A stretch of 64,000 bases of DNA from Hansschlegelia quercus. Lineage in GTDB: Bacteria > Pseudomonadota > Alphaproteobacteria > Rhizobiales > Methylopilaceae. Shown here one piece after another: positions 1 through 64,000 of the stretch; within the stretch, counting starts at the first letter, position 1; every line of letters begins with the position of its first letter. Where the stretch lies: positions 62,001 to 126,000 of the forward strand of contig NZ_SIUB01000001.1 in NCBI RefSeq assembly GCF_004310425.1, read 5' to 3'. The position numbers were made by a program, and so were the translations under genes. The notes below the pieces were generated by a model, which was not told where the DNA came from, did no database searches, and was given only the letters and a program-made list of their open reading frames with translations.

Positions 1-1
1 G

Positions 2-697
2 GCCAACATCTCCCACGAGCTCCGCACGCCGCTGAACGCCATTCTCGGCTTCTCCGAGATCATGGAATCCGGCCTGTTCGGCCCGCTCGGCTCCGACAAA
101 TACGTCGAGTATCTCCGCGACATCCGCGAGAGCGGCGAATACCTGCTCGACGTCATCAACGACGTATTGGACATGGCGAAGATCGAGGCCGGCCGCTTCA
201 AGCTGTCGCGCGAGGCGATCGACATCGACAAGGTGGTTCTCGACGCCATCCGCGTGATCACGCCGCGCGCCGAAGAAAAATCGATCGCGCTTCGCGCCGA
301 GGCCGCCTGCGGCGTGACCGTCGAGGTCGATCGGCGCGCCTTGAAGCAGATCCTGCTCAACCTGCTGTCGAACGCGGTGAAGTTCACTCCTGCCGGCGGC
401 CGCGTGACGATCCGCACCCGCGCGGTCGGCGGCGCGATGAACCTCTATATCGAGGACACCGGCATCGGCATCCCAAAGGACGCGATCGACAAGCTCGGCC
501 GCCCGTTCGAGCAGGTCGAGAACCAATTCTCCAAGAGTCACAAGGGTTCGGGCCTTGGCCTCGCAATCGCGAAGTCGCTCGCCGAGCTTCATGGCGGCTC
601 GATGCGCATCCGCTCCACCGTCGGCGTCGGCACGGTCGTGCTGGTCCGCCTGCCGGTGACCGCCGAGGCGGAGATGGCCGAAGAGCTGGTGGCCTGA
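2..697 (+). CDS. Sensor histidine kinase, C-terminal part (5' end outside window)
   Basis: Open from the window edge; 231 residues remain. They begin inside the dimerisation helix, with the phospho-acceptor histidine in NISHELRTPLNAILGF (His at bases 14-16). The ATP-binding domain follows with an N box (LLNLLSNAVKFTP), a G1 box (DTGIGIP), an F-box-like PFEQ and a G2 box (GSGLGLAIAKSL). The protein ends soon after the ATPase domain, so no receiver domain is fused at the C-terminus. Known for the family: ATP-dependent autophosphorylation of the histidine and phosphotransfer to a response regulator. The missing N-terminus should hold the sensor; a PAS domain is likely by comparison with kinases next to glnE in related genomes, but that is inference. 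No partner regulator lies nearby. Confidence 0.93.
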   Translation, partial: ANISHELRTPLNAILGFSEIMESGLFGPLGSDKYVEYLRDIRESGEYLLDVINDVLDMAKIEAGRFKLSREAIDIDKVVLDAIRVITPRAEEKSIALRAEAACGVTVEVDRRALKQILLNLLSNAVKFTPAGGRVTIRTRAVGGAMNLYIEDTGIGIPKDAIDKLGRPFEQVENQFSKSHKGSGLGLAIAKSLAELHGGSMRIRSTVGVGTVVLVRLPVTAEAEMAEELVA

Positions 698-783
698 AGG
701 CTTCGCGCTGTTGCGCGTCCCCGAAAGCGGCCTTAAGGCAGGCCGAGCCCGGCGGACGCCGCGCGCTTCATTCGGGGTCCCGC

Positions 784-1566
784 ATGGCTTTCGGCAAATC
801 GCTCTCGCGCCTGCTTTCGCCCTCGAAGGGCCCACGACTGAAGCCGTCCGACGCCGCGGTCAGGAAGACCAACATCCAGCGCTACTACGCGCATGCGAAT
901 GGCGGCGACGCCTATCTCTCGCTCTACGACCGGGCGGCCGAGATCACCGGCTCGCAGAACAAGTTCGTCACTCAGAACCGCTTCTTCACCCTCTACCAGA
1001 TGGTCAACCGCCTGCTCGACCGAGGCGTCGAGGGCGATGTCGCGGAGTGCGGCTGCTGGCACGGCCTGTCCGCTTTCATCACCGCGGAGACGCTGGCCGC
1101 GCGCGGCTGGACGGGCAAGGTCTGGGTCTTCGACAGCTTCGAGGGCGGCCTGTCCAGCAAGGTCGCAGAGGACCGTCGGGGGAGAGCGGCCAAGCGCGAC
1201 AACGCTAGCGAGAAGGCGGAGAAGGACAAGTTCATCTCCAGCTATGACGCGGTGAAGAAGAACTTCGAGCGCTTCCCCTTCGTCTCGATCCACAAAGGCT
1301 GGATCCCGCAGGTTTTCGACGCCGCGCAGGGTCTTGCCGAGCGCCGCTTCGCGCTGGTTCACGTCGATGTCGACCTCTACGAGCCCACCCGCGATTCTCT
1401 GGCCTTCTTCGGTCCTCGCATGAGCCCGGGCGGCGTGATCGTTTTCGACGATTACGGCTCGGCGAACTTTCCCGGAGCGACGCAGGCGATCGACGAGTTT
1501 CGGGCGGCGACCCCGCACAGCTTCTTCCTCGAGACGCACCTGATGGGCGCGGTTCTGGCGCTCTGA
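784..1566 (+). CDS. TylF/MycF-type (macrocin) O-methyltransferase family protein
   Basis: 260 residues. A class I SAM-dependent methyltransferase fold is indicated by the glycine-containing AdoMet loop near residue 86 (VAECGCWHGLSAF) and the acidic strand end VWVFDSFEGG. The TylF-type metal-site region follows: VHVDVDLYEPTRDSL near residue 195 and GGVIVFDDYG near residue 218, the paired acidic residues that bind Mg2+ in macrocin O-methyltransferase. Characterised members methylate sugar hydroxyls. This one is not in a natural-product cluster, so its substrate, perhaps an envelope or surface sugar, is unknown. It starts 86 bases after the kinase stop and converges on glnE with a 4-base gap. 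The ribosome-binding site is weak, but the ATG is the only one ahead of the conserved core. Confidence 0.8.
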   Translation: MAFGKSLSRLLSPSKGPRLKPSDAAVRKTNIQRYYAHANGGDAYLSLYDRAAEITGSQNKFVTQNRFFTLYQMVNRLLDRGVEGDVAECGCWHGLSAFITAETLAARGWTGKVWVFDSFEGGLSSKVAEDRRGRAAKRDNASEKAEKDKFISSYDAVKKNFERFPFVSIHKGWIPQVFDAAQGLAERRFALVHVDVDLYEPTRDSLAFFGPRMSPGGVIVFDDYGSANFPGATQAIDEFRAATPHSFFLETHLMGAVLAL

Positions 1567-1570
1567 AGCG

Positions 1571-4465
1571 TCAGCGCATCTCGGCGATCACGCGGCGGAA
1601 GATCTTGCGCACCGTGCTTTGGGTTTCGGCAAGCGTCGCGGTGAGCGACCCGAAGTCCGGCGCGGCGCCGATGCGCGCCAGGAATCCCTTCAGCCCCTCG
1701 CCCGCCTCGTCGGCGTCGAACGGGCCGTCGAGCGCGAGGCGCAGCGCCTGGGTCAGGTCCTGCTGCAGCCGGCAAGCGGCCGTCAGGGCTGAACAATCCT
1801 CCTCAGACAGAAATCCTGCCGCCTGCGCCCGTTCGAGCGCGGGGATCGTCACGGCGCCGAGCAGGTCCGACTCGCGAGCGGCGTAGGAAAGTTGCAGGCC
1901 CTGCGCGATAAACTCGATGTCCACGAGCCCGCCCGGCGCATGCTTCAGGTTCCAGGGGCCGCCAGCTCCCTTCTCCTTGTCGAGCAGCGCGCGCATCGCC
2001 GCGACGTCCTTCGCGACCTTGCGCGGCTCGCGTGGGGTGACAAGCGCGGCGCGGATCGCCTTGGCGACCTTGCCCCGAAAGCGCGCCGGCCCCGCAATGA
2101 CGCGGGCGCGCGACAGCGCCATCTGCTCCCAGGTCTCGGCGTCTTCGGCTTGGTAGGCCTCGAACGCCTTGAGGCGCGTCGCGAGCGGGCCGGCGCGTCC
2201 GGAGGGCCTGAGCCGGAAATCCACCTCGTAGAGCACGCCTTCCGCCGTCGGCGCAGAGAGCGCCGCCAACAGGCGCTGCGTCAGCCGAGCGTAATACTGG
2301 CTCGGCGCGAGCGGCTTTTCGCCGTCGCTGTCGGACGCCTTCTCCGGGTGGTCGTAAAGCAGGATCAGGTCGAGGTCGGACGCCGCGGTCATTTCCTCGG
2401 CGCCGAGTTTGCCCAGCGCGACGATCGCCGCGACGCCGCCTTTGATGCGCCCGTGGGCCACAGCGAATTCGGCTTCCGCCCGCTCGAACACGGCCGAGAC
2501 CAGCGCGACGGCGACGCGTGCGAAGGCCGGCCCCGCCTGATCGGCCCGCGCGGCGCCGGCCGCGACGCGCAGCCCGATCAACGTCTTCAGCTCCTGGCCG
2601 ACGATGCGCGCCCGATCGAGCGCATCCTCGTAGGAGCGCGCCTCGCTCAATCCCTGCTCCACACGCTCGTCGAGTTCGGCGCGGGTCGGAAGATGGTCGA
2701 AGAAGGTCGGATCGAGCAGCGCGTCCAGCACACGCGGTCGACGCGCCAGCGTCTCGGCGAGCTTCGGCGCGATCCCGAGCACGCTGGCTAGCAGGTCGAG
2801 CACATGAGGGTTGGCGCGGATCAGCGCGAGCAGGCCGACACCCGCGGTCGTCCGCTCCAGCACGCGCGAAAAGCCGTTCAGCGCAGCGTCCGGTCGATCG
2901 GATTTTGCGAAGGCGTCGAGGATGACGGGCGTGAGCTCCGTCAGCAGTTCGCGCGCCTTGGCGGTGCGCATCGAGGGAAATCGGCCTCTGTGCCACTCGC
3001 GGACGGTACGGGCGGCGGACGCCGGCTCCGAATAACCCATGCGTTCGAGCGTCGTCAGCGTCTCCGGATCGTCCTCCTCGCCGGTGAAGACCAGGCTGCC
3101 GGCCTCCGAGGAGAGCGACGGCGCGTCTTCGAACAGTCGGCCGTAATGGCGCTGGACGAGTTTCATTCGCTTCAGCAGCGCTTTGGTGAAGGCCGTGCAA
3201 TCGGCGAAGCCCGCAAACCGCGCAAACCGCTCCAACGCCTCCTCCTCGTCAGGCAGCGTGTGGGTCTGCGCGTCCTCGACCATCTGGAGCCGATGCTCCA
3301 TGGCGCGCAAGAACCAGTAGGCCTCCATCAGTTCATCCCGCGCGCGATCGTCGATCCAGCCGGCTTCGGCGAGCAGGCGAAGCGCCTCGTCCGTTCGGCG
3401 CGTGCGCAGCGAGGGGTCGCGTCCGCCGGCGACGAGCTGCTGCGTCTGGACGAAGAACTCGATCTCGCGGATGCCGCCGCGGCCGAGCTTGAGATTGTGC
3501 CCGGCCACCGCGATCTCGCCATGTCCCTTGTGGACATGGATCTGGCGCTTCATCGCGTGGATATCGTCGATCGCGGCGTGATCGAGCGAGCGCCGCCAGA
3601 CGAAGGGCCTGAGTTCCGCGAGGAAGGCGTCGCCGGCGTCGCGGTCGCCCGCGACGATGCGGGCCTTGATCATGGCCGCGCGTTCCCAGTTCTGGCCGAC
3701 GCTCTCGTAATAAGACAGCGCCATCTCACGCGGGATCGCGACCGGGGTGGAGCTTGGGTCGGGACGGAGCCGTAGATCGACGCGCGCGACATAACCGTCG
3801 GCGGTGCGTTCCTGCAGCAGCTTCGCCACGGTCTGCGTCACGCGAGAGAAGACGGCGACAGCCTCCTCGTCTTCGCCGACGACCGCGATCTCGGGATCGA
3901 AGAAGGCGATCAGGTCGACGTCCGATGAGTAGTTGAGCTCCGCTCCGCCGAGCTTGCCCATGCCGATGATGAAATAGCCGGAGCCGTGTTCCGGGTTGTT
4001 GGAGTGGGCTAGCTTGAGCTTGCCGGCCTGGTGCGCCTCGCGCAGCGCAAAGGCGACGGCGGCCGAAATGGCGGCGTCGGCGAAATCCGACAGCGCCTGC
4101 GTAACTCTCGCCCCATCCCAGACGCCGCCGAGATCCGCTAGCGCGATCAGCAGCGCGGCTTCGTTCCGCGCGCGGCGCAAGGCGGCGGCGAGCGTCGGCC
4201 GGTCTTCGCGAAAGGCGGCGGCGCCCTTGAGGATGGCGCGCAAGCGGACTTCAGGCTTATCGCCGATGAGTTCGGCGGCTCGCGCGGGATCGCGTTCGAT
4301 CAGGCCCCAGAGGAAGACCGAGCCGTCCGCGATTCGTCCGAGGGTCGCCATATCCGGGGCGGCGAGCGCCCTGAGCGGCGCGCCCTCCTCGGTCCCGAGA
4401 AGCGCGCGAAGCTTATCGGGCTCCTGCGCCCCGCGGCTTTGCGCCTTTCGCGGCCGGGAGGCCAT
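1571..4465 (-). CDS. glnE: Bifunctional glutamine-synthetase adenylyltransferase / adenylyl-removing enzyme
   Basis: 964 residues, the usual GlnE length. Two nucleotidyltransferase domains are visible. The N-terminal adenylyl-removing domain carries GMGKLGGAELNYSSDVDLI near residue 170. The C-terminal adenylyl-transferring domain carries ALGKLGAEEMTAASDLDLIL near residue 690. Both keep the paired aspartates that bind metal. A helical linker lies between them and a PII-sensing C-terminal helical region follows. The enzyme adds AMP to, and removes it from, a tyrosine of glutamine synthetase in response to PII and glutamine, so it controls nitrogen assimilation. The start lies 11 bases after the cysE stop on the same strand, so the two may be co-transcribed. 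There is no obvious Shine-Dalgarno site before the ATG, so coupled translation is possible. Confidence 0.97.
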   Translation of the reverse strand: MASRPRKAQSRGAQEPDKLRALLGTEEGAPLRALAAPDMATLGRIADGSVFLWGLIERDPARAAELIGDKPEVRLRAILKGAAAFREDRPTLAAALRRARNEAALLIALADLGGVWDGARVTQALSDFADAAISAAVAFALREAHQAGKLKLAHSNNPEHGSGYFIIGMGKLGGAELNYSSDVDLIAFFDPEIAVVGEDEEAVAVFSRVTQTVAKLLQERTADGYVARVDLRLRPDPSSTPVAIPREMALSYYESVGQNWERAAMIKARIVAGDRDAGDAFLAELRPFVWRRSLDHAAIDDIHAMKRQIHVHKGHGEIAVAGHNLKLGRGGIREIEFFVQTQQLVAGGRDPSLRTRRTDEALRLLAEAGWIDDRARDELMEAYWFLRAMEHRLQMVEDAQTHTLPDEEEALERFARFAGFADCTAFTKALLKRMKLVQRHYGRLFEDAPSLSSEAGSLVFTGEEDDPETLTTLERMGYSEPASAARTVREWHRGRFPSMRTAKARELLTELTPVILDAFAKSDRPDAALNGFSRVLERTTAGVGLLALIRANPHVLDLLASVLGIAPKLAETLARRPRVLDALLDPTFFDHLPTRAELDERVEQGLSEARSYEDALDRARIVGQELKTLIGLRVAAGAARADQAGPAFARVAVALVSAVFERAEAEFAVAHGRIKGGVAAIVALGKLGAEEMTAASDLDLILLYDHPEKASDSDGEKPLAPSQYYARLTQRLLAALSAPTAEGVLYEVDFRLRPSGRAGPLATRLKAFEAYQAEDAETWEQMALSRARVIAGPARFRGKVAKAIRAALVTPREPRKVAKDVAAMRALLDKEKGAGGPWNLKHAPGGLVDIEFIAQGLQLSYAARESDLLGAVTIPALERAQAAGFLSEEDCSALTAACRLQQDLTQALRLALDGPFDADEAGEGLKGFLARIGAAPDFGSLTATLAETQSTVRKIFRRVIAEMR

Positions 4466-4476
4466 CGCGCGTCAAC

Positions 4477-5301
4477 TTAGATGCCGGCGTCGAAGAACAC
4501 CTGGTCCATCGCGACCGACGGCTCCGAGCACGGCGCGGCGCCGACGACGCGGGCCGGCACTCCTGCGACGGTGACGTTCGGCGGCACGTCGCGCAGCACG
4601 ACGGAGTTCGCCGCGACCCGCGAGCAGTGGCCGATCTCGATGTTGCCGAGAATGCTGGCGCCCGCGCCTATCAGCACGCCGTGCCGGATCTTGGGATGAC
4701 GGTCCTCGTGGCTCTTGCCGGTGCCTCCGAGCGTCACGCCGTGAAGCACGGAGACGTTGTCCTCGATCACTGCGGTCTCGCCGATCACGACGCCGGTCGC
4801 GTGGTCGAAGAACACGCCGCGGCCGAACGGCGCCGCCGGGTGGACGTCGACCTGGAACACCGCCGAGGCGCGGCTCTGTATGTAGAGCGCGAAATCCTTG
4901 CGGCCGTTGGTCCACAGCCAGTGGGCCAGCCGATGCGCTTGGATCGCGTGAAAGCCCTTGAAGTGCAGCAGCGGTTCGATCGCGCGCCTGCACGCCGGGT
5001 CGCGGTCAACGACGGCGTTGAGATCCGCGCGGATCGCCTGTGCGATCGTCGGGTCATTTGCGACCGCCTCCTCGAAGGCCTGCCGGATCAGGGCGCTCGG
5101 CACCTCGACATGGTCCAGCCGGGAGGCGACGCGATGGCCGACCGACTGCTCCAGCCGCTCGTGGTTGAGCACGGTGCTCATCACGAAGCTCGCGATCTCG
5201 GGTTCGCGGCGGACGATGTCCTCGGCCTCGGCGCGAACGCGCGCCCAGACGGGGTCAAGGGTCATCAGGTTGTGGCTCTCGATGCGCGCGAGCTTGGTCA
5301 T
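4477..5301 (-). CDS. cysE: Serine O-acetyltransferase
   Basis: 274 residues. The N-terminal helical domain (about 1-150) has the typical WARVRAEAEDIV start and the FKGFHAIQAHRLAHWLW stretch. A left-handed beta-helix of hexapeptide repeats follows, with the catalytic region DVHPAAPFGRGVFFDHATG and GVTLGGTGK. It transfers acetyl from acetyl-CoA to L-serine, giving O-acetylserine, the carbon skeleton for cysteine synthesis. In enteric bacteria the enzyme forms a complex with CysK and is inhibited by cysteine. It stands directly before glnE on the minus strand. The 95 bases upstream hold a short hairpin (ACGCCT/AGGCGT) of unknown relevance. Start: ATG with MTKLARIESHNLM, consistent with alphaproteobacterial CysE. 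Confidence 0.96.
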   Translation of the reverse strand: MTKLARIESHNLMTLDPVWARVRAEAEDIVRREPEIASFVMSTVLNHERLEQSVGHRVASRLDHVEVPSALIRQAFEEAVANDPTIAQAIRADLNAVVDRDPACRRAIEPLLHFKGFHAIQAHRLAHWLWTNGRKDFALYIQSRASAVFQVDVHPAAPFGRGVFFDHATGVVIGETAVIEDNVSVLHGVTLGGTGKSHEDRHPKIRHGVLIGAGASILGNIEIGHCSRVAANSVVLRDVPPNVTVAGVPARVVGAAPCSEPSVAMDQVFFDAGI

Positions 5302-5396
5302 CGAATATCTCCGGCGCGGAGGCGACGCCCGCGCATCTTTATCGCAGCCCGGTAAACGCCTCTTCCCCTAAAAAGGCGTAAGCTGGTTTGCGTGGA

Positions 5397-6149
5397 TTAA
5401 GGACGTCGCGACAGGAAAGACAAGACGCCTTCCTTGTAGACCTTGTCTCCCACTGCGCGATTGTGATCGCGGCGGGGGATCGGCAGGGCCTCAGCGCCAG
5501 GGATTAGCGCGACCAATTTGTCGAGATCGCCGGAGACCTCGTCCTCGGTTCCGACGGCGATCAGCGTCGGCGTGTCGATGGTCGCCAGCATCGCCTCGTT
5601 AACCAGCGATCGCTGGGCCCGCATGCAGGCGGAGAGCGCACGGCGGTCGGATTTGGTCGCGTCCGCGAAACGCCGGAACATCTTGGCCATCGGGTTGGAA
5701 ATGTCTTCCGGGTCATCCGCAAGCAGACCCTCCCCGATCGCGTCCGCGGACGGCGCGCCGCGCAGCATCCCTTCGCCCATGCCGCCGAGGATCGCGGAGC
5801 GCAGGCGCTCGCGCTTGCGGATCGCGAGCAGCGCCGTGATGCGCGCACCCATCGAATAGCCCATGACGTCGGCGCGTTCGATGTCGAGATGATCGAGCAA
5901 CGCGATGGCGTCGCCCGCCATCACGTCAGCGCCGTAGAAGGCGGGATCGTAGAGTTTCTCGCTGTGGCCGTGCCCGCGATTGTCTATCGCGACGACGCGG
6001 CGGCCGTCGGCCTTCAGCAGGTCGATCCAGCCGGTGCCCGACCAGTTCACGTCGATCGACGAGGCGAAGCCGTGGATCAGCAGGATCGGGTCGCCCTCGC
6101 CCTCATCGCGGTAGGCGAGTTCGAGACCGTCGGACTGGAAGGTCGGCAT
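5397..6149 (-). CDS. Alpha/beta-fold hydrolase
   Basis: 250 residues with a complete alpha/beta hydrolase core. The oxyanion region is LLIHGFASS, the strand before the nucleophile reads VVAIDNRGHGHS, the nucleophile elbow is GYSMGA (Ser near residue 98), and the acidic residue lies in LIAVGTEDEVSGD. The catalytic histidine is probably in RRDHNRAVG near residue 229. There is no signal peptide, so it is cytosolic. The sequence resembles general lactonase/esterase-type hydrolases, but nothing identifies the substrate. It stands alone on the minus strand, 95 bases from cysE and divergent from the zinc-finger gene at 6271. Confidence 0.85.
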   Translation of the reverse strand: MPTFQSDGLELAYRDEGEGDPILLIHGFASSIDVNWSGTGWIDLLKADGRRVVAIDNRGHGHSEKLYDPAFYGADVMAGDAIALLDHLDIERADVMGYSMGARITALLAIRKRERLRSAILGGMGEGMLRGAPSADAIGEGLLADDPEDISNPMAKMFRRFADATKSDRRALSACMRAQRSLVNEAMLATIDTPTLIAVGTEDEVSGDLDKLVALIPGAEALPIPRRDHNRAVGDKVYKEGVLSFLSRRP

Positions 6150-6270
6150 CAGGGCGAAGCTCCGGCTTGAAGGCCGCGGACCCTAGCTGCGGCATGCCAG
6201 GATGAGAAGCCGCGGGTTGCGGGGCTCCGCTAAGTCCCGTATCCCGAAACCCTTGCCCGGAGGAGCCGCC

Positions 6271-6519
6271 ATGGCCGACCACGCGATCCCGCATTTCGCC
6301 AACGACGCGGGCGTGTCCGCGATCCATATCGGCGCGCGCGAGTTTATGTGCGTGGGCGCGAAGCCGCCCTTCGACCACCCGCATGTCTTCCTCGACATGG
6401 GCGACGAGGCGGAGATCATCTGCCCGTACTGCTCGACGCTGTTCAAGTTCCGCGCCGACCTCCACGCCGACGAGAGCGACCCTGCGGGCTGCCTGTGGAA
6501 GACGCCCGCGGCGGCGTGA
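6271..6519 (+). CDS. Small zinc-finger protein (zf-CHCC, NDUFS6-like)
   Basis: 82 residues. The zinc motif is spread over FMCVGAKPPFDHPHVFLDM and ICPYCSTLFKF: one Cys, then His, then Cys-x2-Cys. This is the zf-CHCC pattern shared with the 13-kDa NDUFS6 accessory subunit of mitochondrial complex I, and such proteins are widespread in alphaproteobacteria. A role as a complex I accessory subunit is known for the family; that this copy does it is inference. The start was chosen because GGAG at 6259-6264 lies about seven bases before this ATG, while the longer reading frame has no ribosome-binding site. The FAD monooxygenase begins seven bases after its stop, so the two are likely co-transcribed. 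Confidence 0.82.
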   Translation: MADHAIPHFANDAGVSAIHIGAREFMCVGAKPPFDHPHVFLDMGDEAEIICPYCSTLFKFRADLHADESDPAGCLWKTPAAA

Positions 6520-6526
6520 GCCGGCC

Positions 6527-7669
6527 GTGAGCGACAGCGCGACGCTTATTGTCGGCGCCGGAATCGGCGGCCTGACGCTCGCTCTTTCCTTAGCGCGTCG
6601 AGGCCACAGCGTCCGTTTGTTCGAGCGCGCTCAGAAGCTTGAGGAAACCGGCGCCGGGGTCCAGCTTTCCCCGAACGCCTCCCGCATCCTCGACGGGCTT
6701 GGACTCGGCCCCGCGCTCGATGCGGCGGCGACTAGGCCCGAAGCGGTCTCGATCGTCGATGGTTTGAGCGGGCGGGAGCTCAAGCGCCTCCCGCTTGGGA
6801 TTGCCGCCGAGCGACGATGGGGCGCGCCCTACCGCGTGATCCACCGGGCCGATCTGCAGTCCATCCTGCGCGACGCCGTGCTGGCGGAGCCGGCCGCCGC
6901 TCTGGGCCTCGGCTCCGAGGTGAGAACCGTCCGCGAGACCGGGACGGGCGTGGCGCTCGACTTCGTCAGGGACGGCGCCGAAGAGACGGTCGAAGGCGCG
7001 CGGCTCGTCGGCGCCGATGGCTTGCGCTCGGTGATGCGGACGGCGGTAAAGCTGCCCCCTCACGTGCGGAAGACAGGGTTGAAGGCATGGCGCACGGTGC
7101 TGCCCGCCGGCGCCCTTTCCAGCCGCTTCTCCGTGGCGGACGTCGCTGTCTGGCTGGGCCCTTCCGCGCATTTCGTCGTCTATCCCGTCCGCGGTGGACG
7201 GGAAGCCAATCTGGTTCTGATCGGCTCGGAGGCCGTCGCTTCGCCGGAGACGATGGTCGCGCGCTTTGCGCCTCCGGCCCGCGCGATCGTCGCTGCCGCG
7301 CAATCCTGGACCGAATGGCCGCTCGCCGACCGCGATCCCGACGCGCGGATGCATCGTGGCCGGATCGCCCTGCTCGGCGACGCCGCACACGCCGCCTTGC
7401 CCTCGCTCGCTCAGGGCGCAGCCTTTGCGATCGAGGACGCCGCGACGCTCGCGCGCCTGATCGTCGAAAGCGGGCCGGACCCGTTCGAAGCTTACGAGAA
7501 GACCCGCCTGGTGCGGGTCGCTCGGATGCAGATGCGGGCCCGGCGGCAGATCCAGATCGACCACCTGTCCGGCGTGGCGGCGCTCGCCAGAAACGCGGCG
7601 CTCATGGCGACGCCGGCTGGCGTGCTGCTGTCAGGGCTGGACTGGATTTATAGTTGGCGAGACAGGTGA
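6527..7669 (+). CDS. FAD-dependent monooxygenase (salicylate/UbiH-like)
   Basis: 380 residues from a GTG. The N-terminal dinucleotide-binding motif is LIVGAGIGGLTLALSLARRG at residues 7-26. The second FAD motif, IALLGDAAHAALPSLAQGAA near residue 285, matches the GD and DG-type motifs of class A flavoprotein hydroxylases. Such enzymes use NAD(P)H and O2 to hydroxylate aromatic rings or act on quinone precursors. The substrate cannot be read from the sequence. The frame extends upstream through the zinc-finger gene, but homology begins at the Rossmann motif and the GTG sits seven bases after the previous stop, so this start is preferred. Confidence 0.85.
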   Translation: MSDSATLIVGAGIGGLTLALSLARRGHSVRLFERAQKLEETGAGVQLSPNASRILDGLGLGPALDAAATRPEAVSIVDGLSGRELKRLPLGIAAERRWGAPYRVIHRADLQSILRDAVLAEPAAALGLGSEVRTVRETGTGVALDFVRDGAEETVEGARLVGADGLRSVMRTAVKLPPHVRKTGLKAWRTVLPAGALSSRFSVADVAVWLGPSAHFVVYPVRGGREANLVLIGSEAVASPETMVARFAPPARAIVAAAQSWTEWPLADRDPDARMHRGRIALLGDAAHAALPSLAQGAAFAIEDAATLARLIVESGPDPFEAYEKTRLVRVARMQMRARRQIQIDHLSGVAALARNAALMATPAGVLLSGLDWIYSWRDR

Positions 7670-7671
7670 GC

Positions 7672-7786
7672 CGTCATCCCGGCCGAAGCGAAGTGGAGAG
7701 CTGGGATCGTCCTCAGAACGGAGCGCAATCGCGCCCTGTGCGGATGACGATCCCGGATTGGCCTACGGCCGCCCGAGATGACGTCC
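7672..7786. repeat. REP-like imperfect palindrome, copy 1
   Basis: Intergenic 115-base element after the monooxygenase. It opens with CGTCATCCCGGCCGAAG and closes with the complementary GAGATGACGTC. An internal GGATGACGATCCCGG is shared with a second element at 13461-13573. It has no reading frame. It resembles the dispersed palindromes often found between genes of Hyphomicrobiales. It lies between convergent genes, where it could form a hairpin in either transcript. Confidence 0.7.
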
Positions 7787-7796
7787 TGAGGCGGCG

Positions 7797-8396
7797 TCAC
7801 CCCGCCAGCTTCGCAGCAATCTTTGCGACATGGGCGCCCTGGAAGCGCGCGCCGGCGAGCTCATTCTCGCTCGGCTGACGGGAGCCGTCGGGGGCGGCGA
7901 GAGTAGAGGCGCCGTAAGGGGTGCCGCCGCTGACCTCGTCCATCTTGGTCTGGCCGGGGAAGCTGTAGGGCAGGCCGACGACGACCATGCCGTGATGCAG
8001 AAGCGTCGGGTAGAAGGTCGTCAGCGTGGTCTCTTGGCCGCCGTGCTGGGTCGCGGTCGAGGTGAAGGCCGAGCCGACCTTGCCGACCAGAGCGCCCTTG
8101 GCCCAGAGGCCGCCAGTCTGGTCGATGAAGGCGCGCATTTGTGAGGTGAACGAGCCATAGCGGGTCGGCGAGCCGAAGATGATGGCGTCGTATTCCGGAA
8201 GCTCTTCGACCGTTGCGACCGGCGCGGCTTGGTCGAGCTTGAAATGGTTCTGGCGGGCGATCTCTTCCGGCACGGTTTCCGGAACGCGCTTCAGCGCGAC
8301 CTCGGCGCCCGCCTCGCGCGCGCCCTCAGCGACCGCGTTCGCCATCGTCTCGATATGTCCGTAGGTCGAGTAGTAAAGCACGAGGACTTTGGCCAT
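7797..8396 (-). CDS. wrbA: NAD(P)H:quinone oxidoreductase, WrbA family
   Basis: 199 residues, almost the length of E. coli WrbA. It has the flavodoxin-like FMN loop [17 protein letters not shown] at the N-terminus, the [17 protein letters not shown] segment, and the [10 protein letters not shown] and [13 protein letters not shown] segments typical of WrbA. It reduces quinones by two electrons with NAD(P)H, limiting semiquinone and radical formation, as a cytosolic tetramer. The start at 8396 was chosen over the longer frame because AGGAG lies just upstream and the Met-Ala-Lys start matches the family. It is divergent from the hydratase gene; the 146-base gap carries repeated TTTCC/GGAAA blocks. 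Confidence 0.95.
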
Positions 8397-8472
8397 GACC
8401 GGCTCCTGCTGTTGATCCGGCCGGCGACGGCCGCCGGGAATGTCGTGCGTTTTAAGTGCCGGGCTCGTCGCC

Positions 8473-8508
8473 TTTCCACAATGCGCGGTTTGGAAATTAT
8501 GTGTTTCC
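8473..8508. promoter_or_regulatory. Candidate operator: TTTCC / GGAAA / TTTCC array
   Basis: In the divergent gap between wrbA and the enoyl-CoA hydratase, TTTCC (8473-8477), GGAAA (8492-8496) and TTTCC (8504-8508) form two overlapping inverted repeats. The right-hand one reads GGAAA-N7-TTTCC. The arrangement suits a dimeric regulator controlling one or both genes. No regulator can be named and no clear -35/-10 pair was assigned. Confidence 0.3.
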
Positions 8509-8542
8509 ACGGCGCAGGACCGGCGACTTCATGGAGCGAGCG

Positions 8543-9337
8543 ATGACCGAGATGCAGGCCGGTTCTCTGGCGTTGCGCCGTGAAGGAACGCGGGCGACGA
8601 TCACCATCGATCGGCCCGCACGCAAGAACGCCATCGACGAGACGACTTGGAACGCGTTCGGCGAGGTCGCCGCAGCCATCGCCGCCGATCCCGAGATCGC
8701 CGTCGTGATCGTGTGCGGCGCTGGCGGCGTCTTCAGCGCGGGCGCCGACATCGGCGAGTTCGTGGCGCTCGCGCAAGCCGACGAGGCGCGCCGAGACGCG
8801 TTCGCGGACGCGGTCCGCGGCGGGGAGGAGGCGGTCGCGCGCATCGCCCAGCCGACCATTGCCGCGATCGAAGGTCCCTGCGTCGGCGGCGGCTGCCAGA
8901 TCGCGCTCGCCTGCGACGTCCGGATCGCGGCGGAGGGCGCGCGGTTCGGCGTGACGCCGGCGAAGCTCGGCATCGTCTATCCGGTCACCAGCACGCGCCG
9001 GCTGGTCGCGACCGTCGGAAGATCCGCCGCAAAGGACCTGCTGTTCACGGGGCGGCTGATCGACGCGCAGGAGGCGCTTCGCCTCGGCCTCGTCGACCGG
9101 GTCGTCCCGGCGGACGCGCTGGAGGCCGAAGTGTCTTCCCTCGCGGCCGCCATCGCCGCGAACTCGCGCTACTCCATCGCGGCTTCCAAGCGTACGATCG
9201 ACGCGATCGCTGAGAACGCCGGCGACGAGGCCGCGCTTGAGATGCTCTGGCGCGGCGGCTTCGCGGGCGAGGACCTTAAGGAAGGCGCCCGCGCCTTCCT
9301 CGAAAAGCGCTCTCCCCGCTTCACATGGCGGCCCTGA
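8543..9337 (+). CDS. Enoyl-CoA hydratase/isomerase (crotonase) family protein
   Basis: 264 residues. Crotonase features: a substrate-binding stretch (FSAGADIGEF), the oxyanion-hole glycine region IEGPCVGGGCQIALACDVRI near residue 110, and the ARFGVTPAKLGIVYP segment that holds the catalytic acids in hydratases. It should bind acyl-CoA; whether it is a 2-enoyl-CoA hydratase, isomerase or another crotonase cannot be decided. The start chosen has GGAG eight bases ahead; in-frame ATGs at 8531 and 8552 are alternatives. It stands alone, ahead of zwf on the same strand with a 100-base gap. Confidence 0.85.
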   Translation: MTEMQAGSLALRREGTRATITIDRPARKNAIDETTWNAFGEVAAAIAADPEIAVVIVCGAGGVFSAGADIGEFVALAQADEARRDAFADAVRGGEEAVARIAQPTIAAIEGPCVGGGCQIALACDVRIAAEGARFGVTPAKLGIVYPVTSTRRLVATVGRSAAKDLLFTGRLIDAQEALRLGLVDRVVPADALEAEVSSLAAAIAANSRYSIAASKRTIDAIAENAGDEAALEMLWRGGFAGEDLKEGARAFLEKRSPRFTWRP

Positions 9338-9437
9338 GCCGCAAGCTTGATCTGCACGATCGCCCGGTTTGACAGCCGGGTCCGCGCCCTATCATCTCGC
9401 ACTCGCACACTGTGATTTCCGCGTGGAGCATCACCCG

Positions 9438-10919
9438 ATGACGAGCCGCATCGTCGCCGTCGAACCCTTCGATCTCATCGTGTTCGGCGGCACCGGCGAC
9501 CTCGCCTATCGCAAGCTGTTCCCCTCGCTGTTCCGCCGCGATCACGACAGCCAGCTCACCGATCCCAGCCGCATCATCGGCGTCTCGCGCCGCGATATGG
9601 ACGCGAAGGAGTTCAAGGCGTCCGTCAAACACGCGCTCGAGACCTTCGTGCCGAAGGAGGAGCTCGAAAAGAAAGCGGTGTCGCGCTTCCTCGACCGCAT
9701 CGACTACGTCGCGGTCGACGCTCTGACGGACGAGGGCTGGGACGAGCTCAAGAGCCGGATCGCCGACGGGCTCGACCGGGTCCGCGCTTTCTATCTCGCG
9801 ACCTCGCCGGACCTGTTCGACGCGATCACGCACCAGCTGTCCAAGCACGGGCTGCTGACCCCGAAATCCCGCGTCGTGCTGGAAAAGCCTCTTGGCCACG
9901 ACCTCGCGTCCGCGCAGGAGATCAACTCAGCCGTCGCAGACGTGCTGCCGGAAAGCCAGATCTACCGGATCGATCATTATCTCGGGAAGGAGACGGTGCA
10001 GAACCTCATGGCTCTGCGCTTCGCCAACGTGCTGTTCGAGCCGGTGTGGGACTCGGCCCATGTCGACCATGTGCAGATCACGGTGGCGGAGAAGGTCGGC
10101 GTCGAGGCTCGCGCGGGCTATTACGATCATTCCGGCGCGTTGCGCGACATGGTGCAGAACCACATCCTGCAGCTGCTGTGCCTCGTCGCGATGGAGCCGC
10201 CCTCCGCCATGCAGGCCGACGCGCTGCGCGACGAGAAGCTCAAGGTCCTGCGGGCGCTGAAGCCGATCGATGAGGGCAACATCCGCACGCTTACAGTGCG
10301 GGGGCAGTATCGCGCCGGCGCGATCGACGGAAAATCCGTGCCGGCCTACGCCGACGAGCTTGAGGACAAGGGCCCCAGCTCCACTGAGACCTTTGTGGCG
10401 CTGAAAGCCGAGGTGCGCACGTGGCGCTGGGCCGGCGTGCCGTTCTATTTGCGAACCGGCAAGCGCCTGCCGAGCCGCGTCTCGGAGATCGTCATCCAGT
10501 TCAAGCCGGTGCCGCTGTCGATCTTCGGCTCCGCCGGCGGCTTTCTAGCGCCGAACCGCCTCGTCATCCGCCTCCAGCCGGACGAAGGGGTGAAGCTGTT
10601 CCTGATGATCAAGGATCCCGGTCCCGGCGGCCTGCGCTTCCGCGAGGTGCCGCTGAACCTCTCCTTCGCCGACACCTTCAAGGGGCCGAACCCGGACGCC
10701 TATGAGCGTCTGCTGATGGACGTCATCCGCGGCAACCAGGCTCTGTTCATGCGACGCGACGAGGTGGAGGCCGCCTGGGTCTGGGCCGATCCGATCCTTG
10801 AGGCCTGGTCGCGAATGGGGCAGGAGCCTGCGGGCTACACGGCCGGCACCTGGGGCCCATCGGCGGCCGTGGCGCTGATCGAGCGCGACGGCTTCACATG
10901 GCATGAGGATCCGGCGTGA
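9438..10919 (+). CDS. zwf: Glucose-6-phosphate 1-dehydrogenase
   Basis: 493 residues, the family's usual length. The coenzyme-binding motif is FGGTGDLAYRKLFPSLF near residue 18 and the active-site signature is RIDHYLGKE near residue 177, with the catalytic histidine. It oxidises glucose-6-phosphate to 6-phosphogluconolactone with NAD(P)+. It is the first gene of a zwf-pgl-edd unit: its stop overlaps the pgl start by four bases (GTGA). The start at 9438 (MTSRIVAVEPFDLIVFGG) gives a normal N-terminus, whereas the longer frame adds 23 residues without a ribosome-binding site. Confidence 0.97.
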   Translation: MTSRIVAVEPFDLIVFGGTGDLAYRKLFPSLFRRDHDSQLTDPSRIIGVSRRDMDAKEFKASVKHALETFVPKEELEKKAVSRFLDRIDYVAVDALTDEGWDELKSRIADGLDRVRAFYLATSPDLFDAITHQLSKHGLLTPKSRVVLEKPLGHDLASAQEINSAVADVLPESQIYRIDHYLGKETVQNLMALRFANVLFEPVWDSAHVDHVQITVAEKVGVEARAGYYDHSGALRDMVQNHILQLLCLVAMEPPSAMQADALRDEKLKVLRALKPIDEGNIRTLTVRGQYRAGAIDGKSVPAYADELEDKGPSSTETFVALKAEVRTWRWAGVPFYLRTGKRLPSRVSEIVIQFKPVPLSIFGSAGGFLAPNRLVIRLQPDEGVKLFLMIKDPGPGGLRFREVPLNLSFADTFKGPNPDAYERLLMDVIRGNQALFMRRDEVEAAWVWADPILEAWSRMGQEPAGYTAGTWGPSAAVALIERDGFTWHEDPA

Positions 10920-11620
10920 ACGAGCGGATCAACCTCAGAAAATTCGCCGACAGGGAAGCGCTTGCGCAGGCGCTCGCGGTCGAGACCGCCGACGCGCTCC
11001 GCGCCGCGATCGGCACGGGCGCCGCGGCGACGCTCGCGGTCTCCGGCGGTTCGACGCCGGCCAAGTTCTTCAGGGCGCTGTCCGGCGCCGAGCTGGACTG
11101 GGAGTCCGTCGCCGTCACGCTCGTCGACGAACGCTGGGTCCCCGAGACCTCTGACCGTTCGAACGCTCGGCTGGTGAAGCAGAACCTGCTGCAGAACGAC
11201 GCCTCGGCTGCGAGCTTTACGCCGCTCTTTACCGGCGCGGACTCGCCCGAAGAGGGCCTCGACGAGGCCGATCAGCGGATCGCCGATCTCCACGGACCGC
11301 TGACGGTCGCGTTCCTTGGGATGGGGTCCGACGGGCACACCGCGTCATTCTTCCCCGGCGGCGACCATCTGGCGGAGGCGATCGACATCGCAGGCAAGGC
11401 GCTCGTCGCTCCGATGCACGCGGCGGCCGCCGGTGAGCCGCGCATCACCCTGACGCTGCCCGTGCTGATCGCCGCGGAGACGCTGATTCTGCACATCGAG
11501 GGACAGGATAAGCTCGAGGTGCTGGAGAAGGCGCTTGCCGGAGAGGATCCGCGCGAGATGCCGATCCGCGCCGTTATCGCCGCATCGCCGCGCCCGCTCG
11601 ACGTGGTCTGGGCGCCGTGA
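10916..11620 (+). CDS. pgl: 6-phosphogluconolactonase
   Basis: 234 residues from a GTG that overlaps the zwf stop. It belongs to the DevB/SOL family: AVSGGSTPAKFFRAL near residue 42, VTLVDERWVP near residue 65, and FLGMGSDGHTASFFPG near residue 131, the last holding the catalytic histidine region. It hydrolyses 6-phosphogluconolactone to 6-phosphogluconate, linking Zwf to Edd. The four-base overlap implies translational coupling, and edd follows 24 bases downstream. Confidence 0.95.
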   Translation: MNERINLRKFADREALAQALAVETADALRAAIGTGAAATLAVSGGSTPAKFFRALSGAELDWESVAVTLVDERWVPETSDRSNARLVKQNLLQNDASAASFTPLFTGADSPEEGLDEADQRIADLHGPLTVAFLGMGSDGHTASFFPGGDHLAEAIDIAGKALVAPMHAAAAGEPRITLTLPVLIAAETLILHIEGQDKLEVLEKALAGEDPREMPIRAVIAASPRPLDVVWAP

Positions 11621-11644
11621 TGACCTTTGCGACGGAGTGAGAGC

Positions 11645-13453
11645 ATGAGCCTCGACGCCCGCATCGCAGATGTGACCGAAGCCATCGTCGCCCGCTCGCG
11701 CGAGAGCCGCGCTCGCTATCTCGACGGCATCGCCAAGGCCGGCGCCGAGGGGCCGAACCGTGCGGCGCTCGCCTGCGGGAACCTCGCCCACGGCTTTGCC
11801 GGCTGCGGTCACGACGACAAGGCGGCGCTGAAGGCCCAGATCGTTCCGAACATCGGGATCGTCACCGCCTATAACGACATGCTCTCGGCCCACCAGCCTT
11901 ATGAGCGCTATCCTGAGCTGCTCCGCGCCGCGGCGCGCAAGGCCGGCGCCGTGGCGCAGGTCGCGGGCGGCGTTCCCGCTATGTGCGACGGCGTCACGCA
12001 AGGCCGCGCCGGCATGGAGCTCTCGCTGTTCTCGCGCGACGTCATCGCGCTCTCGACCGCGGTCGCGCTCAGCCACGACATGTTCGACGCCGCGCTCTAC
12101 CTCGGCATCTGCGACAAGATCGTGCCCGGCCTCGTCATCGGGGCCTTGTCGTTCGGGCATCTGCCGGCGGTGTTCGTGCCGGCAGGACCGATGCCGACCG
12201 GCATCTCGAATGACGAGAAGGCGCGCGTCCGCGGGCTCTACGCCGAGGGTAAGGTCGGCCACGAGGAACTACTGGAGTCGGAGTCGGCGAGCTACCATTC
12301 GCCGGGCACCTGCACCTTCTACGGCACGGCCAATTCGAACCAGATGCTGATGGAGATCATGGGCCTCCATCTGCCCGGCGCGAGCTTCGTACCGCCGAAC
12401 ACGCCGTTGCGCGACGCGTTGACGACCGCTGCGGTTACGCAGGCGCTCGCGATCACGCGCTCCGGTAACGGCTATGCCCCGATCGGGCAGATCCTGGACG
12501 AGAAGGCCTTCGTGAATGGCATCGTCGGGCTGAACGCGACGGGCGGCTCGACCAATCACGCGATCCATCTGGTCGCGATGGCGAAGGCCGCCGGCATTAC
12601 GCTGACCTGGACTGACTTCGACCGGCTCTCGGCCGCGACCCCCCTGCTCTGCCGCATCTATCCGAACGGTTCGGCGGATGTGAACCACTTCCACGCGGCG
12701 GGCGGGATGCAGTTCCTGATCCGGGAGTTGCGCGGCGCGGGCATGGTGCATGACGACGTGCTCACCGTGATGGGCCCCGGCCTCGCGGAATACGAGAAGG
12801 AGCCGACGCTGGTCGGCGACGAGATCGTCTGGCGCGGCAATGACGGCCCCAGCGGCGACGCGGGCGTGTTGCGCCCGGTCGCGGCGCCGTTCCAGCCCGA
12901 AGGCGGCCTAAAATTGCTTGACGGCAATATGGGCCGCGCCGTCATCAAGGTGTCGGCCGTCGATCGCGACAAATGGGTGATCGAGGCGCCGGCGCGGGTG
13001 TTCTCCGAGCAGGACGAACTGGAGGCCGCCTTCCGCGCCGGCGAACTCAATTGCGACGTGGTGGCGGTCGTGCGCTTCCAGGGACCGAAGGCGAACGGCA
13101 TGCCCGAGCTTCACCGGCTGACGCCCGCCCTCGCCGTGCTTCAAAAGCGCGGGCACCGCGTCGCGCTGGTGACCGACGGGCGGATGTCGGGCGCGTCGGG
13201 CAAGGTGCCCGCGGCGATCCACGTCACGCCGGAAGCCGCCGACGGCGGACCGATCGCTCGCATCCGCGACGGCGACCTGATCCGCGTCGACGCCGAGCGC
13301 GGCACGCTGGAGATTCTTGCGACCGCCGATGATTTCGCCGCGCGCGAGACCGCGACCAAGATCACCGAGCCTCAGTTCGGCATGGGCCGAAACCTGTTTG
13401 CGGCGTTCCGCGCCTCGGTGGGCTCCGCCGAACAGGGCGCCAGCGCTATATGA
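11645..13453 (+). CDS. edd: Phosphogluconate dehydratase
   Basis: 602 residues. It is an IlvD/Edd-family iron-sulfur dehydratase. Signatures are [18 protein letters not shown] near residue 76, [16 protein letters not shown] near residue 115, and [19 protein letters not shown] near residue 510. Cysteines at positions expected for the [4Fe-4S] cluster are present ([16 protein letters not shown]). It converts 6-phosphogluconate to KDPG, the committed step of the Entner-Doudoroff route. Directly downstream are a repeat element and pgi. KDPG aldolase (eda) is not in the window, so the pathway must be completed elsewhere. Confidence 0.97.
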
Positions 13454-13460
13454 CGGGCCG

Positions 13461-13573
13461 AACGTCATCCCAAACGGCGGCGCAGCTGGCGATCCCGGAT
13501 CGTATTTCATGAAGCGGCGCCAGATCCTGATGACGATCCCGGCTCTGCGCTGGGCTTCGGCCGGGATGACGTC
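13461..13573. repeat. REP-like imperfect palindrome, copy 2
   Basis: The gap between edd and pgi is filled by an element with ends AACGTCATCCC and GGGATGACGTC. The inner segment TGATGACGATCCCGG is shared with copy 1 at 7672-7786. It may fold in the edd-pgi transcript and separate expression of the two genes. No coding sequence lies within it. Confidence 0.7.
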
Positions 13574-13594
13574 TTCTGGTTTTCGGAGATTCGC

Positions 13595-15238
13595 ATGAAC
13601 GCCGCCCGCGACGCTTTGCTCGAAAAGCTCGCCGCCCATCGCGAGGCGACCGAGCGGCGGTCCATGCGCGACCTGTTCGCGGCCGACCCGGAGCGCTTCT
13701 CCCGCTTCTCCGCGCAGTTCGACGACATTCTGTTCGACTATTCCAAGACTCACGTGACGGCGGAGACGATCGACCTTCTCGTCGATCTCGCTCGCGCCTG
13801 CGACGTGGAAGGCCGACGCGACCGGATGTTTTCGGGCGAGAAGATCAACACGACCGAGAATCGCGCGGTGCTTCACACCGCGCTTCGCGCGCGTCCCGGC
13901 GCCCGCATCATGGTCGACGGCGCGGATGTGATGCCCGACGTGCTGACGGAGCGCACCAAGGCCTTCGACTTCGCCGAGGCCATTCGCTCCGGCGCGCTGA
14001 CGGGGGCTACGGGCGAGACCTTCACCGATATCGTGAACATCGGCATCGGCGGCTCCGACCTCGGCCCGGCGATGGCGGCGATCGCGCTCGGCCCTTACAC
14101 ACAGGCGGGACTGGCCGGCCATTTCGTCTCGAACGTCGACGGCGCCCACATCACCGACGTGCTGCGCCCGTTGGATCCCAAGCGCACGCTGGTGCTCGTC
14201 GCCTCCAAGACCTTCACGACGATGGAGACCATGGCGAACGCCCACGCCGCCCGCGGCTGGCTCGTCGACGCGCTCGGCGAAGACGCGGTCGGCAAGCATT
14301 TCGCGGCGATCTCCACGAATGCGGAGGCGGTCGAAGCCTTCGGCATGGACGAGAGCCGCATGTTCCGCTTCTGGGACTGGGTCGGCGGCCGGTATTCGCT
14401 CTGGTCCGTCGTCGGCCTGTCGGTTACGATCCTGATCGGGGCCGAGAACTTCCAAGCCTTTCTCGACGGCGCCCGCGAGATCGACGAGCATTTCCGCACG
14501 GCGCCGCTGAAGGAGAACATCCCGACGCTGATGGGCCTCATCGGCGTCTGGCACCGCAATGTCTGCGGCTACGACACCCATGCCGTGCTGCCCTACGACC
14601 AGCGCCTCGCGCGCTTCCCGGCCTATCTCCAGCAGCTCGACATGGAATCGAACGGCAAGAGCGTGACGCTGGACGGCTCGACGGTCGACCTCAAGACCGG
14701 GCCGATCGTCTGGGGCGAGCCCGGGACCAACGGCCAGCACGCCTTCTACCAGCTGCTGCATCAGGGCACGAACGTCGTGCCGGCCGACATCCTGATGGCC
14801 GCGATCCCACACGAGCAGGTCGCCGACCAGCACGCCATGCTGCTCGCCAACGCGCTCGCTCAGGGCGAGGCGTTTATGCGCGGCCGGACAACGGAAGAAG
14901 CCGAGGCGCAGTTGCGCGACGCCGGCAAGGACGCGGGCCAAGCCAAAGCGCTTGCCCCGCACAAGACCTTCCCGGGGAACCGTCCGACCTGCGCCATCGC
15001 CTATCGCACGCTCGACCCGCGGACGCTCGGCCGCCTGATCGCACTCTACGAGCACCGGGTGTTCACGATGGGCGCGATCTGGGGGATCAACTCCTTCGAT
15101 CAGTGGGGCGTGGAGCTCGGCAAGGAGCTCGCGAACCGTCTGATCCCCGTGGTGAAGGGGGAAAAGGACACATCCGGCCTCGACGCTTCGACAAGAGGTC
15201 TGGTGCACCACATTGAAAAATTGCGCAGGGCACACTAG
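13595..15238 (+). CDS. pgi: Glucose-6-phosphate isomerase
   Basis: 547 residues, the full family length. The sugar-phosphate-binding region is NIGIGGSDLGPAM near residue 150, with VASKTFTTMET near residue 203 and the C-terminal family signature WGINSFDQWGVELGKELA near residue 495. It interconverts glucose-6-phosphate and fructose-6-phosphate, so with the upstream genes it lets fructose-6-phosphate enter the Entner-Doudoroff route. It starts 141 bases after edd, across a repeat element, and is probably part of the same unit or a nearby one. Confidence 0.97.
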   Translation: MNAARDALLEKLAAHREATERRSMRDLFAADPERFSRFSAQFDDILFDYSKTHVTAETIDLLVDLARACDVEGRRDRMFSGEKINTTENRAVLHTALRARPGARIMVDGADVMPDVLTERTKAFDFAEAIRSGALTGATGETFTDIVNIGIGGSDLGPAMAAIALGPYTQAGLAGHFVSNVDGAHITDVLRPLDPKRTLVLVASKTFTTMETMANAHAARGWLVDALGEDAVGKHFAAISTNAEAVEAFGMDESRMFRFWDWVGGRYSLWSVVGLSVTILIGAENFQAFLDGAREIDEHFRTAPLKENIPTLMGLIGVWHRNVCGYDTHAVLPYDQRLARFPAYLQQLDMESNGKSVTLDGSTVDLKTGPIVWGEPGTNGQHAFYQLLHQGTNVVPADILMAAIPHEQVADQHAMLLANALAQGEAFMRGRTTEEAEAQLRDAGKDAGQAKALAPHKTFPGNRPTCAIAYRTLDPRTLGRLIALYEHRVFTMGAIWGINSFDQWGVELGKELANRLIPVVKGEKDTSGLDASTRGLVHHIEKLRRAH

Positions 15239-15289
15239 TAGGTTGTTTCCCGCGGGTCAGTTTACTGTTTGGGTGAGCTATCAATCCCG

Positions 15290-15955
15290 ATGAGGATAGT
15301 CGCAAAAATTCTGATCGCCGGCTGCGTGATTCTTTTCGCAGTTGGCGCATTCGCGGCTTGGCAAGGAAGCCTCCCCGCCAACACCTACATCATCATAACG
15401 GGCATTATTGGCAGCACAGCCTCCGTAATTGGCTTAGTTGCTCTTTTCACCAGTAAAATATCTTCTACTGACGTAAGAGAGATAGATGCCGAATTATTCA
15501 AGAATCTTGCAGAAACCGCGCAAGCTGTAAAAGATTATGAAAAAAAAGCTATTGCAGGACGTGAGGAAATTGATCGCTTGGCAGCGGAGCGAGCGGATAT
15601 TGAGCTGCTCGTGCGGCAAGCCAGCCTCAAGGCGTTTATCGAAGAAAGGTTGCGATATACGGCTATCGAACTTGACCGCAAAGTTCAAAGCGATGAGGTA
15701 CTAAGTAATTTACTAAATGACTATGATGACCTCAAATTCCGATTAAAAGCTCTTGATGGCGTCATAGAGCGCAGTGAGAGAGCAGATCATCTGCAGAGCA
15801 TATTGAGAGATATTGAACGTAATTTTGGCCCTACTCGCTCGAGGAAGCTCATAATCGCTATTGCGGGACAGCAGGTTGATCTGTTTCCGATTTTGAATGA
15901 GCTCGGATCTTTCGGCAGAGCCTATGCAAATGTTCTGAAATCCATAATGAGGTAA
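15290..15955 (+). CDS. Unrecognised two-helix membrane protein with coiled coil, AT-richer than neighbours
   Basis: 221 residues from ATG at 15290. I do not recognise the family. Residues 4-24 (VAKILIAGCVILFAVGAFAA) and about 32-54 (TYIIITGIIGSTASVIGLVAL) form a membrane hairpin with a short loop. The rest is charged and mostly helical, with a coiled-coil-like stretch at about 65-160 (LAETAQAVKDYEKKA, EEIDRLAAERADIE). The predicted topology puts the large C-terminal part in the cytosol. Base composition is clearly richer in A and T than the flanking pgi and helicase genes, and codons such as AAA, ATT and TTA are frequent. That suggests acquisition by transfer. No partner gene is adjacent. A TTG at 15269 is an alternative start. 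Confidence 0.72.
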   Translation: MRIVAKILIAGCVILFAVGAFAAWQGSLPANTYIIITGIIGSTASVIGLVALFTSKISSTDVREIDAELFKNLAETAQAVKDYEKKAIAGREEIDRLAAERADIELLVRQASLKAFIEERLRYTAIELDRKVQSDEVLSNLLNDYDDLKFRLKALDGVIERSERADHLQSILRDIERNFGPTRSRKLIIAIAGQQVDLFPILNELGSFGRAYANVLKSIMR

Positions 15956-15980
15956 GAACCTTGAACGAGGCGGATTCGGC

Positions 15981-16011
15981 TTGACTTTTTTGCATCGCAC
16001 GCGCACATAGT
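15981..16011 (+). promoter_or_regulatory. Possible sigma-70-type promoter of the RNA helicase gene
   Basis: TTGACT at 15981-15986 and CATAGT at 16006-16011, separated by 19 bases, lie in an AT-rich stretch just before the helicase leader. Transcription from here would give a leader of nearly 190 bases. The long spacer and imperfect -10 keep confidence low. Confidence 0.3.
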
Positions 16012-16204
16012 CTCACATCGCCTAACCGCGACCACCCGCGTCTGAGCCGCGTGACGCCGGCCTTTGCCGGACCTGCCGGACGCCCAAGAACCTTCATCGA
16101 CAGCCCAGATCACGCGGGGCGCGTCTAGTACGCACCCTCGTTGCACCCGCGCGCCCGAAGTGGCTTGGCGCGGACGTGCGGCTGTATTCGAAAGAACCAC
16201 ACCT

Positions 16205-17659
16205 TTGACCAAGTTCACCGATCTCGGCCTCGCCGAGCCCATTCTCAAGGCGCTCGCGGCCGATGGCTACGAGACTCCGACCCCGATCCAAGCGCAGGCG
16301 ATCCCGATCGTGCTCGCCGGCCGCGACCTCATGGGCATCGCCCAGACGGGCACCGGCAAGACGGCCGCCTTTGCGCTGCCGATCATCCAGCAGCTCATCA
16401 CCCAGCCCCGCATGGCGCCGCGCCGCGGCTGCCGCGTGCTCGTGCTCTCGCCGACCCGTGAGCTCGCAAGCCAGATCGCGGAGAGCTTCCAGTCCTATGC
16501 CAAGAACCTGAAGCTCTCGGTCGCCGTCGTGTTCGGCGGCGTGGCCGCCGGCCCGCAGGTCCGCAAGCTCGCCAACGGCGTCGACATCCTCGTCGCGACG
16601 CCGGGCCGCCTGCTCGATCATGTCGACGGCAAGATGCTGCGGCTCGACCAGGTCGAGCATTTCGTGCTCGACGAGGCCGACCAAATGCTCGACCTCGGCT
16701 TCATCCACGCCATCCGTCGTGTCGTGCCGATGCTGCCGTCGCGCCGCCAGACCCTGTTCTTCTCGGCGACCATGCCGAAGGCGATCAAGGACCTGGCCGA
16801 CGGCATGCTGACCGAGCCCGCGACGGTCGCCGTAACGCCGGTCGCGAAGACCGCCGACCGCGTCGAGCAGAGCGTCATCTTCGTCGAGCAGGGCGGCAAG
16901 CGCGCCGTGCTCACGGAGATCCTCGGCGCCCCCGGCGTCAGCCGCGCGCTGGTCTTCACCCGCACCAAGCACGGCGCCGACAAGGTCGTCCGTCAGCTGA
17001 GCGAAGCGAAGATCGAGGCCGCCGCGATCCACGGCAATAAGAGCCAGGCGCAGCGCGAACGCGCGCTTGGCGCCTTCCGCACCGGCCACATCAAGATCCT
17101 GGTCGCGACCGACATCGCGGCCCGCGGCATCGACGTCGACGGCGTCAGCCACGTCGTCAACCACGACGTGCCGAACGTGCCGGAATCCTACGTCCACCGC
17201 ATCGGCCGCACGGCCCGCGCCGGCGCGGCGGGCCTTGCTGTCACGCTGGTCGCGAACGACGAGCGGATGTATCTCCGCGACATCGAGCGGCTCATCAAGC
17301 AGTCGATCCCGTCGACCGACCGGCGCTCGGCTGAAGGCAAGCTGGAACCGGAAGGCGACGGCGCGGCTTCGCAGAAGAACCAGAACCGCGGCGGCGGCAG
17401 GCCGCAAGGCCAGCAGCCGCGTCGCGACGGCGGCCGGCCCCAGCAGGGCCGTGGCCATCGCCAGAACGGCGGGGGCGGATCCAACGGCAATGGCGAGCAG
17501 CGCCGCGCCCATGGCGAAGGCCAGGGTCGGCCGCGTCAGGGCGGCGGCGGCAATGGCGAGATGGGCGGCATGCCGTTCATGCAGGCCAACAAGCCCCGCG
17601 CTCCGCGCCGCGACGGCCGTCCGCAGGGCGGCGATCGCCGCGCCAACGACCGCGGCTGA
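16205..17659 (+). CDS. rhlE: DEAD-box ATP-dependent RNA helicase, RhlE type
   Basis: 484 residues from TTG at 16205 (fTKFTDLGLAEPILKAL). Ordered motifs: the Q motif (PTPIQAQAIP), Walker A (AQTGTGKTAAFALP), PTREL, TPGRLLDH, DEAD as VLDEADQMLDLGF, SAT (FFSATMP), then the second RecA domain with VFTRTK, ATDIAARGID and HRIGRTARAG. After about residue 380 the tail is a Gly/Arg/Gln/Asn-rich low-complexity segment typical of RNA-binding RhlE-like tails. It unwinds structured RNA, in ribosome assembly or RNA decay. The frame is open 47 codons further upstream, but that stretch has no family similarity. TTG is chosen because homology begins there; the ribosome-binding site is weak (GAAAGAA). An intrinsic terminator follows. 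Confidence 0.9.
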   Translation: MTKFTDLGLAEPILKALAADGYETPTPIQAQAIPIVLAGRDLMGIAQTGTGKTAAFALPIIQQLITQPRMAPRRGCRVLVLSPTRELASQIAESFQSYAKNLKLSVAVVFGGVAAGPQVRKLANGVDILVATPGRLLDHVDGKMLRLDQVEHFVLDEADQMLDLGFIHAIRRVVPMLPSRRQTLFFSATMPKAIKDLADGMLTEPATVAVTPVAKTADRVEQSVIFVEQGGKRAVLTEILGAPGVSRALVFTRTKHGADKVVRQLSEAKIEAAAIHGNKSQAQRERALGAFRTGHIKILVATDIAARGIDVDGVSHVVNHDVPNVPESYVHRIGRTARAGAAGLAVTLVANDERMYLRDIERLIKQSIPSTDRRSAEGKLEPEGDGAASQKNQNRGGGRPQGQQPRRDGGRPQQGRGHRQNGGGGSNGNGEQRRAHGEGQGRPRQGGGGNGEMGGMPFMQANKPRAPRRDGRPQGGDRRANDRG

Positions 17660-17682
17660 TCCCATTCGGATCGATAGCTCAA

Positions 17683-17706
17683 GGGGCGGCTTCGGCCGCC
17701 CCTTTT
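17683..17706 (+). terminator. Intrinsic terminator of the RNA helicase gene
   Basis: A perfect 8-bp GC stem (GGGGCGGC / GCCGCCCC) with a TTCG tetraloop, followed by TTTT, 24 bases after the helicase stop. Confidence 0.9.
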
Positions 17707-17755
17707 CGTTTGCGCGCGCCACGGACTAGGGTTCAACGCCGCCGAAGAGCCTCCG

Positions 17756-18496
17756 ATGACCGAACCATTCGAACCAGTCACCGCCGCAATCCTCGTCATC
17801 GGCGATGAGGTGCTGTCGGGCCGCACGCGCGACACCAACAGCGGCCATATCGCGACTTATCTCACCGGCCTTGGGATCGACCTCAAGGAGATCCGCGTCG
17901 TCTCCGACGACGAGGCCTCGATCGTCGAAGCCGTGAACGCGCTGCGGGCTCGCTACACGTACGTCTTCACGACCGGAGGCATCGGCCCGACCCATGACGA
18001 CATCACAGCCGACGCGATCGCGATGGCCTTCGGGGTTGGCATCGACCACGACCCACGCGCCGTCGCCATGCTGCGCGAGCGCTTCACCGATCCGGCTGAC
18101 CTGAACGAGGGCCGCCTGCGGATGGCGCGCATTCCCTTCGGCGCGGAGCTCATCGCGAACCGCATCTCCAAGGCGCCGGGCTTCATCCTGGGCAACGTCA
18201 TGGTGATGGCCGGCGTGCCCTCGATCATGCAGGCGATGCTCGACGTGGTCGGCCCGACCCTCAAGACCGGTGTGGTCATCGAGAGCGCCACCATCCGCGC
18301 GGACGCCAAGGAGGGCGACATCGCGATGCCGCTAGCCGCGGTCCAGAGGGCGCATCCCGGCGTTGCGATCGGCAGCTACCCCTATGTCGACGAGACCGGC
18401 TTCAACACCAATCTCGTCCTGCGCTCGCGCGATGGCGAAGCCTTGGCTGCAGCCGCAAGAGCTGTCAAAGCCATGCTCTCAGCGCTGAGGAAATAG
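17756..18496 (+). CDS. Molybdopterin-binding (CinA N-terminal-like) protein
   Basis: 246 residues. It has the MoaB/Mog-like fold of the CinA N-terminal domain: AILVIGDEVLSGRTRDTNSG near residue 10, and VFTTGGIGPTHDDITADAIA near residue 70. The second half has KAPGFILGNVMVMAGVPSIM. The C-terminal PncC-type nicotinamide-nucleotide amidase domain of full CinA is absent, as in many proteobacterial members. The CinA N-terminal domain of some relatives has ADP-ribose pyrophosphatase activity, so a role in nucleotide housekeeping is possible but not shown here. It stands alone between the helicase terminator and a small gene. Confidence 0.85.
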   Translation: MTEPFEPVTAAILVIGDEVLSGRTRDTNSGHIATYLTGLGIDLKEIRVVSDDEASIVEAVNALRARYTYVFTTGGIGPTHDDITADAIAMAFGVGIDHDPRAVAMLRERFTDPADLNEGRLRMARIPFGAELIANRISKAPGFILGNVMVMAGVPSIMQAMLDVVGPTLKTGVVIESATIRADAKEGDIAMPLAAVQRAHPGVAIGSYPYVDETGFNTNLVLRSRDGEALAAAARAVKAMLSALRK

Positions 18497-18593
18497 AACA
18501 ACTTTAACGAAACGTGTCGCCCGCGGCACCCAAGTGCGAGCATTTTCGCATAGCTCGTGCGCAAGCTCCCGCATTGCGCCCCAAGCAGGAGAT

Positions 18594-18599
18594 TATACT
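18594..18599 (+). promoter_or_regulatory. Possible -10 element (TATACT) of the small gene at 18644
   Basis: TATACT matches the -10 consensus in five of six positions and would start transcription about 38 bases before the small gene's ATG. The nearest TTG-type -35 (TTGCGC at 18574) is only 14 bases away, so the full promoter is uncertain. Confidence 0.3.
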
Positions 18600-18643
18600 T
18601 TTGGCTTAGACGCAGAAGCGCGTCAGAGCTCAAGGAGAATGCC

Positions 18644-18856
18644 ATGGCCCGCAACATCTATCTGGCGACGGGCCGTCAGATGCCCGTTCTGCGCATGCCG
18701 GAGACGCTTCGTCGCGCGATCGACCTCGTGCAGAGCATCGCAGCCGCAGGGCGCGTCGGCGCGGCGGTTCGGGCGCATGCGGCCCCGCGGAAGTTCGACC
18801 TCGAGCAGGCCGGCCTCGAGCACGCGGAAGTTTTGACCCGCTATCGCGGGCTCTGA
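18644..18856 (+). CDS. Small basic hypothetical protein, 70 residues
   Basis: 70 residues (MARNIYLATGRQMPVLRMPE at the start). AAGGAG at 18632-18637, six bases before the ATG, is one of the best ribosome-binding sites in the window, and an intrinsic terminator follows 20 bases after the stop, so the gene looks like a stand-alone transcription unit. The protein is rich in Arg and Ala. A helix around LRRAIDLVQSIAAAGRVGAA is followed by FDLEQAGLEHAEVLTRYRG, which resembles the C-terminal fragment of some short DUF-type proteins. No membrane segment or known motif is visible. Function unknown. Confidence 0.7.
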   Translation: MARNIYLATGRQMPVLRMPETLRRAIDLVQSIAAAGRVGAAVRAHAAPRKFDLEQAGLEHAEVLTRYRGL

Positions 18857-18876
18857 GCGCAACCGCAATGATCGAA

Positions 18877-18904
18877 GCGCGTCGCTTTCGCGGCGCGCCG
18901 TTTT
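18877..18904 (+). terminator. Intrinsic terminator of the 70-residue gene
   Basis: GCGCGTCGC / GCGGCGCGC stem (9 bp with one G-U pair), TTTC loop, then CG and TTTT. It separates the small gene from the tRNA gene that starts 20 bases later. Confidence 0.75.
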
Positions 18905-18924
18905 CGTGCGATATCGCGCCACGG

Positions 18925-19009
18925 GCGGACGTGGCGAAACCGGTAGACGCACGAGACTTAAAATCTTGCGCCGCAAGGCGTGCGGGTTCGAGTCCCGCCG
19001 TCCGCACCA
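18925..19009 (+). tRNA. tRNA-Leu (anticodon UAA), CCA encoded
   Basis: 85 bases. The acceptor stem GCGGACG pairs with CGTCCGC, followed by A and an encoded CCA. The anticodon stem CGAGA/TCTTG holds the loop CTTAAAA, with anticodon TAA at 18959-18961. A long variable arm (GCGCCGCAAGGCGT) marks a class II tRNA, and GGGTTCGAGTCCC gives the T arm. It decodes UUA (and UUG by wobble), a rare codon in this GC-rich genome. Confidence 0.97.
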
Positions 19010-19070
19010 GCATTCACGAAAGCTTTAAACCCGGTGGCGCATCGCCGTCTGGCGCTATGTCCCGCCATCG

Positions 19071-19999
19071 ATGGTCGCCCGCCTTATCCGCTGCGCGCTC
19101 TGCGCCTCCGCCCTTGCCGTGGCCCCGCCTGCCGCAGCCCAGGGCTTTGGAACTGTAGAGCGTAACCAGACCGCCTACAGCGACGCGTTGCAGGGCCCCG
19201 TTACGTTTAACGTCTACCGGCCCGGGGACGACCCGCGGGGGGCGGAGCGCTGGCCGGTTCTCTATCTCCTTGAGGGACGTCCCGGCGACAGCGGGCTCCT
19301 CGATCTTGGGGCGGTCAACGAGATCGTCGATCAGGCGGTCGACGAGGGCGCGATCCCGCCAACGCTCGTCGTGATGCCGCAGTCGCCCTACAGCTGGTAC
19401 GTCGACAACCCCGATCCGGGGGGCGCCGGGATGGTGCGCACGGCGCTGATTCGCGACCTCGTTATCCGACTGCAGCGTGCCGCTCCGGCCGCGCTGTCGC
19501 AGGGCTCTCCATGGGGGGCTACGGCGCGCTGTTGTTCGCGATCGACCGCGCAGACGAATTCGTCGCCGCCGCCAGCTTCTCCGGCGCGATCGCGCCGCGG
19601 ATCCCGACGAACGATCCGGGACGGCTCAAACGAGCGAACGCTTTTTACGACGGGGCTTTCGGCAGGCCGCTATCGCGTGAGCGCTTCAACCAGTGGACGC
19701 TGTTTGAACGCCTTCCGGCCCTGCGAAGAGGGCCGAAGCCGGACATCTTCCTCGCAGTCGGCGACCGTGACCGCGGCGGCCTGCTTCAGACGACGACGCG
19801 CTTCCACATCGACCTTCTGCGCTTGGGCATAGACAGCACCTTTCGGGTTGGACCCGGCGGCCACGACTGGCCGACATGGCGTGCGAACCTCCTGGATGCG
19901 CTGCGCTGGCTTGGGCCTAGGCTCGATCCGACCTGCAGCGAGAACATCGTTGAGACGCATCCAAGTCCTAACTTCGAGCGACCGCGGCAGGCGCCGTGA
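19071..19999 (+). pseudogene. Secreted alpha/beta-hydrolase esterase, broken by a 19-base deletion
   Basis: The first part (from ATG 19071) has a signal peptide (SALAVAPPAAAQG) and WPVLYLLEGRPGD and SWYVDNPDPGGAGM, closely matching the intact paralog at 20113. After RDLV near 19463 the frame is wrong. The second part continues in another frame as PTAACRSGRAVAGLSMGGYG and runs to 19999 with FYDGAFGRPL, AVGDRDRGG and GGHDWPTWR. Comparing the bases after CGCGACCTCGT, the paralog has 22 bases where this copy has 3, before the shared CCGAC-GCAGC. The lesion is therefore a 19-base deletion that removes about seven residues and shifts frame ahead of the nucleophile serine. The catalytic triad is cut off from the signal peptide, so the gene should give no active esterase. 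Confidence 0.85.
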
Positions 20000-20112
20000 C
20001 GTTTTCGCACGTGACGTTCGCTGCAATGCGGCGTTAATGTTTTGTGACAGGCTCCCTGGTGACGGCACGCGCCGCCGGGTCAGCCGCTCCCGGCACTTCG
20101 CGAGCGCTCGCC

Positions 20113-21108
20113 ATGTGGTCAGTCCGCGCCTTGGTCGCAGCCTCAACCGCCTGCCTCGTGGCGGCGGTCTATCCGCTCGCAGCCGCGCCCCAGCCGCATA
20201 CCAGCAGCATCGTGACGCGCGGCCTCAAGGCCCCGAGCGCGGCGCTCGGTAAGTCGATCCGCTACAGCCTCTACAAGCCCGCCGAGGCGCCTCCTCCCGG
20301 TCAGCGCTGGCCGGTGCTCTATCTGCTACACGGCGGCGGACCGGGCGAAGCTGACTGGCTGGATGCCGGAGACCTGGCCAAGACGATGGATCGCGCGATC
20401 GCCGCGAAGAGGATTCCGCCGACCGTCGTCGTTATGCCGCTGGCCGGCAACAGTTGGTACGTGAACAATCCCGATCCCGGCGGCGAAGGCATGATGGCGA
20501 CGGCCATCACGCGCGACCTCGTCGATGCGGTCGACTCGAGCCTTCCGACCGCAGCCTGCCGCTCCGGACGCGCGGTCGCGGGGCTGTCGATGGGGGGCTA
20601 TGGCGCTCTGCTTTACGCGTTCGACCACCCGCGCGAATTCGGTTCAGCGATCAGCCTGTCCGGCAGCATCATCCAGCCGATCAGACCCGAGATGACCAAC
20701 CGGCTGAAGCGCGCGAAGAATTTCTACGACGGCGCGTTCGGCGCGCCCTTCAAGGTCGGCCGGTTCAACGCCTGGAATCTGTTCCCGCGCGTATCGACGC
20801 TCGGTCTTGGCGAGACGCCGAAGCCAGCCGTGTACCTGAACGCCGGCGACAACGACCTCGGCGGCATCATCCAGGGCACGACCGAGTTGCACCTCGCTCT
20901 GCTCCGGCGACACGTGGACAGCACGCTCAGGATCGTCGACGGCCGGCACGAATGGGCGCTTTGGCGGCGGGAGCTCGGTCCAGCGCTCGCCTGGCTCGGG
21001 CCCCGGCTTGACACGACCTGTGGCGGAGAGCCCGTCGACCGCGTCGCGGCGGCGCCCCAGAAGCAGGCGGACAGCGGAGAGTCGACGACGAAGGTCGAGA
21101 CGCACTGA
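20113..21108 (+). CDS. Secreted alpha/beta-hydrolase-fold esterase (esterase D / PF00756-like)
   Basis: 331 residues. The signal peptide is MWSVRALVAASTACLVAAVY with cleavage expected after LAAA. The core has VLYLLHGGGPGEADW (oxyanion region), the nucleophile elbow GLSMGGYG near residue 165, the acidic residue in YLNAGDNDLGG and the histidine in DGRHEWALW. The order fits PF00756-type esterases such as tributyrin esterase and antigen 85. It should act in the periplasm or outside on an acyl ester; the substrate is unknown. It is a tandem paralog of the broken gene upstream. The reading frame is open 23 codons further up, but the ATG at 20113 gives a normal signal peptide. Confidence 0.82.
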   Translation: MWSVRALVAASTACLVAAVYPLAAAPQPHTSSIVTRGLKAPSAALGKSIRYSLYKPAEAPPPGQRWPVLYLLHGGGPGEADWLDAGDLAKTMDRAIAAKRIPPTVVVMPLAGNSWYVNNPDPGGEGMMATAITRDLVDAVDSSLPTAACRSGRAVAGLSMGGYGALLYAFDHPREFGSAISLSGSIIQPIRPEMTNRLKRAKNFYDGAFGAPFKVGRFNAWNLFPRVSTLGLGETPKPAVYLNAGDNDLGGIIQGTTELHLALLRRHVDSTLRIVDGRHEWALWRRELGPALAWLGPRLDTTCGGEPVDRVAAAPQKQADSGESTTKVETH

Positions 21109-21147
21109 AGGGCTGGCGGGCTGCTGCGCTTCGGCCCCCGGACGCCC

Positions 21148-21681
21148 TCAGAGCTCCAGCGTCTTCTCGAACACTGTGAGGCCGGTCAGGCAATCCTCCA
21201 TCGCCCTGCGGGCGCGCGGACGCGGACAGTCGAGGGCCTTAGCGACCGTCTCCAGCCGGTGGTTCGGCACGTCTCTGATCCGCGACTGCGCGAAGCGCAT
21301 GGCGCACACCGTCGTCGGCGGAGCCGTCAGTCCCTCCCGCTCGGCTTCGGCGACAAGGAAGGCGTGGTCGAAGCCGATATTGTAGGCGACCAGAGGATCG
21401 TCCCCGACGAAGGCGAAGAAGGCGTCGAGCGCCTCGCGGGCGTCGGGGGCCTCCGCGAACGCTGCGTCGTCGAGGCCCGTCATGGCGCGCACGAAGGCCG
21501 GGATGGCTCGGTCAGGCTTCACGAGCGTCTGGAAAGTTTCGAGCTCGCCCGTGTTTCTATCAAAGCGCAGCGCAGCGATCTCGATGATCCGGTCGCGCTT
21601 CGGCGTCAGCCCGGTGGTTTCCAGATCGAAGAAGACGTAGGGCGTCTCGCCGGCGGCGATGCTTTCGAGGGGCGTCGACAT
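21148..21681 (-). CDS. DnaQ-like 3'-5' exonuclease
   Basis: 177 residues from ATG 21681. It is a DEDDh exonuclease: Exo I is YVFFDLETTGLTPKRDRIIE (DxE), Exo II is LVAYNIGFDHAFLVAEAE (N-x3-D type), and Exo III is HRLETVAKAL followed by RARRAMEDCLTGL, where the HxxxxD-like pattern appears as RRAMED rather than a clean H-x4-D. The family includes polymerase III epsilon proofreaders and stand-alone exonucleases; this short protein without a polymerase partner is probably a stand-alone nuclease. The frame is open to a TTG at 21753 that has AAGGAG only two bases upstream, so a 201-residue form is possible. It is divergent from aroC. Confidence 0.82.
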   Translation of the reverse strand: MSTPLESIAAGETPYVFFDLETTGLTPKRDRIIEIAALRFDRNTGELETFQTLVKPDRAIPAFVRAMTGLDDAAFAEAPDAREALDAFFAFVGDDPLVAYNIGFDHAFLVAEAEREGLTAPPTTVCAMRFAQSRIRDVPNHRLETVAKALDCPRPRARRAMEDCLTGLTVFEKTLEL

Positions 21682-21844
21682 GGATATGTGGAGTCCGGGG
21701 GAATCGGCGGAAACGCTCGCGAAGCTTAGCGCGAAGTTCGCCGCTCGCCGCAACTCTCCTTAGGAGAACCCCAGGCCTGCGCCGAAGTTTCGGTGGACAG
21801 CGCCGCTTTTCGGGAGCCTTCAGCCGTGGCATAGCCTCGCGCTT

Positions 21845-22933
21845 ATGTCCCACAACACGTTCGGCCACCTTTTCCGGGTCACCACATTCGGCGAGAGCCA
21901 CGGACCCGCCATCGGCGCGGTGGTCGACGGCTGTCCGCCGCGCCTCTCCTTTCGGCGCGAGGATGTGCAGGCCGCGCTCGACCGCCGTCGGCCGGGTCAG
22001 TCCCGCTTCACGACGCAACGCCGCGAGCCCGACGAGGTCGAGATCCTGTCCGGCGTGATCGAGGCCGAAGACGGGACGCTGACCACGACCGGCACGCCGA
22101 TCGCGCTCATGATCCGCAACGTCGACCAGCGATCGAAGGATTATTCCAACATCGCCCGGAGCTTCCGACCGGGCCACGCCGACTTCACCTACATCGCAAA
22201 ATACGGCGTGCGGGACCATCGCGGCGGCGGGCGCTCCTCGGCGCGGGAGACCGCGAGCCGGGTCGCGGCGGGCGCCATCGCATCCCTCGTGATCCCCGGC
22301 GTCGAGATCAGCGCGGCGCTTGTCGCGATGGGCGAGATCGAGATCGATCGCGCCCGCTGGGATTGGGAGGAAGTCGACCGCAACCCCTTCTTCTGCCCGG
22401 ATCCTGTCGCGGCCAAGGAGATGGAAGGCTATCTCGACGGTCTCCGGAAATCCGGCTCCTCGGTCGGCGCGACCATTGAGGTCGTAGCCGAGGGCGTGCC
22501 GCCCGGTCTCGGCGCGCCGATTTACGGCAAGCTGGATGCCGAGCTCGCCAGCGCGCTCATGAGCATCAATGCGGTGAAGGGCGTGGAGATCGGCGCAGGC
22601 ATGGCGGCGTCGCGGCTGACCGGCGAGCAGAACGCCGACGAGATGCGGGTGGGGCCCGATGGCGAGCCGATCTTCCTGTCGAACAACGCGGGCGGCGTGC
22701 TGGGCGGCATCGCCACCGGGCAGCCGATCGTGGCGCGCTTTGCGGTCAAACCGACGTCCTCGATCCTGACGCCGAAGCAGTCGCTGAACGAGGCCGGTGA
22801 AGAGGTCGATGTCTCGACAAAGGGCCGCCATGATCCCTGCGTCGGCATCCGCGCCGTGCCTGTCGGCGAGGCGATGATGGCGATCGTGCTCGCCGACCAG
22901 ACGCTCCGCAACCGCGGACAGAACGGCGGCTGA
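21845..22933 (+). CDS. aroC: Chorismate synthase
   Basis: 362 residues. Family signatures: [19 protein letters not shown] near residue 14, [18 protein letters not shown] near residue 48, [20 protein letters not shown] near residue 107 and [18 protein letters not shown] near residue 128. It converts EPSP to chorismate, using reduced FMN, as the last common step of aromatic amino acid synthesis. In related Hyphomicrobiales aroC often lies beside fabI, pdxH and the mutase-like gene. Here it is some 15 kb away from that block. A strong terminator lies 135 bases downstream. Confidence 0.97.
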
Positions 22934-23068
22934 TCCTCGATCGCCGGATTTCACTACCCCACAAGGACTTGCGCCAATTTTTGGGCTTGCAATCCAGGAC
23001 GTGTTCTGGCCCGTATCCACCCTCAGAACGTCAGGGCATCTTGCCAGGGCGTCGATCAACTGATGACC

Positions 23069-23107
23069 CCGCCGGCGCGGCATGCAGTCCCGCGTCGGCG
23101 GTTTTTT
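23069..23107 (+). terminator. Intrinsic terminator after aroC
   Basis: A 12-bp stem CCGCCGGCGCGG / CCGCGTCGGCGG (one G-U pair) with a nine-base loop, followed by TTTTTT. It lies 135 bases after the aroC stop and its T-run overlaps the last codons of the convergent ycjF-like gene. Confidence 0.9.
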
Positions 23108-24140
23108 ATTCGGGCTTCGCCGAAGTCCTATCGAAGAGGTTTCCCGCCACCTCACGGACCGAGGGCGGACGCCGCTCGACGAAGGGCATCGGCCGACAGA
23201 CCGCGATGGCGGCGAGGCCGACTCGGGCGGTCAGGATTCCGTTGAGCACCCCCTCCCCGAGGCGCGCCGAGATCTTCGCTGCGAGGCCGTGGCCGAGCGC
23301 CTGCTCGAGCAAACCGTCGCCGACGCCCATGCCGCCGGTGACCGCGAGATGCGCGCCAACATGCTTGGCGAGCTTGAGGAAGCCGAGCGTGCCCGGCCGG
23401 CCGCCATAGATCATGCCGATGCGGCGGATCAGCCGCATCGATTCGATCAGCACCACCGCAAGATCGACCAGCGCCCGCGGCGAAACGGCGGTGACCACCG
23501 ATACCCGCTTCGAGGCGGCGGCGATCGCCCGCGTCGCTTCGCGGTCGAGTGGCTCCATCAGCTCACGCTCCACGATCCGAAGCCGGTCCGACCCATCGAC
23601 GATCTCGTCGTCGTTGGAGGCGATGGCCGCGCGCGCCCGAGCGGTTTCGGGCCGCGTGGCGTAGAGCGTCACGACCTCGCTCGTGACCTTGCGCGCCGCC
23701 TTGGCGTCGTCGGTCTTGTGGGTCTCTTCCACCGAAGCGCGGAGATCCTCGATCTTGCCGAGCCGCATCAAGGCAAGCGCTTCGCGCATCACGATCGCAA
23801 GCGCCGCCAAGCCCGCAAGCGCGGCGAGGCCGAGCGCGATCCAGCCGAGCCAGTCGGAGCGGGCGAACAGATCCTCCACCACCCGCGTCGCCCAGAGGCC
23901 GACGGCCATGGAGCCGAGCGCGCCGAGCGCGCCCCAGAACAGGCCGCCTAGAGTCAGTTTCTTCCGGCGCGGCTTGACGGGAATGGCCGCGGGCTCGGCT
24001 TCGAACGGGTCCGGATCAGCCGTCAGCACGACGCCGCCCCGGACGGTCGAGGTCGCCTCGTCGGGACGAGCGAGCGTGACCGCGGGATCGTTCAGCCGGA
24101 AGGCCGCAGGCCGGCGTGGGCTTTGCGTCTGTTCATTCAC
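23106..24140 (-). CDS. ycjF: YcjF family (TIGR01620/DUF697) membrane protein
   Basis: 344 residues. The N-terminus is polar and proline-rich. Two membrane segments follow, LGGLFWGALGALGSMAVGLW near residue 70 and LGWIALGLAALAGLAALAIV near residue 100. The cytosolic remainder matches the YcjF/DUF697 pattern, with AISPRALVDLAVVLIESMRL near residue 240, the glycine-rich MIYGGRPGTLGFLKLAKHVG, and the C-terminal AVTGGMGVGDGLLEQALGHG. The molecular role is unknown. Its start overlaps the ycjX stop by four bases, as in the conserved ycjX-ycjF pair of many proteobacteria. Confidence 0.9.
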   Translation of the reverse strand: MNEQTQSPRRPAAFRLNDPAVTLARPDEATSTVRGGVVLTADPDPFEAEPAAIPVKPRRKKLTLGGLFWGALGALGSMAVGLWATRVVEDLFARSDWLGWIALGLAALAGLAALAIVMREALALMRLGKIEDLRASVEETHKTDDAKAARKVTSEVVTLYATRPETARARAAIASNDDEIVDGSDRLRIVERELMEPLDREATRAIAAASKRVSVVTAVSPRALVDLAVVLIESMRLIRRIGMIYGGRPGTLGFLKLAKHVGAHLAVTGGMGVGDGLLEQALGHGLAAKISARLGEGVLNGILTARVGLAAIAVCRPMPFVERRPPSVREVAGNLFDRTSAKPE

Positions 24141-25609
24141 GCCAGCGCGTCTCCGATCAGGAATTCCAGCGTGCGGTCCAGCCGGATATGGGGCAGTTGC
24201 GCCGGACCGCCCGCGGCGACGATCTTTGGCGGGCGGAACTTCACGAAGCGGATGTCGCCGTCGGCCTCGCTCACGGTGCGCCCGCGATAGCCGCCGCTTC
24301 GAAGCGCGACTTCGGGATCGGTCGGCAGGTCGCCGGGGAACACCGCGATCTCCTCCTCGCCATCGAAATGCTGCCCTCCGGAGCCTTCGCCCACCTCGGG
24401 CACGCCGACGATGACCGGAAGTTCGTCCCTGCCCTGCCGGACCGTCGCCTCGCGGGTCGCGCGCACCGCGGCGAGCGCGACGACATCGACGGTCGCGCCG
24501 CCGAACTCCGCGCGTTCGATCGCGCGCCCGACCAGACGCCGCAGAATTGCTTCCAGCCGGTCATGGCTGGTGTGATGAAGGTGATCGGCCTTGGTGGCGG
24601 CGAACAGCAGCCGGTCGACGCGCGGCCGGAACAGGCTCGACAGCCATGAGTTCTGGCCGTGACGAAACGCCTGCAGCACGTCGGAGAGCGCAGTCTCGAG
24701 ATCGGCCACCGCCTCCGGTCCGGCGTTCAGCGCCGCGAGCGCGTCCACCAGGACGACCTGGCGATCGAGCCTCGAGAAGTGGTCGCGGAAGAACGGCTTC
24801 ACGATATGGCTGCGATAGGCCTCGTAGCGCCGCTCCATCATCGCCCAGATCGAGCCCGACGGCGCGTCGCCCTCCGCCGGCAGCGCGAGCGGGGCGAAGG
24901 TCAGCGCGGGACTACCCTCCATATCGCCCGGCATCAGGAAGCGCCCCGGCGGCAGCGTCGAGAGCGCGACGCGGTCGGCGCGGCCGGCGCGGAGATAGGC
25001 GGTGAAGCGGGCTGCCGCTTCACGCGCGACGCTTTCGTTCTCCTTCGCGAGCGGGTCCACCGTCGCGAGATGGGCTCGCCAGGGCTCGGCGATCGGCGCT
25101 CGCGTCGTCCCGTTGGAGGTCTCGACCGTGCGGCGCGACCAGGTGCGGAAATCCTGGCTGAGCAGCGCGAGATCGAGCAGCCATTCGCCGGGATAGTCGA
25201 CGATGTCGAGGGTCAGCTTGCGGCCGGGCCGCGAGCTGGAGAAGAAGCCGCGGCTTTCGAAGTCCACGACAACGCGGAGCTCGGAGATGCGGTTGGTGGA
25301 TTCGGGCCAAGCGCGATCGGAAGCGAGCAGCGCGCCGAGATGGCGTTCGACCTCGAAGCGCGGCACCGCGTCGTCCGGCTGCGGCGCGAGCCTGGCGCCC
25401 GCCACCCTGCCCTGCGCATAGGCGCGGAACGCCGGCAGCCGTCCGCCGCTTGTCAGCGCCTGGACGAGCGCGGTCAGAAATACCGTCTTCCCGGCGCGAG
25501 AGAGACCTGTCACGCCCAGACGGATAGTAGGATCGAGCGCGCCGGCCGCGGCGTCCGCCAGGCTGCGCGCGACGATCCGGGCTTCGTCGAGCCAGCTTTC
25601 GAGGCTCAT
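24137..25609 (-). CDS. ycjX: YcjX family P-loop NTPase (DUF463)
   Basis: 490 residues. The Walker A loop is LGVTGLSRAGKTVFLTALVQ near residue 30. A Walker B/switch-like DIVDYPGEWLLDLALL lies near residue 130 and the G4-like segment LFAATKADHLHHTSHDRLE near residue 350. These are YcjX/DUF463 features; structural work on a family member reports GTPase-like activity, with a stress link in enteric bacteria. Membrane partnership with the YcjF-like protein is inferred from the conserved adjacency. It overlaps sixA by four bases (ATGA) and ycjF by four, forming a coupled three-gene unit. Confidence 0.93.
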   Translation of the reverse strand: MSLESWLDEARIVARSLADAAAGALDPTIRLGVTGLSRAGKTVFLTALVQALTSGGRLPAFRAYAQGRVAGARLAPQPDDAVPRFEVERHLGALLASDRAWPESTNRISELRVVVDFESRGFFSSSRPGRKLTLDIVDYPGEWLLDLALLSQDFRTWSRRTVETSNGTTRAPIAEPWRAHLATVDPLAKENESVAREAAARFTAYLRAGRADRVALSTLPPGRFLMPGDMEGSPALTFAPLALPAEGDAPSGSIWAMMERRYEAYRSHIVKPFFRDHFSRLDRQVVLVDALAALNAGPEAVADLETALSDVLQAFRHGQNSWLSSLFRPRVDRLLFAATKADHLHHTSHDRLEAILRRLVGRAIERAEFGGATVDVVALAAVRATREATVRQGRDELPVIVGVPEVGEGSGGQHFDGEEEIAVFPGDLPTDPEVALRSGGYRGRTVSEADGDIRFVKFRPPKIVAAGGPAQLPHIRLDRTLEFLIGDALA

Positions 25610-26133
25610 TGCGCCCCGATCCCGAGACCACGCGGCGTGACGAACCGGTCGAGCCTCCCCCCGCCGGGCTTGAGGGCGGACCAGTCGTCGATGGGGAAGT
25701 CGAAAACGGCGATGGCCGCGGTCGGAAACTTCTCCGAAAGTAAACGCCGCGCCTCCGGATCGCCTTTCGTCGCAAGTACTTTTGCCAACTGTTCCAAACC
25801 GGGATTGTGGCCCACGATCATCAGTGTCTGGACAGATCTGTCCACGCTCTTCACCAGCGTGAGGAGTGTTTTGGGGGACGATTCGTAGATGTCCGCTTCG
25901 AACCGCTCAGGCGGCGATGGCGAAAACGCTTTGGCGGCGAGCGCCCAAGTCTCGCGCGTCCGCTGGGCGGTCGAGCAGAGCGTCAGGTCCGGGCGGAAGC
26001 CGCGCCCGGCGAGCCACGCGCCCATGGGGGGCGCAGCCCGGCGGCCGCGCGTCGCGAGCGCCCGGTCATGGTCGTCGACGTCGCCCTCCGGCCAATCGGA
26101 TTTCGCGTGGCGGAACAGGATCAGTCGGCGCAT
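25606..26133 (-). CDS. SixA-family histidine phosphatase
   Basis: 175 residues from MRRLILFRHAKSDWPEGD. The RHG-type catalytic motif FRHAKSDW sits at residue 7 (His at residue 8), with RGRRAAPPMGAWL, LCSTAQRTRETW and a second catalytic histidine in VQTLMIVGHNPGLEQLA near residue 118. The branch resembles SixA, which removes phosphate from Hpt domains. That makes the neighbouring divergent Hpt protein at 26476 a plausible target, though adjacency alone does not prove it. The start was chosen because homology begins there; the frame is open a further 40 codons upstream. Confidence 0.85.
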   Translation of the reverse strand: MRRLILFRHAKSDWPEGDVDDHDRALATRGRRAAPPMGAWLAGRGFRPDLTLCSTAQRTRETWALAAKAFSPSPPERFEADIYESSPKTLLTLVKSVDRSVQTLMIVGHNPGLEQLAKVLATKGDPEARRLLSEKFPTAAIAVFDFPIDDWSALKPGGGRLDRFVTPRGLGIGAQ

Positions 26134-26475
26134 GGGACTCCCGCAAGACGGTCGCGCGAGCGGCCGCTGCGCGACGCTGGAGATGGTGAGCGAATCCTTG
26201 CTTCTCAACCATGTTTCTTCACCGCCCGCTAACCCTTGCGGGGCGACCGTCATTGTGCAGCGCAGTGAACGGCTGATGAACGGTCAGTTGCTCAAGGGTT
26301 CAAACAACTGGGCGCAATCTGGAAGGCGTTGCGAATTGGCCACGGCGCACCGAAAGAAAAAGACCGTAGCGAATGTTGAACCATTGACGCCGCAATCTCG
26401 ACATGACGGTCGAGCTAAACACGAGGAGTCGTCCCGCAGCGTGACTCTAAAGCGGGATCGGAGCGTGAAGTCACA

Positions 26476-26850
26476 ATGAGCATCATGGAACAATACGAAC
26501 AACGTGCGAGCAGCGCCTTCGCTTCGGCGATCGATGTCGTGCACCTCAACCGCCAGACGATGGGCGACCGCAACCTCGAGCACGAGGTGCTGGAGCTGTT
26601 TCGCCGTCAGGCGCGCGTCCTCCTTTTCCGGTTCGAGGCGCTGACCAGCCCCTCCGAACGCGCGGACGTGGCCCACACGCTGAAGGGCTCGGCCCGCGGC
26701 GTCGGCGCCAATCGCGTCGCCTTCGCCGCCGACGAACTGGAGCGCTCCGCCAAGTCTGGCGAGCCGACCGGTCGGGCGCTTGCGGAGCTCGCGGAAGCGG
26801 TGGCCGAGGTGACCTCGGCGATCGAGCTGCGGTTCGGCCTCGACCACTGA
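26476..26850 (+). CDS. Stand-alone Hpt (histidine phosphotransfer) domain protein
   Basis: 124 residues. The Hpt core reads VAHTLKGSARGVGANRVAF near residue 66, with the phospho-accepting histidine in HTLKGSA, followed by the helix hairpin AADELERSAKSGE. The rest is helical. Such proteins relay phosphate between hybrid kinases and response regulators. No kinase or regulator is linked here. The SixA-family phosphatase gene diverges 342 bases upstream, suggesting that the two may act on the same relay. Start: ATG at 26476 (MSIMEQYEQ); the Met at residue 4 is a weak alternative. Confidence 0.82.
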   Translation: MSIMEQYEQRASSAFASAIDVVHLNRQTMGDRNLEHEVLELFRRQARVLLFRFEALTSPSERADVAHTLKGSARGVGANRVAFAADELERSAKSGEPTGRALAELAEAVAEVTSAIELRFGLDH

Positions 26851-26976
26851 TCGATCGACACAATTCGCGACTGACGCGGACGCGCCGCCAACTGGCGCGT
26901 TCTTCAAAAACGCTCTAAAGAGCCCGCCCGAGGCGGCGCGCGTTTGCCCGCGCGCCTCACATCCGGCGAGCGGCTC

Positions 26977-27297
26977 ATGGCGAAGATCACCTTCATCAAT
27001 CAGTCCGGCGAGAAGCGCACGGTTGAGGCTCCTGACGGATCGTCCGTAATGGAAGCCGCCGTACGCAACGACGTCCCCGGCATCGACGCCGATTGCGGCG
27101 GCGCCTGCTCGTGCGCGACCTGCCACGTCTATGTCGACGAAGCCTGGGTCGAAGCCGTTGGCGGACCGGAGCCGATGGAGGAGGACATGCTGGACTTCGC
27201 CTACGACGTCCGCCCGAACAGCCGGCTATCCTGCCAGATCGCCATTCGGCCCGAACTCGACGGGCTCGTCGTCCAGACTCCCGAACGCCAGGGTTAA
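26977..27297 (+). CDS. [2Fe-2S] ferredoxin, adrenodoxin/FdVI type
   Basis: 106 residues. The cluster is bound by the Cys pattern in [15 protein letters not shown] (C-x5-C-x2-C near residues 38-47) and the final Cys in SRLSCQIAI near residue 84. This is the arrangement of bacterial FdVI and adrenodoxin-like ferredoxins. It transfers single electrons, for example to P450s or in iron-sulfur assembly. No redox partner lies beside it. The ATG at 26977 starts directly at [18 protein letters not shown], as in the family; the region upstream is noncoding. Confidence 0.93.
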
Positions 27298-27638
27298 GGA
27301 TTGGGGCCTTCTCCCCAACCTCACTGCTTCTCCTCGCATGTCCGCCGGCCCTAGACGATCATGGCTTGGGCGCGCTCTTTGAGAAGATGGTGAACAAGGC
27401 GTTAACGACGTTTGCTAATCAAGTGATTCCACGGTTCTCTAGCGGCAGGATCGTCGCTAGCATCGCATCGCGTGATAAGGCATCCCGAAGGCGACGCGGC
27501 GCCAACGGGATGACGGTGCGATCGCTGGGCGAATTCGTAGGTCTGTCAGGCGCTTGGTGCGTATTCCAAGATCTGACGCAAGACCTTCGGGCTCGCTCTG
27601 TGCGACCGATGGGTAAAGCGTACGGGCGAGGCGGTGAA
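27298..27638 (+). other. 341-base gap before the giant coiled-coil gene
   Basis: Between the ferredoxin stop and the chosen start. It holds a small hairpin right after the ferredoxin (TTGGGG / CCCCAA) without a T-run, and a less GC-rich stretch around 27395-27425 (GTTAACGACGTTTGCTAATC) that could carry the promoter. The giant gene's frame is open throughout, but the sequence encodes no recognisable domain. I see no other gene. Confidence 0.6.
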
Positions 27639-30600
27639 ATGGCGAACGTCAACAAGGCGAAGGATCCGGCCGAGGCCGCCCTTTCCGCGATCGAAGAGGC
27701 TCTGAGCCTCATGGCGCCGGGGGCGGACGCCACGGTCGAGCAGGCGAAGCCGGTTCCGATCCCGCAGAATCCCGCGGCGCGTCCCGAGCCGCCTCTTACC
27801 CCGCCCGCAGAACGCCCCGCCCCTTCGCTCGATCGCAACCGCCGCGCTCCGGCGAACGACGACGCCCGCTCCTTCGCCCACATCGTCTACGCCCTCCAGC
27901 GCAAGCCCTCCAAAACCCCGTTCATCCTCGCGGCCATCGCCTCGGTCGCCTGGCTCGTCCTCGGGGCGGTCTATCTGTTCGGCGTGCTCGGCTTTGGCCG
28001 CGGCGGGCTCGACCTCGCCGAGCCGGCTTCGCAAGCTCAGCTCGCGGCCGTCGTCGGCGGCATGATTGCGCCCGTCGTGTTCTTCTTCGTGCTGGCCATG
28101 ATGTCGTGGCGCGCGCAGGAGATGCGGCTCGTCGCCCGCTCCATGACCGAGGTCGCGCTGCGCCTCGCGGAGCCAGACGCTTCCTCCGCTGATGCGGTGT
28201 CGTCGCTCGGTCAGGCGGTTCGCCGCGAAGTTGCTGCGATGGGCGATGGCGTCGAGCGCGCGGTCGCCCGCGCGAGCGATCTGGAATCCATGGTGCGCGG
28301 CGAGGTTTCCGCGCTCGAACGCTCGTTCCATGAGAACGAGGTCCGCGTCGGCAAGCTGATCGCCGAGATCCAGGCGCAGCGCGACGGCATCGACGGCAAC
28401 GCGCAGCAGCTTCGCGACACCATCGCTGGCGCCCACGACCTTCTGGCGCGTGACCTCAACGCGGCCGCCGTGCTTCTCGCCTCGAACGTCACCGAATCCG
28501 GCGAGCGCGCGGCCTCCGACCTGAACGAGAAGAGCAACGAGATCGCACAGGCCATCCAGCGCGCCGGCGAGAACATGCTGGCCGCGATCGGCGGCCGCGG
28601 CGCCGAGATGATCGAGCGCCTCGCGACCAGCGGCGGCGACGTCGCGCGCGACATCGATGAAACCGGCCGCAAGCTCGCCGACCTGCTCGTCGAGCGTTCG
28701 GAAGCCTCCCGCCGGGCGCTCGAGAGCTCCGGCGGCTACATCGTCGACGCGCTCGAGGAGCGCACCAACCTGCTGACCGAAAGGCTTGCTGCGGCGAGCA
28801 CGGAATTCGAGCAGCGCCTTTCCGCCACCGCGACTGAGGCGACGCTGACGCTGAGCTCGCGCGGCGACGACGTCGTCGGAAGCCTCGACCGCCTCGGTTC
28901 GGACATTACCGAGCGGCTCGCTCGCAAGTCCGACGAGATCGTGGCGGCGCTTCATCGCACCGGCTCGGATCTGACCGAATCCTTCTCCGCGCGCGCAGGC
29001 GCCGTGACGGACTCGCTCGCCGCGACGCGTAGCGATTTCCACCGCGTCCTCGACGTCCGCTCGGGCGAGATTCTCGAGACGATCGGGCGCCGTTCGCACG
29101 AGGTGACCGAAGCGCTTGGCGAGGCCGGCGCGCGGTTCGACGGTGTGATCGAGTCCCGCAGCCGCGAGATCATCGACGCGCTCGATGCGCGCAGTGTGGA
29201 GCTGCCGAGCCGGCTCAGCGAGAGCGTGGCCGACGTGACCGAGGCCTTCGCCGCCCGCGGCGATGATGTTATCGAACGCTTCTCTGCGAACGCTTCGCGT
29301 CTGTCGGGCGAGTTCGCCGCCCGCGGAGCCCTGTTTACGGACAGCCTCGAGCGCGCAGGCCTGGTGCTCACCGAAGGCTTCGGCGATCACGCCGAAGGCA
29401 TCGTCGCCGCCATCTCCGCGCGGGCCGAGGCCGCCGCTCTCTCGCTCCGCGACGTCGGCGGCAGCGTCGAGACCACGATTTCGGAGCGCGCTGAGGAAAT
29501 CGGCGCGACGCTGCGCGACGCGGGCGAGCGCGCCGCGGAGCTGTTCGGCTCCCATGGCGCCGCAATTTCGGATCGTCTCGACGCCAACGCCCGGACGCTG
29601 GTCGACGAGGTTTCCGCGCGGAGCGAGGACCTGTCGGAGCGCATCGTCGAGGCGAGCGCCCGTATTCACGAGGCCATCGTCTCCAAGGGCGGCGATCTCG
29701 CGCAGCAGTTCCGCGAGGACGGCGAGCGTATCGCCGGCCTGCTCGAGGCGCGCGGCGACGACGTCGCCGGCCGGATCAGCAGCGCGGCCGACCGGGTGCA
29801 CGACGCGATCGTGGTGCGCAGCGAAGTGGCCGAGCAGACGCTCGACGAAGCCGGCCGCCGCATCGCCGCGACCATCGACGGCCGCGCCGGCGAGGCGCGC
29901 GAGCAGATCGAGACCGCCGGCGTCACCATCGCCGACGTGCTGGCCGAGCGTAGCGCCATCTTCATCAACACGCTGGGCGACGCCGCCGAGCGTATCCATG
30001 ACGTCGTCGTGGTCCGCGGCGGCGACCTCGAGGATCGCCTGAAGGCGAGCGGCGACCGCATCGGCGTGACGATCGACGAGCGCGCCGCCGGGGCGCAGGC
30101 GGCGCTTGAAGCCGCGACCCGCCGCCTCGACGAGGGTATGGTCGAGAAGCTCCGGGAGTTCGAGGGACGTCTGGCCTCCACCAGCGACACCGTGTCGGAG
30201 CTGATCTCCGACCGCGGCGGCCAGCTCACCATGACGCTGGCGGATACCGCCGAGCGGATCCACGACACGATCGTGGTCCGCGGCGGCGACCTCCAGGAGC
30301 GCCTCGCGTCGGTCGAAGACCGCATCGTGGCCGCGGTCGCGGAGCGTTCGCAGGCGGCCGAACTCGCTTTCGCCGAAGCCGACGAGCGGACCGCCGCTGC
30401 GCTCGAGGAGCGCATCAAGACCTTTGAGGCGCGCTTCGACGCCGCCGGCACGTCGCTCGGGGACCGCCTCACCGGCGAAATCGTCCTTGCCGAGCGCATG
30501 CTCAATGAAGCCGCGAATCATGTCGCGATCCGTCTTGAGGAGGGCGCGGCCGGCGCCCGCGGAACGCTCGAGGAATCGGTCGTCATCTTCGGCGGCCTGA

Positions 30601-33600
30601 TGAACAACCGCGTCGACGCCATTCGCGAGCAGCTCGATCGGATCGTCGGCGAGATCGAGGATTCGGTCGCGCAGCGCGGCGAACGGGTCGGCGAGGCGCT
30701 GACGAACGCGGCGAGCGCCTTCAGCGACGCCATCGCCGCGCGCGGCGGCGCGCTCAGCGACCAGCTCTCCATGCAGCTTGCGGGCTTCGACGAGACGCTC
30801 TCCACCAACGGCCCGGCGCTCGTCGAGCGCCTTTCGACCGAGAGCAGCCGCTTCGCGGACGTGCTCGCCGAGCGCGTCGCCCAGGTCGAACGCCGCCTCG
30901 CCACGGAGACCGACAAGGTCGCCGTGTCCCTCGACCAGCGCATCGAAGCGGTCGCCGACACGCTCGCCCACTTCGACCAAGCGGCCAGCGGGCATGTCGA
31001 AAAGCTCGACGACCGCGTGGCGCAGGTGGCCGACGAGATCGGCCAGCGCCTCGGCGCCATCGACGAGGTCACCCGCAGCCAGGCGGAAGCCCTCGACGAG
31101 CGAATCTCCCGCCTCGACCGCGAGGTCGCCGATCGCATCAGCGCGCTCGACGCCTCGGCCCGCGATCATGTCGGCGCGATCGCGTCGAGCGCGGAACGTC
31201 TTTCTGCGGACGTTGCGGCCCGGCTCGCCGGTTTCGAGGAAACGTCGCAGGCTCACGTCGAATCGCTCGATCGCGGCGCCGAGCGCGTCGCATCGGAGAT
31301 CGCAGCGAAGGTCGCCGAGTTCGATCGCGTGGCCCGCGAGCATGCGGACTCTCTCGACCAGCGCGCCGGCCGTGTCGGCGCCGAGCTCGCAGCCAAGATC
31401 GACTCGTTCGACGAAGTCGCCCGTCAGCAGGCGGAAGGCTTCGACGAGCGCATCGAGCGTGTCGGCGAGACCATCACGGCGCGGATCGGCGCCTTTGAGG
31501 AAGCCGCCTACGCCCATGTCGGCGCGATCGACAGCGGCGCGGACCGCGTGGTTCACGAGATCGCCAACAAGATCGCGACCTTCGACGCCGCTGCGCGTTC
31601 GCACGCCGCGACGCTCGACGATCGGGTCGAGCGGGTCGGCGAGACGATCGTGGCTCGGATGGGCTCCTTCGAGGACAGGGTCGCGACCATCGACGACCAG
31701 ATCATCCGCCTCGACGGAGCGTTTGCCCAGCGCGTCGCATCGCTCGACACCAAGGTCGGCGACATCGACGAGACGGTCGGCGCTCATATCGGCAAGATCG
31801 ACATCAAGATCTCGACGCTCGACCGCATCATCGGCGAGCGGCTCGGCGCCTTCGACAACCGCGTCTCGGCGCTCGACAGCGCACTCGGCGCGCGCTTCGA
31901 CACCTTCTCTTCGCGCATCGGCGCGCTGGACGGCGCGCTCGACGAGCGGATCGCGGCTCTCGCCGATCGCGCGGGCGCCGTCGGCTCGGCGGTGGCGGAG
32001 AGCTTCGCCGGCTTCGACGACAGCGCGGACCGGCTCACCGCCGCCGTCGCCGCGCATCTCGCGCAGTTCGACGCCAAAGCGGCCGACCTCGAGCGCGGCA
32101 TCGCGTCCCGCGCCGACACGTTCACGTCCCGCGCGGGCGATCTCGACGCGCTGCTCGCGAGCCGCTTCGCTTCGTTCGACGACCAGATGTCGACCCGGAT
32201 GGGCGATCTCGCGCTCTCGCTCGAGAGCCGCATCACGCGGATCGACGACGGCCTGAGCTCGCGCACCCGCACGCTGAACGAGACGCTGGCCCAGCGCACG
32301 CTGGAGCTCGCCCGCACGCTCGGCGAAGGCTCCACCGGCGTCGCATCCGCCCTCGCCCAGCGCGCGGCGGAGTTCGCCGCTACGCTGTCGGCCCGAACCG
32401 ACGAGTTGGTCGCGTCCTTCGACGGCAAGGCCGAGGCGGTGAACCGCGCTCTTGGCTCCAAGGCGATCGAGGTGGCGGACACGCTCGACACCCGCATCGC
32501 CCGCTTCGAGATGACCGTGCTCGGTCGCCTCGACTCGGTCTCCGCCTCGCTCGACGAGCGCGGCGAGAATGTCGCTGATCGCATCGCCGGCCGCGTCGAA
32601 GGCGTGGCGCAGGCGATGGGCGACGCTTCGTCCCGCGTCGAGGCGGAGCTCGCCAGGCTTGCGAGCGACACCGCGGAAGCGCTCAACGCCCAGATCGGCG
32701 AACTCGCCCATACGATCGACCGCAACGGCGCCGGCCTGCTCGAGCGGCTCGGCCGCCAGGGCGGCGAGGTCACACGCGAGCTCGCGAATGTCGGCGAGGA
32801 CGTGGCCGCCAAGTTCGACGAACGCGCCTCCGCGCTTGTCGAACTCATCGGGGCACGCGGCGAGACGCTGCGCGAGACCATCGACGCGCTGAACGGCGAC
32901 CTTGTCGCGACCTTCGAGACGCGCGGCGCTTCCGCCGTGGCGAACCTCAACCAGGTCTCCGACCGCCTGCGCCTGACGGCCCAGCGGCTCGGCGAGACGA
33001 TGGGCGCGGAGACCACCAAGGCGATCGAGCAGCTCGACGAGTCGAGCGGCAAGCTGCAGGAGGCCGTCACCGAGGCGACCTCGTCGCTCGCCCGCACCAT
33101 CTCCCGGGAGAGCAAGCGCGCCGTCGCCGAGCTCACGGAAACGCAGAGCGCGCTCACGGCCGAGCTTCTGGACGCCCTCTCGCGTCTCTCGGACGCCAAC
33201 GGCGCGCTGCAGGGCTTGCTGGACAGCGCGACGCGCAAGCTCGGCGCGGTCGAAACCGACCTCAGCGGACGCGTCAACGCGTTCGAGGAGATCATGGCCG
33301 ACATCGCCGAGACCACTACGAGGACCGGCGAGCGTGTCGGCGGCCAGGTGGCGTCGCTGCGCGACATCTCGGCCGGCGTGCTCGACCGGGTCGGCGAAGT
33401 CTCCCGTCAGCTCGAAGGACAGCAGCACGCCCTCGCCCGCGTTGCGGAGCATCTCGACAATACACAGGGGCGTCTTGCAGGCGCACTCGAAGAGCGCCGC
33501 ACCGCGCTCGACGCGCTGGGCGTCAATCTTGGCCAGAAGGCGCGCGAGCTGACATCGTCGCTCGAGAGCTTCTCGGCCTCGATCGACGCTTCGCTTTCGA

Positions 33601-34625
33601 AGTCCGAGCAGCGGGCAAGCCGCGTCGCCGAAGGCCTTGCCGCCCAGGTCGGCGCGACCACCCAGTCGATCGCGTCGGAGTTCGAGAAGGTCCGCCACAC
33701 CAGCGAGGCCGAGCGCCAGCGCACCTCGAGCGCCCTGAAGGCGGTCAATGAGGAGGCGTCCCGCGAGATCGGCCGCATGCTCACCGACGCGAGCTCGCGC
33801 TTCAATGAGGTCGCCCGCGAGATGCGGACGATGACGGCATCGATCCAGAGCGAGCTCGACCAGACGCGCGAGCAGCTGCGTCGGGGCGTACTCGAAATGC
33901 CGAAGGAAGCCGAGCACAGCGCGGGCGAGCTGCGCCGCGTGGTCGCCGACCAGATCAAGGCGCTGACGGCGCTGGGCGAGATCGCAGCGCGCCACGGCGC
34001 AGGCCTCGACGTGGCGGAGGCCGGCCAGCGCGCCGTCCGCGCCCAGGCGCTCGCCGCTCCGCGCACGGCGACGGTTAGCGAGCCCGTGCGGACGCAGACC
34101 CCGCCCGCTCCGCGTCCGGCTCCAGCCCGGCCCGCGCCGGCGCCCGCCGCGGCCCTGCCCTCGGCTTCCGCTCCCGCTTCGCTCGGCGACGACGAAGGCG
34201 GCAGCTGGATCTCGGGCCTGCTCGCCCGCGCCTCACGCGACGAGGAGCCCCGCAGCGACGCCAACGCCGCGTCGCAGTCGCTGGAGACGCTCGACACGCT
34301 GTCGATCGACATCACGCGGATGATCGACGACAAGGCCGTCGCCGAGCTTTGGGACCGCTACCGCCGCGGCGAGCGCGACGTCTTCACGCGCCGGCTCTAC
34401 ACGCTGCAGGGCCAGCAGACCTTCGAGGACATCCGACGTAAATACGCAGCCGATCCGGACTTCCGGACCACCGTCGACCGCTATGTCGACGAGTTCGAGA
34501 AGCTCATTGAGGAGGTCGCGGGCGACGATCCGAACGAGGCGATGACGCAAACCTACCTGACCTCGGACACCGGCAAGGTCTACACCATGCTGGCGCACGC
34601 CTCGGGTAAGTTCGGCAAGGTCTGA
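27639..34625 (+). CDS. Giant membrane-anchored coiled-coil protein, 2328 residues, hendecad repeats
   Basis: Order: a short Pro-rich cytosolic stretch (1-90), membrane helix 1 at about 93-118 (PFILAAIASVAWLVLGAVYL), helix 2 at about 135-157 (VVGGMIAPVVFFFVLAMM), then a very long alpha-helical region. Residues 267-1102 split into 38 contiguous 22-residue units, each two 11-residue hendecads. Residues 1112-1343 are eight exact 29-residue units. Less regular helical repeats run to about 2120. A Pro/Ala linker (2140-2190) leads to a C-terminal domain (about 2219-2328) with DDKAVAELWDRYRRGE and TFEDIRRKYAADPDFR. Large proteins of this shape occur in related genomes, usually labelled hypothetical or kinesin-like, but there is no motor domain. 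A structural role in the envelope or cytoplasm is only inference. The start has GAGG upstream; ATG 27609 is an alternative. Confidence 0.88.
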   Translation: MANVNKAKDPAEAALSAIEEALSLMAPGADATVEQAKPVPIPQNPAARPEPPLTPPAERPAPSLDRNRRAPANDDARSFAHIVYALQRKPSKTPFILAAIASVAWLVLGAVYLFGVLGFGRGGLDLAEPASQAQLAAVVGGMIAPVVFFFVLAMMSWRAQEMRLVARSMTEVALRLAEPDASSADAVSSLGQAVRREVAAMGDGVERAVARASDLESMVRGEVSALERSFHENEVRVGKLIAEIQAQRDGIDGNAQQLRDTIAGAHDLLARDLNAAAVLLASNVTESGERAASDLNEKSNEIAQAIQRAGENMLAAIGGRGAEMIERLATSGGDVARDIDETGRKLADLLVERSEASRRALESSGGYIVDALEERTNLLTERLAAASTEFEQRLSATATEATLTLSSRGDDVVGSLDRLGSDITERLARKSDEIVAALHRTGSDLTESFSARAGAVTDSLAATRSDFHRVLDVRSGEILETIGRRSHEVTEALGEAGARFDGVIESRSREIIDALDARSVELPSRLSESVADVTEAFAARGDDVIERFSANASRLSGEFAARGALFTDSLERAGLVLTEGFGDHAEGIVAAISARAEAAALSLRDVGGSVETTISERAEEIGATLRDAGERAAELFGSHGAAISDRLDANARTLVDEVSARSEDLSERIVEASARIHEAIVSKGGDLAQQFREDGERIAGLLEARGDDVAGRISSAADRVHDAIVVRSEVAEQTLDEAGRRIAATIDGRAGEAREQIETAGVTIADVLAERSAIFINTLGDAAERIHDVVVVRGGDLEDRLKASGDRIGVTIDERAAGAQAALEAATRRLDEGMVEKLREFEGRLASTSDTVSELISDRGGQLTMTLADTAERIHDTIVVRGGDLQERLASVEDRIVAAVAERSQAAELAFAEADERTAAALEERIKTFEARFDAAGTSLGDRLTGEIVLAERMLNEAANHVAIRLEEGAAGARGTLEESVVIFGGLMNNRVDAIREQLDRIVGEIEDSVAQRGERVGEALTNAASAFSDAIAARGGALSDQLSMQLAGFDETLSTNGPALVERLSTESSRFADVLAERVAQVERRLATETDKVAVSLDQRIEAVADTLAHFDQAASGHVEKLDDRVAQVADEIGQRLGAIDEVTRSQAEALDERISRLDREVADRISALDASARDHVGAIASSAERLSADVAARLAGFEETSQAHVESLDRGAERVASEIAAKVAEFDRVAREHADSLDQRAGRVGAELAAKIDSFDEVARQQAEGFDERIERVGETITARIGAFEEAAYAHVGAIDSGADRVVHEIANKIATFDAAARSHAATLDDRVERVGETIVARMGSFEDRVATIDDQIIRLDGAFAQRVASLDTKVGDIDETVGAHIGKIDIKISTLDRIIGERLGAFDNRVSALDSALGARFDTFSSRIGALDGALDERIAALADRAGAVGSAVAESFAGFDDSADRLTAAVAAHLAQFDAKAADLERGIASRADTFTSRAGDLDALLASRFASFDDQMSTRMGDLALSLESRITRIDDGLSSRTRTLNETLAQRTLELARTLGEGSTGVASALAQRAAEFAATLSARTDELVASFDGKAEAVNRALGSKAIEVADTLDTRIARFEMTVLGRLDSVSASLDERGENVADRIAGRVEGVAQAMGDASSRVEAELARLASDTAEALNAQIGELAHTIDRNGAGLLERLGRQGGEVTRELANVGEDVAAKFDERASALVELIGARGETLRETIDALNGDLVATFETRGASAVANLNQVSDRLRLTAQRLGETMGAETTKAIEQLDESSGKLQEAVTEATSSLARTISRESKRAVAELTETQSALTAELLDALSRLSDANGALQGLLDSATRKLGAVETDLSGRVNAFEEIMADIAETTTRTGERVGGQVASLRDISAGVLDRVGEVSRQLEGQQHALARVAEHLDNTQGRLAGALEERRTALDALGVNLGQKARELTSSLESFSASIDASLSKSEQRASRVAEGLAAQVGATTQSIASEFEKVRHTSEAERQRTSSALKAVNEEASREIGRMLTDASSRFNEVAREMRTMTASIQSELDQTREQLRRGVLEMPKEAEHSAGELRRVVADQIKALTALGEIAARHGAGLDVAEAGQRAVRAQALAAPRTATVSEPVRTQTPPAPRPAPARPAPAPAAALPSASAPASLGDDEGGSWISGLLARASRDEEPRSDANAASQSLETLDTLSIDITRMIDDKAVAELWDRYRRGERDVFTRRLYTLQGQQTFEDIRRKYAADPDFRTTVDRYVDEFEKLIEEVAGDDPNEAMTQTYLTSDTGKVYTMLAHASGKFGKV
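28437..30944 (+). repeat. 38 phase-locked 22-residue (66-base) repeats in the giant coiled-coil gene
   Basis: Thirty-eight consecutive 66-base units in one uninterrupted phase, from DLLARDLNAAAV to AQVERRLATETD. Typical units are GDLAQQFREDGERIAG+LLEARG and GDLEDRLKASGDRIGV+TIDERA. The consensus is roughly x-D-L-x-x-x-L-x-x-x-G-x-x-I-x-x-x-L-x-x-R-G. Each unit is two 11-residue hendecads, as in apolipoprotein-type helices. Some units are closely alike at DNA level, for instance those at 29955-30086 and 30219-30350, four units apart, suggesting block duplication. Confidence 0.85.
30972..31667 (+). repeat. Eight tandem 29-residue (87-base) repeats in the giant coiled-coil gene
   Basis: Eight consecutive 87-base units with no insertion, from FDQAASGHVEKLDDRV to FDAAARSHAATLDDRV; the next segment begins FEDRVATID at 31668. 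The pattern is F-D-x-x-A-x-x-H-x-x-x-L-D-x-R-x-x-R-V-x-x-E-I-x-x-K-I-x-x. Twenty-nine residues equals 11+11+7, or eight helical turns at 3.625 residues per turn, so the supercoil pitch differs from the preceding 22-residue region. Confidence 0.88.
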
Positions 34626-34650
34626 GCGTTCGACCTGAGCAACACTGCAG

Positions 34651-34687
34651 GCGGCGGGTTCGGGACAGTCCTGAGCCCGCCGCTTTT
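34651..34687 (+). terminator. Intrinsic terminator of the giant coiled-coil gene
   Basis: A 15-bp stem GCGGCGGGTTCGGGA / TCCTGAGCCCGCCGC (two wobble pairs) with a short loop, followed by TTTT, 25 bases after the stop codon. Confidence 0.85.
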
Positions 34688-34833
34688 GTTATGCGGCTCG
34701 GACGCGCCTCTAGGCTTGGCGACAGCGCGTGGGAAAGGCTGCCGTGGCTCAGAGCGCGCGTCGCGGTGAGTGACCGGCTAGTGCGCCGTCGACCAGATCG
34801 AGCCGTTGGGGGCCTCGGAAAGCGCCGCCCGCG

Positions 34834-35217
34834 TCAGAACATGCCGTTCGGATTGGCCGAGGCCTCGGGTAGCGCCTGAAGCACGTCCCAGTGCTCGACG
34901 ATCTTGCCCGCGCCATCCAATCGGAAGATGTCGATGGCCGCATAGTCCTGGTCGCCCGGCCAATGCTGGAGGCAATGGAGGGTCACCAGATCGCCTTCGG
35001 CGATCGCCCGCTTCACCTCGACCCGCTTGCCAGGCCATTCGCGCGCCATGCGCTCGAAATACCCGATGAAGCCGTCCTTGCCGCTCGCGACATGCGGATT
35101 GTGCTGGATGTACTCGTCGCCGGCATAAAGCTCGATCGCCTCGCGCGGCCGGCAGTCGTTGAACATCAGCTCATAGAAGGCGATCACGTTCGCCTTGTTC
35201 TGCGCGGTGTCGGTCAT
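34834..35217 (-). CDS. SnoaL-like / NTF2-fold protein
   Basis: 127 residues. The alpha+beta NTF2-like fold is suggested by [40 protein letters not shown] near residue 37 and the C-terminal strands [12 protein letters not shown] and [20 protein letters not shown]. These match the SnoaL-like polyketide-cyclase superfamily, commonly annotated as predicted SnoaL-like aldol condensation-type enzymes. The QHNPH motif is typical of the group. Substrate unknown; it is cytosolic. It stands alone on the minus strand between two terminators. Confidence 0.82.
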
Positions 35218-35447
35218 GTCAGCGCCCTAAGCGGCTATGGCGGCCAGGATAAACGGAGGAGCGAGATCGGGGCCAGCAGCGTCGCTCGCCGGGCATTTCG
35301 CAGCGACGTTTCGGTCGTCCTGCCAGCCTAGTCCGCCCGCCCGCCAGAACGAAAAACGCGGGCTCCCTATGGAAGCCCGCGAGTTGGCCTCGTCCCCGAC
35401 AGGTTCCGAGACTGGGGTATTCGGTTCGCGGCGCCCGCGTGATCTGG

Positions 35448-35480
35448 AGGCGGGACCGGAGGAGGCCTCCGGTCCCGCCT
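35448..35480 (-). terminator. Strong hairpin after the oxalate/formate-type transporter
   Basis: A perfect 15-bp stem AGGCGGGACCGGAGG / CCTCCGGTCCCGCCT with a 3-base loop, just beyond the transporter stop on the minus strand. There is no T-run, so it may act as a Rho-independent pause or RNA-stabilising element. Confidence 0.6.
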
Positions 35481-35486
35481 GTCTCG

Positions 35487-36818
35487 TCAGGCGCGCGCCA
35501 GCGTCGGCTGCGTAGGCGAGGCTGGGCCGTCGAGGGTCGCAGGGTTCGCCACGCCGGAGCGCTTCACATGGGCGGCCAGCACCGGGCGCAGGAGCGTGAT
35601 CGCCAGGAAGGCTGCGAACAGGTCCATGGCGGCGACCGTATAGAGTACGGTCGACCACGTGCCGGTCGCCTCCATCAGCAGGTTGCCGACCGGCACGAAC
35701 AGCGCGCCGATGCCCTTGGCGCAGTAAAGCACGCCGTAGATCTTGCCGATGTGCTTGGTGCCGAAGGCGTCGCCGGCGAGCGCGGAGAACAGCGAGTAGA
35801 CCTCGCCCCAGGCCAGGAACACCACGCCTGAGAGGATCAGGAAGGCGTAAGGGTTCGAGCCGAAATAGCCGAGGGCCACGATGCCGAGGCCCTCCAGCGT
35901 GAAGGCGATCAGCATCGTCTTTTCGCGGCCGATATTGTCCGAGATCCAGCCGAACAGCGGACGCGAGATGCCGTTCATGATGCGGTCGAGCATCAAGGCG
36001 AGCGGCAGGGCGGCCATGACCGCGAAGCCAAGGTTCACCTGGAAGTTCTTAACGCCGAGATCCTGCGCGATGACGCCAAGCTGGGCGACAGCCATCATGC
36101 CGCCGGTCACGACGCAGATGAACATCAGGAACATCAGCCAGAAGAGCTTGGTGTTGAGCGCTTCCTTCAGCGTGTAGTCCTTGCGGGTCTGGACGATCTT
36201 ATCGGAGACCTTGACCTCGGAAGCGCTTGGACCGCGCAGGAACCACGCCGCCGTGAAGGCGAGCAGGCCCTGGATGATGCCGAACACCAGGAAGGTCTGC
36301 TGGAAGCCGCTCGACTCGATCATCGCCGCGATCGGAAGAATGGTCGCCGCGGAGCCCGCGCCATAGCCGCCGGCGGTGAGGCCGACCGCAAGGCCGCGCT
36401 TATCTGGGAACCACTTCAGCGCGTTGTTGATGCAGGTGGCGTAGATGCAGCCGACGCCGACGCCGCCGATCGCCGCGCCCACGTAGAAGCCCATCAGCGA
36501 GGTCGCCTGGGAGTTGATGATCCAGGACGAGCCCATGAAGACCGCGCCGATGGCGACCATCGCGCGGGGGCCGTATTTGTCGATGAAATAGCCTTCGATC
36601 GGCGTCAGCCACGTCTGCACCAGAACAAAAATGGTGAACGCCACCTGGATGCTCGCGCGATCCCAACCAAAGCTCTTCTGGATCTCGGGCACGAACAACG
36701 TCCAGGCGTACTGGATGTTCGCGGTCGCAATCATGCAGATGACGCCGACCACAATCTGTAGCCAGCGCGTTGATTCTTTTACGTCCGGCCGCAACGCCGG
36801 ATTCGATGGTGCGCTCAT
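35487..36818 (-). CDS. oxlT: MFS transporter, oxalate:formate antiporter-like
   Basis: 443 residues with about 12 membrane helices. Features: WLQIVVGVICMIATANIQYA in helix 1, the WTLFVPEIQKSFGWDRASIQ stretch, FIDKYGPRAMVAIG between helices 2 and 3, and GGVGVGCIYATCINNALKWF near residue 125, all matching the OxlT family of the major facilitator superfamily. The model member exchanges oxalate for formate; other members carry related mono- or dicarboxylates. No oxalyl-CoA decarboxylase or formyl-CoA transferase lies here, so the substrate is inferred. Start 36818 has GGGGAA upstream; the open frame before it lacks family similarity. Candidate operators lie about 140-170 bases upstream. Confidence 0.78.
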   Translation of the reverse strand: MSAPSNPALRPDVKESTRWLQIVVGVICMIATANIQYAWTLFVPEIQKSFGWDRASIQVAFTIFVLVQTWLTPIEGYFIDKYGPRAMVAIGAVFMGSSWIINSQATSLMGFYVGAAIGGVGVGCIYATCINNALKWFPDKRGLAVGLTAGGYGAGSAATILPIAAMIESSGFQQTFLVFGIIQGLLAFTAAWFLRGPSASEVKVSDKIVQTRKDYTLKEALNTKLFWLMFLMFICVVTGGMMAVAQLGVIAQDLGVKNFQVNLGFAVMAALPLALMLDRIMNGISRPLFGWISDNIGREKTMLIAFTLEGLGIVALGYFGSNPYAFLILSGVVFLAWGEVYSLFSALAGDAFGTKHIGKIYGVLYCAKGIGALFVPVGNLLMEATGTWSTVLYTVAAMDLFAAFLAITLLRPVLAAHVKRSGVANPATLDGPASPTQPTLARA

Positions 36819-36954
36819 TATCACATTCCCCGTCTTGTTCTGGCTGACGACCTTGGACCGCCGCGCCTCGTTGGAGCGTTTCTTCCCAAGAACTTTTTTC
36901 TTCGACCGCAGCCGGCTTCGCCGCGCATGCCCAGTCGGTCGATTGCCAGCTTTT

Positions 36955-36988
36955 TTGCATGGCTGGTATGCAATAGGTGGCATGCCAG
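36955..36988 (-). promoter_or_regulatory. Palindrome cluster upstream of the oxalate/formate-type transporter
   Basis: Three overlapping palindromes lie within 34 bases: TTGCAT-N7-ATGCAA (36955-36973), CTGGTATGC-N8-GCATGCCAG (36963-36988, one mismatch) and the perfect TGGCATGCCA (36978-36987). The TGG-N4-CCA form resembles operators of GntR/FCD-type regulators. It is about 140 bases upstream of the transporter start. Binding is unproven and no regulator gene is adjacent. Confidence 0.4.
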
Positions 36989-37060
36989 TATGTCGCAGGG
37001 GAAGCCCGACAAAGAGCTAAACGCGATCACGTTTTCTTTACATTTGGCTCAACTATCACG

Positions 37061-37642
37061 TTACTGTGAAAGCCAGCGCCAGCCCTCGCTATTTAAAAGA
37101 ATAGCTCGCCCCTGCCTTACGTGAAGGCCAGGTAACGTCTCGCGGGCTCCGGCGCCGAGCAACGCCAGCGCCGCCCTGATGACGCCGCCATGCGCCACGA
37201 TCACCGATGGCCGATCGAGGGCGGCGAAAAAAGTCGCGAGGCGGCTTTCGACATCTTCGTAGCTCTCTCCGCCGGGCGGCCGGTGGGTCCAGCGGGCGGC
37301 GTCCCGGCGCCGGGCCTCCGCCGGCTCCCTCTCCCGGATCTCGCGCATGGTCGAGCCTTCCCAGGCGCCGAAGCCGAGTTCGGCGAGGCGCTCCTCGGTG
37401 ACGAAGAGATCGGGATCAAGCCCTGCGGCCTCCCGCAGCAGCCGGGCGGTATCCGTGGCGCGCGTAAGCGGGCTGACAAAGAACGGGCGCTTGCTGAGAT
37501 CGGGAACGGCGCCCGCGAGCAACCGCCCGACCGCGCGCGCCTGATCACGGCCGCGTGGGTTGAGGGGCACGTCCCGACGGCCCTGCAGGCGGCCTTCGAC
37601 GTTCCAGTCCGTCTCGCCGTGGCGGACGAGGATCAGGGGGAT
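37061..37642 (-). CDS. Histidine phosphatase (phosphoglycerate mutase-like), unusual start
   Basis: About 193 residues. The RHG motif LILVRHGETDWNVEGRLQG lies at the N-terminus, followed by SPLTRATDTARLL, ELGFGAWEGSTMREI, RPPGGESYEDVE and the second histidine motif VIVAHGGVIRA. This is the GpmB-type branch, dephosphorylating phosphoesters or acting as mutase. The gene follows fabI with a 20-base gap. No ATG, GTG or TTG lies between the fabI stop and the conserved start, so I placed the start at ATC 37642; CTG at 37666, overlapping the fabI stop, or CTG 37636 are alternatives. A GTG start would need a 60-residue overlap with fabI. Confidence 0.75.
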   Translation of the reverse strand: MPLILVRHGETDWNVEGRLQGRRDVPLNPRGRDQARAVGRLLAGAVPDLSKRPFFVSPLTRATDTARLLREAAGLDPDLFVTEERLAELGFGAWEGSTMREIREREPAEARRRDAARWTHRPPGGESYEDVESRLATFFAALDRPSVIVAHGGVIRAALALLGAGARETLPGLHVRQGRAILLNSEGWRWLSQ

Positions 37643-37662
37643 AAGCGGCGCGTGAGCGCCGC

Positions 37663-38478
37663 TCAGCCGACCACCGAGATGTCGGGGGCGTCGGGGTTCT
37701 TCATGCCGACGATGTGATAGCCGGCGTCGACGTGGTGGACCTCGCCGGTGACGCCGCGACCGAGATCGGAGAGCAGATAGAGCGCGCTGTCGCCGACCTC
37801 TTCGATCGCCACGGTGCGGCGCAGCGGGGCGTTGAGCTCGTTCCACTTCAGGATGTAGCGGAAGTCGCCGATCCCGGAGGCCGCCAGCGTCTTGATCGGG
37901 CCGGCGGAGATCGCGTTGACGCGGATGTTGTTCGGGCCAAGGTCGGCGGCGAGGTAACGCACGGAGGCCTCGAGCGCGGCCTTGGCGACGCCCATGACGT
38001 TGTAGTGCGGCATCCACTTCTCGGCGCCGTAATAGGTCAGCGTCAGGATCGAGCCGCCATTGTTCATCAGCTTCTCGGCCCGCTGCGCAACCGCGGTTAG
38101 CGAGTAGCAGGAGATGAACATCGTCTTGTGGAAGTTGTCGGCGGTCGTCTCGATGTAGCGGCCGTCGAGCTGGTCCTTGTCGGAGAAGGCGACGGCGTGG
38201 ACCAGGAAGTCCAGCCCGCCGAGCAGTTCGCCCGTCTTCTCGAACACGGCGTCGATCGTCGCCGGATCAGTCACGTCGCAATGCCCGACGACTTCGGCCG
38301 AGAGTTCGGCGGCCAGCGGTTCGACGCGCTTGCGCAACGCATCGCCCTGATACGTGAAGGCGAGCTTCGCGCCCGCGTTCGCCGCCGCCTTCGCAATGCC
38401 CCAGGCGATCGACCGGTTGTTGGCGACGCCCATCACGAGCCCGCGCTTTCCAGCCATCAGACCCCGGACATCCGTCAT
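37663..38478 (-). CDS. fabI: Enoyl-[acyl-carrier-protein] reductase (NADH)
   Basis: 271 residues. The SDR cofactor start reads GLVMGVANNRSIAWGIAKA near residue 14. The active site has the FabI-type Y-x6-K pattern in PHYNVMGVAKAALE near residue 160, with the substrate-loop segment AGPIKTLAASGI. It reduces enoyl-ACP in the last step of fatty-acid elongation, and the family is the triclosan target. It lies in a conserved block with the DnaJ-like gene and the mutase-like gene. Start: ATG at 38478 (MTDVRGLMAGK) with GAGG upstream; the internal MAGKRG is less likely. Confidence 0.95.
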   Translation of the reverse strand: MTDVRGLMAGKRGLVMGVANNRSIAWGIAKAAANAGAKLAFTYQGDALRKRVEPLAAELSAEVVGHCDVTDPATIDAVFEKTGELLGGLDFLVHAVAFSDKDQLDGRYIETTADNFHKTMFISCYSLTAVAQRAEKLMNNGGSILTLTYYGAEKWMPHYNVMGVAKAALEASVRYLAADLGPNNIRVNAISAGPIKTLAASGIGDFRYILKWNELNAPLRRTVAIEEVGDSALYLLSDLGRGVTGEVHHVDAGYHIVGMKNPDAPDISVVG

Positions 38479-38611
38479 GAAAACACCTCGAAACGCGCGC
38501 TCGGCGGCAGCGCTTAAGGCGACTGCCTATGGCATAGCCCCTCACGCCACTCAAGCGGACGTGAGCGCTCGACCTTCACAGCGCGTTTCATAGTGGCTCG
38601 CGCGCCGCGGT

Positions 38612-39562
38612 TCAGCCGCGCGGTTCGTAAGGCGCTTCGTCGCGCATGGTCTCCGCTACCGCGGTAAGGCGGGGGTCGCCGCCCTTCGGCAGGACGATGC
38701 GGAGCTCGACCAGCAGATCGCCCGCCTCCCCCGTAGCGCCGACGCCCTTGCCGCGTAGCCGGAGCGTGCGACCGCCGTCTGAGCCTGCCGGCACCGTCAT
38801 TTCCACAGCGCCATCGAGCGTCGGCACGCGGACCTTTCCACCGAGCACCGCCTCATAGATCGTCACGGGCACGGTCACGCGCACGTCACGGCCTTCGACA
38901 CGAAAAGCCGGATCCGGCGTTACGCGGACGACGACCAGCGCATCGCCGCTCTCGCCGCCGAAACCGCTTGGCCGGCCCTGCCCGCGGAGGCGGATCGACT
39001 TGCCGTCCTCGATCCCTGCCGGGATCGTAACGTCGAGCTCCTTGCCGGTCGGCAGGCGCACGCGCTGCTTCGCGCCGCGCGCCCAGTCGCGGAACGGTAC
39101 GGAAACCTCGACCCGCAGATCCTCGCCCTTCGGCGGCTCGCCGCCAAGGCCCGCGCCGCGCCGCGGCCTGCGGCCGCCGAACGCGCCGAGGATTTCGTCG
39201 ATGATGTCCTCGCCGCCCGCCGCTCTGGCCCCGCCGAACGGGCCGCCGGCGCCGAAACCGCCGCTTTGGCGGAAAGGACCGCCAGCGCCGGTGTTCCCCC
39301 AGGGACCGCCCTGCCCTGAGCCAAAACCCGCAAAGCGCGGCTTGCCCTCAGCGTCGATCTCGCCGCGGTCGAACTGGCCGCGCTTGGTCTCATCGGACAG
39401 CAAATCGTATGCCGAGCCGATCTCGGAGAAACGCTCCTTGGCGGTCGGGTCGTCGGGCTTCTGATCGGGGTGCCAGGTCTTGGCGAGCCGGCGATAGGCC
39501 TTCTTTATCTCGGCCGCGGTCGCCTGGCGCGCCACGCCGAGCACGTCATAGGGGTCGCGCAT
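38612..39562 (-). CDS. DnaJ-like co-chaperone (CbpA type, no zinc domain)
   Basis: 316 residues. The J domain is MRDPYDVLGVARQATAAEIK to about residue 65, with HPD as KTWHPDQKP and the FSEIGSAYDLLSDETKR helix. A glycine/phenylalanine-rich linker (about 70-120) follows. The C-terminal domains contain VPFRDWARGAKQRVRLPTGK and VEMTVPAGSDGG. There is no CxxCxGxG zinc-finger region, so it belongs to the CbpA-like group rather than DnaJ itself. It stimulates DnaK ATPase for client transfer. Two starts are possible (39562 or an upstream ATG at 39580); the shorter aligns with the J domain. It sits between the lipoprotein and fabI. Confidence 0.9.
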   Translation of the reverse strand: MRDPYDVLGVARQATAAEIKKAYRRLAKTWHPDQKPDDPTAKERFSEIGSAYDLLSDETKRGQFDRGEIDAEGKPRFAGFGSGQGGPWGNTGAGGPFRQSGGFGAGGPFGGARAAGGEDIIDEILGAFGGRRPRRGAGLGGEPPKGEDLRVEVSVPFRDWARGAKQRVRLPTGKELDVTIPAGIEDGKSIRLRGQGRPSGFGGESGDALVVVRVTPDPAFRVEGRDVRVTVPVTIYEAVLGGKVRVPTLDGAVEMTVPAGSDGGRTLRLRGKGVGATGEAGDLLVELRIVLPKGGDPRLTAVAETMRDEAPYEPRG

Positions 39563-39674
39563 CGCGGAGACGGTATCCATGCATTCGAGGTGGTTGCGGC
39601 GGACAGTCTAGCCCGACGCGTCGTTCGCCCTCAATGTGGGCGTCTGTTGCCGCAATGCAACAGGGCCTCGCGCC

Positions 39675-40277
39675 TCAGAGTGCGTGACTTTGCGCCGTAT
39701 GGATCGACACGGCTTCCCAGTGCCCCGAAGCCGTGCGGCAGGCGTTGCCCTCGAGCCGTTTTTCGGCGCCGCCGGCGCTGTGCGTGGCGGAGAAGGCGCG
39801 GCAGGTCGCGCCATTTTCGGTGGTCTGGCCCGCGGTCGCGCTGAACGAGCCGTACGCGCCGGAATCGGGGTTGGCCCAGGGTACGGAGGCGTAGGTCGCG
39901 TCGGCGCTCATCGCGATCGACAGCGCGCCGCGCGCGTAAGCCCAGTCGGACGGGTTCAGTGTCGTGTCTTCGGCCGGCTGAGGCGCGGTCGGCGCATAGG
40001 CGGCGGGCGTGGCCGCAGCCCCCTCCGGGGCGGCGGCGCCGGGCGGCGGCGCGAGCGGCTGCGAAGTCACCTTGTCGCGCGGCGCTGGCGTCACGGCAGG
40101 CTGGATCGAGCCGGTGCGGAGGTCATCCTTGTCGCCGCCCGTCAGCGGGTACGAGATGCTGCACCCGGAGAGAGCGCAACCCAGTACGATCGCAAACGCG
40201 GCGCCGGACGCTCGCGGGGCGACCGAGGCTCGTGTAGATGAAGCGCCTGAGACGGCGCGCTGATCGAGGCTACGCAT
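39675..40277 (-). CDS. RT0821/Lpp0805-family surface lipoprotein
   Basis: 200 residues from ATG 40277. The N-terminus has basic residues (MRSLDQRAVSGASSTRA) and a hydrophobic segment ending in a lipobox, IVLGCALSGCS, with lipidation at the second cysteine. A Pro/Ala-rich linker (PLAPPPGAAAPEGAAATPAA) follows. The C-terminal domain contains GALSIAMSADATYASVPWAN and GATCRAFSAT, matching the RT0821/Lpp0805 surface protein family, of unknown function, anchored in the outer membrane. It is divergent from pdxH with a 51-base gap, and precedes the DnaJ-like gene on its strand. Confidence 0.85.
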   Translation of the reverse strand: MRSLDQRAVSGASSTRASVAPRASGAAFAIVLGCALSGCSISYPLTGGDKDDLRTGSIQPAVTPAPRDKVTSQPLAPPPGAAAPEGAAATPAAYAPTAPQPAEDTTLNPSDWAYARGALSIAMSADATYASVPWANPDSGAYGSFSATAGQTTENGATCRAFSATHSAGGAEKRLEGNACRTASGHWEAVSIHTAQSHAL

Positions 40278-40328
40278 CAAACCGGGGAACTCCTTGATCG
40301 CCCGGACAGTCAACGGCAGGAGCAGTTA

Positions 40329-40928
40329 ATGTCGCGTGACTTCCACGCAGCGGACGACCCGTTCCCTGTGTTCGAGAGCTGGCTCCAGGAAGCCGGCGGG
40401 ACGGAGCTGAACGACCCCAACGCGATGGCGCTGGCGACTGTGGATGCGGACGGCATGCCCGACGTTCGCGTGGTTCTCATGAACGGCTACGACGCCCGCG
40501 GGATCGTGTTCTACACCAATCTCGGCAGCGCTAAGGCCATGGAGCTGAGCTCCCAACCGAAAGCGGCCGCCGTGTTCCACTGGAAATCGCTCCGCAGGCA
40601 GGTTCGGTTCCGCGGGACGGTGGAGCAGGTGAGCGCCGAAGAGGCCGATGCTTATTATGCGACAAGGCCGCGCATGAGCCGCATCGGCGCATGGGCGTCG
40701 CACCAGTCGCATCCTTTGTCTTCGCGCGCGGAACTCGAGAATGCCGTGGCCGCAAGAGAGTCCGAATTTGAAGGCCGCGAGCCGCCGCGACCGACATGGT
40801 GGTCAGGCTTCCGCATCGTCCCCATCTCCGTCGAGTTCTGGCTCGATATGCCCTATCGTCTTCACGACCGCGCGACCTTTACGCGCGGCGGCGACGGCGG
40901 GTGGAGCCGGACCAGGCTCTATCCCTGA
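40329..40928 (+). CDS. pdxH: Pyridoxamine 5'-phosphate oxidase
   Basis: 199 residues. FMN and substrate segments are visible: AMALATVDADGMPDVRVVLM near residue 36, NGYDARGIVFYTNLGSAKAM, FHWKSLRRQVRFRGTVEQVS near residue 85 and PRPTWWSGFRIVPISVEFWL near residue 155. It oxidises pyridoxamine or pyridoxine 5'-phosphate to pyridoxal 5'-phosphate with O2, the last step of vitamin B6 cofactor synthesis. It is a little shorter than the E. coli enzyme, as usual in Hyphomicrobiales. An SDR gene follows 22 bases later on the same strand. Confidence 0.96.
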   Translation: MSRDFHAADDPFPVFESWLQEAGGTELNDPNAMALATVDADGMPDVRVVLMNGYDARGIVFYTNLGSAKAMELSSQPKAAAVFHWKSLRRQVRFRGTVEQVSAEEADAYYATRPRMSRIGAWASHQSHPLSSRAELENAVAARESEFEGREPPRPTWWSGFRIVPISVEFWLDMPYRLHDRATFTRGGDGGWSRTRLYP

Positions 40929-40950
40929 TGCCCCTCGGAACGGACCACTG

Positions 40951-41847
40951 ATGAGCACGCCCGACGACACGTCGACGGACACCCCGGCGACCTGCCCCTT
41001 CACCGGCGCCCGCGCGGGCCAGGCGGTGGCGCCGACCTCAGCGTCGCCAGCCATGACGCAGGCCGGAGGGCCCGCGCCGGCCCTTGCTCCTCGTCCTCGC
41101 ATTGCGGGCTCGAACGAGCCGCGGAAAACCCTGCTGCTGACAGGCGCCAGCCGCGGCATCGGCCATGCGACGGTTAAGCGCTTCTCTGCGGCGGGCTGGC
41201 GCGTCATCACCTGCTCGCGCCACGCCTTCCCCGAGGAATGCCCGTGGGGTGCAGGACCGGAGGACCACATCCAGGTCGACCTCGCCAATACCGACAGCAC
41301 CGTCGCGGCGATCGCGGAGATCCGCGACCGGCTGGAGGGCGGCGCGCTGCAAGCGCTAGTCAACAACGCCGGTATCTCGCCCAAGGGCTCGGGCGGCGAA
41401 CGACTGGGCGCGATCGACACTGCGCTCGATGACTGGAAGACGGTGTTCCAGGTCAACTTCTTCGCGCCGATCATGCTGGCGCGCGGCCTCGCTCCCGAGC
41501 TCACCGCGGCGCGTGGCTCCATCGTCAACGTGACCTCGATCGCCGGCGGCCGGGTGCATCCCTTCGCAGGCGCGGCCTACGCCACCTCGAAGGCGGCGCT
41601 GAACGCCCTGACGCGCGAGATGGCGGCGGACTTCGGACCGCTCGGCGTACGCGTCAACGCGATCGCGCCCGGCGAGATCGACACCGCGATCCTGTCGCCC
41701 GGCACCGACAAGATGGTCGCCCAGATCCCGCTCCGCCGCCTCGGCACTCCGGACGAGGTGGCGAAGACGATCTACTTCCTGTGCACGGAATCCTCGTCCT
41801 ACGTGACCGGCGCCGAGATCCACATCAACGGCGGCCAGCACGTGTGA
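40951..41847 (+). CDS. SDR-family oxidoreductase with an N-terminal extension
   Basis: 298 residues. A low-complexity N-terminal extension (about 1-52: MSTPDDTSTDTPATCPFTGA and an Ala/Pro-rich tail) precedes the Rossmann core TLLLTGASRGIGHATVKRF near residue 57. The catalytic pieces are NNAGISPKG near residue 125, the Ser in IVNVTSIAG and Y-x3-K in AAYATSKAALN near residue 212, with the APGEIDTAILSPGTD segment and a C-terminal EIHINGGQHV. It is a classical SDR, likely an alcohol or 3-oxoacyl-type reductase; substrate unknown. The CPFTG at the N-terminus is distinctive. It follows pdxH by 22 bases. Confidence 0.85.
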   Translation: MSTPDDTSTDTPATCPFTGARAGQAVAPTSASPAMTQAGGPAPALAPRPRIAGSNEPRKTLLLTGASRGIGHATVKRFSAAGWRVITCSRHAFPEECPWGAGPEDHIQVDLANTDSTVAAIAEIRDRLEGGALQALVNNAGISPKGSGGERLGAIDTALDDWKTVFQVNFFAPIMLARGLAPELTAARGSIVNVTSIAGGRVHPFAGAAYATSKAALNALTREMAADFGPLGVRVNAIAPGEIDTAILSPGTDKMVAQIPLRRLGTPDEVAKTIYFLCTESSSYVTGAEIHINGGQHV

Positions 41848-41999
41848 CGGCGGGTCGGGCGAAGGATTGCGCCGCCGAAGGATTTCGCTTTCCGACCAGA
41901 CATGATCGCTGCATGGCCGGACCAAATCCCGCCTCAATGAAGTGACGGGATGGCAGCATGCGGCGATGCCGCCGCATCATAATCCGGTTTGGCAAGCTC

Positions 42000-42512
42000 A
42001 TGAACTTCCGCTTCCGCCTGACGTCAGCGATCATTGTGTCGGCGTTTCTCGTCGCGACCCAGACATACGCAGTCGATGATCCGCGCGCGGCTCTTCGGTT
42101 CCCGGATGACCAGATTGCGCTAACCCTGCACGCGAAGGGTTCGCAGATCTATGACTGCAAGGCTGGCGGAGACGGCTCGCCCGAGTGGACGTTCAAAGCT
42201 CCCGAAGCTGACCTGTTTCTCGGCGAGGAGAAGGTTGGACATCACTTCGCCGGCCCAAGCTGGGAATACCGTGACGGTAGCCGGATCACGGGCAAGGCGG
42301 TCGGGAAAGCGGATAGCGCCCGGCCGGCGCAGGACATCCCTTGGTTACGCGTCAGCGTTCAAAGTCACGCCGGCACGGGCGAACTGGATGGCGTCAGCAT
42401 CGTCCTGCGGATCAATACCGAGGGCGGCGTGCTCCAGGGCGCGTGCAAGGATGTCGGCGCACAAGCGAACGCGCCTTACGAAGCCGACTACGTCTTCGTA
42501 AGGCGACCTTGA
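42000..42512 (+). CDS. DUF3455 domain secreted protein
   Basis: 170 residues. A signal peptide, SAIIVSAFLVATQTYA, is followed by a mature domain that matches DUF3455: LHAKGSQIYDCKAGGDGSPE near residue 40, WTFKAPEADLFLG, HHFAGPSWEYRDGSRITGKA near residue 78 and the C-terminal LQGACKDVGAQANAPYEADY with two cysteines. The domain occurs in secreted proteins of fungi and bacteria; its function is unknown. It is divergent neither with its neighbour nor part of an operon: the SDR lies 152 bases upstream. Confidence 0.85.
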   Translation: MNFRFRLTSAIIVSAFLVATQTYAVDDPRAALRFPDDQIALTLHAKGSQIYDCKAGGDGSPEWTFKAPEADLFLGEEKVGHHFAGPSWEYRDGSRITGKAVGKADSARPAQDIPWLRVSVQSHAGTGELDGVSIVLRINTEGGVLQGACKDVGAQANAPYEADYVFVRRP

Positions 42513-42571
42513 TCGCTTCAACTGCCCCGACGGCCCTTGGCGCGGTCGGCCAGCCTCAGACTACGCGGCGA

Positions 42572-44926
42572 TCAGCCGGCCGCGCGCATCCGCTGCTTGA
42601 TGAAGGGCGACTCGAACGAAACGACCGGGCTCGGCCGCCCGACGAGATAGCCCTGAATCTCTTCGCAGTTCAGCTCGGCCAGGAACGCGCGCTGCTCGGG
42701 CGTCTCCACGCCCTCGGCGGTGATCGGCATATCCAGGCTCGCGCCGAGCGCGACGACGGCGCGCACGATCGCCTTAGCCTGCGGGCTCGTCGACAGCGTC
42801 TGGATGAACGAGGCGTCGATCTTGATCCGGTCGAAGGGAAAGGCCTGAAGGTAGGACAGCGACGAGTAGCCGGTGCCGAAATCGTCCATCGCGATCTGCA
42901 CGCCGAGCGCCTTCAGCCGACGGAGCGTGTTCAGCGCGCCGGATAGATCGTCGAGCAGCACGCCTTCGGTGATCTCCAGTTCGAGACGCTCGGCGGGAAG
43001 GCCAGTCTCGAGCAGGATCGAGTGGACGAGTTGCACGATGTCGCCGTGCTGAAACTGAACGGGTGAGAGATTCACCGCGACCTTGCCGGGCTTGGGCCAG
43101 CGCATGCCTTCGCGGCAGGCGGTGCGCAGCACCCATTCGCCGATCTGGACGATCGCGGCCGTCTCCTCGGCGACTGGGATGAACATGATCGGCGGGACGA
43201 CGCCGCGCACCGGGTGTTTCCAGCGGGCGAGCGCCTCGAACCCGTTGATCTCGCCGGTCTTGGTGTCGGCCTGCGGCATCCAGTGCAGGAACAGCTCGTT
43301 GCGCGAAAGCGCGGTGGCGAGGTCCTGTTGCAGGGCGCGGCGCTCGCGGAGCGCGAGGTCCATCTCCGGTTCGAATCCGCGGGAAAGACCGCGCCCGTCA
43401 GCCTTCGCCCGATAAAGCGCGGCGTCGGCGTTCGCGAACAGCGCATCCGCGGTCTGGCCGTGATGCGGAAAGACGGCGTAGCCGACGCTTGCGCCGCAGC
43501 GCATCGTGCGGCCAGCGATTGTGGTCTCGGTGTTCAGGCGTTCGGCGAACAAGGCGGCCAGCTTGTTGGCGTCGCCGGCGTCCGCGCCAGTGCCGATTAC
43601 GACGAACTCATCGCCGCCGAGCCGGAAAGCCATGGCGTTGGGGCCGGCCGAGATGATGCGTCGGGCGGCGGTCTTCAGGATCTCGTCGCCGGCGGAATGG
43701 CCGAAGACGTCGTTGACCTCCTTGAACTTGTCGAGGTCGATGCAGAACAAGGCGACCTCGCCGCCGCGCTTCATGGAGCTCGCCAGCGCCTCGTTGAAGG
43801 CGGCGCGGTTGGCGAGGCCAGTCAGCGGGTCGTGATAGGCGAGGTGGCGGATCTGGTGATCCTTCTGCTTATGGTCGCTGAGGTCGCGAAGCGTGAAGAC
43901 CCGCCGCCGCTTGCCGTCGCTGGTGAGGTCCCGGCTCGAAATCTCCACGAACATGCCCTCGCCGCCGGTGGCGCGCAGGCCGACTTCCTGAGGCTTCGCG
44001 AGGCTTGCGGATAGGATGCGGTCCGGATCGGGCGCGTCCAGGAAGTCGCGAAACGCGCGCCCGCGCAAAGCCACTCGGTCGAGCCCCATGAGCCGTCCGG
44101 CCGACAGATTCACGTCGACGATCTTGCCGTCCTCGCAGATCACGATGCCCTCGCGGGTCAGATCGGCGAAGGCGCGGTCGCGCTCCCATTCCGCGCGGAT
44201 TCCCGCGGGGGCCACGCCCAGAAGTACGATCAGCCCGACAAGGACGCCGAGATAGACGACCGCCAGCCCCATGCTGACGACGTCCGCGCCAAGGGCGTCG
44301 CCTGGCAGCGGAACGCGCAGGTTGGTCACGATCCCCACCGACCCATGCACGAGCACAGCGAACATCACGAGCGACAACGCCACCATGGCGCCCGCCGCCG
44401 TGCGGCCGATGGTCGAGCTTAGACGCGCCCCGATCGCCATGGCGGCCGCGCAACCGGCGATCGCTAATCCGCCCGCAAGAGCGAATTCGCCGATGTCGAG
44501 AACCGCGCGGCCCGGCACGCGAACCGCGGCCAGGCCGATGTAGAAAGTCACCGCCGCCGCGGCGCCGATGATCGCGCCGCCCGCCGCTGCCATACCGACT
44601 TCGTTGCGCCTGAGGTGGGGCAGCGCGAAGCCCGCCGCGGCGCCGTTCATCACCAGCGAAACCAGAATGGCGACGAAGCACATGGTGGCGTCGTAGACCG
44701 CGTAGGGCGCCGCCGTCGCAAAGGTGGAAAACGCGACGGCCCAGTGAGCGGCCGCGCAGGAGAGCGCCAGGATGCCGGTCCAGACCGCGCCGAACGGACC
44801 AACGATTCGCGCTTTGACCGCGGGGCCGAGCGCCAGCGTCCAAGCGAGCCCCGCGCCGCAGCACATGGCCAGAAGCGCGGTCGCGCTCGTCACCTGAGTT
44901 TCATCGAAGACCTCGAGGAGGGGCAT
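42572..44926 (-). CDS. GGDEF-EAL protein with degenerate MHYT-like membrane sensor and PAS
   Basis: 784 residues. The N-terminus has six to seven membrane helices in an MHYT-like layout, but the three motifs read AAHWAVA, VTFYIGLA and LVHGSVG, so only some histidines remain. A PAS-like domain (about 250-350, ICEDGKIVDVNLSAGRLMGL) precedes a GGDEF domain with an intact RLGGDEFVVIG near residue 430. An EAL domain follows with GFEALARW, NLSPVQFQHG, LEITEGVLL, MDDFGTGYSSLSYL, RIKIDASF and ITAEGVETPE. All residues usually needed for c-di-GMP hydrolysis are present, so it may make and break the messenger. It lies 97 bases downstream of corA. Confidence 0.92.
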   Translation of the reverse strand: MPLLEVFDETQVTSATALLAMCCGAGLAWTLALGPAVKARIVGPFGAVWTGILALSCAAAHWAVAFSTFATAAPYAVYDATMCFVAILVSLVMNGAAAGFALPHLRRNEVGMAAAGGAIIGAAAAVTFYIGLAAVRVPGRAVLDIGEFALAGGLAIAGCAAAMAIGARLSSTIGRTAAGAMVALSLVMFAVLVHGSVGIVTNLRVPLPGDALGADVVSMGLAVVYLGVLVGLIVLLGVAPAGIRAEWERDRAFADLTREGIVICEDGKIVDVNLSAGRLMGLDRVALRGRAFRDFLDAPDPDRILSASLAKPQEVGLRATGGEGMFVEISSRDLTSDGKRRRVFTLRDLSDHKQKDHQIRHLAYHDPLTGLANRAAFNEALASSMKRGGEVALFCIDLDKFKEVNDVFGHSAGDEILKTAARRIISAGPNAMAFRLGGDEFVVIGTGADAGDANKLAALFAERLNTETTIAGRTMRCGASVGYAVFPHHGQTADALFANADAALYRAKADGRGLSRGFEPEMDLALRERRALQQDLATALSRNELFLHWMPQADTKTGEINGFEALARWKHPVRGVVPPIMFIPVAEETAAIVQIGEWVLRTACREGMRWPKPGKVAVNLSPVQFQHGDIVQLVHSILLETGLPAERLELEITEGVLLDDLSGALNTLRRLKALGVQIAMDDFGTGYSSLSYLQAFPFDRIKIDASFIQTLSTSPQAKAIVRAVVALGASLDMPITAEGVETPEQRAFLAELNCEEIQGYLVGRPSPVVSFESPFIKQRMRAAG

Positions 44927-45023
44927 GCGTGTGACCGGAGAATGGACGGCAACTCATTCTCTACGTCGAGGTTCGATAACGATGTGTAATGATCGACGAT
45001 GAAATGCGCGCTTCGGCCGCAGT

Positions 45024-45995
45024 TCAGAGCCAGCGACGCCACTTGAAGAACAGGTACGGCAGAACCGCGCTCACCAGCATCAGCCCGAGCGCGAACGGGT
45101 AGCCGTGAGCCCATTTAAGCTCTGGCATGTGCTCGAAGTTCATGCCGTAGATCGAGGCCACGAGCGTCGGCGGCAGGAACACGACCGCCATGACCGAAAA
45201 CAGCTTTACGATGTCGTTCTGCGCCAAGCCGACCATACCAAGCATCGCGTCAAGCAGGAAGGTGACCTTGTCGTTCAGGAAGCTCGCGTGCTCGGTGAGC
45301 GAGGACGCGTCCCGCTGCAGCGTCCGGATCTGCGACTTGGTGTCCTTCGAGGGCTTCGCCCCCTCGATCTCCGCGGTGAGATAGAGAAAAACCCGCTGGA
45401 GCGTGACCAGACTTTCGCGCGACTTCGAGCTCAGGTCGCCCTTGCGGCCGATCGCCTTCAGCAGTTCCTGGTAGGGCTTGCGATAAGCCTGCGAGCCCGT
45501 ACGCTGGAAGATGATGCGTGACAGATCGTCGACGTCGGCCCCCACATGCTCGAGGATGTCGGCGACCCGGTCCACGATAGCGTCGAACAGGCCGATCAGC
45601 ACGGCCTCCGCGGTCCGTTCCCCCGCCTGCGCCTTGCAGGCCCGGGTCGAATAAATCTGGAACGGCTTGGGATCGTCATAGCGGACGGTGACGAGCGCCT
45701 GCTTCGTCAGGATGAAGGTCACCGCGGAGAGCACCGGCGTCGCCGTGTCGACATTGCACAGCACCGAGGCCGTCATATAGCGCGCGCCGCTCTCGATATA
45801 GAGACGGCTCGAAGGCTCGATCTCGACCATCTCGTCCCGCGTCGGAACGCTCGCGCCGACCGCGGCCTCGACCAGTTTGTCCTCCTCAGGCGTCGGCTGG
45901 AGAAGATCGATCCAGACGGCGTCGTTCGGCACGCGTCCATCCGTCAGCGCGACCTGGGCGAGCGCGCCGTCGCGCGCCGCATAGACGATGATCAT
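45024..45995 (-). CDS. corA: CorA family magnesium/cobalt transporter
   Basis: 323 residues. A large cytosolic N-terminal domain with a long helix (about 170-250) leads to two C-terminal membrane helices. The signature YGMNF lies after the first (FLPPTLVASIYGMNFEHMPE near residue 278), and the second is YPFALGLMLVSAVLPYLFFK. CorA pentamers take up Mg2+ and in some cases Co2+ or Ni2+. The last residues are basic (KWRRWL). It begins six bases after the xseB stop on the same strand, so the deacetylase, xseB and corA probably form an operon. Confidence 0.93.
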   Translation of the reverse strand: MIIVYAARDGALAQVALTDGRVPNDAVWIDLLQPTPEEDKLVEAAVGASVPTRDEMVEIEPSSRLYIESGARYMTASVLCNVDTATPVLSAVTFILTKQALVTVRYDDPKPFQIYSTRACKAQAGERTAEAVLIGLFDAIVDRVADILEHVGADVDDLSRIIFQRTGSQAYRKPYQELLKAIGRKGDLSSKSRESLVTLQRVFLYLTAEIEGAKPSKDTKSQIRTLQRDASSLTEHASFLNDKVTFLLDAMLGMVGLAQNDIVKLFSVMAVVFLPPTLVASIYGMNFEHMPELKWAHGYPFALGLMLVSAVLPYLFFKWRRWL

Positions 45996-46001
45996 CGTCG
46001 T

Positions 46002-46250
46002 CTACTCCGGGTCGAGCGGGCGGACGTCGACAGCGGCTCCGCCGGAGCCGGTCGCGATCGTCTCGACGCGCGCCTCGGCGCGCTTCAGCAACTCGTCGCA
46101 GCGCGCCTTGAGCAGTTCGCCGCGCCGGTAGATCTCGATCGATTCCTCGAGCGGCGCCTGGCCCTGCTCGAGCCGCGCGACGATCTTCTCTAGCTCGGCC
46201 AACGCCGCCTCGAAGGAGAGCGTAGAGACGTCGGCTGCGGCGTCCGTCAT
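46002..46250 (-). CDS. xseB: Exodeoxyribonuclease VII small subunit
   Basis: 82 residues, the usual XseB size. The motif SFEAALAELEKIVARLEQGQ near residue 12 and ESIEIYRRGELLKARCDELL near residue 36 match the XseB helical hairpin. It joins the large subunit XseA in exonuclease VII, which degrades single-stranded DNA from both ends. xseA is not in the window. The start at 46250 removes a 16-residue extension without family similarity. In many alphaproteobacteria it follows a deacetylase gene, as here. Confidence 0.93.
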   Translation of the reverse strand: MTDAAADVSTLSFEAALAELEKIVARLEQGQAPLEESIEIYRRGELLKARCDELLKRAEARVETIATGSGGAAVDVRPLDPE

Positions 46251-46294
46251 GGGCGATCCTCGTGAAGCGTCCGGGCCGCCTTCATGCGCGAAGC

Positions 46295-47221
46295 TCAAGC
46301 CCCCATCAAGGCGCGGACATGAGCGGCGGACGATTCCGCAAGGCCCTTGAGGTCGTAGCCGCCCTCCATGACCGACACGATACGGCTTCCGCAGTGCTCG
46401 TCGGCCACCTCCATCAGCGCGCGCGTCATCCAGTCGTAGTCTGCGGCCTGGAGGTAGAGCCCGCCGAGCGGATCGCGGGCGTGGGCGTCGAAGCCGGCGG
46501 AGATGATCAGCAGATCGGGCGAAAAGGTCCTGAGCGCCGGAAGGATGGCGTCGTCGAACGCCTCCTTGAACTTCGCGCCGCCGTCGCCCGCCCGCATCGG
46601 CGCATTGACGACGTTGCCGCAGCCGGTCTCCGAGCGCGCGCCGGTGCCGGGAAACAGCGGCATCTGGTGGGTCGAGGCGTAGAACAGCGTCGGGTCGTCC
46701 CAGACGAGAGCCTGCGTGCCGTTGCCGTGGTGGACGTCGAAATCGACGATCGCGACCTTCTGGGCGCCGTGTGTCTTCTGCGCGTGACGCGCGGCGACGA
46801 CGGCGTTATTGAAGAAGCAGAAGCCCATCGCGGTGGTCGCCTCCGCGTGGTGACCCGGCGGGCGCATGCCGCAGAAGGCGTTCTTCGCCTTGCCCGCCAT
46901 CACCTCATCGACCGCGAGCGTCGAGGCGCCGAGCGCGCGCAGCAGCGCCTCCCAGGTGCCGGGGCTCATCATCGTGTCGCCGTCGATCATCACCATGCCC
47001 TCGCGGGGTCGGGCGTCTTCCAACGCTTCCACGAACGCGCGGGGGTGCGCGAGCGCCGCGACCTCGGCTTCCGCGAGCGGCGCCTCGACGCGCATCAGCG
47101 GCTGAAACGTCTCGGCCTCGAGCGCCTGTTCGACCGCGCGCATGCGGTCAGGCCGCTCGGGGTGACCGGGCGTGACGAGATGCTGGGCGAAGGAAGGATG
47201 GGTGATGTAGAGCGTGCTCAA
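46295..47221 (-). CDS. Histone deacetylase / acetylpolyamine amidohydrolase family protein
   Basis: 308 residues. Zinc-dependent deacetylase motifs: FCGMRPPGHHAEATTAMGFC near residue 115, VAIVDFDVHHGNGTQALV near residue 150, SAGFDAHARDPLGG near residue 238 and the C-terminal VMEGGYDLKG. The Asp-His-Asp zinc ligands and the paired active-site histidines are all present. Bacterial relatives deacetylate acetylpolyamines or protein lysines; the substrate cannot be read here. It is first in a unit with xseB (44 bases on) and corA. Confidence 0.93.
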   Translation of the reverse strand: MSTLYITHPSFAQHLVTPGHPERPDRMRAVEQALEAETFQPLMRVEAPLAEAEVAALAHPRAFVEALEDARPREGMVMIDGDTMMSPGTWEALLRALGASTLAVDEVMAGKAKNAFCGMRPPGHHAEATTAMGFCFFNNAVVAARHAQKTHGAQKVAIVDFDVHHGNGTQALVWDDPTLFYASTHQMPLFPGTGARSETGCGNVVNAPMRAGDGGAKFKEAFDDAILPALRTFSPDLLIISAGFDAHARDPLGGLYLQAADYDWMTRALMEVADEHCGSRIVSVMEGGYDLKGLAESSAAHVRALMGA

Positions 47222-47290
47222 CGGACGGCCTCCCGGACGGCTTTTCTTTCTGGGATACCAGAAGTCCTGACCGTGCGCGACGAACCTTAT

Positions 47291-49057
47291 CTAGAGCGCG
47301 AGCGCAGCGTCCGCCGCCTCTCCCAAAGACGCCGCGCCGGATATGACGGCGCGCGCTAGGCCCTCGGTTCCTCCGAGAAGGTTTTCCGCATGGAAACGCG
47401 CGAGCGCCACATAGGCTCCGCCGTCCTGATTGCTCCCCATCGCGGCGAGCGCGTTCTCGGCGAGGGCGGCCCCGCCGAGCGTCAGGCCGAACAGCCGGAG
47501 ATAAGGCGTCGCGCCGGCGAGGATCGCCGCCTGATCGTTCGCGGCTTCGCGCATGAACGCGGTCGCCCGCCCAAGCGCCGCCTTCGCCTCGGCGAGGCGG
47601 GCGGCGCTGTCGCCGAGCGCCGGCCCCGTGGCGCGGAGGCGCGAGATTGTCTCTTCGATCGACGCGAGCACCTCCTCCGCCGACGCACCGTCAGACTGCG
47701 CAAGCTTGCGGGTGGCGAGATCGATCGCCTGCACCCCGTTTGTCCCCTCGTAGATCGGCGCGATGCGAGCGTCGCGCAGGTGTTGGGCGGCCCCGGTCTC
47801 TTCGACATAGCCCATGCCGCCATGGACCTGCAGCCCAAGCGACGCGACCTCGCAGCCGATATCGGTCGAGAACGCCTTCGCGATCGGGATCAGCAGGCTC
47901 GCCCGTTCGTGCGCCGCCTTGCGCTCGACGTCGTCCGTCGCGCGATTGGCGCGGTCGAGTTCGACGGCGGCGCGGTAGCAGATCCCGCGGGCCGCCGCCG
48001 TCAAAGCGCGCATCGTCATGAGCATGCGTCGCACGTCCGGATGGGCGACGATGGGGCTCGGCGATAGGCTGCCCCCGGACCGCCCCTGTCGACGCTCATG
48101 CGCGTAAGCGAGGGCAGCCTGCGTCGCACGCTCGGCGATGGCGACGCCCTGCAGGCCTACGGCGAGGCGGGCGTTGTTCATCATCGTGAACATGCAGGCG
48201 AGCCCGCGGTTCTCCTCGCCCACGAGGTAGCCTATGGCGCCCTCTCCTTCGCCGAAGACCATCGTGCAGGTCGGGCTGCCGTGGATGCCGAGCTTGTGCT
48301 CGATGCCCGCGCAGACGAGGTCGTTGCGCGCGCCCAGCTCGCCGCCCTCTTCAATGAGGCGTTTCGGCACGAGGAACAGCGAGATCCCGCGCACACCCTC
48401 CGGTGCGTTCGGCAAGCGCGCGAGCACAAGGTGGAGGATGTTCTCCGCCATGTCGTGCTCGCCATAGGTGATGAAGATTTTCTGGCCCTTGATGCGATAA
48501 GAGCCGTCGTCTGCGCGCTCGGCGCGCGTGCGAAGCAGCGCGAGATCGGTGCCGGCCTGCGGCTCCGTCAGATTCATCGTCGCCGTCCACTCGCCGGCGA
48601 CCAACTTCGGCAGATAGATCCGTTTGATCTCGTCCGAACCGTGGCGCTCGAGACATTCGATCCCGCCATGCGTCAGCAGAGGACAGAGTCCGAAGGCCAT
48701 CGAGCCTTGCGCCCAGAGTTCGCTGGTCAGCGCCCACACCGCCGTCGGCAACGCCTGCCCACCATGCGCTTCCTCGGCCGACACTGCGTTCCACCCGGCT
48801 GCGGACCAGGTGCGATAGGCCTGCGCATAGCCCGGCGCCGTGGTCACTGCGCCATCGGAGAAACGCGCGCCCTCACGATCTCCGACGCGGTTTAGCGGGG
48901 CGATGATGTCGGTCGCGAACGCGCCGGCCTGCTCGATCACGGCCGCAACTGTCTCCGTGTCGATGTCGCCGTAGAGACCCTCAGAGCGCGCGCGAGCGAG
49001 CCCCGCCGCATGGTCGAGGGTGAACAGCATCTCAGCGACGGGCGCGCGATACGTCAT
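47291..49057 (-). CDS. Acyl-CoA dehydrogenase, long (DmdC-like, with extra C-terminal domain)
   Basis: 588 residues from ATG 49057. The acyl-CoA dehydrogenase core has the FAD-binding segment WTATMNLTEPQAGTDLALLR near residue 155, IKGQKIFITYGEHDMAENI and the substrate-flavin segment MMNNARLAVGLQGVAIAERA near residue 285. The C-terminal signature is APIYEGTNGVQAIDLATRKL near residue 430. A further domain of about 150 residues follows, as in 3-methylmercaptopropionyl-CoA dehydrogenase (DmdC)-like proteins. It dehydrogenates an acyl-CoA; a role in DMSP breakdown is only one possibility. It is divergent from the Sua5 gene, 55 bases apart. Confidence 0.87.
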   Translation of the reverse strand: MTYRAPVAEMLFTLDHAAGLARARSEGLYGDIDTETVAAVIEQAGAFATDIIAPLNRVGDREGARFSDGAVTTAPGYAQAYRTWSAAGWNAVSAEEAHGGQALPTAVWALTSELWAQGSMAFGLCPLLTHGGIECLERHGSDEIKRIYLPKLVAGEWTATMNLTEPQAGTDLALLRTRAERADDGSYRIKGQKIFITYGEHDMAENILHLVLARLPNAPEGVRGISLFLVPKRLIEEGGELGARNDLVCAGIEHKLGIHGSPTCTMVFGEGEGAIGYLVGEENRGLACMFTMMNNARLAVGLQGVAIAERATQAALAYAHERRQGRSGGSLSPSPIVAHPDVRRMLMTMRALTAAARGICYRAAVELDRANRATDDVERKAAHERASLLIPIAKAFSTDIGCEVASLGLQVHGGMGYVEETGAAQHLRDARIAPIYEGTNGVQAIDLATRKLAQSDGASAEEVLASIEETISRLRATGPALGDSAARLAEAKAALGRATAFMREAANDQAAILAGATPYLRLFGLTLGGAALAENALAAMGSNQDGGAYVALARFHAENLLGGTEGLARAVISGAASLGEAADAALAL

Positions 49058-49112
49058 GGAGCGTTCTCCGTTTTCCGCCTCTTCGCTTGACGGACGGGGC
49101 GGCGGACCGTCA

Positions 49113-50105
49113 ATGCGCTCTTCGCCCAAGGGACAGATCGCATTGACCGCCCGCACAACCCGAGAACTGACGCCGGAAGACGCCGAAGAAGCCGGCGCTC
49201 TGCTTGCGCGCGGCGGATTGGTCGCGTTTCCGACCGAAACGGTCTACGGCCTTGGCGCGGATGCGGGCAACGCTGCCGCGGTCGCTTCGCTTTACGGCGC
49301 CAAGGGAAGACCTTCGTTCAACCCGTTGATTGCGCATGTTCCTTCAGTCGTGGAGGCTCGGACCGTCGCCGTCTTCGATGTCGACGCGGAACGGCTCGCC
49401 GCCGCTTTCTGGCCGGGGCCGCTGACCCTCGTACTCCCCGCCGCCTCGGGCTGCCCGGTCTGCGAACTCGCGCGCTCGGGCCTCGAAACGGTCGCGGTGC
49501 GCGCGCCGGATCATCCCATCGCCGAGGCGATCCTTCGCGCGGCCGGACGCCCGATCGTGGCGCCGTCGGCCAATCGCTCAGGGCGAGTGAGCCCGACGAC
49601 GGCTGATCACGTGCTTACCGACCTCGATGGGCTGATCGACGCTGTGTTGGACGGCGGCGCGACGCGGGTCGGGCTCGAATCCACGATCGTCGCCTGTCTC
49701 GGCGGCGCGGCGACTTTGCTTCGGCCGGGCGGGGTCCCGCGCGAAGCGATCGAGGCGGCGCTCGGCCGGGCGCTCGCGCTCCCCGCCGAAGACGAGCACG
49801 CCCCGGCCTCTCCGGGCCGCCTCGCCTCGCATTACGCTCCCGCGGCCGCGCTTCGGCTGGACGCCGCGGCGCCGGCAGCCGGAGAGGCATGGCTTGGCTT
49901 CGGTCCGGACGATGTCACGGACGGGGTGCGGGATACGCTCAGTGCGTCAGGAGATCTCGCGGAAGCCGCGGCGCGCCTGTTCACAACGCTTCGGTCTCTG
50001 GATGCGACAGGCGTCGCGCGTATCGCGGTGGCGCCGATCCCGGTCGGAGGATTGGGCGACGCCATACGAGACCGGCTCAAGCGGGCGGCGGCGCCGCGAG
50101 GGTAG
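49113..50105 (+). CDS. L-threonylcarbamoyladenylate synthase, Sua5/TsaC type
   Basis: 330 residues. The catalytic domain has GLVAFPTETVYGLGADAGN near residue 40, the K-R and S motif YGAKGRPSFNPLIAHV, and TVAVRAPDHPIAEAIL near residue 135. A C-terminal Sua5 domain is present (ASPGRLASHYAPAAALRLD near residue 245). It makes threonylcarbamoyl-AMP from threonine, bicarbonate and ATP for the t6A modification at position 37 of ANN-decoding tRNAs. ATG 49113 is used; TTG at 49143 has AAGGGA upstream and is an alternative. It is divergent from the acyl-CoA dehydrogenase. Confidence 0.93.
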   Translation: MRSSPKGQIALTARTTRELTPEDAEEAGALLARGGLVAFPTETVYGLGADAGNAAAVASLYGAKGRPSFNPLIAHVPSVVEARTVAVFDVDAERLAAAFWPGPLTLVLPAASGCPVCELARSGLETVAVRAPDHPIAEAILRAAGRPIVAPSANRSGRVSPTTADHVLTDLDGLIDAVLDGGATRVGLESTIVACLGGAATLLRPGGVPREAIEAALGRALALPAEDEHAPASPGRLASHYAPAAALRLDAAAPAAGEAWLGFGPDDVTDGVRDTLSASGDLAEAAARLFTTLRSLDATGVARIAVAPIPVGGLGDAIRDRLKRAAAPRG

Positions 50106-50138
50106 AGCGCGACGCCCGACCGACCCTCGACCTCGCGT

Positions 50139-50234
50139 CCCGGACTTGATCAGGGACCCAGACGCGCGGACGTCCCGTAGCGCCTGCTAGACTCCTGCCC
50201 ACTCAGCGGCTCTGGGTCCCGGATCAAGTCCGGG
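50139..50234. repeat. Long-stem inverted repeat between sua5 and the FAD dehydrogenase
   Basis: Arms of 24 bases, CCCGGACTTGATCAGGGACC(CAGA) at 50139-50162 and the reverse complement at 50211-50234, differ at one position. The loop is 48 bases. It resembles CCCGGACTTGATCCGGG-type palindromes dispersed in alphaproteobacteria. It lies in the 187-base gap and holds no gene. Confidence 0.75.
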
Positions 50235-50292
50235 GCTCGAGGCGGCGGATCATCAAGCGGCCCGCCCACGGCCGCGCTATACTCTCCCCGCC

Positions 50293-51708
50293 ATGACCCT
50301 CCCGATGCCGCTTGACCTCGTCGCCCGCTTCGCCGCGCTCGTCGCGCCGAACGACATGCTCGACGCCGAAGACGCCGCGCCGCACCTCGTCGAGCCTCGC
50401 GGACTCTACAAAGGCCGCGCGGCGATCGTCATCCGCCCGCGCAGCACCGAAGAAGTCGCAGCGATCGTGCGGCTCGCGCACGAGACCGGCACTCCGATCG
50501 TCCCGCAGGGCGGCAATACCGGGCTCGTCGGCGGGCAGACCCCGGACCAGGGCGGCGGCGCTATCCTACTCTCGACGAAGCGGCTCGACCGTATCCGCGA
50601 GGTCGATGCGGACGAGAACCTGATCGTGGCGGAAGCGGGCGTCACGCTCGCTGCGATCCAGGATGCGGCGAAGGCCGCGGACCGGCTGTTCCCGCTCAGC
50701 TTAGGCTCGGAGGGCTCCTGCACCGTCGGCGGCAATATCGCGACCAACGCCGGCGGCGTTGGCGTGCTCGCCTATGGCAACACCCGCGACCTCGTGCTCG
50801 GCGTCGAGGCGGTGCTGCCCGACGGACGCATCTGGAACGGCCTCCGCCGGCTCCGAAAGGACAATACCGGCTACGACCTCAAGCACCTGTTCATCGGCTC
50901 GGAAGGCACGCTCGGCATCGTCACCGCCGCCGTGCTCAAGCTCTTTCCGGCTCCCCGTGAGGTCGCGACCGCCTTCTGCGGCGTGCCCTCCCCCGCCGCA
51001 GCTCTGGCGCTGTTCCGGCTGCTGCGCGCGAAGGCCGGCTCGGCGCTCACGGGCTGTGAAATCCTCCCGCGCATCGGTCTCGACTTCACGCTCAGGCACA
51101 TGGCCGCGACGCGCGATCCGCTCTCCGAGCCTCACCCTTGGTACGTGCTCGTCGAACTCTCGTCGCCGCTCTCGATCGGCCTCGCCGCGACGCTCGAAAG
51201 CGCTCTGGCGGAAGCCTTCGAAACCGGGATCGTCGAGGACGCGGCGATCGCGGTTTCCGGCGAGCACGCGGAGGCTTTCTGGCGCATCCGGCAGGGCATG
51301 TCGGAGGTTCAGGGCAAGGAAGGCGGCTCGATCAAGCACGACGTCTCCGTGCCGCTGGGACGCGTCGCGGCGTTCATCGCGGAGGCGACGTCGGCGGTCG
51401 AGGCTTTCGAGCCCGGCGCCCGCGTCGTGGCTTTCGGCCACCTTGGGGACGGCAACATCCACTTCAACGTCAGCCAGCCCGTAGGCGTGGACAAGGCGAC
51501 CTATCTCGAGCGCTGGAGTGCGATGAACGAGGTCGTCCACGGGATCGTCGAGGCCTATGGCGGCTCGATCGCAGCCGAGCACGGCGTCGGGCGCCTGAAG
51601 CGGGGGCTGCTGCCGACGGTCAAGCAGAGCGTGGAGCTCGACATGATGCGGGCGGTGAAGTCCGCGCTCGATCCAAACGGGCTGTTCAATCCCGGCGTGC
51701 TGATCTGA
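50293..51708 (+). CDS. FAD-linked D-2-hydroxyacid dehydrogenase (GlcD/D2HGDH-like)
   Basis: 471 residues. The FAD domain (PCMH type) has IVPQGGNTGLVGGQTPDQGG near residue 70, the covalent-type or tightly bound FAD region SLGSEGSCTVGGNIATNAGG near residue 135, and GYDLKHLFIGSEGTLGIVTA near residue 193. The C-terminal domain includes FGHLGDGNIHFNVSQPVG near residue 382 and AEHGVGRLKRGLL near residue 430. These motifs occur in GlcD, D-2-hydroxyglutarate dehydrogenase and D-lactate dehydrogenase. It oxidises a D-2-hydroxyacid to the 2-oxoacid; which one is not clear. Confidence 0.88.
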   Translation: MTLPMPLDLVARFAALVAPNDMLDAEDAAPHLVEPRGLYKGRAAIVIRPRSTEEVAAIVRLAHETGTPIVPQGGNTGLVGGQTPDQGGGAILLSTKRLDRIREVDADENLIVAEAGVTLAAIQDAAKAADRLFPLSLGSEGSCTVGGNIATNAGGVGVLAYGNTRDLVLGVEAVLPDGRIWNGLRRLRKDNTGYDLKHLFIGSEGTLGIVTAAVLKLFPAPREVATAFCGVPSPAAALALFRLLRAKAGSALTGCEILPRIGLDFTLRHMAATRDPLSEPHPWYVLVELSSPLSIGLAATLESALAEAFETGIVEDAAIAVSGEHAEAFWRIRQGMSEVQGKEGGSIKHDVSVPLGRVAAFIAEATSAVEAFEPGARVVAFGHLGDGNIHFNVSQPVGVDKATYLERWSAMNEVVHGIVEAYGGSIAAEHGVGRLKRGLLPTVKQSVELDMMRAVKSALDPNGLFNPGVLI

Positions 51709-51750
51709 GCGAAACGCGGCGTTAACGACGTCAGGCGTTCCATCGGCTTC

Positions 51751-52023
51751 ATGAGCCTGAACGCCTTCCGCATCGCGGCGCTGATCGTCTCCTGCCTCGC
51801 CGCGGGCGGCAGTCACGCGGCCGAGCGCATTCTGGGGAGCCGCACCATCGCGGAATGCGCGCCGGCCGAGACGGTTGTGAGCGAATTCGCCGAACAGGTC
51901 TGCTATCGCGGGCCGAACGGCTACGAGGCCTGCCGCTGGTTGCCCCGCACCCACATCGTCGACCTGCCGGAAACCTGCGGGCATGCCGGCGTCATCGCGC
52001 GCGCTCCGCTGGTCCGAAAATAA
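51751..52023 (+). CDS. Small secreted protein with four mature cysteines
   Basis: 90 residues. A signal peptide, FRIAALIVSCLAAGGSHA, with cleavage expected before AERILG, leaves a mature part of about 67 residues with four cysteines (in ECAPAET, QVCYRGP, EACRWLP, ETCGHAG), enough for two disulfides. The family is unrecognised. No membrane anchor remains after cleavage, so it should be periplasmic. It stands 42 bases after the FAD dehydrogenase and converges on the SRAP gene with a four-base gap. Confidence 0.65.
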   Translation: MSLNAFRIAALIVSCLAAGGSHAAERILGSRTIAECAPAETVVSEFAEQVCYRGPNGYEACRWLPRTHIVDLPETCGHAGVIARAPLVRK

Positions 52024-52027
52024 GCCG

Positions 52028-52735
52028 TCAGATCAGCCGCGGCTGCGCCGGTTCGGCCGGAGGCTCCTGATCGGACGCCGGCTCCTGCACCTCCGGACCG
52101 TCATTGCCCGCCTGATTGACCCGCGCGCCGATCGCGATCGTCTCGAAGGACTCCGCCGGCTCGCCGTCGAGGCAGCGTAGCACGAGGCTGCTGCCGTCGA
52201 CCCGCGTGTCGAGCCAGGCGTCCCAGTGCTCGCGCTGCATGACGGCCGGCATCCGCTCGTGGATGTCGGCGAGCGCGCCCTTGGCGGCGATCGTCACGAC
52301 CGCAAACGAGCGCAACGTCGAGCCGTCGGGTCGGCGCCACGCTTCCCAGACCCCGGCGAACATGAAGGGCTCGCGGTCCGTCCGGCGCACCATGAAAGGC
52401 TGCTTGAAACGGCCGATCGTGCGCCACTCGTACCAGGCGTCGGCAGGCACAAGGCACCTGCGCTTCTGAAGCGCGGACCGAAACGTGGGCTTCTGCGCCA
52501 CCGTCTCGCCACGGGCGTTGAACAGCAGCGGGACGGATTTCTCATCGGCGGCGTTCGCGGGCACCAAGCCCCAACGCTGCATGCCGATGCGGCGCGTGCC
52601 GTTCTCGATCAACGCGACGGGCACCATCTGCGTCGGCGATATGTTGAAGCGCGGCTGGAAATCGTCCGGCGCGATTGCGCCAAGCAGGCTCGCGAGCGCT
52701 GCCCTGGACGAAGTCTGCGCATAACGTCCGCACAT
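52028..52735 (-). CDS. SOS-response-associated peptidase (SRAP/HMCES, YedK-like)
   Basis: 235 residues. After the initiator Met the catalytic cysteine is second (MCGRYAQ). Other active-site pieces are RFNISPTQMVPVAL (Asn), LVPADAWYEWRTIGRFKQPF (Glu) near residue 115 and the C-terminal IHERMPAVMQREHWDAWLD (His). SRAP proteins form a thiazolidine crosslink with abasic sites in single-stranded DNA, protecting them during replication. The start is fixed because a Cys at residue 2 is required. It is divergent from the NUDIX gene with a 96-base gap. Confidence 0.95.
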   Translation of the reverse strand: MCGRYAQTSSRAALASLLGAIAPDDFQPRFNISPTQMVPVALIENGTRRIGMQRWGLVPANAADEKSVPLLFNARGETVAQKPTFRSALQKRRCLVPADAWYEWRTIGRFKQPFMVRRTDREPFMFAGVWEAWRRPDGSTLRSFAVVTIAAKGALADIHERMPAVMQREHWDAWLDTRVDGSSLVLRCLDGEPAESFETIAIGARVNQAGNDGPEVQEPASDQEPPAEPAQPRLI

Positions 52736-52831
52736 GAGCGATAGTCCCGCGAAGAAGCCCCGCGGTCCTTGCACCGGCGCGCGTTCGCGATCAAGAGGGC
52801 GTGGCGCCTGCGTAACGGAGACGAACCAGAC

Positions 52832-53275
52832 TTGAACGAGCGTGCCGACGACCGCGCTTATCCCCAGCGCCCGCTGCTCGCGGCCAGCGTCGCCTGCTTC
52901 CGAGACGGCGCGGTGCTGCTCGCGCGCCGCGGCAGGGCGCCATCGCGCGGGGTCTGGTCGTTGCCGGGCGGCCTTGTCGAGATCGGCGAATCCGCCGCCG
53001 ACGCTGCGATTCGCGAACTGCTGGAGGAGACCGGCGTCACGGCCGAAATCTCGGGGTTCGTCGAGCCGGTGGAGTATCTCCGGACCGACGCCTTCGGCCG
53101 GATCGAGCGCCATGTGGTGATCCTGGTCCACGCCGGCCGGTGGGCCGGCGGTGAGGCTCAAGCCAGCGAGGAAGCGGAAGCGGTCGCCTGGGTCCGGCCC
53201 GAGGAGGTCTCGTCGCTGGAGACCACCGAGCGGCTGGCCGAAATCGTCACCCGCGCGGCGGGAATGGTCGCATGA
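52832..53275 (+). CDS. NUDIX hydrolase
   Basis: 147 residues from TTG 52832, with GGAG 11 bases upstream. The Nudix box is nearly complete: GGLVEIGESAADAAIRELLE and then ETGVTAEI, i.e. G-x5-E-x7-REL-x-EE-x-G. A preceding GVWSLPGG and a following FVEPVEYLRTDAFGRIERHV complete the fold. It hydrolyses a nucleoside-diphosphate-linked compound, such as ADP-ribose or an oxidised nucleotide; the substrate is unknown. Its stop overlaps the start of the TIGR02301 gene by four bases. Confidence 0.88.
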   Translation: MNERADDRAYPQRPLLAASVACFRDGAVLLARRGRAPSRGVWSLPGGLVEIGESAADAAIRELLEETGVTAEISGFVEPVEYLRTDAFGRIERHVVILVHAGRWAGGEAQASEEAEAVAWVRPEEVSSLETTERLAEIVTRAAGMVA

Positions 53276-53709
53276 CGGGCCGTGTGATCGCCGTCTCTCT
53301 CGTCGCAATCATGCTCGCCGCGACGAATGCGATCGCCCAGGGCGATCGCAAGCCGCACGCGCCTGCGGAGCCCGCCCCGCCCGCCGTTGACGCCGCGCCC
53401 CCCGCTCCGCCGCCTTACGAGCCGCAACTGATGCGCCTCGCTGAGGTGCTGGGCGCGCTGCATCATTTGCGCACCGTCTGCGGCGCGGCCGACGCCGACA
53501 TCTGGCGCGACCGGCTCGCGGCGTTGATCGAGGCGGAGGCCCCTTCCCCGGACCGCCGCGACCGGCTCGCCGGCGCATTCAATGCAAGCTTCCGGACCTG
53601 GGCCCGCAGCTATCGCTCCTGCACCCCCTCGGCGAAACTCGCGATCGATCGCTTTCTCGGCGAGGCCGGGAGGATCGCAGAGGACGTGCGCGTCCGTTAC
53701 GGCCCGTGA
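53272..53709 (+). CDS. TIGR02301 family secreted protein
   Basis: 145 residues. A signal peptide (VIAVSLVAIMLAATNAIAQG) is followed by a Pro/Ala-rich linker and a conserved helical domain with YEPQLMRLAEVLGALHHLRT near residue 49, CGAADADIWRDRLAALIEAE and AFNASFRTWARSYRSCTPSA near residue 101. This is the TIGR02301 family, mainly found in Hyphomicrobiales; function unknown. Two cysteines in the domain could form a disulfide. Its four-base overlap with the NUDIX gene implies coupling; the next gene starts 106 bases on. Confidence 0.85.
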   Translation: MTGRVIAVSLVAIMLAATNAIAQGDRKPHAPAEPAPPAVDAAPPAPPPYEPQLMRLAEVLGALHHLRTVCGAADADIWRDRLAALIEAEAPSPDRRDRLAGAFNASFRTWARSYRSCTPSAKLAIDRFLGEAGRIAEDVRVRYGP

Positions 53710-53815
53710 GATGGATCGGTCGCTTTTTCGCGACCGTGTTAACCTTTTCGTACGGAATCGGCCCGCGGCGGGGGCGAAGCCGATAGGCTCTCGATCGGGT
53801 TGGGTAGGGTTCTTC

Positions 53816-54067
53816 ATGACACATGATGATTCGGCCGCCGAAAACGGCATGGACGAGCGCCGGGCAGCGCTCGCCTATCTCGATGAGGCCTGGGAAGAGG
53901 CTCTGCTCGACGGCATTGCGCCTGACTGCGTGGCGCACGCGGCGCTGTTCGCGGCGCTCAAGGAACTGGTGATGGCCTTCGGCGAGGAGGCGACCGCGCG
54001 TTTCGCCGAGAAGCTGCCGGGCAAGATCCGCGAGGGCGGCTATACGCTGCCGCATCTGCCGCACTGA
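53816..54067 (+). CDS. Small acidic conserved-looking hypothetical protein
   Basis: 83 residues from ATG 53816. The sequence is acidic and helical: DERRAALAYLDEAWEEALLD near residue 13, GIAPDCVAHAALFAALKELV and MAFGEEATARFAEKLPGKIR near residue 50, and ends GYTLPHLPH. There is no membrane segment or signal peptide. I do not recognise the family, though small proteins of this type often follow TIGR02301 genes in relatives. An in-frame ATG or TTG upstream would add up to 78 residues of no known domain, so the shorter form is chosen. Confidence 0.65.
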   Translation: MTHDDSAAENGMDERRAALAYLDEAWEEALLDGIAPDCVAHAALFAALKELVMAFGEEATARFAEKLPGKIREGGYTLPHLPH

Positions 54068-54083
54068 AGACGTCGCGCGGAGA

Positions 54084-54719
54084 TTAGAATCCCAGCGCGA
54101 CCGCGATCAGGATTGCGAAGCCGAACAGCGTCAGGCCGCTGCCTGAAATCGTGTTGATGCGGCCGAGCCAGCTTTCCGCGATCTTCTCCCGCAGCCGGCT
54201 CGCGCCGATCGAGAGCGCAGCCCACCACGCCGCGCTCCCGATCGCGACGCCGACCGTCAGCAGCGCCGCGGCCCCGTAATCGCCGGGATTTTCGCCGATG
54301 CCGGCAAGCCCGCCGAAGATCGCGAAGAAGCCGAGCAGCACGGCCGGGTTCGTCACCGTCAACGCAAACGACGTCAGCGCCGCGCGCACCAGCGATAGCG
54401 TGGTGTCGTTCTCCGGCGCCCGGCTGACCGAACTCGGCGCGTAGAGCAGCTTCACCCCGAACGCCACCATCACCGCGCCGCCGATTACCTTGATGACGGG
54501 CAGATGCCCCTCCACGAAGGTCGCGATCGCCGTCACCCCGAAGGCGGCGAGGCCCGCGAACAGCACGTCCGCGACGAAGGCGCCGCCGCCAGCCGCCATC
54601 GCAGACGTGGGTCCGTTCCGAATCGCCCGGTGAATGCACATGACGTTGGTCGGCCCGACGGGGGCGTTGACGCCGATCCCGATGAGAATACCCGTGGCGA
54701 CGAGCGACACGTCCAACAC
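54084..54719 (-). CDS. LysE/RhtB-family amino-acid exporter
   Basis: 211 residues from GTG 54719 (LDVSLVATGILIGIGVNAPV). About six membrane helices: FVADVLFAGLAAFGVTAIAT, VIKVIGGAVMVAFGVKLLY, LTSFALTVTNPAVLLGFFAI, YGAAALLTVGVAIGSAAWWA and GSGLTLFGFAILIAVALGF. The GIGVNAPVGPTNVMCI start near residue 14 is the LysE N-terminal motif. It exports amino acids or related solutes; substrate unknown. An AAAGGA about ten bases ahead supports the GTG. It follows the dihydroorotase-like gene by 62 bases on the same strand. Confidence 0.87.
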   Translation of the reverse strand: MLDVSLVATGILIGIGVNAPVGPTNVMCIHRAIRNGPTSAMAAGGGAFVADVLFAGLAAFGVTAIATFVEGHLPVIKVIGGAVMVAFGVKLLYAPSSVSRAPENDTTLSLVRAALTSFALTVTNPAVLLGFFAIFGGLAGIGENPGDYGAAALLTVGVAIGSAAWWAALSIGASRLREKIAESWLGRINTISGSGLTLFGFAILIAVALGF

Positions 54720-54781
54720 GCGGAGATGTTCCTTTCGAAGGAGGGTGCGCCGCGCCTGCGAGGCTGGTGTGGATTGTCGGC

Positions 54782-56113
54782 TCAGTTTGCGAGGGTGTCG
54801 ATGAAGCGGACCGGTTCGCCGATGCCGGGAGAGACGAGTTCGCCGTCGCGCATCACGACGCGCCCGCGCACTATCGTGCCGACAGGCCATCCTGTCACGC
54901 CGAGGCCATCATATGGCGTCCATTTCGACCGCGAGCCGATCCAGGAATCGGTGATCGTCTCGCGGCGCTTCAGGTCGACGACCGTCACGTCGGCGTCATA
55001 GCCGACGGCGAGCCGCCCCTTCCGCGCGATCCCGAAGATGCGGGCGGGACCAGCGCTCGTGAGGTCGACAAATCGCGCGAGGCTGAGCCGGCCCGCGGCG
55101 ACATGGTCGAGCATGATCGGCACGAGCGTCTGGACGCCGGTCATCCCCGAGGGACTGTCGGGATAAGGCTTGTCCTTCTCCTCAGGCGTATGCGGCGCGT
55201 GGTCGGAGCCGAGCACGTCGACGACGCCCTGTTTCAAGCCCCACCAGATGCCCGCGCGGTGCGCGTCGTCACGCACCGGCGGGTTCATCTGCGCGCGCGT
55301 CCCAAGGCGGGCATAGGCGTCCGAGCCCATCGTCAAATGATGCGGCGTCGTCTCGACGGTCGCGACATCCTTGTAGTCGGCGAGGAAGCGCATCTCCTCG
55401 GCCGTCGAGATGTGCAGCACATGCACCTTCGCGCCGTATTCACGCGCGATCGCCACCAGACGCCGCGTGCATTTCAGCGCGGCCTCGGCGTCGCGCCAGA
55501 CGGGGTGGCTCGACGGGTCGCCCGCCACGCGCAAGCCCTTGCGCTCGGTAAGGCGCGGCTCGTCCTCGGAATGCACCGACACGCGGCGGCGCGTGCGCTT
55601 CAGGACTTCGCTGACCCCGGCGTCATCCGACACCAGCAGCGAACCGGTCGACGAGCCCATGAAGATCTTGATGCCGGCGGCGCCCGGCAGGCGCTCGAGC
55701 TCGGCGACGTCCTTGGCGTTCTCGTGCGTGCCGCCGACAAAGAAGGCGTGATCGCAGTGCATGCGGCCTTTGGCGCGGGCAAGCTTATCCGCGAGCGCCT
55801 CCGGCGTGACCGTCAGCGGATTGGTGTTCGGCATCTCGAACACGGCGGTGACACCGCCGAGCACGGCCGCGCGAGACCCGGTCTCCAGGTCTTCTTTATG
55901 GGTCGCGCCCGGCTCGCGGAAATGCACCTGCGTGTCGATCACGCCCGGCAGCAGGTGGAGCCCCGTGCAGTTTAGCGTCTCGCTGGCGCTGGCCGACGAC
56001 AGGTCGCCGATCTCCGCCACGCGCCCATCTCGCACGCCGACATCCGCCCGCCCCTCGCCGTCCTGATTGACGACCGTTCCGCCCTTCAGCAGCAGGTCGA
56101 AGCGCTCGGACAT
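54782..56113 (-). CDS. Dihydroorotase-like amidohydrolase (Gln in place of first metal His)
   Basis: 443 residues. It is a class I-type amidohydrolase: GVIDTQVHFREPG near residue 60, then KEDLETGSRAAVLGGVTAVF, the carbamylated-lysine candidate in AAGIKIFMGSSTGS near residue 150, HSEDEPRL, VHVLHISTAEE near residue 235, TTPHHLTMGSDAYARLGTRA and LGSDHAPHTPEEKDKPYPDS near residue 315. Characterised dihydroorotases have H-x-H where this has Q-V-H, so one metal ligand is replaced. It may hydrolyse another cyclic amide, or dihydroorotate poorly. MSERFDLLLKGGTVV gives the start. Downstream on the strand is a LysE exporter. Confidence 0.85.
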   Translation of the reverse strand: MSERFDLLLKGGTVVNQDGEGRADVGVRDGRVAEIGDLSSASASETLNCTGLHLLPGVIDTQVHFREPGATHKEDLETGSRAAVLGGVTAVFEMPNTNPLTVTPEALADKLARAKGRMHCDHAFFVGGTHENAKDVAELERLPGAAGIKIFMGSSTGSLLVSDDAGVSEVLKRTRRRVSVHSEDEPRLTERKGLRVAGDPSSHPVWRDAEAALKCTRRLVAIAREYGAKVHVLHISTAEEMRFLADYKDVATVETTPHHLTMGSDAYARLGTRAQMNPPVRDDAHRAGIWWGLKQGVVDVLGSDHAPHTPEEKDKPYPDSPSGMTGVQTLVPIMLDHVAAGRLSLARFVDLTSAGPARIFGIARKGRLAVGYDADVTVVDLKRRETITDSWIGSRSKWTPYDGLGVTGWPVGTIVRGRVVMRDGELVSPGIGEPVRFIDTLAN

Positions 56114-56201
56114 GGCATCTCTCCGAAGGATCGTCTTGAGACGGGACGATGGGGTGGCTACCTTCGCGCGCGGACGAAGGCAACACGGACGGAGAAGCCG
56201 G

Positions 56202-57062
56202 ATGCGCGGCGCGATCCTCGAAGGACGCGGCGTCCTTGTCGTGACAGGGGCGGATGCGGGACGTTTTCTCGACAATCTGCTGACGACGGACGTCTCGACG
56301 CTGGCCCCCGGCCGCGCGGCCTATGCGGCGCTGCTCACGCCGCAGGGCAAAATCATCGTCGACATGATCGCCTCGCGGACCGGCGACGGCTATCGGCTCG
56401 ATCTCCCGGCGCAGCACATTTCCGATCTCGCGCGACGCCTGACGCTTTACCGGCTGCGCTCCAAGGTCGAGATCGCCGAGGCGCCCGGCGTCCGCGTCCT
56501 CGCACTGTGGGGTGACGGCATGCTGCCGCGGATCGAGGGCGATTTCGTCGCCGATCCCAGACTCTCCGCGCTCGGCGTGCGCGCCTATTTCGCGGAAGGC
56601 GCGCCGCTTCCCGAAGGTCTGCCGCTCTCGCTCGAGGCGTGGCGCTCGCATCGCGTGGCGCTCGGGGTGCCGCATGGCGGCTTGGACTTCGTCTATGGCG
56701 ACGCCTTCCCCCATGAGGCCTGCATGGACCAGTTGAACGGGATCGACTTCCGCAAGGGCTGCTATGTCGGCCAGGAGGTCGTCAGCCGCATGGAGCACCG
56801 CGGCACGGCGCGGACCCGCGTGACGCCTGTGCTTCTCGACGGCCTTCAGCCCGAGATCGGCCTCGCGGTGACCGCTGGCGACCGGACGATCGGGCGCATG
56901 GGCTCCTCGGCCGACGGCCGGGGCCTCGCTCTGCTCAGGCTCGACCGCGTCGAGGAAGCGCGCGCCGCGGGGCGGCCGCTGATCGCCGGCGCGACCATGC
57001 TGACGCCCGCGAAGGCGGCCTGGGCGCGCTTCGCCTTCCCCGGCGAGCCGAACGCGGCGTGA
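56202..57062 (+). CDS. YgfZ/GcvT-domain folate-binding protein
   Basis: 286 residues. Residues LVVTGADAGRFLDNLLTTDV near the start match the GcvT-like fold, and the signature DFRKGCYVGQEVVSRMEHRG near residue 185 is the K-G-C-Y-x-G-Q-E motif of the YgfZ family. The C-terminal part includes GRPLIAGATMLTPAKAAWAR. YgfZ assists assembly or repair of certain iron-sulfur proteins in a tetrahydrofolate-dependent way. GGAGAA lies just upstream of the ATG. It overlaps tag by four bases (GTGA) and diverges from the dihydroorotase-like gene. Confidence 0.92.
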   Translation: MRGAILEGRGVLVVTGADAGRFLDNLLTTDVSTLAPGRAAYAALLTPQGKIIVDMIASRTGDGYRLDLPAQHISDLARRLTLYRLRSKVEIAEAPGVRVLALWGDGMLPRIEGDFVADPRLSALGVRAYFAEGAPLPEGLPLSLEAWRSHRVALGVPHGGLDFVYGDAFPHEACMDQLNGIDFRKGCYVGQEVVSRMEHRGTARTRVTPVLLDGLQPEIGLAVTAGDRTIGRMGSSADGRGLALLRLDRVEEARAAGRPLIAGATMLTPAKAAWARFAFPGEPNAA

Positions 57063-57658
57063 CGATCGCGCCTCACGCCGACGGCAAATGCCGCTGCGGC
57101 TGGTGCGGGACCGACCCGCTCTACGTCGCCTATCACGACTCGGACTGGGGAACGCCCGAGCGCGACCCGCGCGCTCTCTACGAGAAACTGGTGCTCGACG
57201 GTTTTCAGGCGGGGCTTGCCTGGATCACCATCCTCAGGAAGCGCGAGGCGTTTCGGAAGGCGTTCGAGGGTTTTCACCCCGAGCGCGTGGCCGCCTTCAG
57301 CGAGGCCGACGTCCAGCGGCTGATGGGCGATGCCGGCATCGTCCGCTCGCGCGCGAAGATCGAGGGCGCGGTGAAATCCGCCCGCGCGTACCTCGCTATG
57401 CAGGAAAAAGGCGAAGACTTCTCCGCCTATCTCTGGGCCTTCGTCGGCGGCGAGCCGCTGGTGAACCGGTGGCGAGACAAGGTCGACGTACCCGTCGCGA
57501 CGCCGGTCTCAGAAGCCCTGTCGAAGGACCTGAAGCGGCGCGGCTTCACCTTCTGCGGCCCCGTGATCGTCTACGCCTTCATGGAGGCGGTCGGCATGGT
57601 CAACGACCACCATGTCGATTGCTTCCGCCACGCGGAGCTGGCGGGCGAAAGCCGCTAG
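57059..57658 (+). CDS. tag: DNA-3-methyladenine glycosylase I
   Basis: 199 residues from GTG 57059. Tag signatures: GKCRCGWCGTDPLYVAYHDS near residue 8, which contributes zinc ligands (Cys and His), LVLDGFQAGLAWITILRKRE near residue 46 with the glycosylase helix-hairpin-helix, and the C-terminal AVGMVNDHHVDCFRHAE with the second Cys-His zinc pair. It removes 3-methyladenine from alkylated DNA. Its start overlaps the ygfZ stop by four bases, so translation is coupled. A palindrome ends the gene. Confidence 0.95.
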   Translation: MTIAPHADGKCRCGWCGTDPLYVAYHDSDWGTPERDPRALYEKLVLDGFQAGLAWITILRKREAFRKAFEGFHPERVAAFSEADVQRLMGDAGIVRSRAKIEGAVKSARAYLAMQEKGEDFSAYLWAFVGGEPLVNRWRDKVDVPVATPVSEALSKDLKRRGFTFCGPVIVYAFMEAVGMVNDHHVDCFRHAELAGESR

Positions 57659-57687
57659 GAGCCGGCCCGCTCGAGCCGACTCCTAGC
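57654..57687. terminator. Inverted repeat between convergent tag and dctA
   Basis: GCTAGGAGCCGGC / GCCGACTCCTAGC, a 13-base stem with one mismatch and an eight-base loop. It begins in the tag stop codon and ends 14 bases before the dctA stop. There is no T-run. It may serve both transcripts. Confidence 0.5.
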
Positions 57688-57701
57688 CATGTCCTGCTCC
57701 C

Positions 57702-59036
57702 TTACGGACGCGCGGCCTGAACCGGGGCCGAAGAGAGCGTCGGCGCAGCCTTTCCGTTGAGCTCGGCGTGTAGCCGCTCCTCGTCGAGCGCGTTCTCCCA
57801 TTTCGCGACGACGAGCGTCGCGACGCCGTTGCCGACGAGGTTGGTCAGCGCGCGCGCCTCGGACATGAAGCGGTCGATGCCGAGGATCAGCGCGATCGCG
57901 ACGGTCGGGATGTGCTCGACCGATTGCAGCGTCGCCGCGAGCACGATGAACCCTGAGCCCGTGACGCCGGCGGCGCCCTTCGAGGTCAGCAACAGGATGA
58001 GCAGAATGACGATCTGCTGCCAGAGCGTCTGCTCGGTGTTGGTGGCCTGCGCGAGGAAGATCGCCGCCATCGTCAGGTAGATGCAGGTTCCGTCGAGGTT
58101 GAACGAATAGCCCGCCGGGATGACGAGGCCGACGACCGATTCCTCGGCGCCCGCCTTCTTCATCTTGTCGAGCATGCGCGGCAGCACCGATTCCGACGAG
58201 GAGGTGCCGAGCACGATCAGCAGCTCCTCGCGGATGTAGTTTACGAACTTGAAGATGTTGAAGCCCGCGAGCGCCGCCACGATCCCGAGGACGACGAACA
58301 CGAACAGCAGACAGGTGATGTAGAAGCCCAGCATGAGGTAGCCGAGCGAGGCGAGCGCGATGACGCCTTGCGAGCCGATGGTGAAGGCCATCGCGCCGAA
58401 GGCGCCGATCGGCGCCGCGCGCATCACAATCGCGACGATGCGGAAGAAGATCTCCATCGTGGCGTCGACCAGCGTCATCACCGGCTTGCCGCGTTCGCCC
58501 AGCATGTGAAGCGCGAAGGCGAACAGCACGGCGAAGAACAGGATCTGGATGATATCGCCCTGCGCGAAGGCGCCGACGACCTGGTCGGGGATGATGTGCA
58601 GGAAGAAGTCCGTAACCGTCTGCCCCTTGGCGGCGTCCTGGTATTTGGCGACCGAAGAGGCGTCGAGCTTGGCCGGGTCGACGTTCATGCCGGCGCCGGG
58701 CTTCAGGACATTGACGACGACGAGGCCGATGACCAGCGCGACGGTGGTGAGGACCTCGAAGTAGATCAGCGCCTTGAGACCGACGCGGCCGACCTTCTTC
58801 ATGTCGTTCATGCCGGCGATGCCGTGAACGACGGTGAGGAAGATGATCGGGGCGATCACCATTTTGACGAGCTTGATGAAGGCGTCGCCGAGCGGCTTCA
58901 GCTGCTTTCCGAGGTCGGGATAGAAGTGCCCGACGGCGATGCCGAGGGCGACCGCGATCAGAACCTGCACGTAAAGAATGGTGTACCACGGGCGCGACGG
59001 CTGAACGCCGCCCGCCTCGACCGTGTCCGTCGCCAT
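57702..59036 (-). CDS. dctA: Dicarboxylate/amino acid:cation symporter, DctA family
   Basis: 444 residues. Signature stretches of the glutamate/C4-dicarboxylate carrier fold are present: [20 protein letters not shown] near residue 45, [20 protein letters not shown] near residue 272 (the serine-rich re-entrant loop), [20 protein letters not shown] near residue 308 (NxDG type) and [20 protein letters not shown] near residue 352. It imports succinate, fumarate or malate with sodium or protons. The dctBD-type regulators are not here. A flavin-binding-protein gene lies 44 bases upstream on the same strand. Confidence 0.93.
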
Positions 59037-59080
59037 GAGAAGCCCTCTACCCGTCGTTTTCTTGATTGGTTGGCGCTGGC

Positions 59081-59734
59081 TCAGCTTTGCCGAGCGGCGA
59101 CCTTCTGGAGATATTCGTCCATCGACAGCGCGCCCGCCGCTTCCGCCTCAGGCCGGTCTGTCGCGGAGAGATGCGGCTGGATCAGGTCGATGCGCTTCCA
59201 TTCCGCGATCGGCTGCTTTCCGTTCGCGGCCGGCGCGTGACGCGATTGTTCAACTTTCTCATAGCGATGGATATAGCGCGCGCAATTGACGAAGGCGTCC
59301 GTGATGCGGATTTTCACGGCGAGCGTCGCGCCGGGGAAGGCGGCGATCAGATCTGGATCGCGTGAAATCTCGGCTTCGCCCTGAACGCGCAAACGGTGCG
59401 GCGTCTCGAAGTCGATGAACAGCAGACCGATGGCGCGGTTCTGCGCGATGTTGCCGAGCGAAAGGCACATGCCGTTGCCGTCGTAGTCGGGAAAGAGGAT
59501 CGTCGTGGCGTCGATCACGCGCACGAAGCCCGGCTGTCCGCCTTTGTAGGAGACGGTGGGGTTGCCTCTGGCGTCGACGGTGGAGAGAAAGAACATGTCG
59601 CGGGCGGCGATGAAGGCCTGCTCGTCCGCCGCGAGTTCGCCGTGGATCAGCATCTCCTGCCAGAGGTCCGCGAGCCGCCTGGTGTCGCGTTCGTCCTGCA
59701 ACGCGCGATGCTCCGTTCCGTAAAGCACGGTCAT
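59081..59734 (-). CDS. Pyridoxamine-oxidase-like flavin/FMN-binding protein (COG3576 type)
   Basis: 217 residues. The split-barrel pyridoxamine 5'-phosphate-oxidase fold is suggested by [20 protein letters not shown] near residue 47, [40 protein letters not shown] near residue 93 and [13 protein letters not shown]. It resembles the COG3576 group of predicted flavin-nucleotide-binding proteins, not PdxH. Its substrate is unknown; it is cytosolic. It is transcribed toward dctA with a 44-base gap and is divergent from the HD hydrolase gene (86-base gap). Confidence 0.85.
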
Positions 59735-59820
59735 GGTCCATCCTCCCTCGGCCGCCTTCTTGGATCGTGCGACTTTGGGGGCATCCTTCGTCCCGGTGGT
59801 CCTCTTCTGTCAAAGGTAAA

Positions 59821-60435
59821 ATGTCGGACGTCCGCATTCCTCTCAAACGCCGCGAAACCGCTCCCCGCGCGTGGCAACGCATGCTGTCCGGCCGCAGGCT
59901 CGACCTGCTGGATCCCTCCCCGCTCGACGTGGAGATCGGCGACGTCGCGCACGGGCTTGCGCGCGTCGCGCGATGGAACGGGCAGACCCACGGGGCCAAC
60001 ATCTTCTCGGTCGCCCAGCATTCGCTGCTGGTCGAGGACATCGCCAGCCGGCTCGCGCCCGCAGCGCCTGCCGCGCTTCGCCTGACGGTCCTGCTGCACG
60101 ACTCTCCGGAATACGTCATCGGCGACATGATCAGCCCGTTCAAGGTGGTGCTCGGCGGCGAATACCGCGCGGTCGAGGACCGCCTGATGCGGGCGATCCA
60201 CCTGCGCTTCGGCCTGCCGGCCGAGCGCGACGCTGCGGCGACGAAGCTGCTCAAGCGCGCCGATCGCTGCGCCGCCTTCCTCGAGGCGACGCGGCTTGCG
60301 GGTTTCTCGGTCGAGGAGGCTAAAGGTCTGTTCGGCAGACCCGAGGGCGCGCCGGCGACGCTTGATCTCACGCCCTGGCCAGCCGAGCTCGCGGCCAAGC
60401 GCTTTCTCGATCGTTTCGCCGAGTTGTCGCAGTGA
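59821..60435 (+). CDS. HD-domain phosphohydrolase (YfbR-like)
   Basis: 204 residues. The metal-binding residues of the HD superfamily are visible as IFSVAQHSLLVEDIASRL near residue 61, VLLHDSPEYVIGDMISPFK near residue 98 with HD, and a later acidic helix (LKRADRCAAFLEATRLAG) near residue 142. This is the short YfbR/COG1896 type, where characterised members are 5'-nucleotidases of deoxynucleoside monophosphates. It starts at an ATG on the first base after the divergent gap. The phosphatase gene follows 49 bases later. Confidence 0.85.
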   Translation: MSDVRIPLKRRETAPRAWQRMLSGRRLDLLDPSPLDVEIGDVAHGLARVARWNGQTHGANIFSVAQHSLLVEDIASRLAPAAPAALRLTVLLHDSPEYVIGDMISPFKVVLGGEYRAVEDRLMRAIHLRFGLPAERDAAATKLLKRADRCAAFLEATRLAGFSVEEAKGLFGRPEGAPATLDLTPWPAELAAKRFLDRFAELSQ

Positions 60436-60484
60436 CGCCGCCGATCGACCGTATCCGATCCGAGGCTTCGGAACGGAGACGTTT

Positions 60485-60991
60485 GTGACGATCGGCGTGT
60501 GCCCGCTGTCGCGCCTGGAGGAGACCGTCGCCGCAACGGGGGCCGCCCGCGTGCTGTCGCTGCTCAGCGACGGGACCGACGCCGCGACGCCGGCCGGGAT
60601 CGAGCCGGCCAATCATCTGGTCCTGCGCTTCCATGACCTCGTCGAGCCGCTGGTCGGCCATGTCCATCCGCGCGAGAGCCACATCGCGGAAGCGCTCACC
60701 TTCGCGGCCGAGGATGACGGGCCGATCGTGGTGCATTGCTATGCCGGCATCAGCCGGTCGACCGCGATGGCCTTTGCGATCGCCTGCGCCCGCCGGCCGG
60801 GGCGCGACGAGGCGGAGATCGCGCGCGCTTTGCGCGAAGCGAGCCCGACGGCGACGCCCAACCGGCTGATCGTCGCCCTCGTAGATAAGGCGCTCGGCCG
60901 CAATGGCCGGATGGTCGCGGCGATCGACGCGATCGGCCGCGGCGCCGACGCCTTTGAAGGCCGTCCCTTCGTGCTTAGGGAGCAGCGGTGA
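60485..60991 (+). CDS. Dual-specificity/tyrosine-type phosphatase family protein
   Basis: 168 residues from GTG 60485. The signature is VVHCYAGISRSTAMAFAIAC near residue 87, i.e. the H-C-x5-R-S/T loop of cysteine phosphatases. An upstream acidic segment (VLRFHDLVEP) could hold the general acid. GGAG lies ten bases ahead of the GTG, supporting this start over the longer frame. In alphaproteobacteria this type (COG5350) is often linked to the HD hydrolase and to the NadQ-like gene, as here. The substrate is unknown. Its stop overlaps the next start by four bases. Confidence 0.85.
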   Translation: MTIGVCPLSRLEETVAATGAARVLSLLSDGTDAATPAGIEPANHLVLRFHDLVEPLVGHVHPRESHIAEALTFAAEDDGPIVVHCYAGISRSTAMAFAIACARRPGRDEAEIARALREASPTATPNRLIVALVDKALGRNGRMVAAIDAIGRGADAFEGRPFVLREQR

Positions 60992-61950
60992 AGGAAGCCG
61001 TCGGCATCGGCCTTTCGGCGGCGGTCGTCGCTGTCCAGGGCAGCGCGCCCGAAATCCTCGTTGCACGTTTTGGCGACGGGCCGCCGACATTGCCGGCCGG
61101 CGCGTTCGAGCCGCGACGCGACCGCACGCTCGAGATCGCGCTACGCGCTTCGATCGCCGACCAGACCGGCCTCGACGTCGGCTATGTCGAACAGCTCTAC
61201 ACCTTCGGCGATCGTGGCCGAGCGGCGACGCCGGAGGATACCGGCCTGCACATCGTCTCGATCGGCTATCTCGCGCTGACGCGGCGGCCGCGCGACGCGG
61301 CCGTGCTGTCGGCCGCCGGCGCCGCGTTCCGACCATGGTACGGCTTCTTCCCCTGGGAGGACTGGCGGCGAAGGCGGCCGGAGGTGCTCGATCAGGCGAT
61401 TCTGCCGGCGATCGCCCGATGGGCGGCGGAAGCGCCAGAGGCTGCGACCGGCCGGGTGCTGCCTCGCCTCGCCCGCGCCCGCGCTTGCTTCGGATTCGAC
61501 GGCGCGCCCTGGGACGAGGAGAAGGTGCTGGAGCGCTACGAGCTCCTCTATGAGGCCGGCCTCGTCGAGGAGGCCCTGCGAGACGGCCGGCCCGCGGCGC
61601 TCGCCATCGCCTCTCCGCCGAAACTCGGCGAGGCGATGCGCGATGATCATCGCCGCATCCTTGCGACCGCGATGGGCCGGTTGCGGGCCAAGCTCAAATA
61701 CCGCCCGGTCGTCTTCGAGCTGATGCCGCCGCGCTTCACGCTCACCGCCCTCCAGCAGACGGTCGAGGCGATCGCAGGCCGCAAGCTCCACAAGCAGAAC
61801 TTCCGTCGGCTCGTCGAGAGCGCGGCCCTGGTCGAGCCGACCGGCGCGAACGAGACTGCCACCGGTGGACGGCCGGCGCAGCTCTACCGCTTCCGCCGCG
61901 AAGTCGTGGAGGAGCGCCCGGCCCCCGGCCTTCGCTTCGGCCGAGGCTGA
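60988..61950 (+). CDS. NadQ/NrtR-like regulator with degenerate NUDIX domain
   Basis: 320 residues. The N-terminal half resembles a NUDIX fold, but the Nudix box (TLPAGAFEPRRDRTLEIALR) lacks the conserved E-x7-R-E-x2-E-E residues, so it is probably an effector-binding, not a catalytic, domain. The C-terminal winged-helix region includes LKYRPVVFELMPPRFTLTAL near residue 235 and KLHKQNFRRLVESAALVEPT near residue 268. This is the COG4111 type, proposed as NadQ, a regulator of NAD synthesis in alphaproteobacteria. nad genes are not in the window. It overlaps the phosphatase gene by four bases. Confidence 0.7.
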   Translation: MKEAVGIGLSAAVVAVQGSAPEILVARFGDGPPTLPAGAFEPRRDRTLEIALRASIADQTGLDVGYVEQLYTFGDRGRAATPEDTGLHIVSIGYLALTRRPRDAAVLSAAGAAFRPWYGFFPWEDWRRRRPEVLDQAILPAIARWAAEAPEAATGRVLPRLARARACFGFDGAPWDEEKVLERYELLYEAGLVEEALRDGRPAALAIASPPKLGEAMRDDHRRILATAMGRLRAKLKYRPVVFELMPPRFTLTALQQTVEAIAGRKLHKQNFRRLVESAALVEPTGANETATGGRPAQLYRFRREVVEERPAPGLRFGRG

Positions 61951-62005
61951 CGCGGACGACCGTCCCGCCTATAACGCCGCTCCCGCCGCATTCCCGGACC
62001 TCCGA

Positions 62006-63433
62006 ATGACCTCACCGCTGCTCGTTCCGGGCGATACCTGCTGGCGCATCGAACAGGCCGGGCGCTTCGCGCTGATCGTCGACGCGGCCGAGTATTACAA
62101 GGCCGCCAAGCGGGCGATCCTCTCCGCCGAGCGGAGCGTGATGCTGATCGGCTGGGACTTCGACAGCCGCATCGAATTCGAGCCCGAGGGGCGGACCATC
62201 GAGGGTCCGAACCGTCTCGGCCCCTTCCTGCTGTGGGCCGCGGACCGCCGTCCGGCCGCGGTGTTCCGCCTGCTGAAGTGGAACCTCGGGATGATTGAGA
62301 CGCTCACGCGCGGCGAGACGCCGTATTACCTGCTGCGCTGGATGTGGAAGAAGAACATCGAGACGAGGCTCGACGCCGCCCATCCGACCATGGCGGCGCA
62401 CCACCAGAAGATCGTGGTGATTGACGACGCGCTCGCCTTCTGCGGCGGGATCGACATGACGACCGGCCGCTGGGACACGCGCGAGCACCGCGACGACGAC
62501 CCGTCCCGCCGGTCTCCCCGTGGAAAACCGCTGCAGCCGTGGCACGACGCAACCACCTGCGTCGACGGTCCGGCGGCGGCGGCGCTGGGGGAGCTTTGCC
62601 GCGATCGCTGGCTGCGCGCGACTGGCGAGACGCTGGAGCCGACCGCGCCCGGCAGCGACCATTGGCCGGACGGGCTCGAGCCCATGCTGCGCGACGTCGC
62701 GGTCGGCGTTTCGCGCACCATCGCCGCCTATGACGGCCATTCCCAGGTGGATGAGATCGAGCGGCTCTACCTCGATGCGATCGCTGCCACGAAGCGGACG
62801 CTCTACATCGAGAGCCAGTACTTCGCGAGCCGGTTGATCGCCGACGCGATCGTCGAGCGGCTGCAGGAGAAGGACGGTCCAGAGATCGTGATCGTCAACC
62901 CGGACGCCCAAGACGGCTGGCTCGAAGAGGCGACGATGGGCTCGGCGCGGGCGAAACTCATCGCTCATGTCCGGCGAGCCGATCGGTATGGGCGCTTCCG
63001 GATCTACTATCCCGCAACGGCGAGCGGGACGCCGATCTACGTCCACGCCAAGATCATGATCGTTGACGACGCGCTGCTCAGAATCGGCTCCTCGAACCTC
63101 AACAACCGCTCGATGGGCTTCGACACCGAGTGCGACCTCGTGCTGGAGGCCTTGGACGATGCGGGCGTAAGCGCCGCGATCACGGCCACGCGGGACGATC
63201 TGCTGGCGGAGCATCTCGGCTCCACGGTGGCCAAGGTCGCTGAAACGCTGGCCGCCACGGGCTCGTTGATCGCGACAATCGAGATGCTGAGCGCTCACGG
63301 CCGGCGGCTCGAGCCTTTGCCGGTGCGCGAGACAAACGCGCTTGAGGACGAGCTCGCCGAGTCCGACTTCGTGGATCCGGAGCGGCCGCCCGGCGTGTGG
63401 CGGCGCGCGCGGGCCAATCTCCGCCGCCGTTGA
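62006..63433 (+). CDS. Phospholipase D-family protein (two HKD motifs)
   Basis: 475 residues. The two catalytic motifs are AHHQKIVVIDDALAFCGGID near residue 133 and IYVHAKIMIVDDALLRIGSS near residue 345, the latter followed by NLNNRSMGFDTECDL. Both H-x-K-x4-D patterns are intact, so it is a complete PLD-type enzyme of the cardiolipin-synthase / phospholipase D branch. No membrane helices are visible at the N-terminus, so it is likely cytosolic or peripheral. The start at 62006 (MTSPLLVPGDTCWRIEQ) is chosen because homology starts there. It follows the NadQ-like gene by 55 bases. Confidence 0.88.
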   Translation: MTSPLLVPGDTCWRIEQAGRFALIVDAAEYYKAAKRAILSAERSVMLIGWDFDSRIEFEPEGRTIEGPNRLGPFLLWAADRRPAAVFRLLKWNLGMIETLTRGETPYYLLRWMWKKNIETRLDAAHPTMAAHHQKIVVIDDALAFCGGIDMTTGRWDTREHRDDDPSRRSPRGKPLQPWHDATTCVDGPAAAALGELCRDRWLRATGETLEPTAPGSDHWPDGLEPMLRDVAVGVSRTIAAYDGHSQVDEIERLYLDAIAATKRTLYIESQYFASRLIADAIVERLQEKDGPEIVIVNPDAQDGWLEEATMGSARAKLIAHVRRADRYGRFRIYYPATASGTPIYVHAKIMIVDDALLRIGSSNLNNRSMGFDTECDLVLEALDDAGVSAAITATRDDLLAEHLGSTVAKVAETLAATGSLIATIEMLSAHGRRLEPLPVRETNALEDELAESDFVDPERPPGVWRRARANLRRR

Positions 63434-63512
63434 AGGAATGACTCGCCTGCGCAAATAGGCTACAGGGCGCTTGCGTCCGCGCAATGATCTTCCGTCTGGG
63501 CTCCGATCTTCA

Positions 63513-64000
63513 ATGCTCGCTTGGGACGACTTCCGCCTCGTAAAGGCGATCGCCGAACGCCGTTCGCTGGCCGGCGCCGCCGACATTCTCGGGGTCAACG
63601 CCTCCACCGTGTTCCGCCGCCTGGGCGCGCTCGAGGATCGGCTCGGCGCGCGCCTCTTCGAGCGCGGGCGCGCCGGTTACGGCCTTACGCCGTCCGGCGA
63701 GGAGATGGCCGGCATCGCCGATCGCATGTCCGACGACATCGTTTCGTTCGAGCGGCGGGTCTCGGGACAGGACCTCGCGCCGGCCGGCGAACTGCGCGTC
63801 ACCACCAACGACACGCTGTTGATCCACGGTCTCACCGACGTGATCGCGAGCTTCCGCCGGGCTTATCCCGACATCACGCTCGACATCGTGGTCGGCAACG
63901 CCGTGCTGAACCTCTCGAAGCGCGACGCCGACATCGCGTTGCGTGTGACCTCCTCTCCGCCGGAGACGCTGGTCGGCCGCAGGCTCGCGGGCATCTACTG
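63513..64000 (+). CDS. LysR-family transcriptional regulator, N-terminal part (3' end outside window)
   Basis: 162 residues before the window ends; the frame is open to the edge. The N-terminal winged helix has MLAWDDFRLVKAIAERRSLA and STVFRRLGALEDRLGARLFE near residue 30, then ERGRAGYGLTPSGEEMAGIA, the LysR pattern. The effector-binding domain begins ELRVTTNDTLLIHGLTDVI near residue 97 and continues RAYPDITLDIVVGNAVLNLS. It regulates transcription in response to a small molecule, usually at a divergent target gene; the target is not visible here. Confidence 0.93.
   Translation, partial: MLAWDDFRLVKAIAERRSLAGAADILGVNASTVFRRLGALEDRLGARLFERGRAGYGLTPSGEEMAGIADRMSDDIVSFERRVSGQDLAPAGELRVTTNDTLLIHGLTDVIASFRRAYPDITLDIVVGNAVLNLSKRDADIALRVTSSPPETLVGRRLAGIY

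Follow-up and report, generated by a model that had tools for sequence, protein, structure and literature searches.

Gene, neighbours and family of the protein

The window, meaning the whole 64,000-nucleotide stretch of Hansschlegelia quercus DNA that was analysed, carries a gene for a giant protein of 2,328 residues. An N-terminal anchor region is followed by a rod of 1,913 residues, a linker and a C-terminal domain. The features are as follows.

26944..27297, + strand: 2Fe-2S ferredoxin gene, upstream, a conserved neighbour (Fer2 4e-14)
27639..34625, + strand: predicted GPR/RgsE-family gene, 2,328 aa, ATG start (97% of 76 sequences align at Met1)
27639..27911, + strand: Pro-rich N-terminal tail, residues 1-91 (16 Pro within residues 1-94)
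27912..28016, + strand: first hydrophobic (predicted transmembrane) segment, residues 92-126 (hydropathy; AF2 helix 93-115)
28032..28121, + strand: second hydrophobic (predicted transmembrane) segment, residues 132-161 (hydropathy; AF2 helix 129-177)
28197..28382, + strand: rod start, residues 187-248, highly conserved (anchor Arg195 in 134/134)
28383..30971, + strand: hendecad block A, residues 249-1111 (a single phase over 863 residues; encloses 28437-30944)
30972..32111, + strand: block B, residues 1112-1491, 29-residue repeats, 29/8 = 3.625 (period 29, z=11.5)
32112..32954, + strand: hendecad block C, residues 1492-1772 (281 residues; z=16.3)
32955..33995, + strand: final rod part, residues 1773-2119, helical, with no clear repeat (AF2)
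33996..34205, + strand: Pro/Ala-rich linker, residues 2120-2189 (pLDDT mostly <50; 12 Pro in 2113-2188)
34206..34622, + strand: conserved all-helical C-terminal domain, residues 2190-2328 (194/199 genomes of the order)

From its sequence the protein is assigned as an ortholog of the polar-growth scaffold known as GPR in Agrobacterium and RgsE in Sinorhizobium. Published accounts describe GPR (2,115 aa) and RgsE (2,089 aa) as membrane-anchored proteins with apolipoprotein-type helices, give a polar site and a shape defect for both species, and report a ring of GPR in A. tumefaciens (PMC8262873; PMC7327166). By that published description, GPR (Agrobacterium tumefaciens Atu1348) and the window protein are alike in their giant size, a pair of membrane segments at the N-terminus, a PF01442-type rod and an essential C-terminal region (PMC8262873). 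The two transmembrane segments expected of GPR/RgsE are present here by hydropathy and as AF2 helices, and account for the membrane anchor of the original prediction; so is the very long helical rod, which draws PF01442-type matches. The scaffold role suggested there fits the known family.

The Sinorhizobium meliloti locus L090 aligns with the window protein from end to end, with identities of 40% in the N-terminal part, 29% in the rod and 51% in the C-terminal part. It encodes 2,094 aa from its ATG as against the 2,089 printed for RgsE (SMc00190; PMC7327166) of the same species. Its rod has 1,626 residues compared with 1,913 in the window, with two phase-locked runs, of 118 and 555 residues, and a phase break at residue 435/436 of its frame. 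A ferredoxin relative lies 1.1 kb upstream of L090 on the opposite strand, unlike in the window; of the 80 named loci, 74 contain such a relative, among them 63 of the 64 that span 20 kb. TipN of Caulobacter crescentus (882 aa) is said in print to resemble GPR (PMC8546619) and to be analogous to it (PMC13170164).

The C-terminal domain matches once in the genome of the window and was found in 194/199 genomes of the order and in 109/289 of the class sample. No best Pfam stretch falls inside it, and a fold search of its model against the PDB gave 0 matches at E<=0.001. A PDB sequence search with the profile of residues 1840-2328 returned 24 distinct sequences at E<=0.01, none judged informative; in every case the best stretch stops by profile position 263 of 515, short of the linker and the C-terminal domain. 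Among NCBIfam labels, ZorA, SpiroCoCo_N and others like them were rejected as their scores fall under the cut-offs, and LA_3659, which is over its cut-off (50.6 vs 36), was judged a chance likeness of coiled coils.

The family itself is known; what is new is an evolutionary whole-turn rule. The words hendecad, 11-residue, 22-residue and repeat are absent from the 2021 GPR paper (PMC8262873). No hendecad description of GPR/RgsE was found in the literature searched, a search to which the original 2019 PNAS description of GPR did not belong.

Repeat anatomy and geometry of the rod

Residue 267 falls at position 28437 in the frame of the ATG at 27639, and residues 267-1102 divide evenly into 38 blocks of exactly 22, as the original prediction had it. 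The phase-locked run is longer than first reported, extending over residues 249-1111. The hydrophobicity power of 267-1102 is 113.7 at 11/3 and 21.0 at 11, the maximum of 100 shuffles being 14.8, which excludes a chance origin of the periodicity. A heptad signal was looked for in the same residues and the power was 0.2 at 3.5 and 0.3 at 7, so the heptad reading was rejected. The hydrophobic core positions thus have the 11/3 periodicity of a hendecad coiled coil. Two hendecad positions are occupied by ILVMF in 84% and 100% of cases, in line with the conserved hydrophobic positions noticed earlier, and the third core position by G/A/S in 79%.

Peaks had been expected at both 11 and 22 residues. 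The first is clear; the second is missing from hydrophobicity (power 1.5) and present in residue identities, the information by period in 267-1102 being z=37.6 at 11, z=32.0 at 22 and z=1.2 at 7. Residue identity in the block A region has an autocorrelation of 0.203 at lag 22 and of 0.145 at lag 11. Between the first and second half of the 22-mer the difference is 163.1 bits, compared with 104.7 +/- 11.4 for random half-swapping (maximum 148.6 in 1,000 draws). The 22-residue super-unit is real. A terminal Arg-Gly, Arg-Ser or Arg-Ala, said to recur, closes 17 of the 38 blocks and not every one; position 21 of the 22-mer is Arg in 22/38.

Blocks B (1112-1491) and C (1492-1772) were absent from the earlier description. 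Block B has a windowed period of ~3.62 across much of its length, and residues 1773-2110 have no period scoring above z=2.3. Tandem Repeats Finder detected no 33- or 66-bp array in the window DNA, for which reason the repeat units of the window are taken to be old.

The stripe periods of 3.667 (11-residue) and 3.625 (29-residue) residues per turn are very near that of an unstrained alpha helix. By coiled-coil theory, chains packing along such a stripe form a straight, hardly supercoiled coiled coil. The stripe of block A is narrow and its net charge is -7.6 per 100 residues; the net charge is negative in 134/134 rods. Narrowness and negative charge together favour a coiled coil over a lipid sheet. 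A continuous helix had been predicted, and AF2 gave long helices with a short break between 204-317 and 324-499; in the C-terminal piece residues 1841-2119 form one helix with pLDDT mostly 70-91. Since these models are shallow, single-chain pieces (two, pTM 0.28 each) with residues 501-1839 outside them, "coiled coil" and "straight" are inferred. A helix that lies along a membrane should be under phase selection too, so such selection alone is no proof of a coiled coil. Fully extended, 1,913 residues at 0.15 nm would span about 287 nm, close to the ~300 nm first estimated. An undecad coiled coil is likewise described for cavin, a coat protein of membranes with repeats of 11 residues; cavins are peripheral proteins of far smaller size.

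Rod length and whole-turn changes among orthologs

Across 134 orthologs the rod measures between 937 and 2,385 residues, a 2.5-fold variation; rods of the ten nearest sequences printed have 1,826 to 2,124 residues. The suggestion of a ruler, taken as a conserved length, is not supported by this range. In-phase hendecad runs in 76 orthologs are at least 400 residues long in 46, 200-400 in 4 and under 200 in 26; a long hendecad run is not universal in the family. Among the outgroup relatives tested, 6/10 use 25-residue repeats (25/7) and not hendecads.

Insertions and deletions were collected from 34 disjoint close-ortholog pairs, all of them kept, with no pair at >=99.5% identity liable to double counting. 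All 51 of the rod events have near whole-turn lengths (7, 11, 18, 22, 29 ... residues). The list of whole-turn lengths was compiled after the gaps had been seen; a scan over T, independent of that list, gave a best period of the rod gap lengths of T=3.640 with R=0.93, random-length draws reaching at most 0.47 (n=500). Gaps of 1-6 residues number 0 in 51,022 rod residues of close orthologs versus 94 in 16,618 non-rod residues, which include disordered linkers tolerant of indels. Selection against frame slippage, as originally proposed, is borne out by this absence. Aligner bias was excluded by simulation, in which 20-26% whole-turn lengths were recovered when 22-27% had been put in. Flank DNA identity at the rod events has a median of 0.76 against 0.52 expected and lies above the null in 48/51, which points to a tandem mechanism. 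The quantisation is less sharp in pairs of 60-80% identity (R=0.65), where 32 of 216 rod gaps are of 1-6 residues.

SMC served as control in 13 of these genome pairs, its frames picked by similarity and the G102/G129 pair left out because the gene is split. Over 14,451 aligned residues it shows not one internal gap; 20 of the 51 rod length changes fall in these 13 pairs. In the outgroups the gap list contains few clear deep changes (132, 44, 4+47, 8+46, 272, 323) and small gaps, possibly in rods, of 4 residues (L203/L205) and 1 residue (L207/L206); these gaps are too few and the rod limits too unsure to judge the whole-turn rule.

Proposed roles of the rod: strut, lipid binder or ruler

The protein is probably a growth-pole scaffold with a straight, membrane-anchored coiled-coil rod, free in length and locked in phase. 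In Rhizobiales, GPR/RgsE organises how the envelope grows at the new pole of the cell, and the ortholog here would do the same. By sequence, its two N-terminal hydrophobic segments anchor it in the inner membrane, the membrane side being taken from orthologs, and a cytoplasmic alpha-helical rod of ~1,900 residues would run from the anchor to a flexible linker and then the C-terminal domain, as the sequence and the two AF2 pieces suggest. The hydrophobic stripe has a period of 11 residues in blocks A and C and of 29 in block B, and selection holds it to one face. Repeats come and go, largely via tandem duplication or deletion, and in close relatives the only changes seen are of about whole turns. 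To judge from the orthologs, the rod probably serves as a stiff, straight strut in the polar ring, keeping the C-terminal domain and its binders away from the anchor, and its reach would be adjustable, not fixed.

The GPR authors' proposal, an apolipoprotein-like lipid binder whose 11/22-residue helices lie on the membrane or form lipid-sorting bundles, seems rather unlikely. Repeats of 11 or 22 residues are typical of apolipoproteins, and this helical periodicity is what the apolipoprotein A-I/A-IV/E family, PF01442, has in common with the window protein. The protein matches PF01442 at 1.1e-73 in 13 stretches and scores 247.5 as a whole against a curated cut-off of 90 bits; however, no single stretch is over the cut-off, the whole passing by summed stretches, and the profile is unspecific, yielding sub-cut-off matches in 7/14 well-known genomes in a control search. 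Two apoA-IV chains, 9hx4 (2.3e-4) and 3s84 (4e-4), weakly match the profile of residues 1840-2328, and the GPR paper argues for a lipid role with two domains modelled on apoA-IV (PMC8262873). Unlike these apolipoproteins, the window protein is membrane-anchored and net acidic, has a ~1,900-residue rod with a narrow stripe, and is nearly proline-free, residues 196-2085 containing just two, Pro523 and Pro1059. A crude lipid-binding score is passed by only 2% of the 18-residue windows in 267-1102. Such rough gauges of amphipathicity and charge weigh against lipid binding.

That the whole-turn changes reflect mutation alone, by slippage between repeats with phase unselected, is improbable. Units of 11 or 29 residues do make unit-sized events likely, and the raised flank identity agrees with such an origin. 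Yet changes of 1-6 residues need no repeats and are still missing from the rods, and events of 7, 18, 36, 40, 62 and 65 residues are near whole turns without being multiples of one unit. A molecular ruler, whose length would set a distance such as the ring diameter or the distance from the pole, is very improbable. The extended ~287 nm comes close to the 200 nm reported for the GPR ring of A. tumefaciens (PMC8262873), block C has 281 residues in the window and in orthologs L031, L032 and L033, and several outgroup pairs with shorter proteins keep their rod length. Against this stand the spread of rod lengths over the family and the 51 length changes in close pairs, 20 of them where SMC, itself a coiled coil, is gap-free.

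For the straight, phase-locked rod a broader form is given an even chance: GPR/RgsE proteins would be length-free, phase-locked rods, coiled-coil struts made of swappable near-straight modules (of 11 or 29 residues, or of 25 in outgroups), in a ring of extended ~140-360 nm rods and not folded apolipoprotein bundles. As part of the same evenly balanced proposal, length would drift quickly through duplication in tandem and loss, and the accepted changes would hold the helix face within a fraction of a turn. The GPR authors hold that the protein must fold back, foci being 50 nm wide; their 600 nm for 1,700 residues corresponds to an extended chain (0.35 nm per residue), whereas a helix would by arithmetic measure ~255 nm (PMC8262873).

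The discoverers of GPR, an organiser of unipolar growth, treat the rod as apolipoprotein-like domains (PMC8262873). The repeat anatomy and the whole-turn rule offer a concrete alternative, a straight phase-locked rod. A family in which length varies and phase does not would be an unusually sharp natural experiment in coiled-coil evolution.

Identity of the scaffold protein and its relatives

Translation of the window frame from the ATG at 27639 to the end at 34625 gives a scaffold protein of 2,328 residues. It has two hydrophobic segments (residues 92-126 and 132-161), a long helical rod, a linker and a C-terminal domain (34206-34622). This domain has a single match in the window's genome, and 194 of 199 Rhizobiales genomes have it; no Pfam family and no solved relative was found for it. 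The nearest named records are the Hansschlegelia loci L031-L033, and the Sinorhizobium meliloti locus L090 aligns with the window protein end to end. In S. meliloti this protein is RgsE, a homolog of Agrobacterium GPR (PMC7327166). Each is a giant cytoplasmic protein with a membrane anchor, located at the growing pole, and depleting either produces misshapen cells (PMC7327166; PMC8262873). The scaffold gene has a conserved neighbor:

26944-27297, same strand as the scaffold gene, 2Fe-2S ferredoxin gene, upstream of the scaffold gene

Relatives of this gene occur in 74 of the 80 named loci; of the 64 named loci that are 20 kb long, 63 have one. Among 73 loci with a full-length scaffold gene the ferredoxin lies upstream on the opposite strand in 70, upstream on the same strand in 2 (L031 and L032, as in the window) and downstream in 1; the distance is at most 1.5 kb in 69. 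Because of the domain, the L090 alignment, the published traits and the ferredoxin neighbor, the window's protein is an ordinary ortholog of the known scaffold GPR/RgsE.

The automatic labels on 27639-34625 are misleading. The protein matches the Pfam apolipoprotein family PF01442 at 1.1e-73 and exceeds the cut-off of the NCBIfam LA_3659 model. When PF01442 was searched in 14 control genomes, 7 gave matches below its cut-off.

The C-terminal domain was also found in 109 of 289 genomes of an alphaproteobacterial class sample, four of these in the order. In 20 such outgroup loci that were read, the proteins are of 727-1,287 residues in 15 and 1,972-2,491 in 5. In ten of them a 25-residue repeat was the clear best in six (z 8-27) and a 29-residue repeat in two; one had a weak 11 and one had none. 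Seen across loci L171-L210, the domain is the mark of a wider family in the Alphaproteobacteria, whose coiled-coil proteins are anchored at the N-terminus and in several cases have 25-residue repeats. In some outgroup members (L193/L194/L195, L209/L185, L171/L172) rod length is unchanged between related species at 71-94% identity, in contrast to members of the order.

Repeat structure of the rod

Residue 267 falls on nucleotide 28437, and residues 267-1102 divide into exactly 38 blocks of 22, as the original prediction held. The hydrophobicity spectrum of this stretch peaks at 3.666 residues (power 113 vs a maximum of 14.8 in 100 shuffles). The next peaks, at 2.2, 5.5 and 11.01, are each a harmonic of 11. 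With no peak at 3.5 or 7, the proposed hendecad rather than heptad periodicity is borne out. Residue identity recurs at 11 (z=37.6) and 22 (z=32.0), and twelve other periods tried from 7 to 29 all gave z <2. The two halves of the 22-residue unit differ by 163.1 bits, vs 104.7 +/- 11.4 when halves are swapped randomly, so the super-unit is real and more than two equal hendecads. Each hendecad has a small residue (G/A/S 79%), a hydrophobic residue three positions on (84% ILVMF), another after four more (100%), and the next small residue four further on. This 3-4-4 spacing is that of hendecad cores. Arg-Gly, Arg-Ser or Arg-Ala, noted as recurring at block ends, stands there in 17 of the 38 blocks.

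A phase-tracking model trained on residues 267-1102 was run on the whole protein; a shuffled copy gave no in-phase run. Residues 249-1111 form a single unbroken hendecad phase, residues 1112-1491 eight short in-phase pieces, and residues 1492-1772 a second unbroken phase, with a further piece up to 1853. Two features thus lie beyond the 38 blocks:

30972-32111, forward strand, block B, 29-residue repeats
32112-32954, forward strand, block C, second hendecad block

The period of block B is mostly ~3.6, with a repeat every 29 residues (z=11.5; 29/8 = 3.625). Block C has 281 residues here and in L031, L032 and L033. The last part of the rod showed no clear repeat by the periodicity test. A minus-strand open frame of 2,149 codons (27546-33995), antisense to the rod, is probably a shadow of GC-rich repeat coding and no gene.

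AF2 was applied to residues 76-500 and 1840-2328 as two pieces, with 32 sequences each. The first (mean pLDDT 75.5) has helices at 204-317 and 324-499; the second (mean pLDDT 72.0) has a single helix at 1841-2119, which leads through a disordered linker to a small domain made up of helices. Since pTM is only 0.28 in both, the arrangement of the helices in space means little. Of the expected continuous helix, the two modelled pieces show long helices, with a break between 317 and 324.

Length changes in the rod

The pool of 134 full-length orthologs consists of the window, 75 of the 80 named loci (L034, L083 and L085 were left out for open 5' ends, L078 and L101 because they are short) and 58 of 60 further loci (L120 and L141 were left out for open 5' ends). 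Arg195 and Ala2108, present in 134/134, bracket the rod. Its length ranges from 937 to 2,385 residues (median 1,521; window 1,913). Because the length varies so much, a fixed-length ruler is unlikely. A hendecad run of at least 400 residues is widespread in the order but not universal, occurring in 46 of 76 sequences examined.

Length changes were compared in 34 disjoint ortholog pairs of 80-99.5% identity, with 51 rod gaps and 98 gaps outside. The rod gaps fall near whole numbers of helical turns: 7 (1), 11 (6), 18 (2), 22 (10), 29 (9), 33 (6), 36 (2), 40 (2), 44 (8), 55 (1), 58 (2), 62 (1) and 65 (1) residues. Gaps outside are of 1-10 residues, plus one of 43. The circular concentration of the rod gaps is 0.93 at 3.640 residues per turn. 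In 500 random draws with lengths of 1-65 it never exceeds 0.47, and the gaps outside the rod reach 0.35. The rod gaps were already known when the list of "whole-turn lengths" was compiled, and random lengths match it at 22-27%. Simulated random gaps passed through the same aligner were returned without bias. In a first set of 76 sequences and 237 overlapping pairs, multiples of 11 made up 233/342 gaps inside hendecad blocks, 132/713 in the remaining rod (where 7, 18, 29 and 58 are common) and 22/1,960 outside. In a wider set of 36 pairs at 60-80% identity, which has 216 rod gaps, the concentration drops to 0.65 and 32 of these gaps are of 1-6 residues; this blurring may reflect merging of events and uncertain alignment, or else a rule that fails over longer times.

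Inserted stretches resemble the neighboring DNA (median identity 0.76, vs 0.52 in a null of equally treated random rod positions; exceeding this null in 48/51, >=0.8 in 20/51), and rod repeats are therefore largely gained and lost in tandem. Slippage alone, without selection on phase, would account for multiples of 11 or 29, but it leaves lengths such as 7, 18, 36 and 40 unexplained, as well as the missing small indels: the close pairs have 0 gaps of 1-6 residues in 51,022 rod residues vs 94 in 16,618 other residues. The predicted selection against frame slippage agrees with this absence, and the near-whole-turn gaps are read as selection on the helical face. In 13 of the genome pairs (one further pair, with a split gene, was left out) SMC aligns over 14,451 residues without an internal gap whereas the scaffold rod has 20 gaps, so fast length change is not general to long coiled coils.

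A probable straight rod in a known family

Chains packed with periods near that of the free alpha helix hardly supercoil. The rod periods, 3.625 and 3.667, are of this kind, and its packed chains would barely supercoil. The hydrophobic stripe is narrow, and each rod has few prolines (median 2, maximum 7). Net charge is negative in 134/134 orthologs, at -9.5 to -4.5 per 100 residues. Taken together, these features make a straight coiled-coil rod the probable form; a helix that coats lipid is rather unlikely, the narrow stripe, negative charge and rare prolines all arguing against it.

The published case against an extended rod takes 600 nm for 1,700 residues (PMC8262873); as a helix, 1,700 residues come by arithmetic to about 255 nm, a length similar in scale to the 200-nm ring. 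None of the terms hendecad, 11-residue, 22-residue and repeat appears in the GPR paper. Among the matches listed for open-licence PMC papers, no hendecad account of a Rhizobiales protein or a bacterial apolipoprotein was found. The scaffold gene is one more member of the known GPR/RgsE family; what is new here is how its rod evolves, by near-whole-turn length changes between close orthologs.
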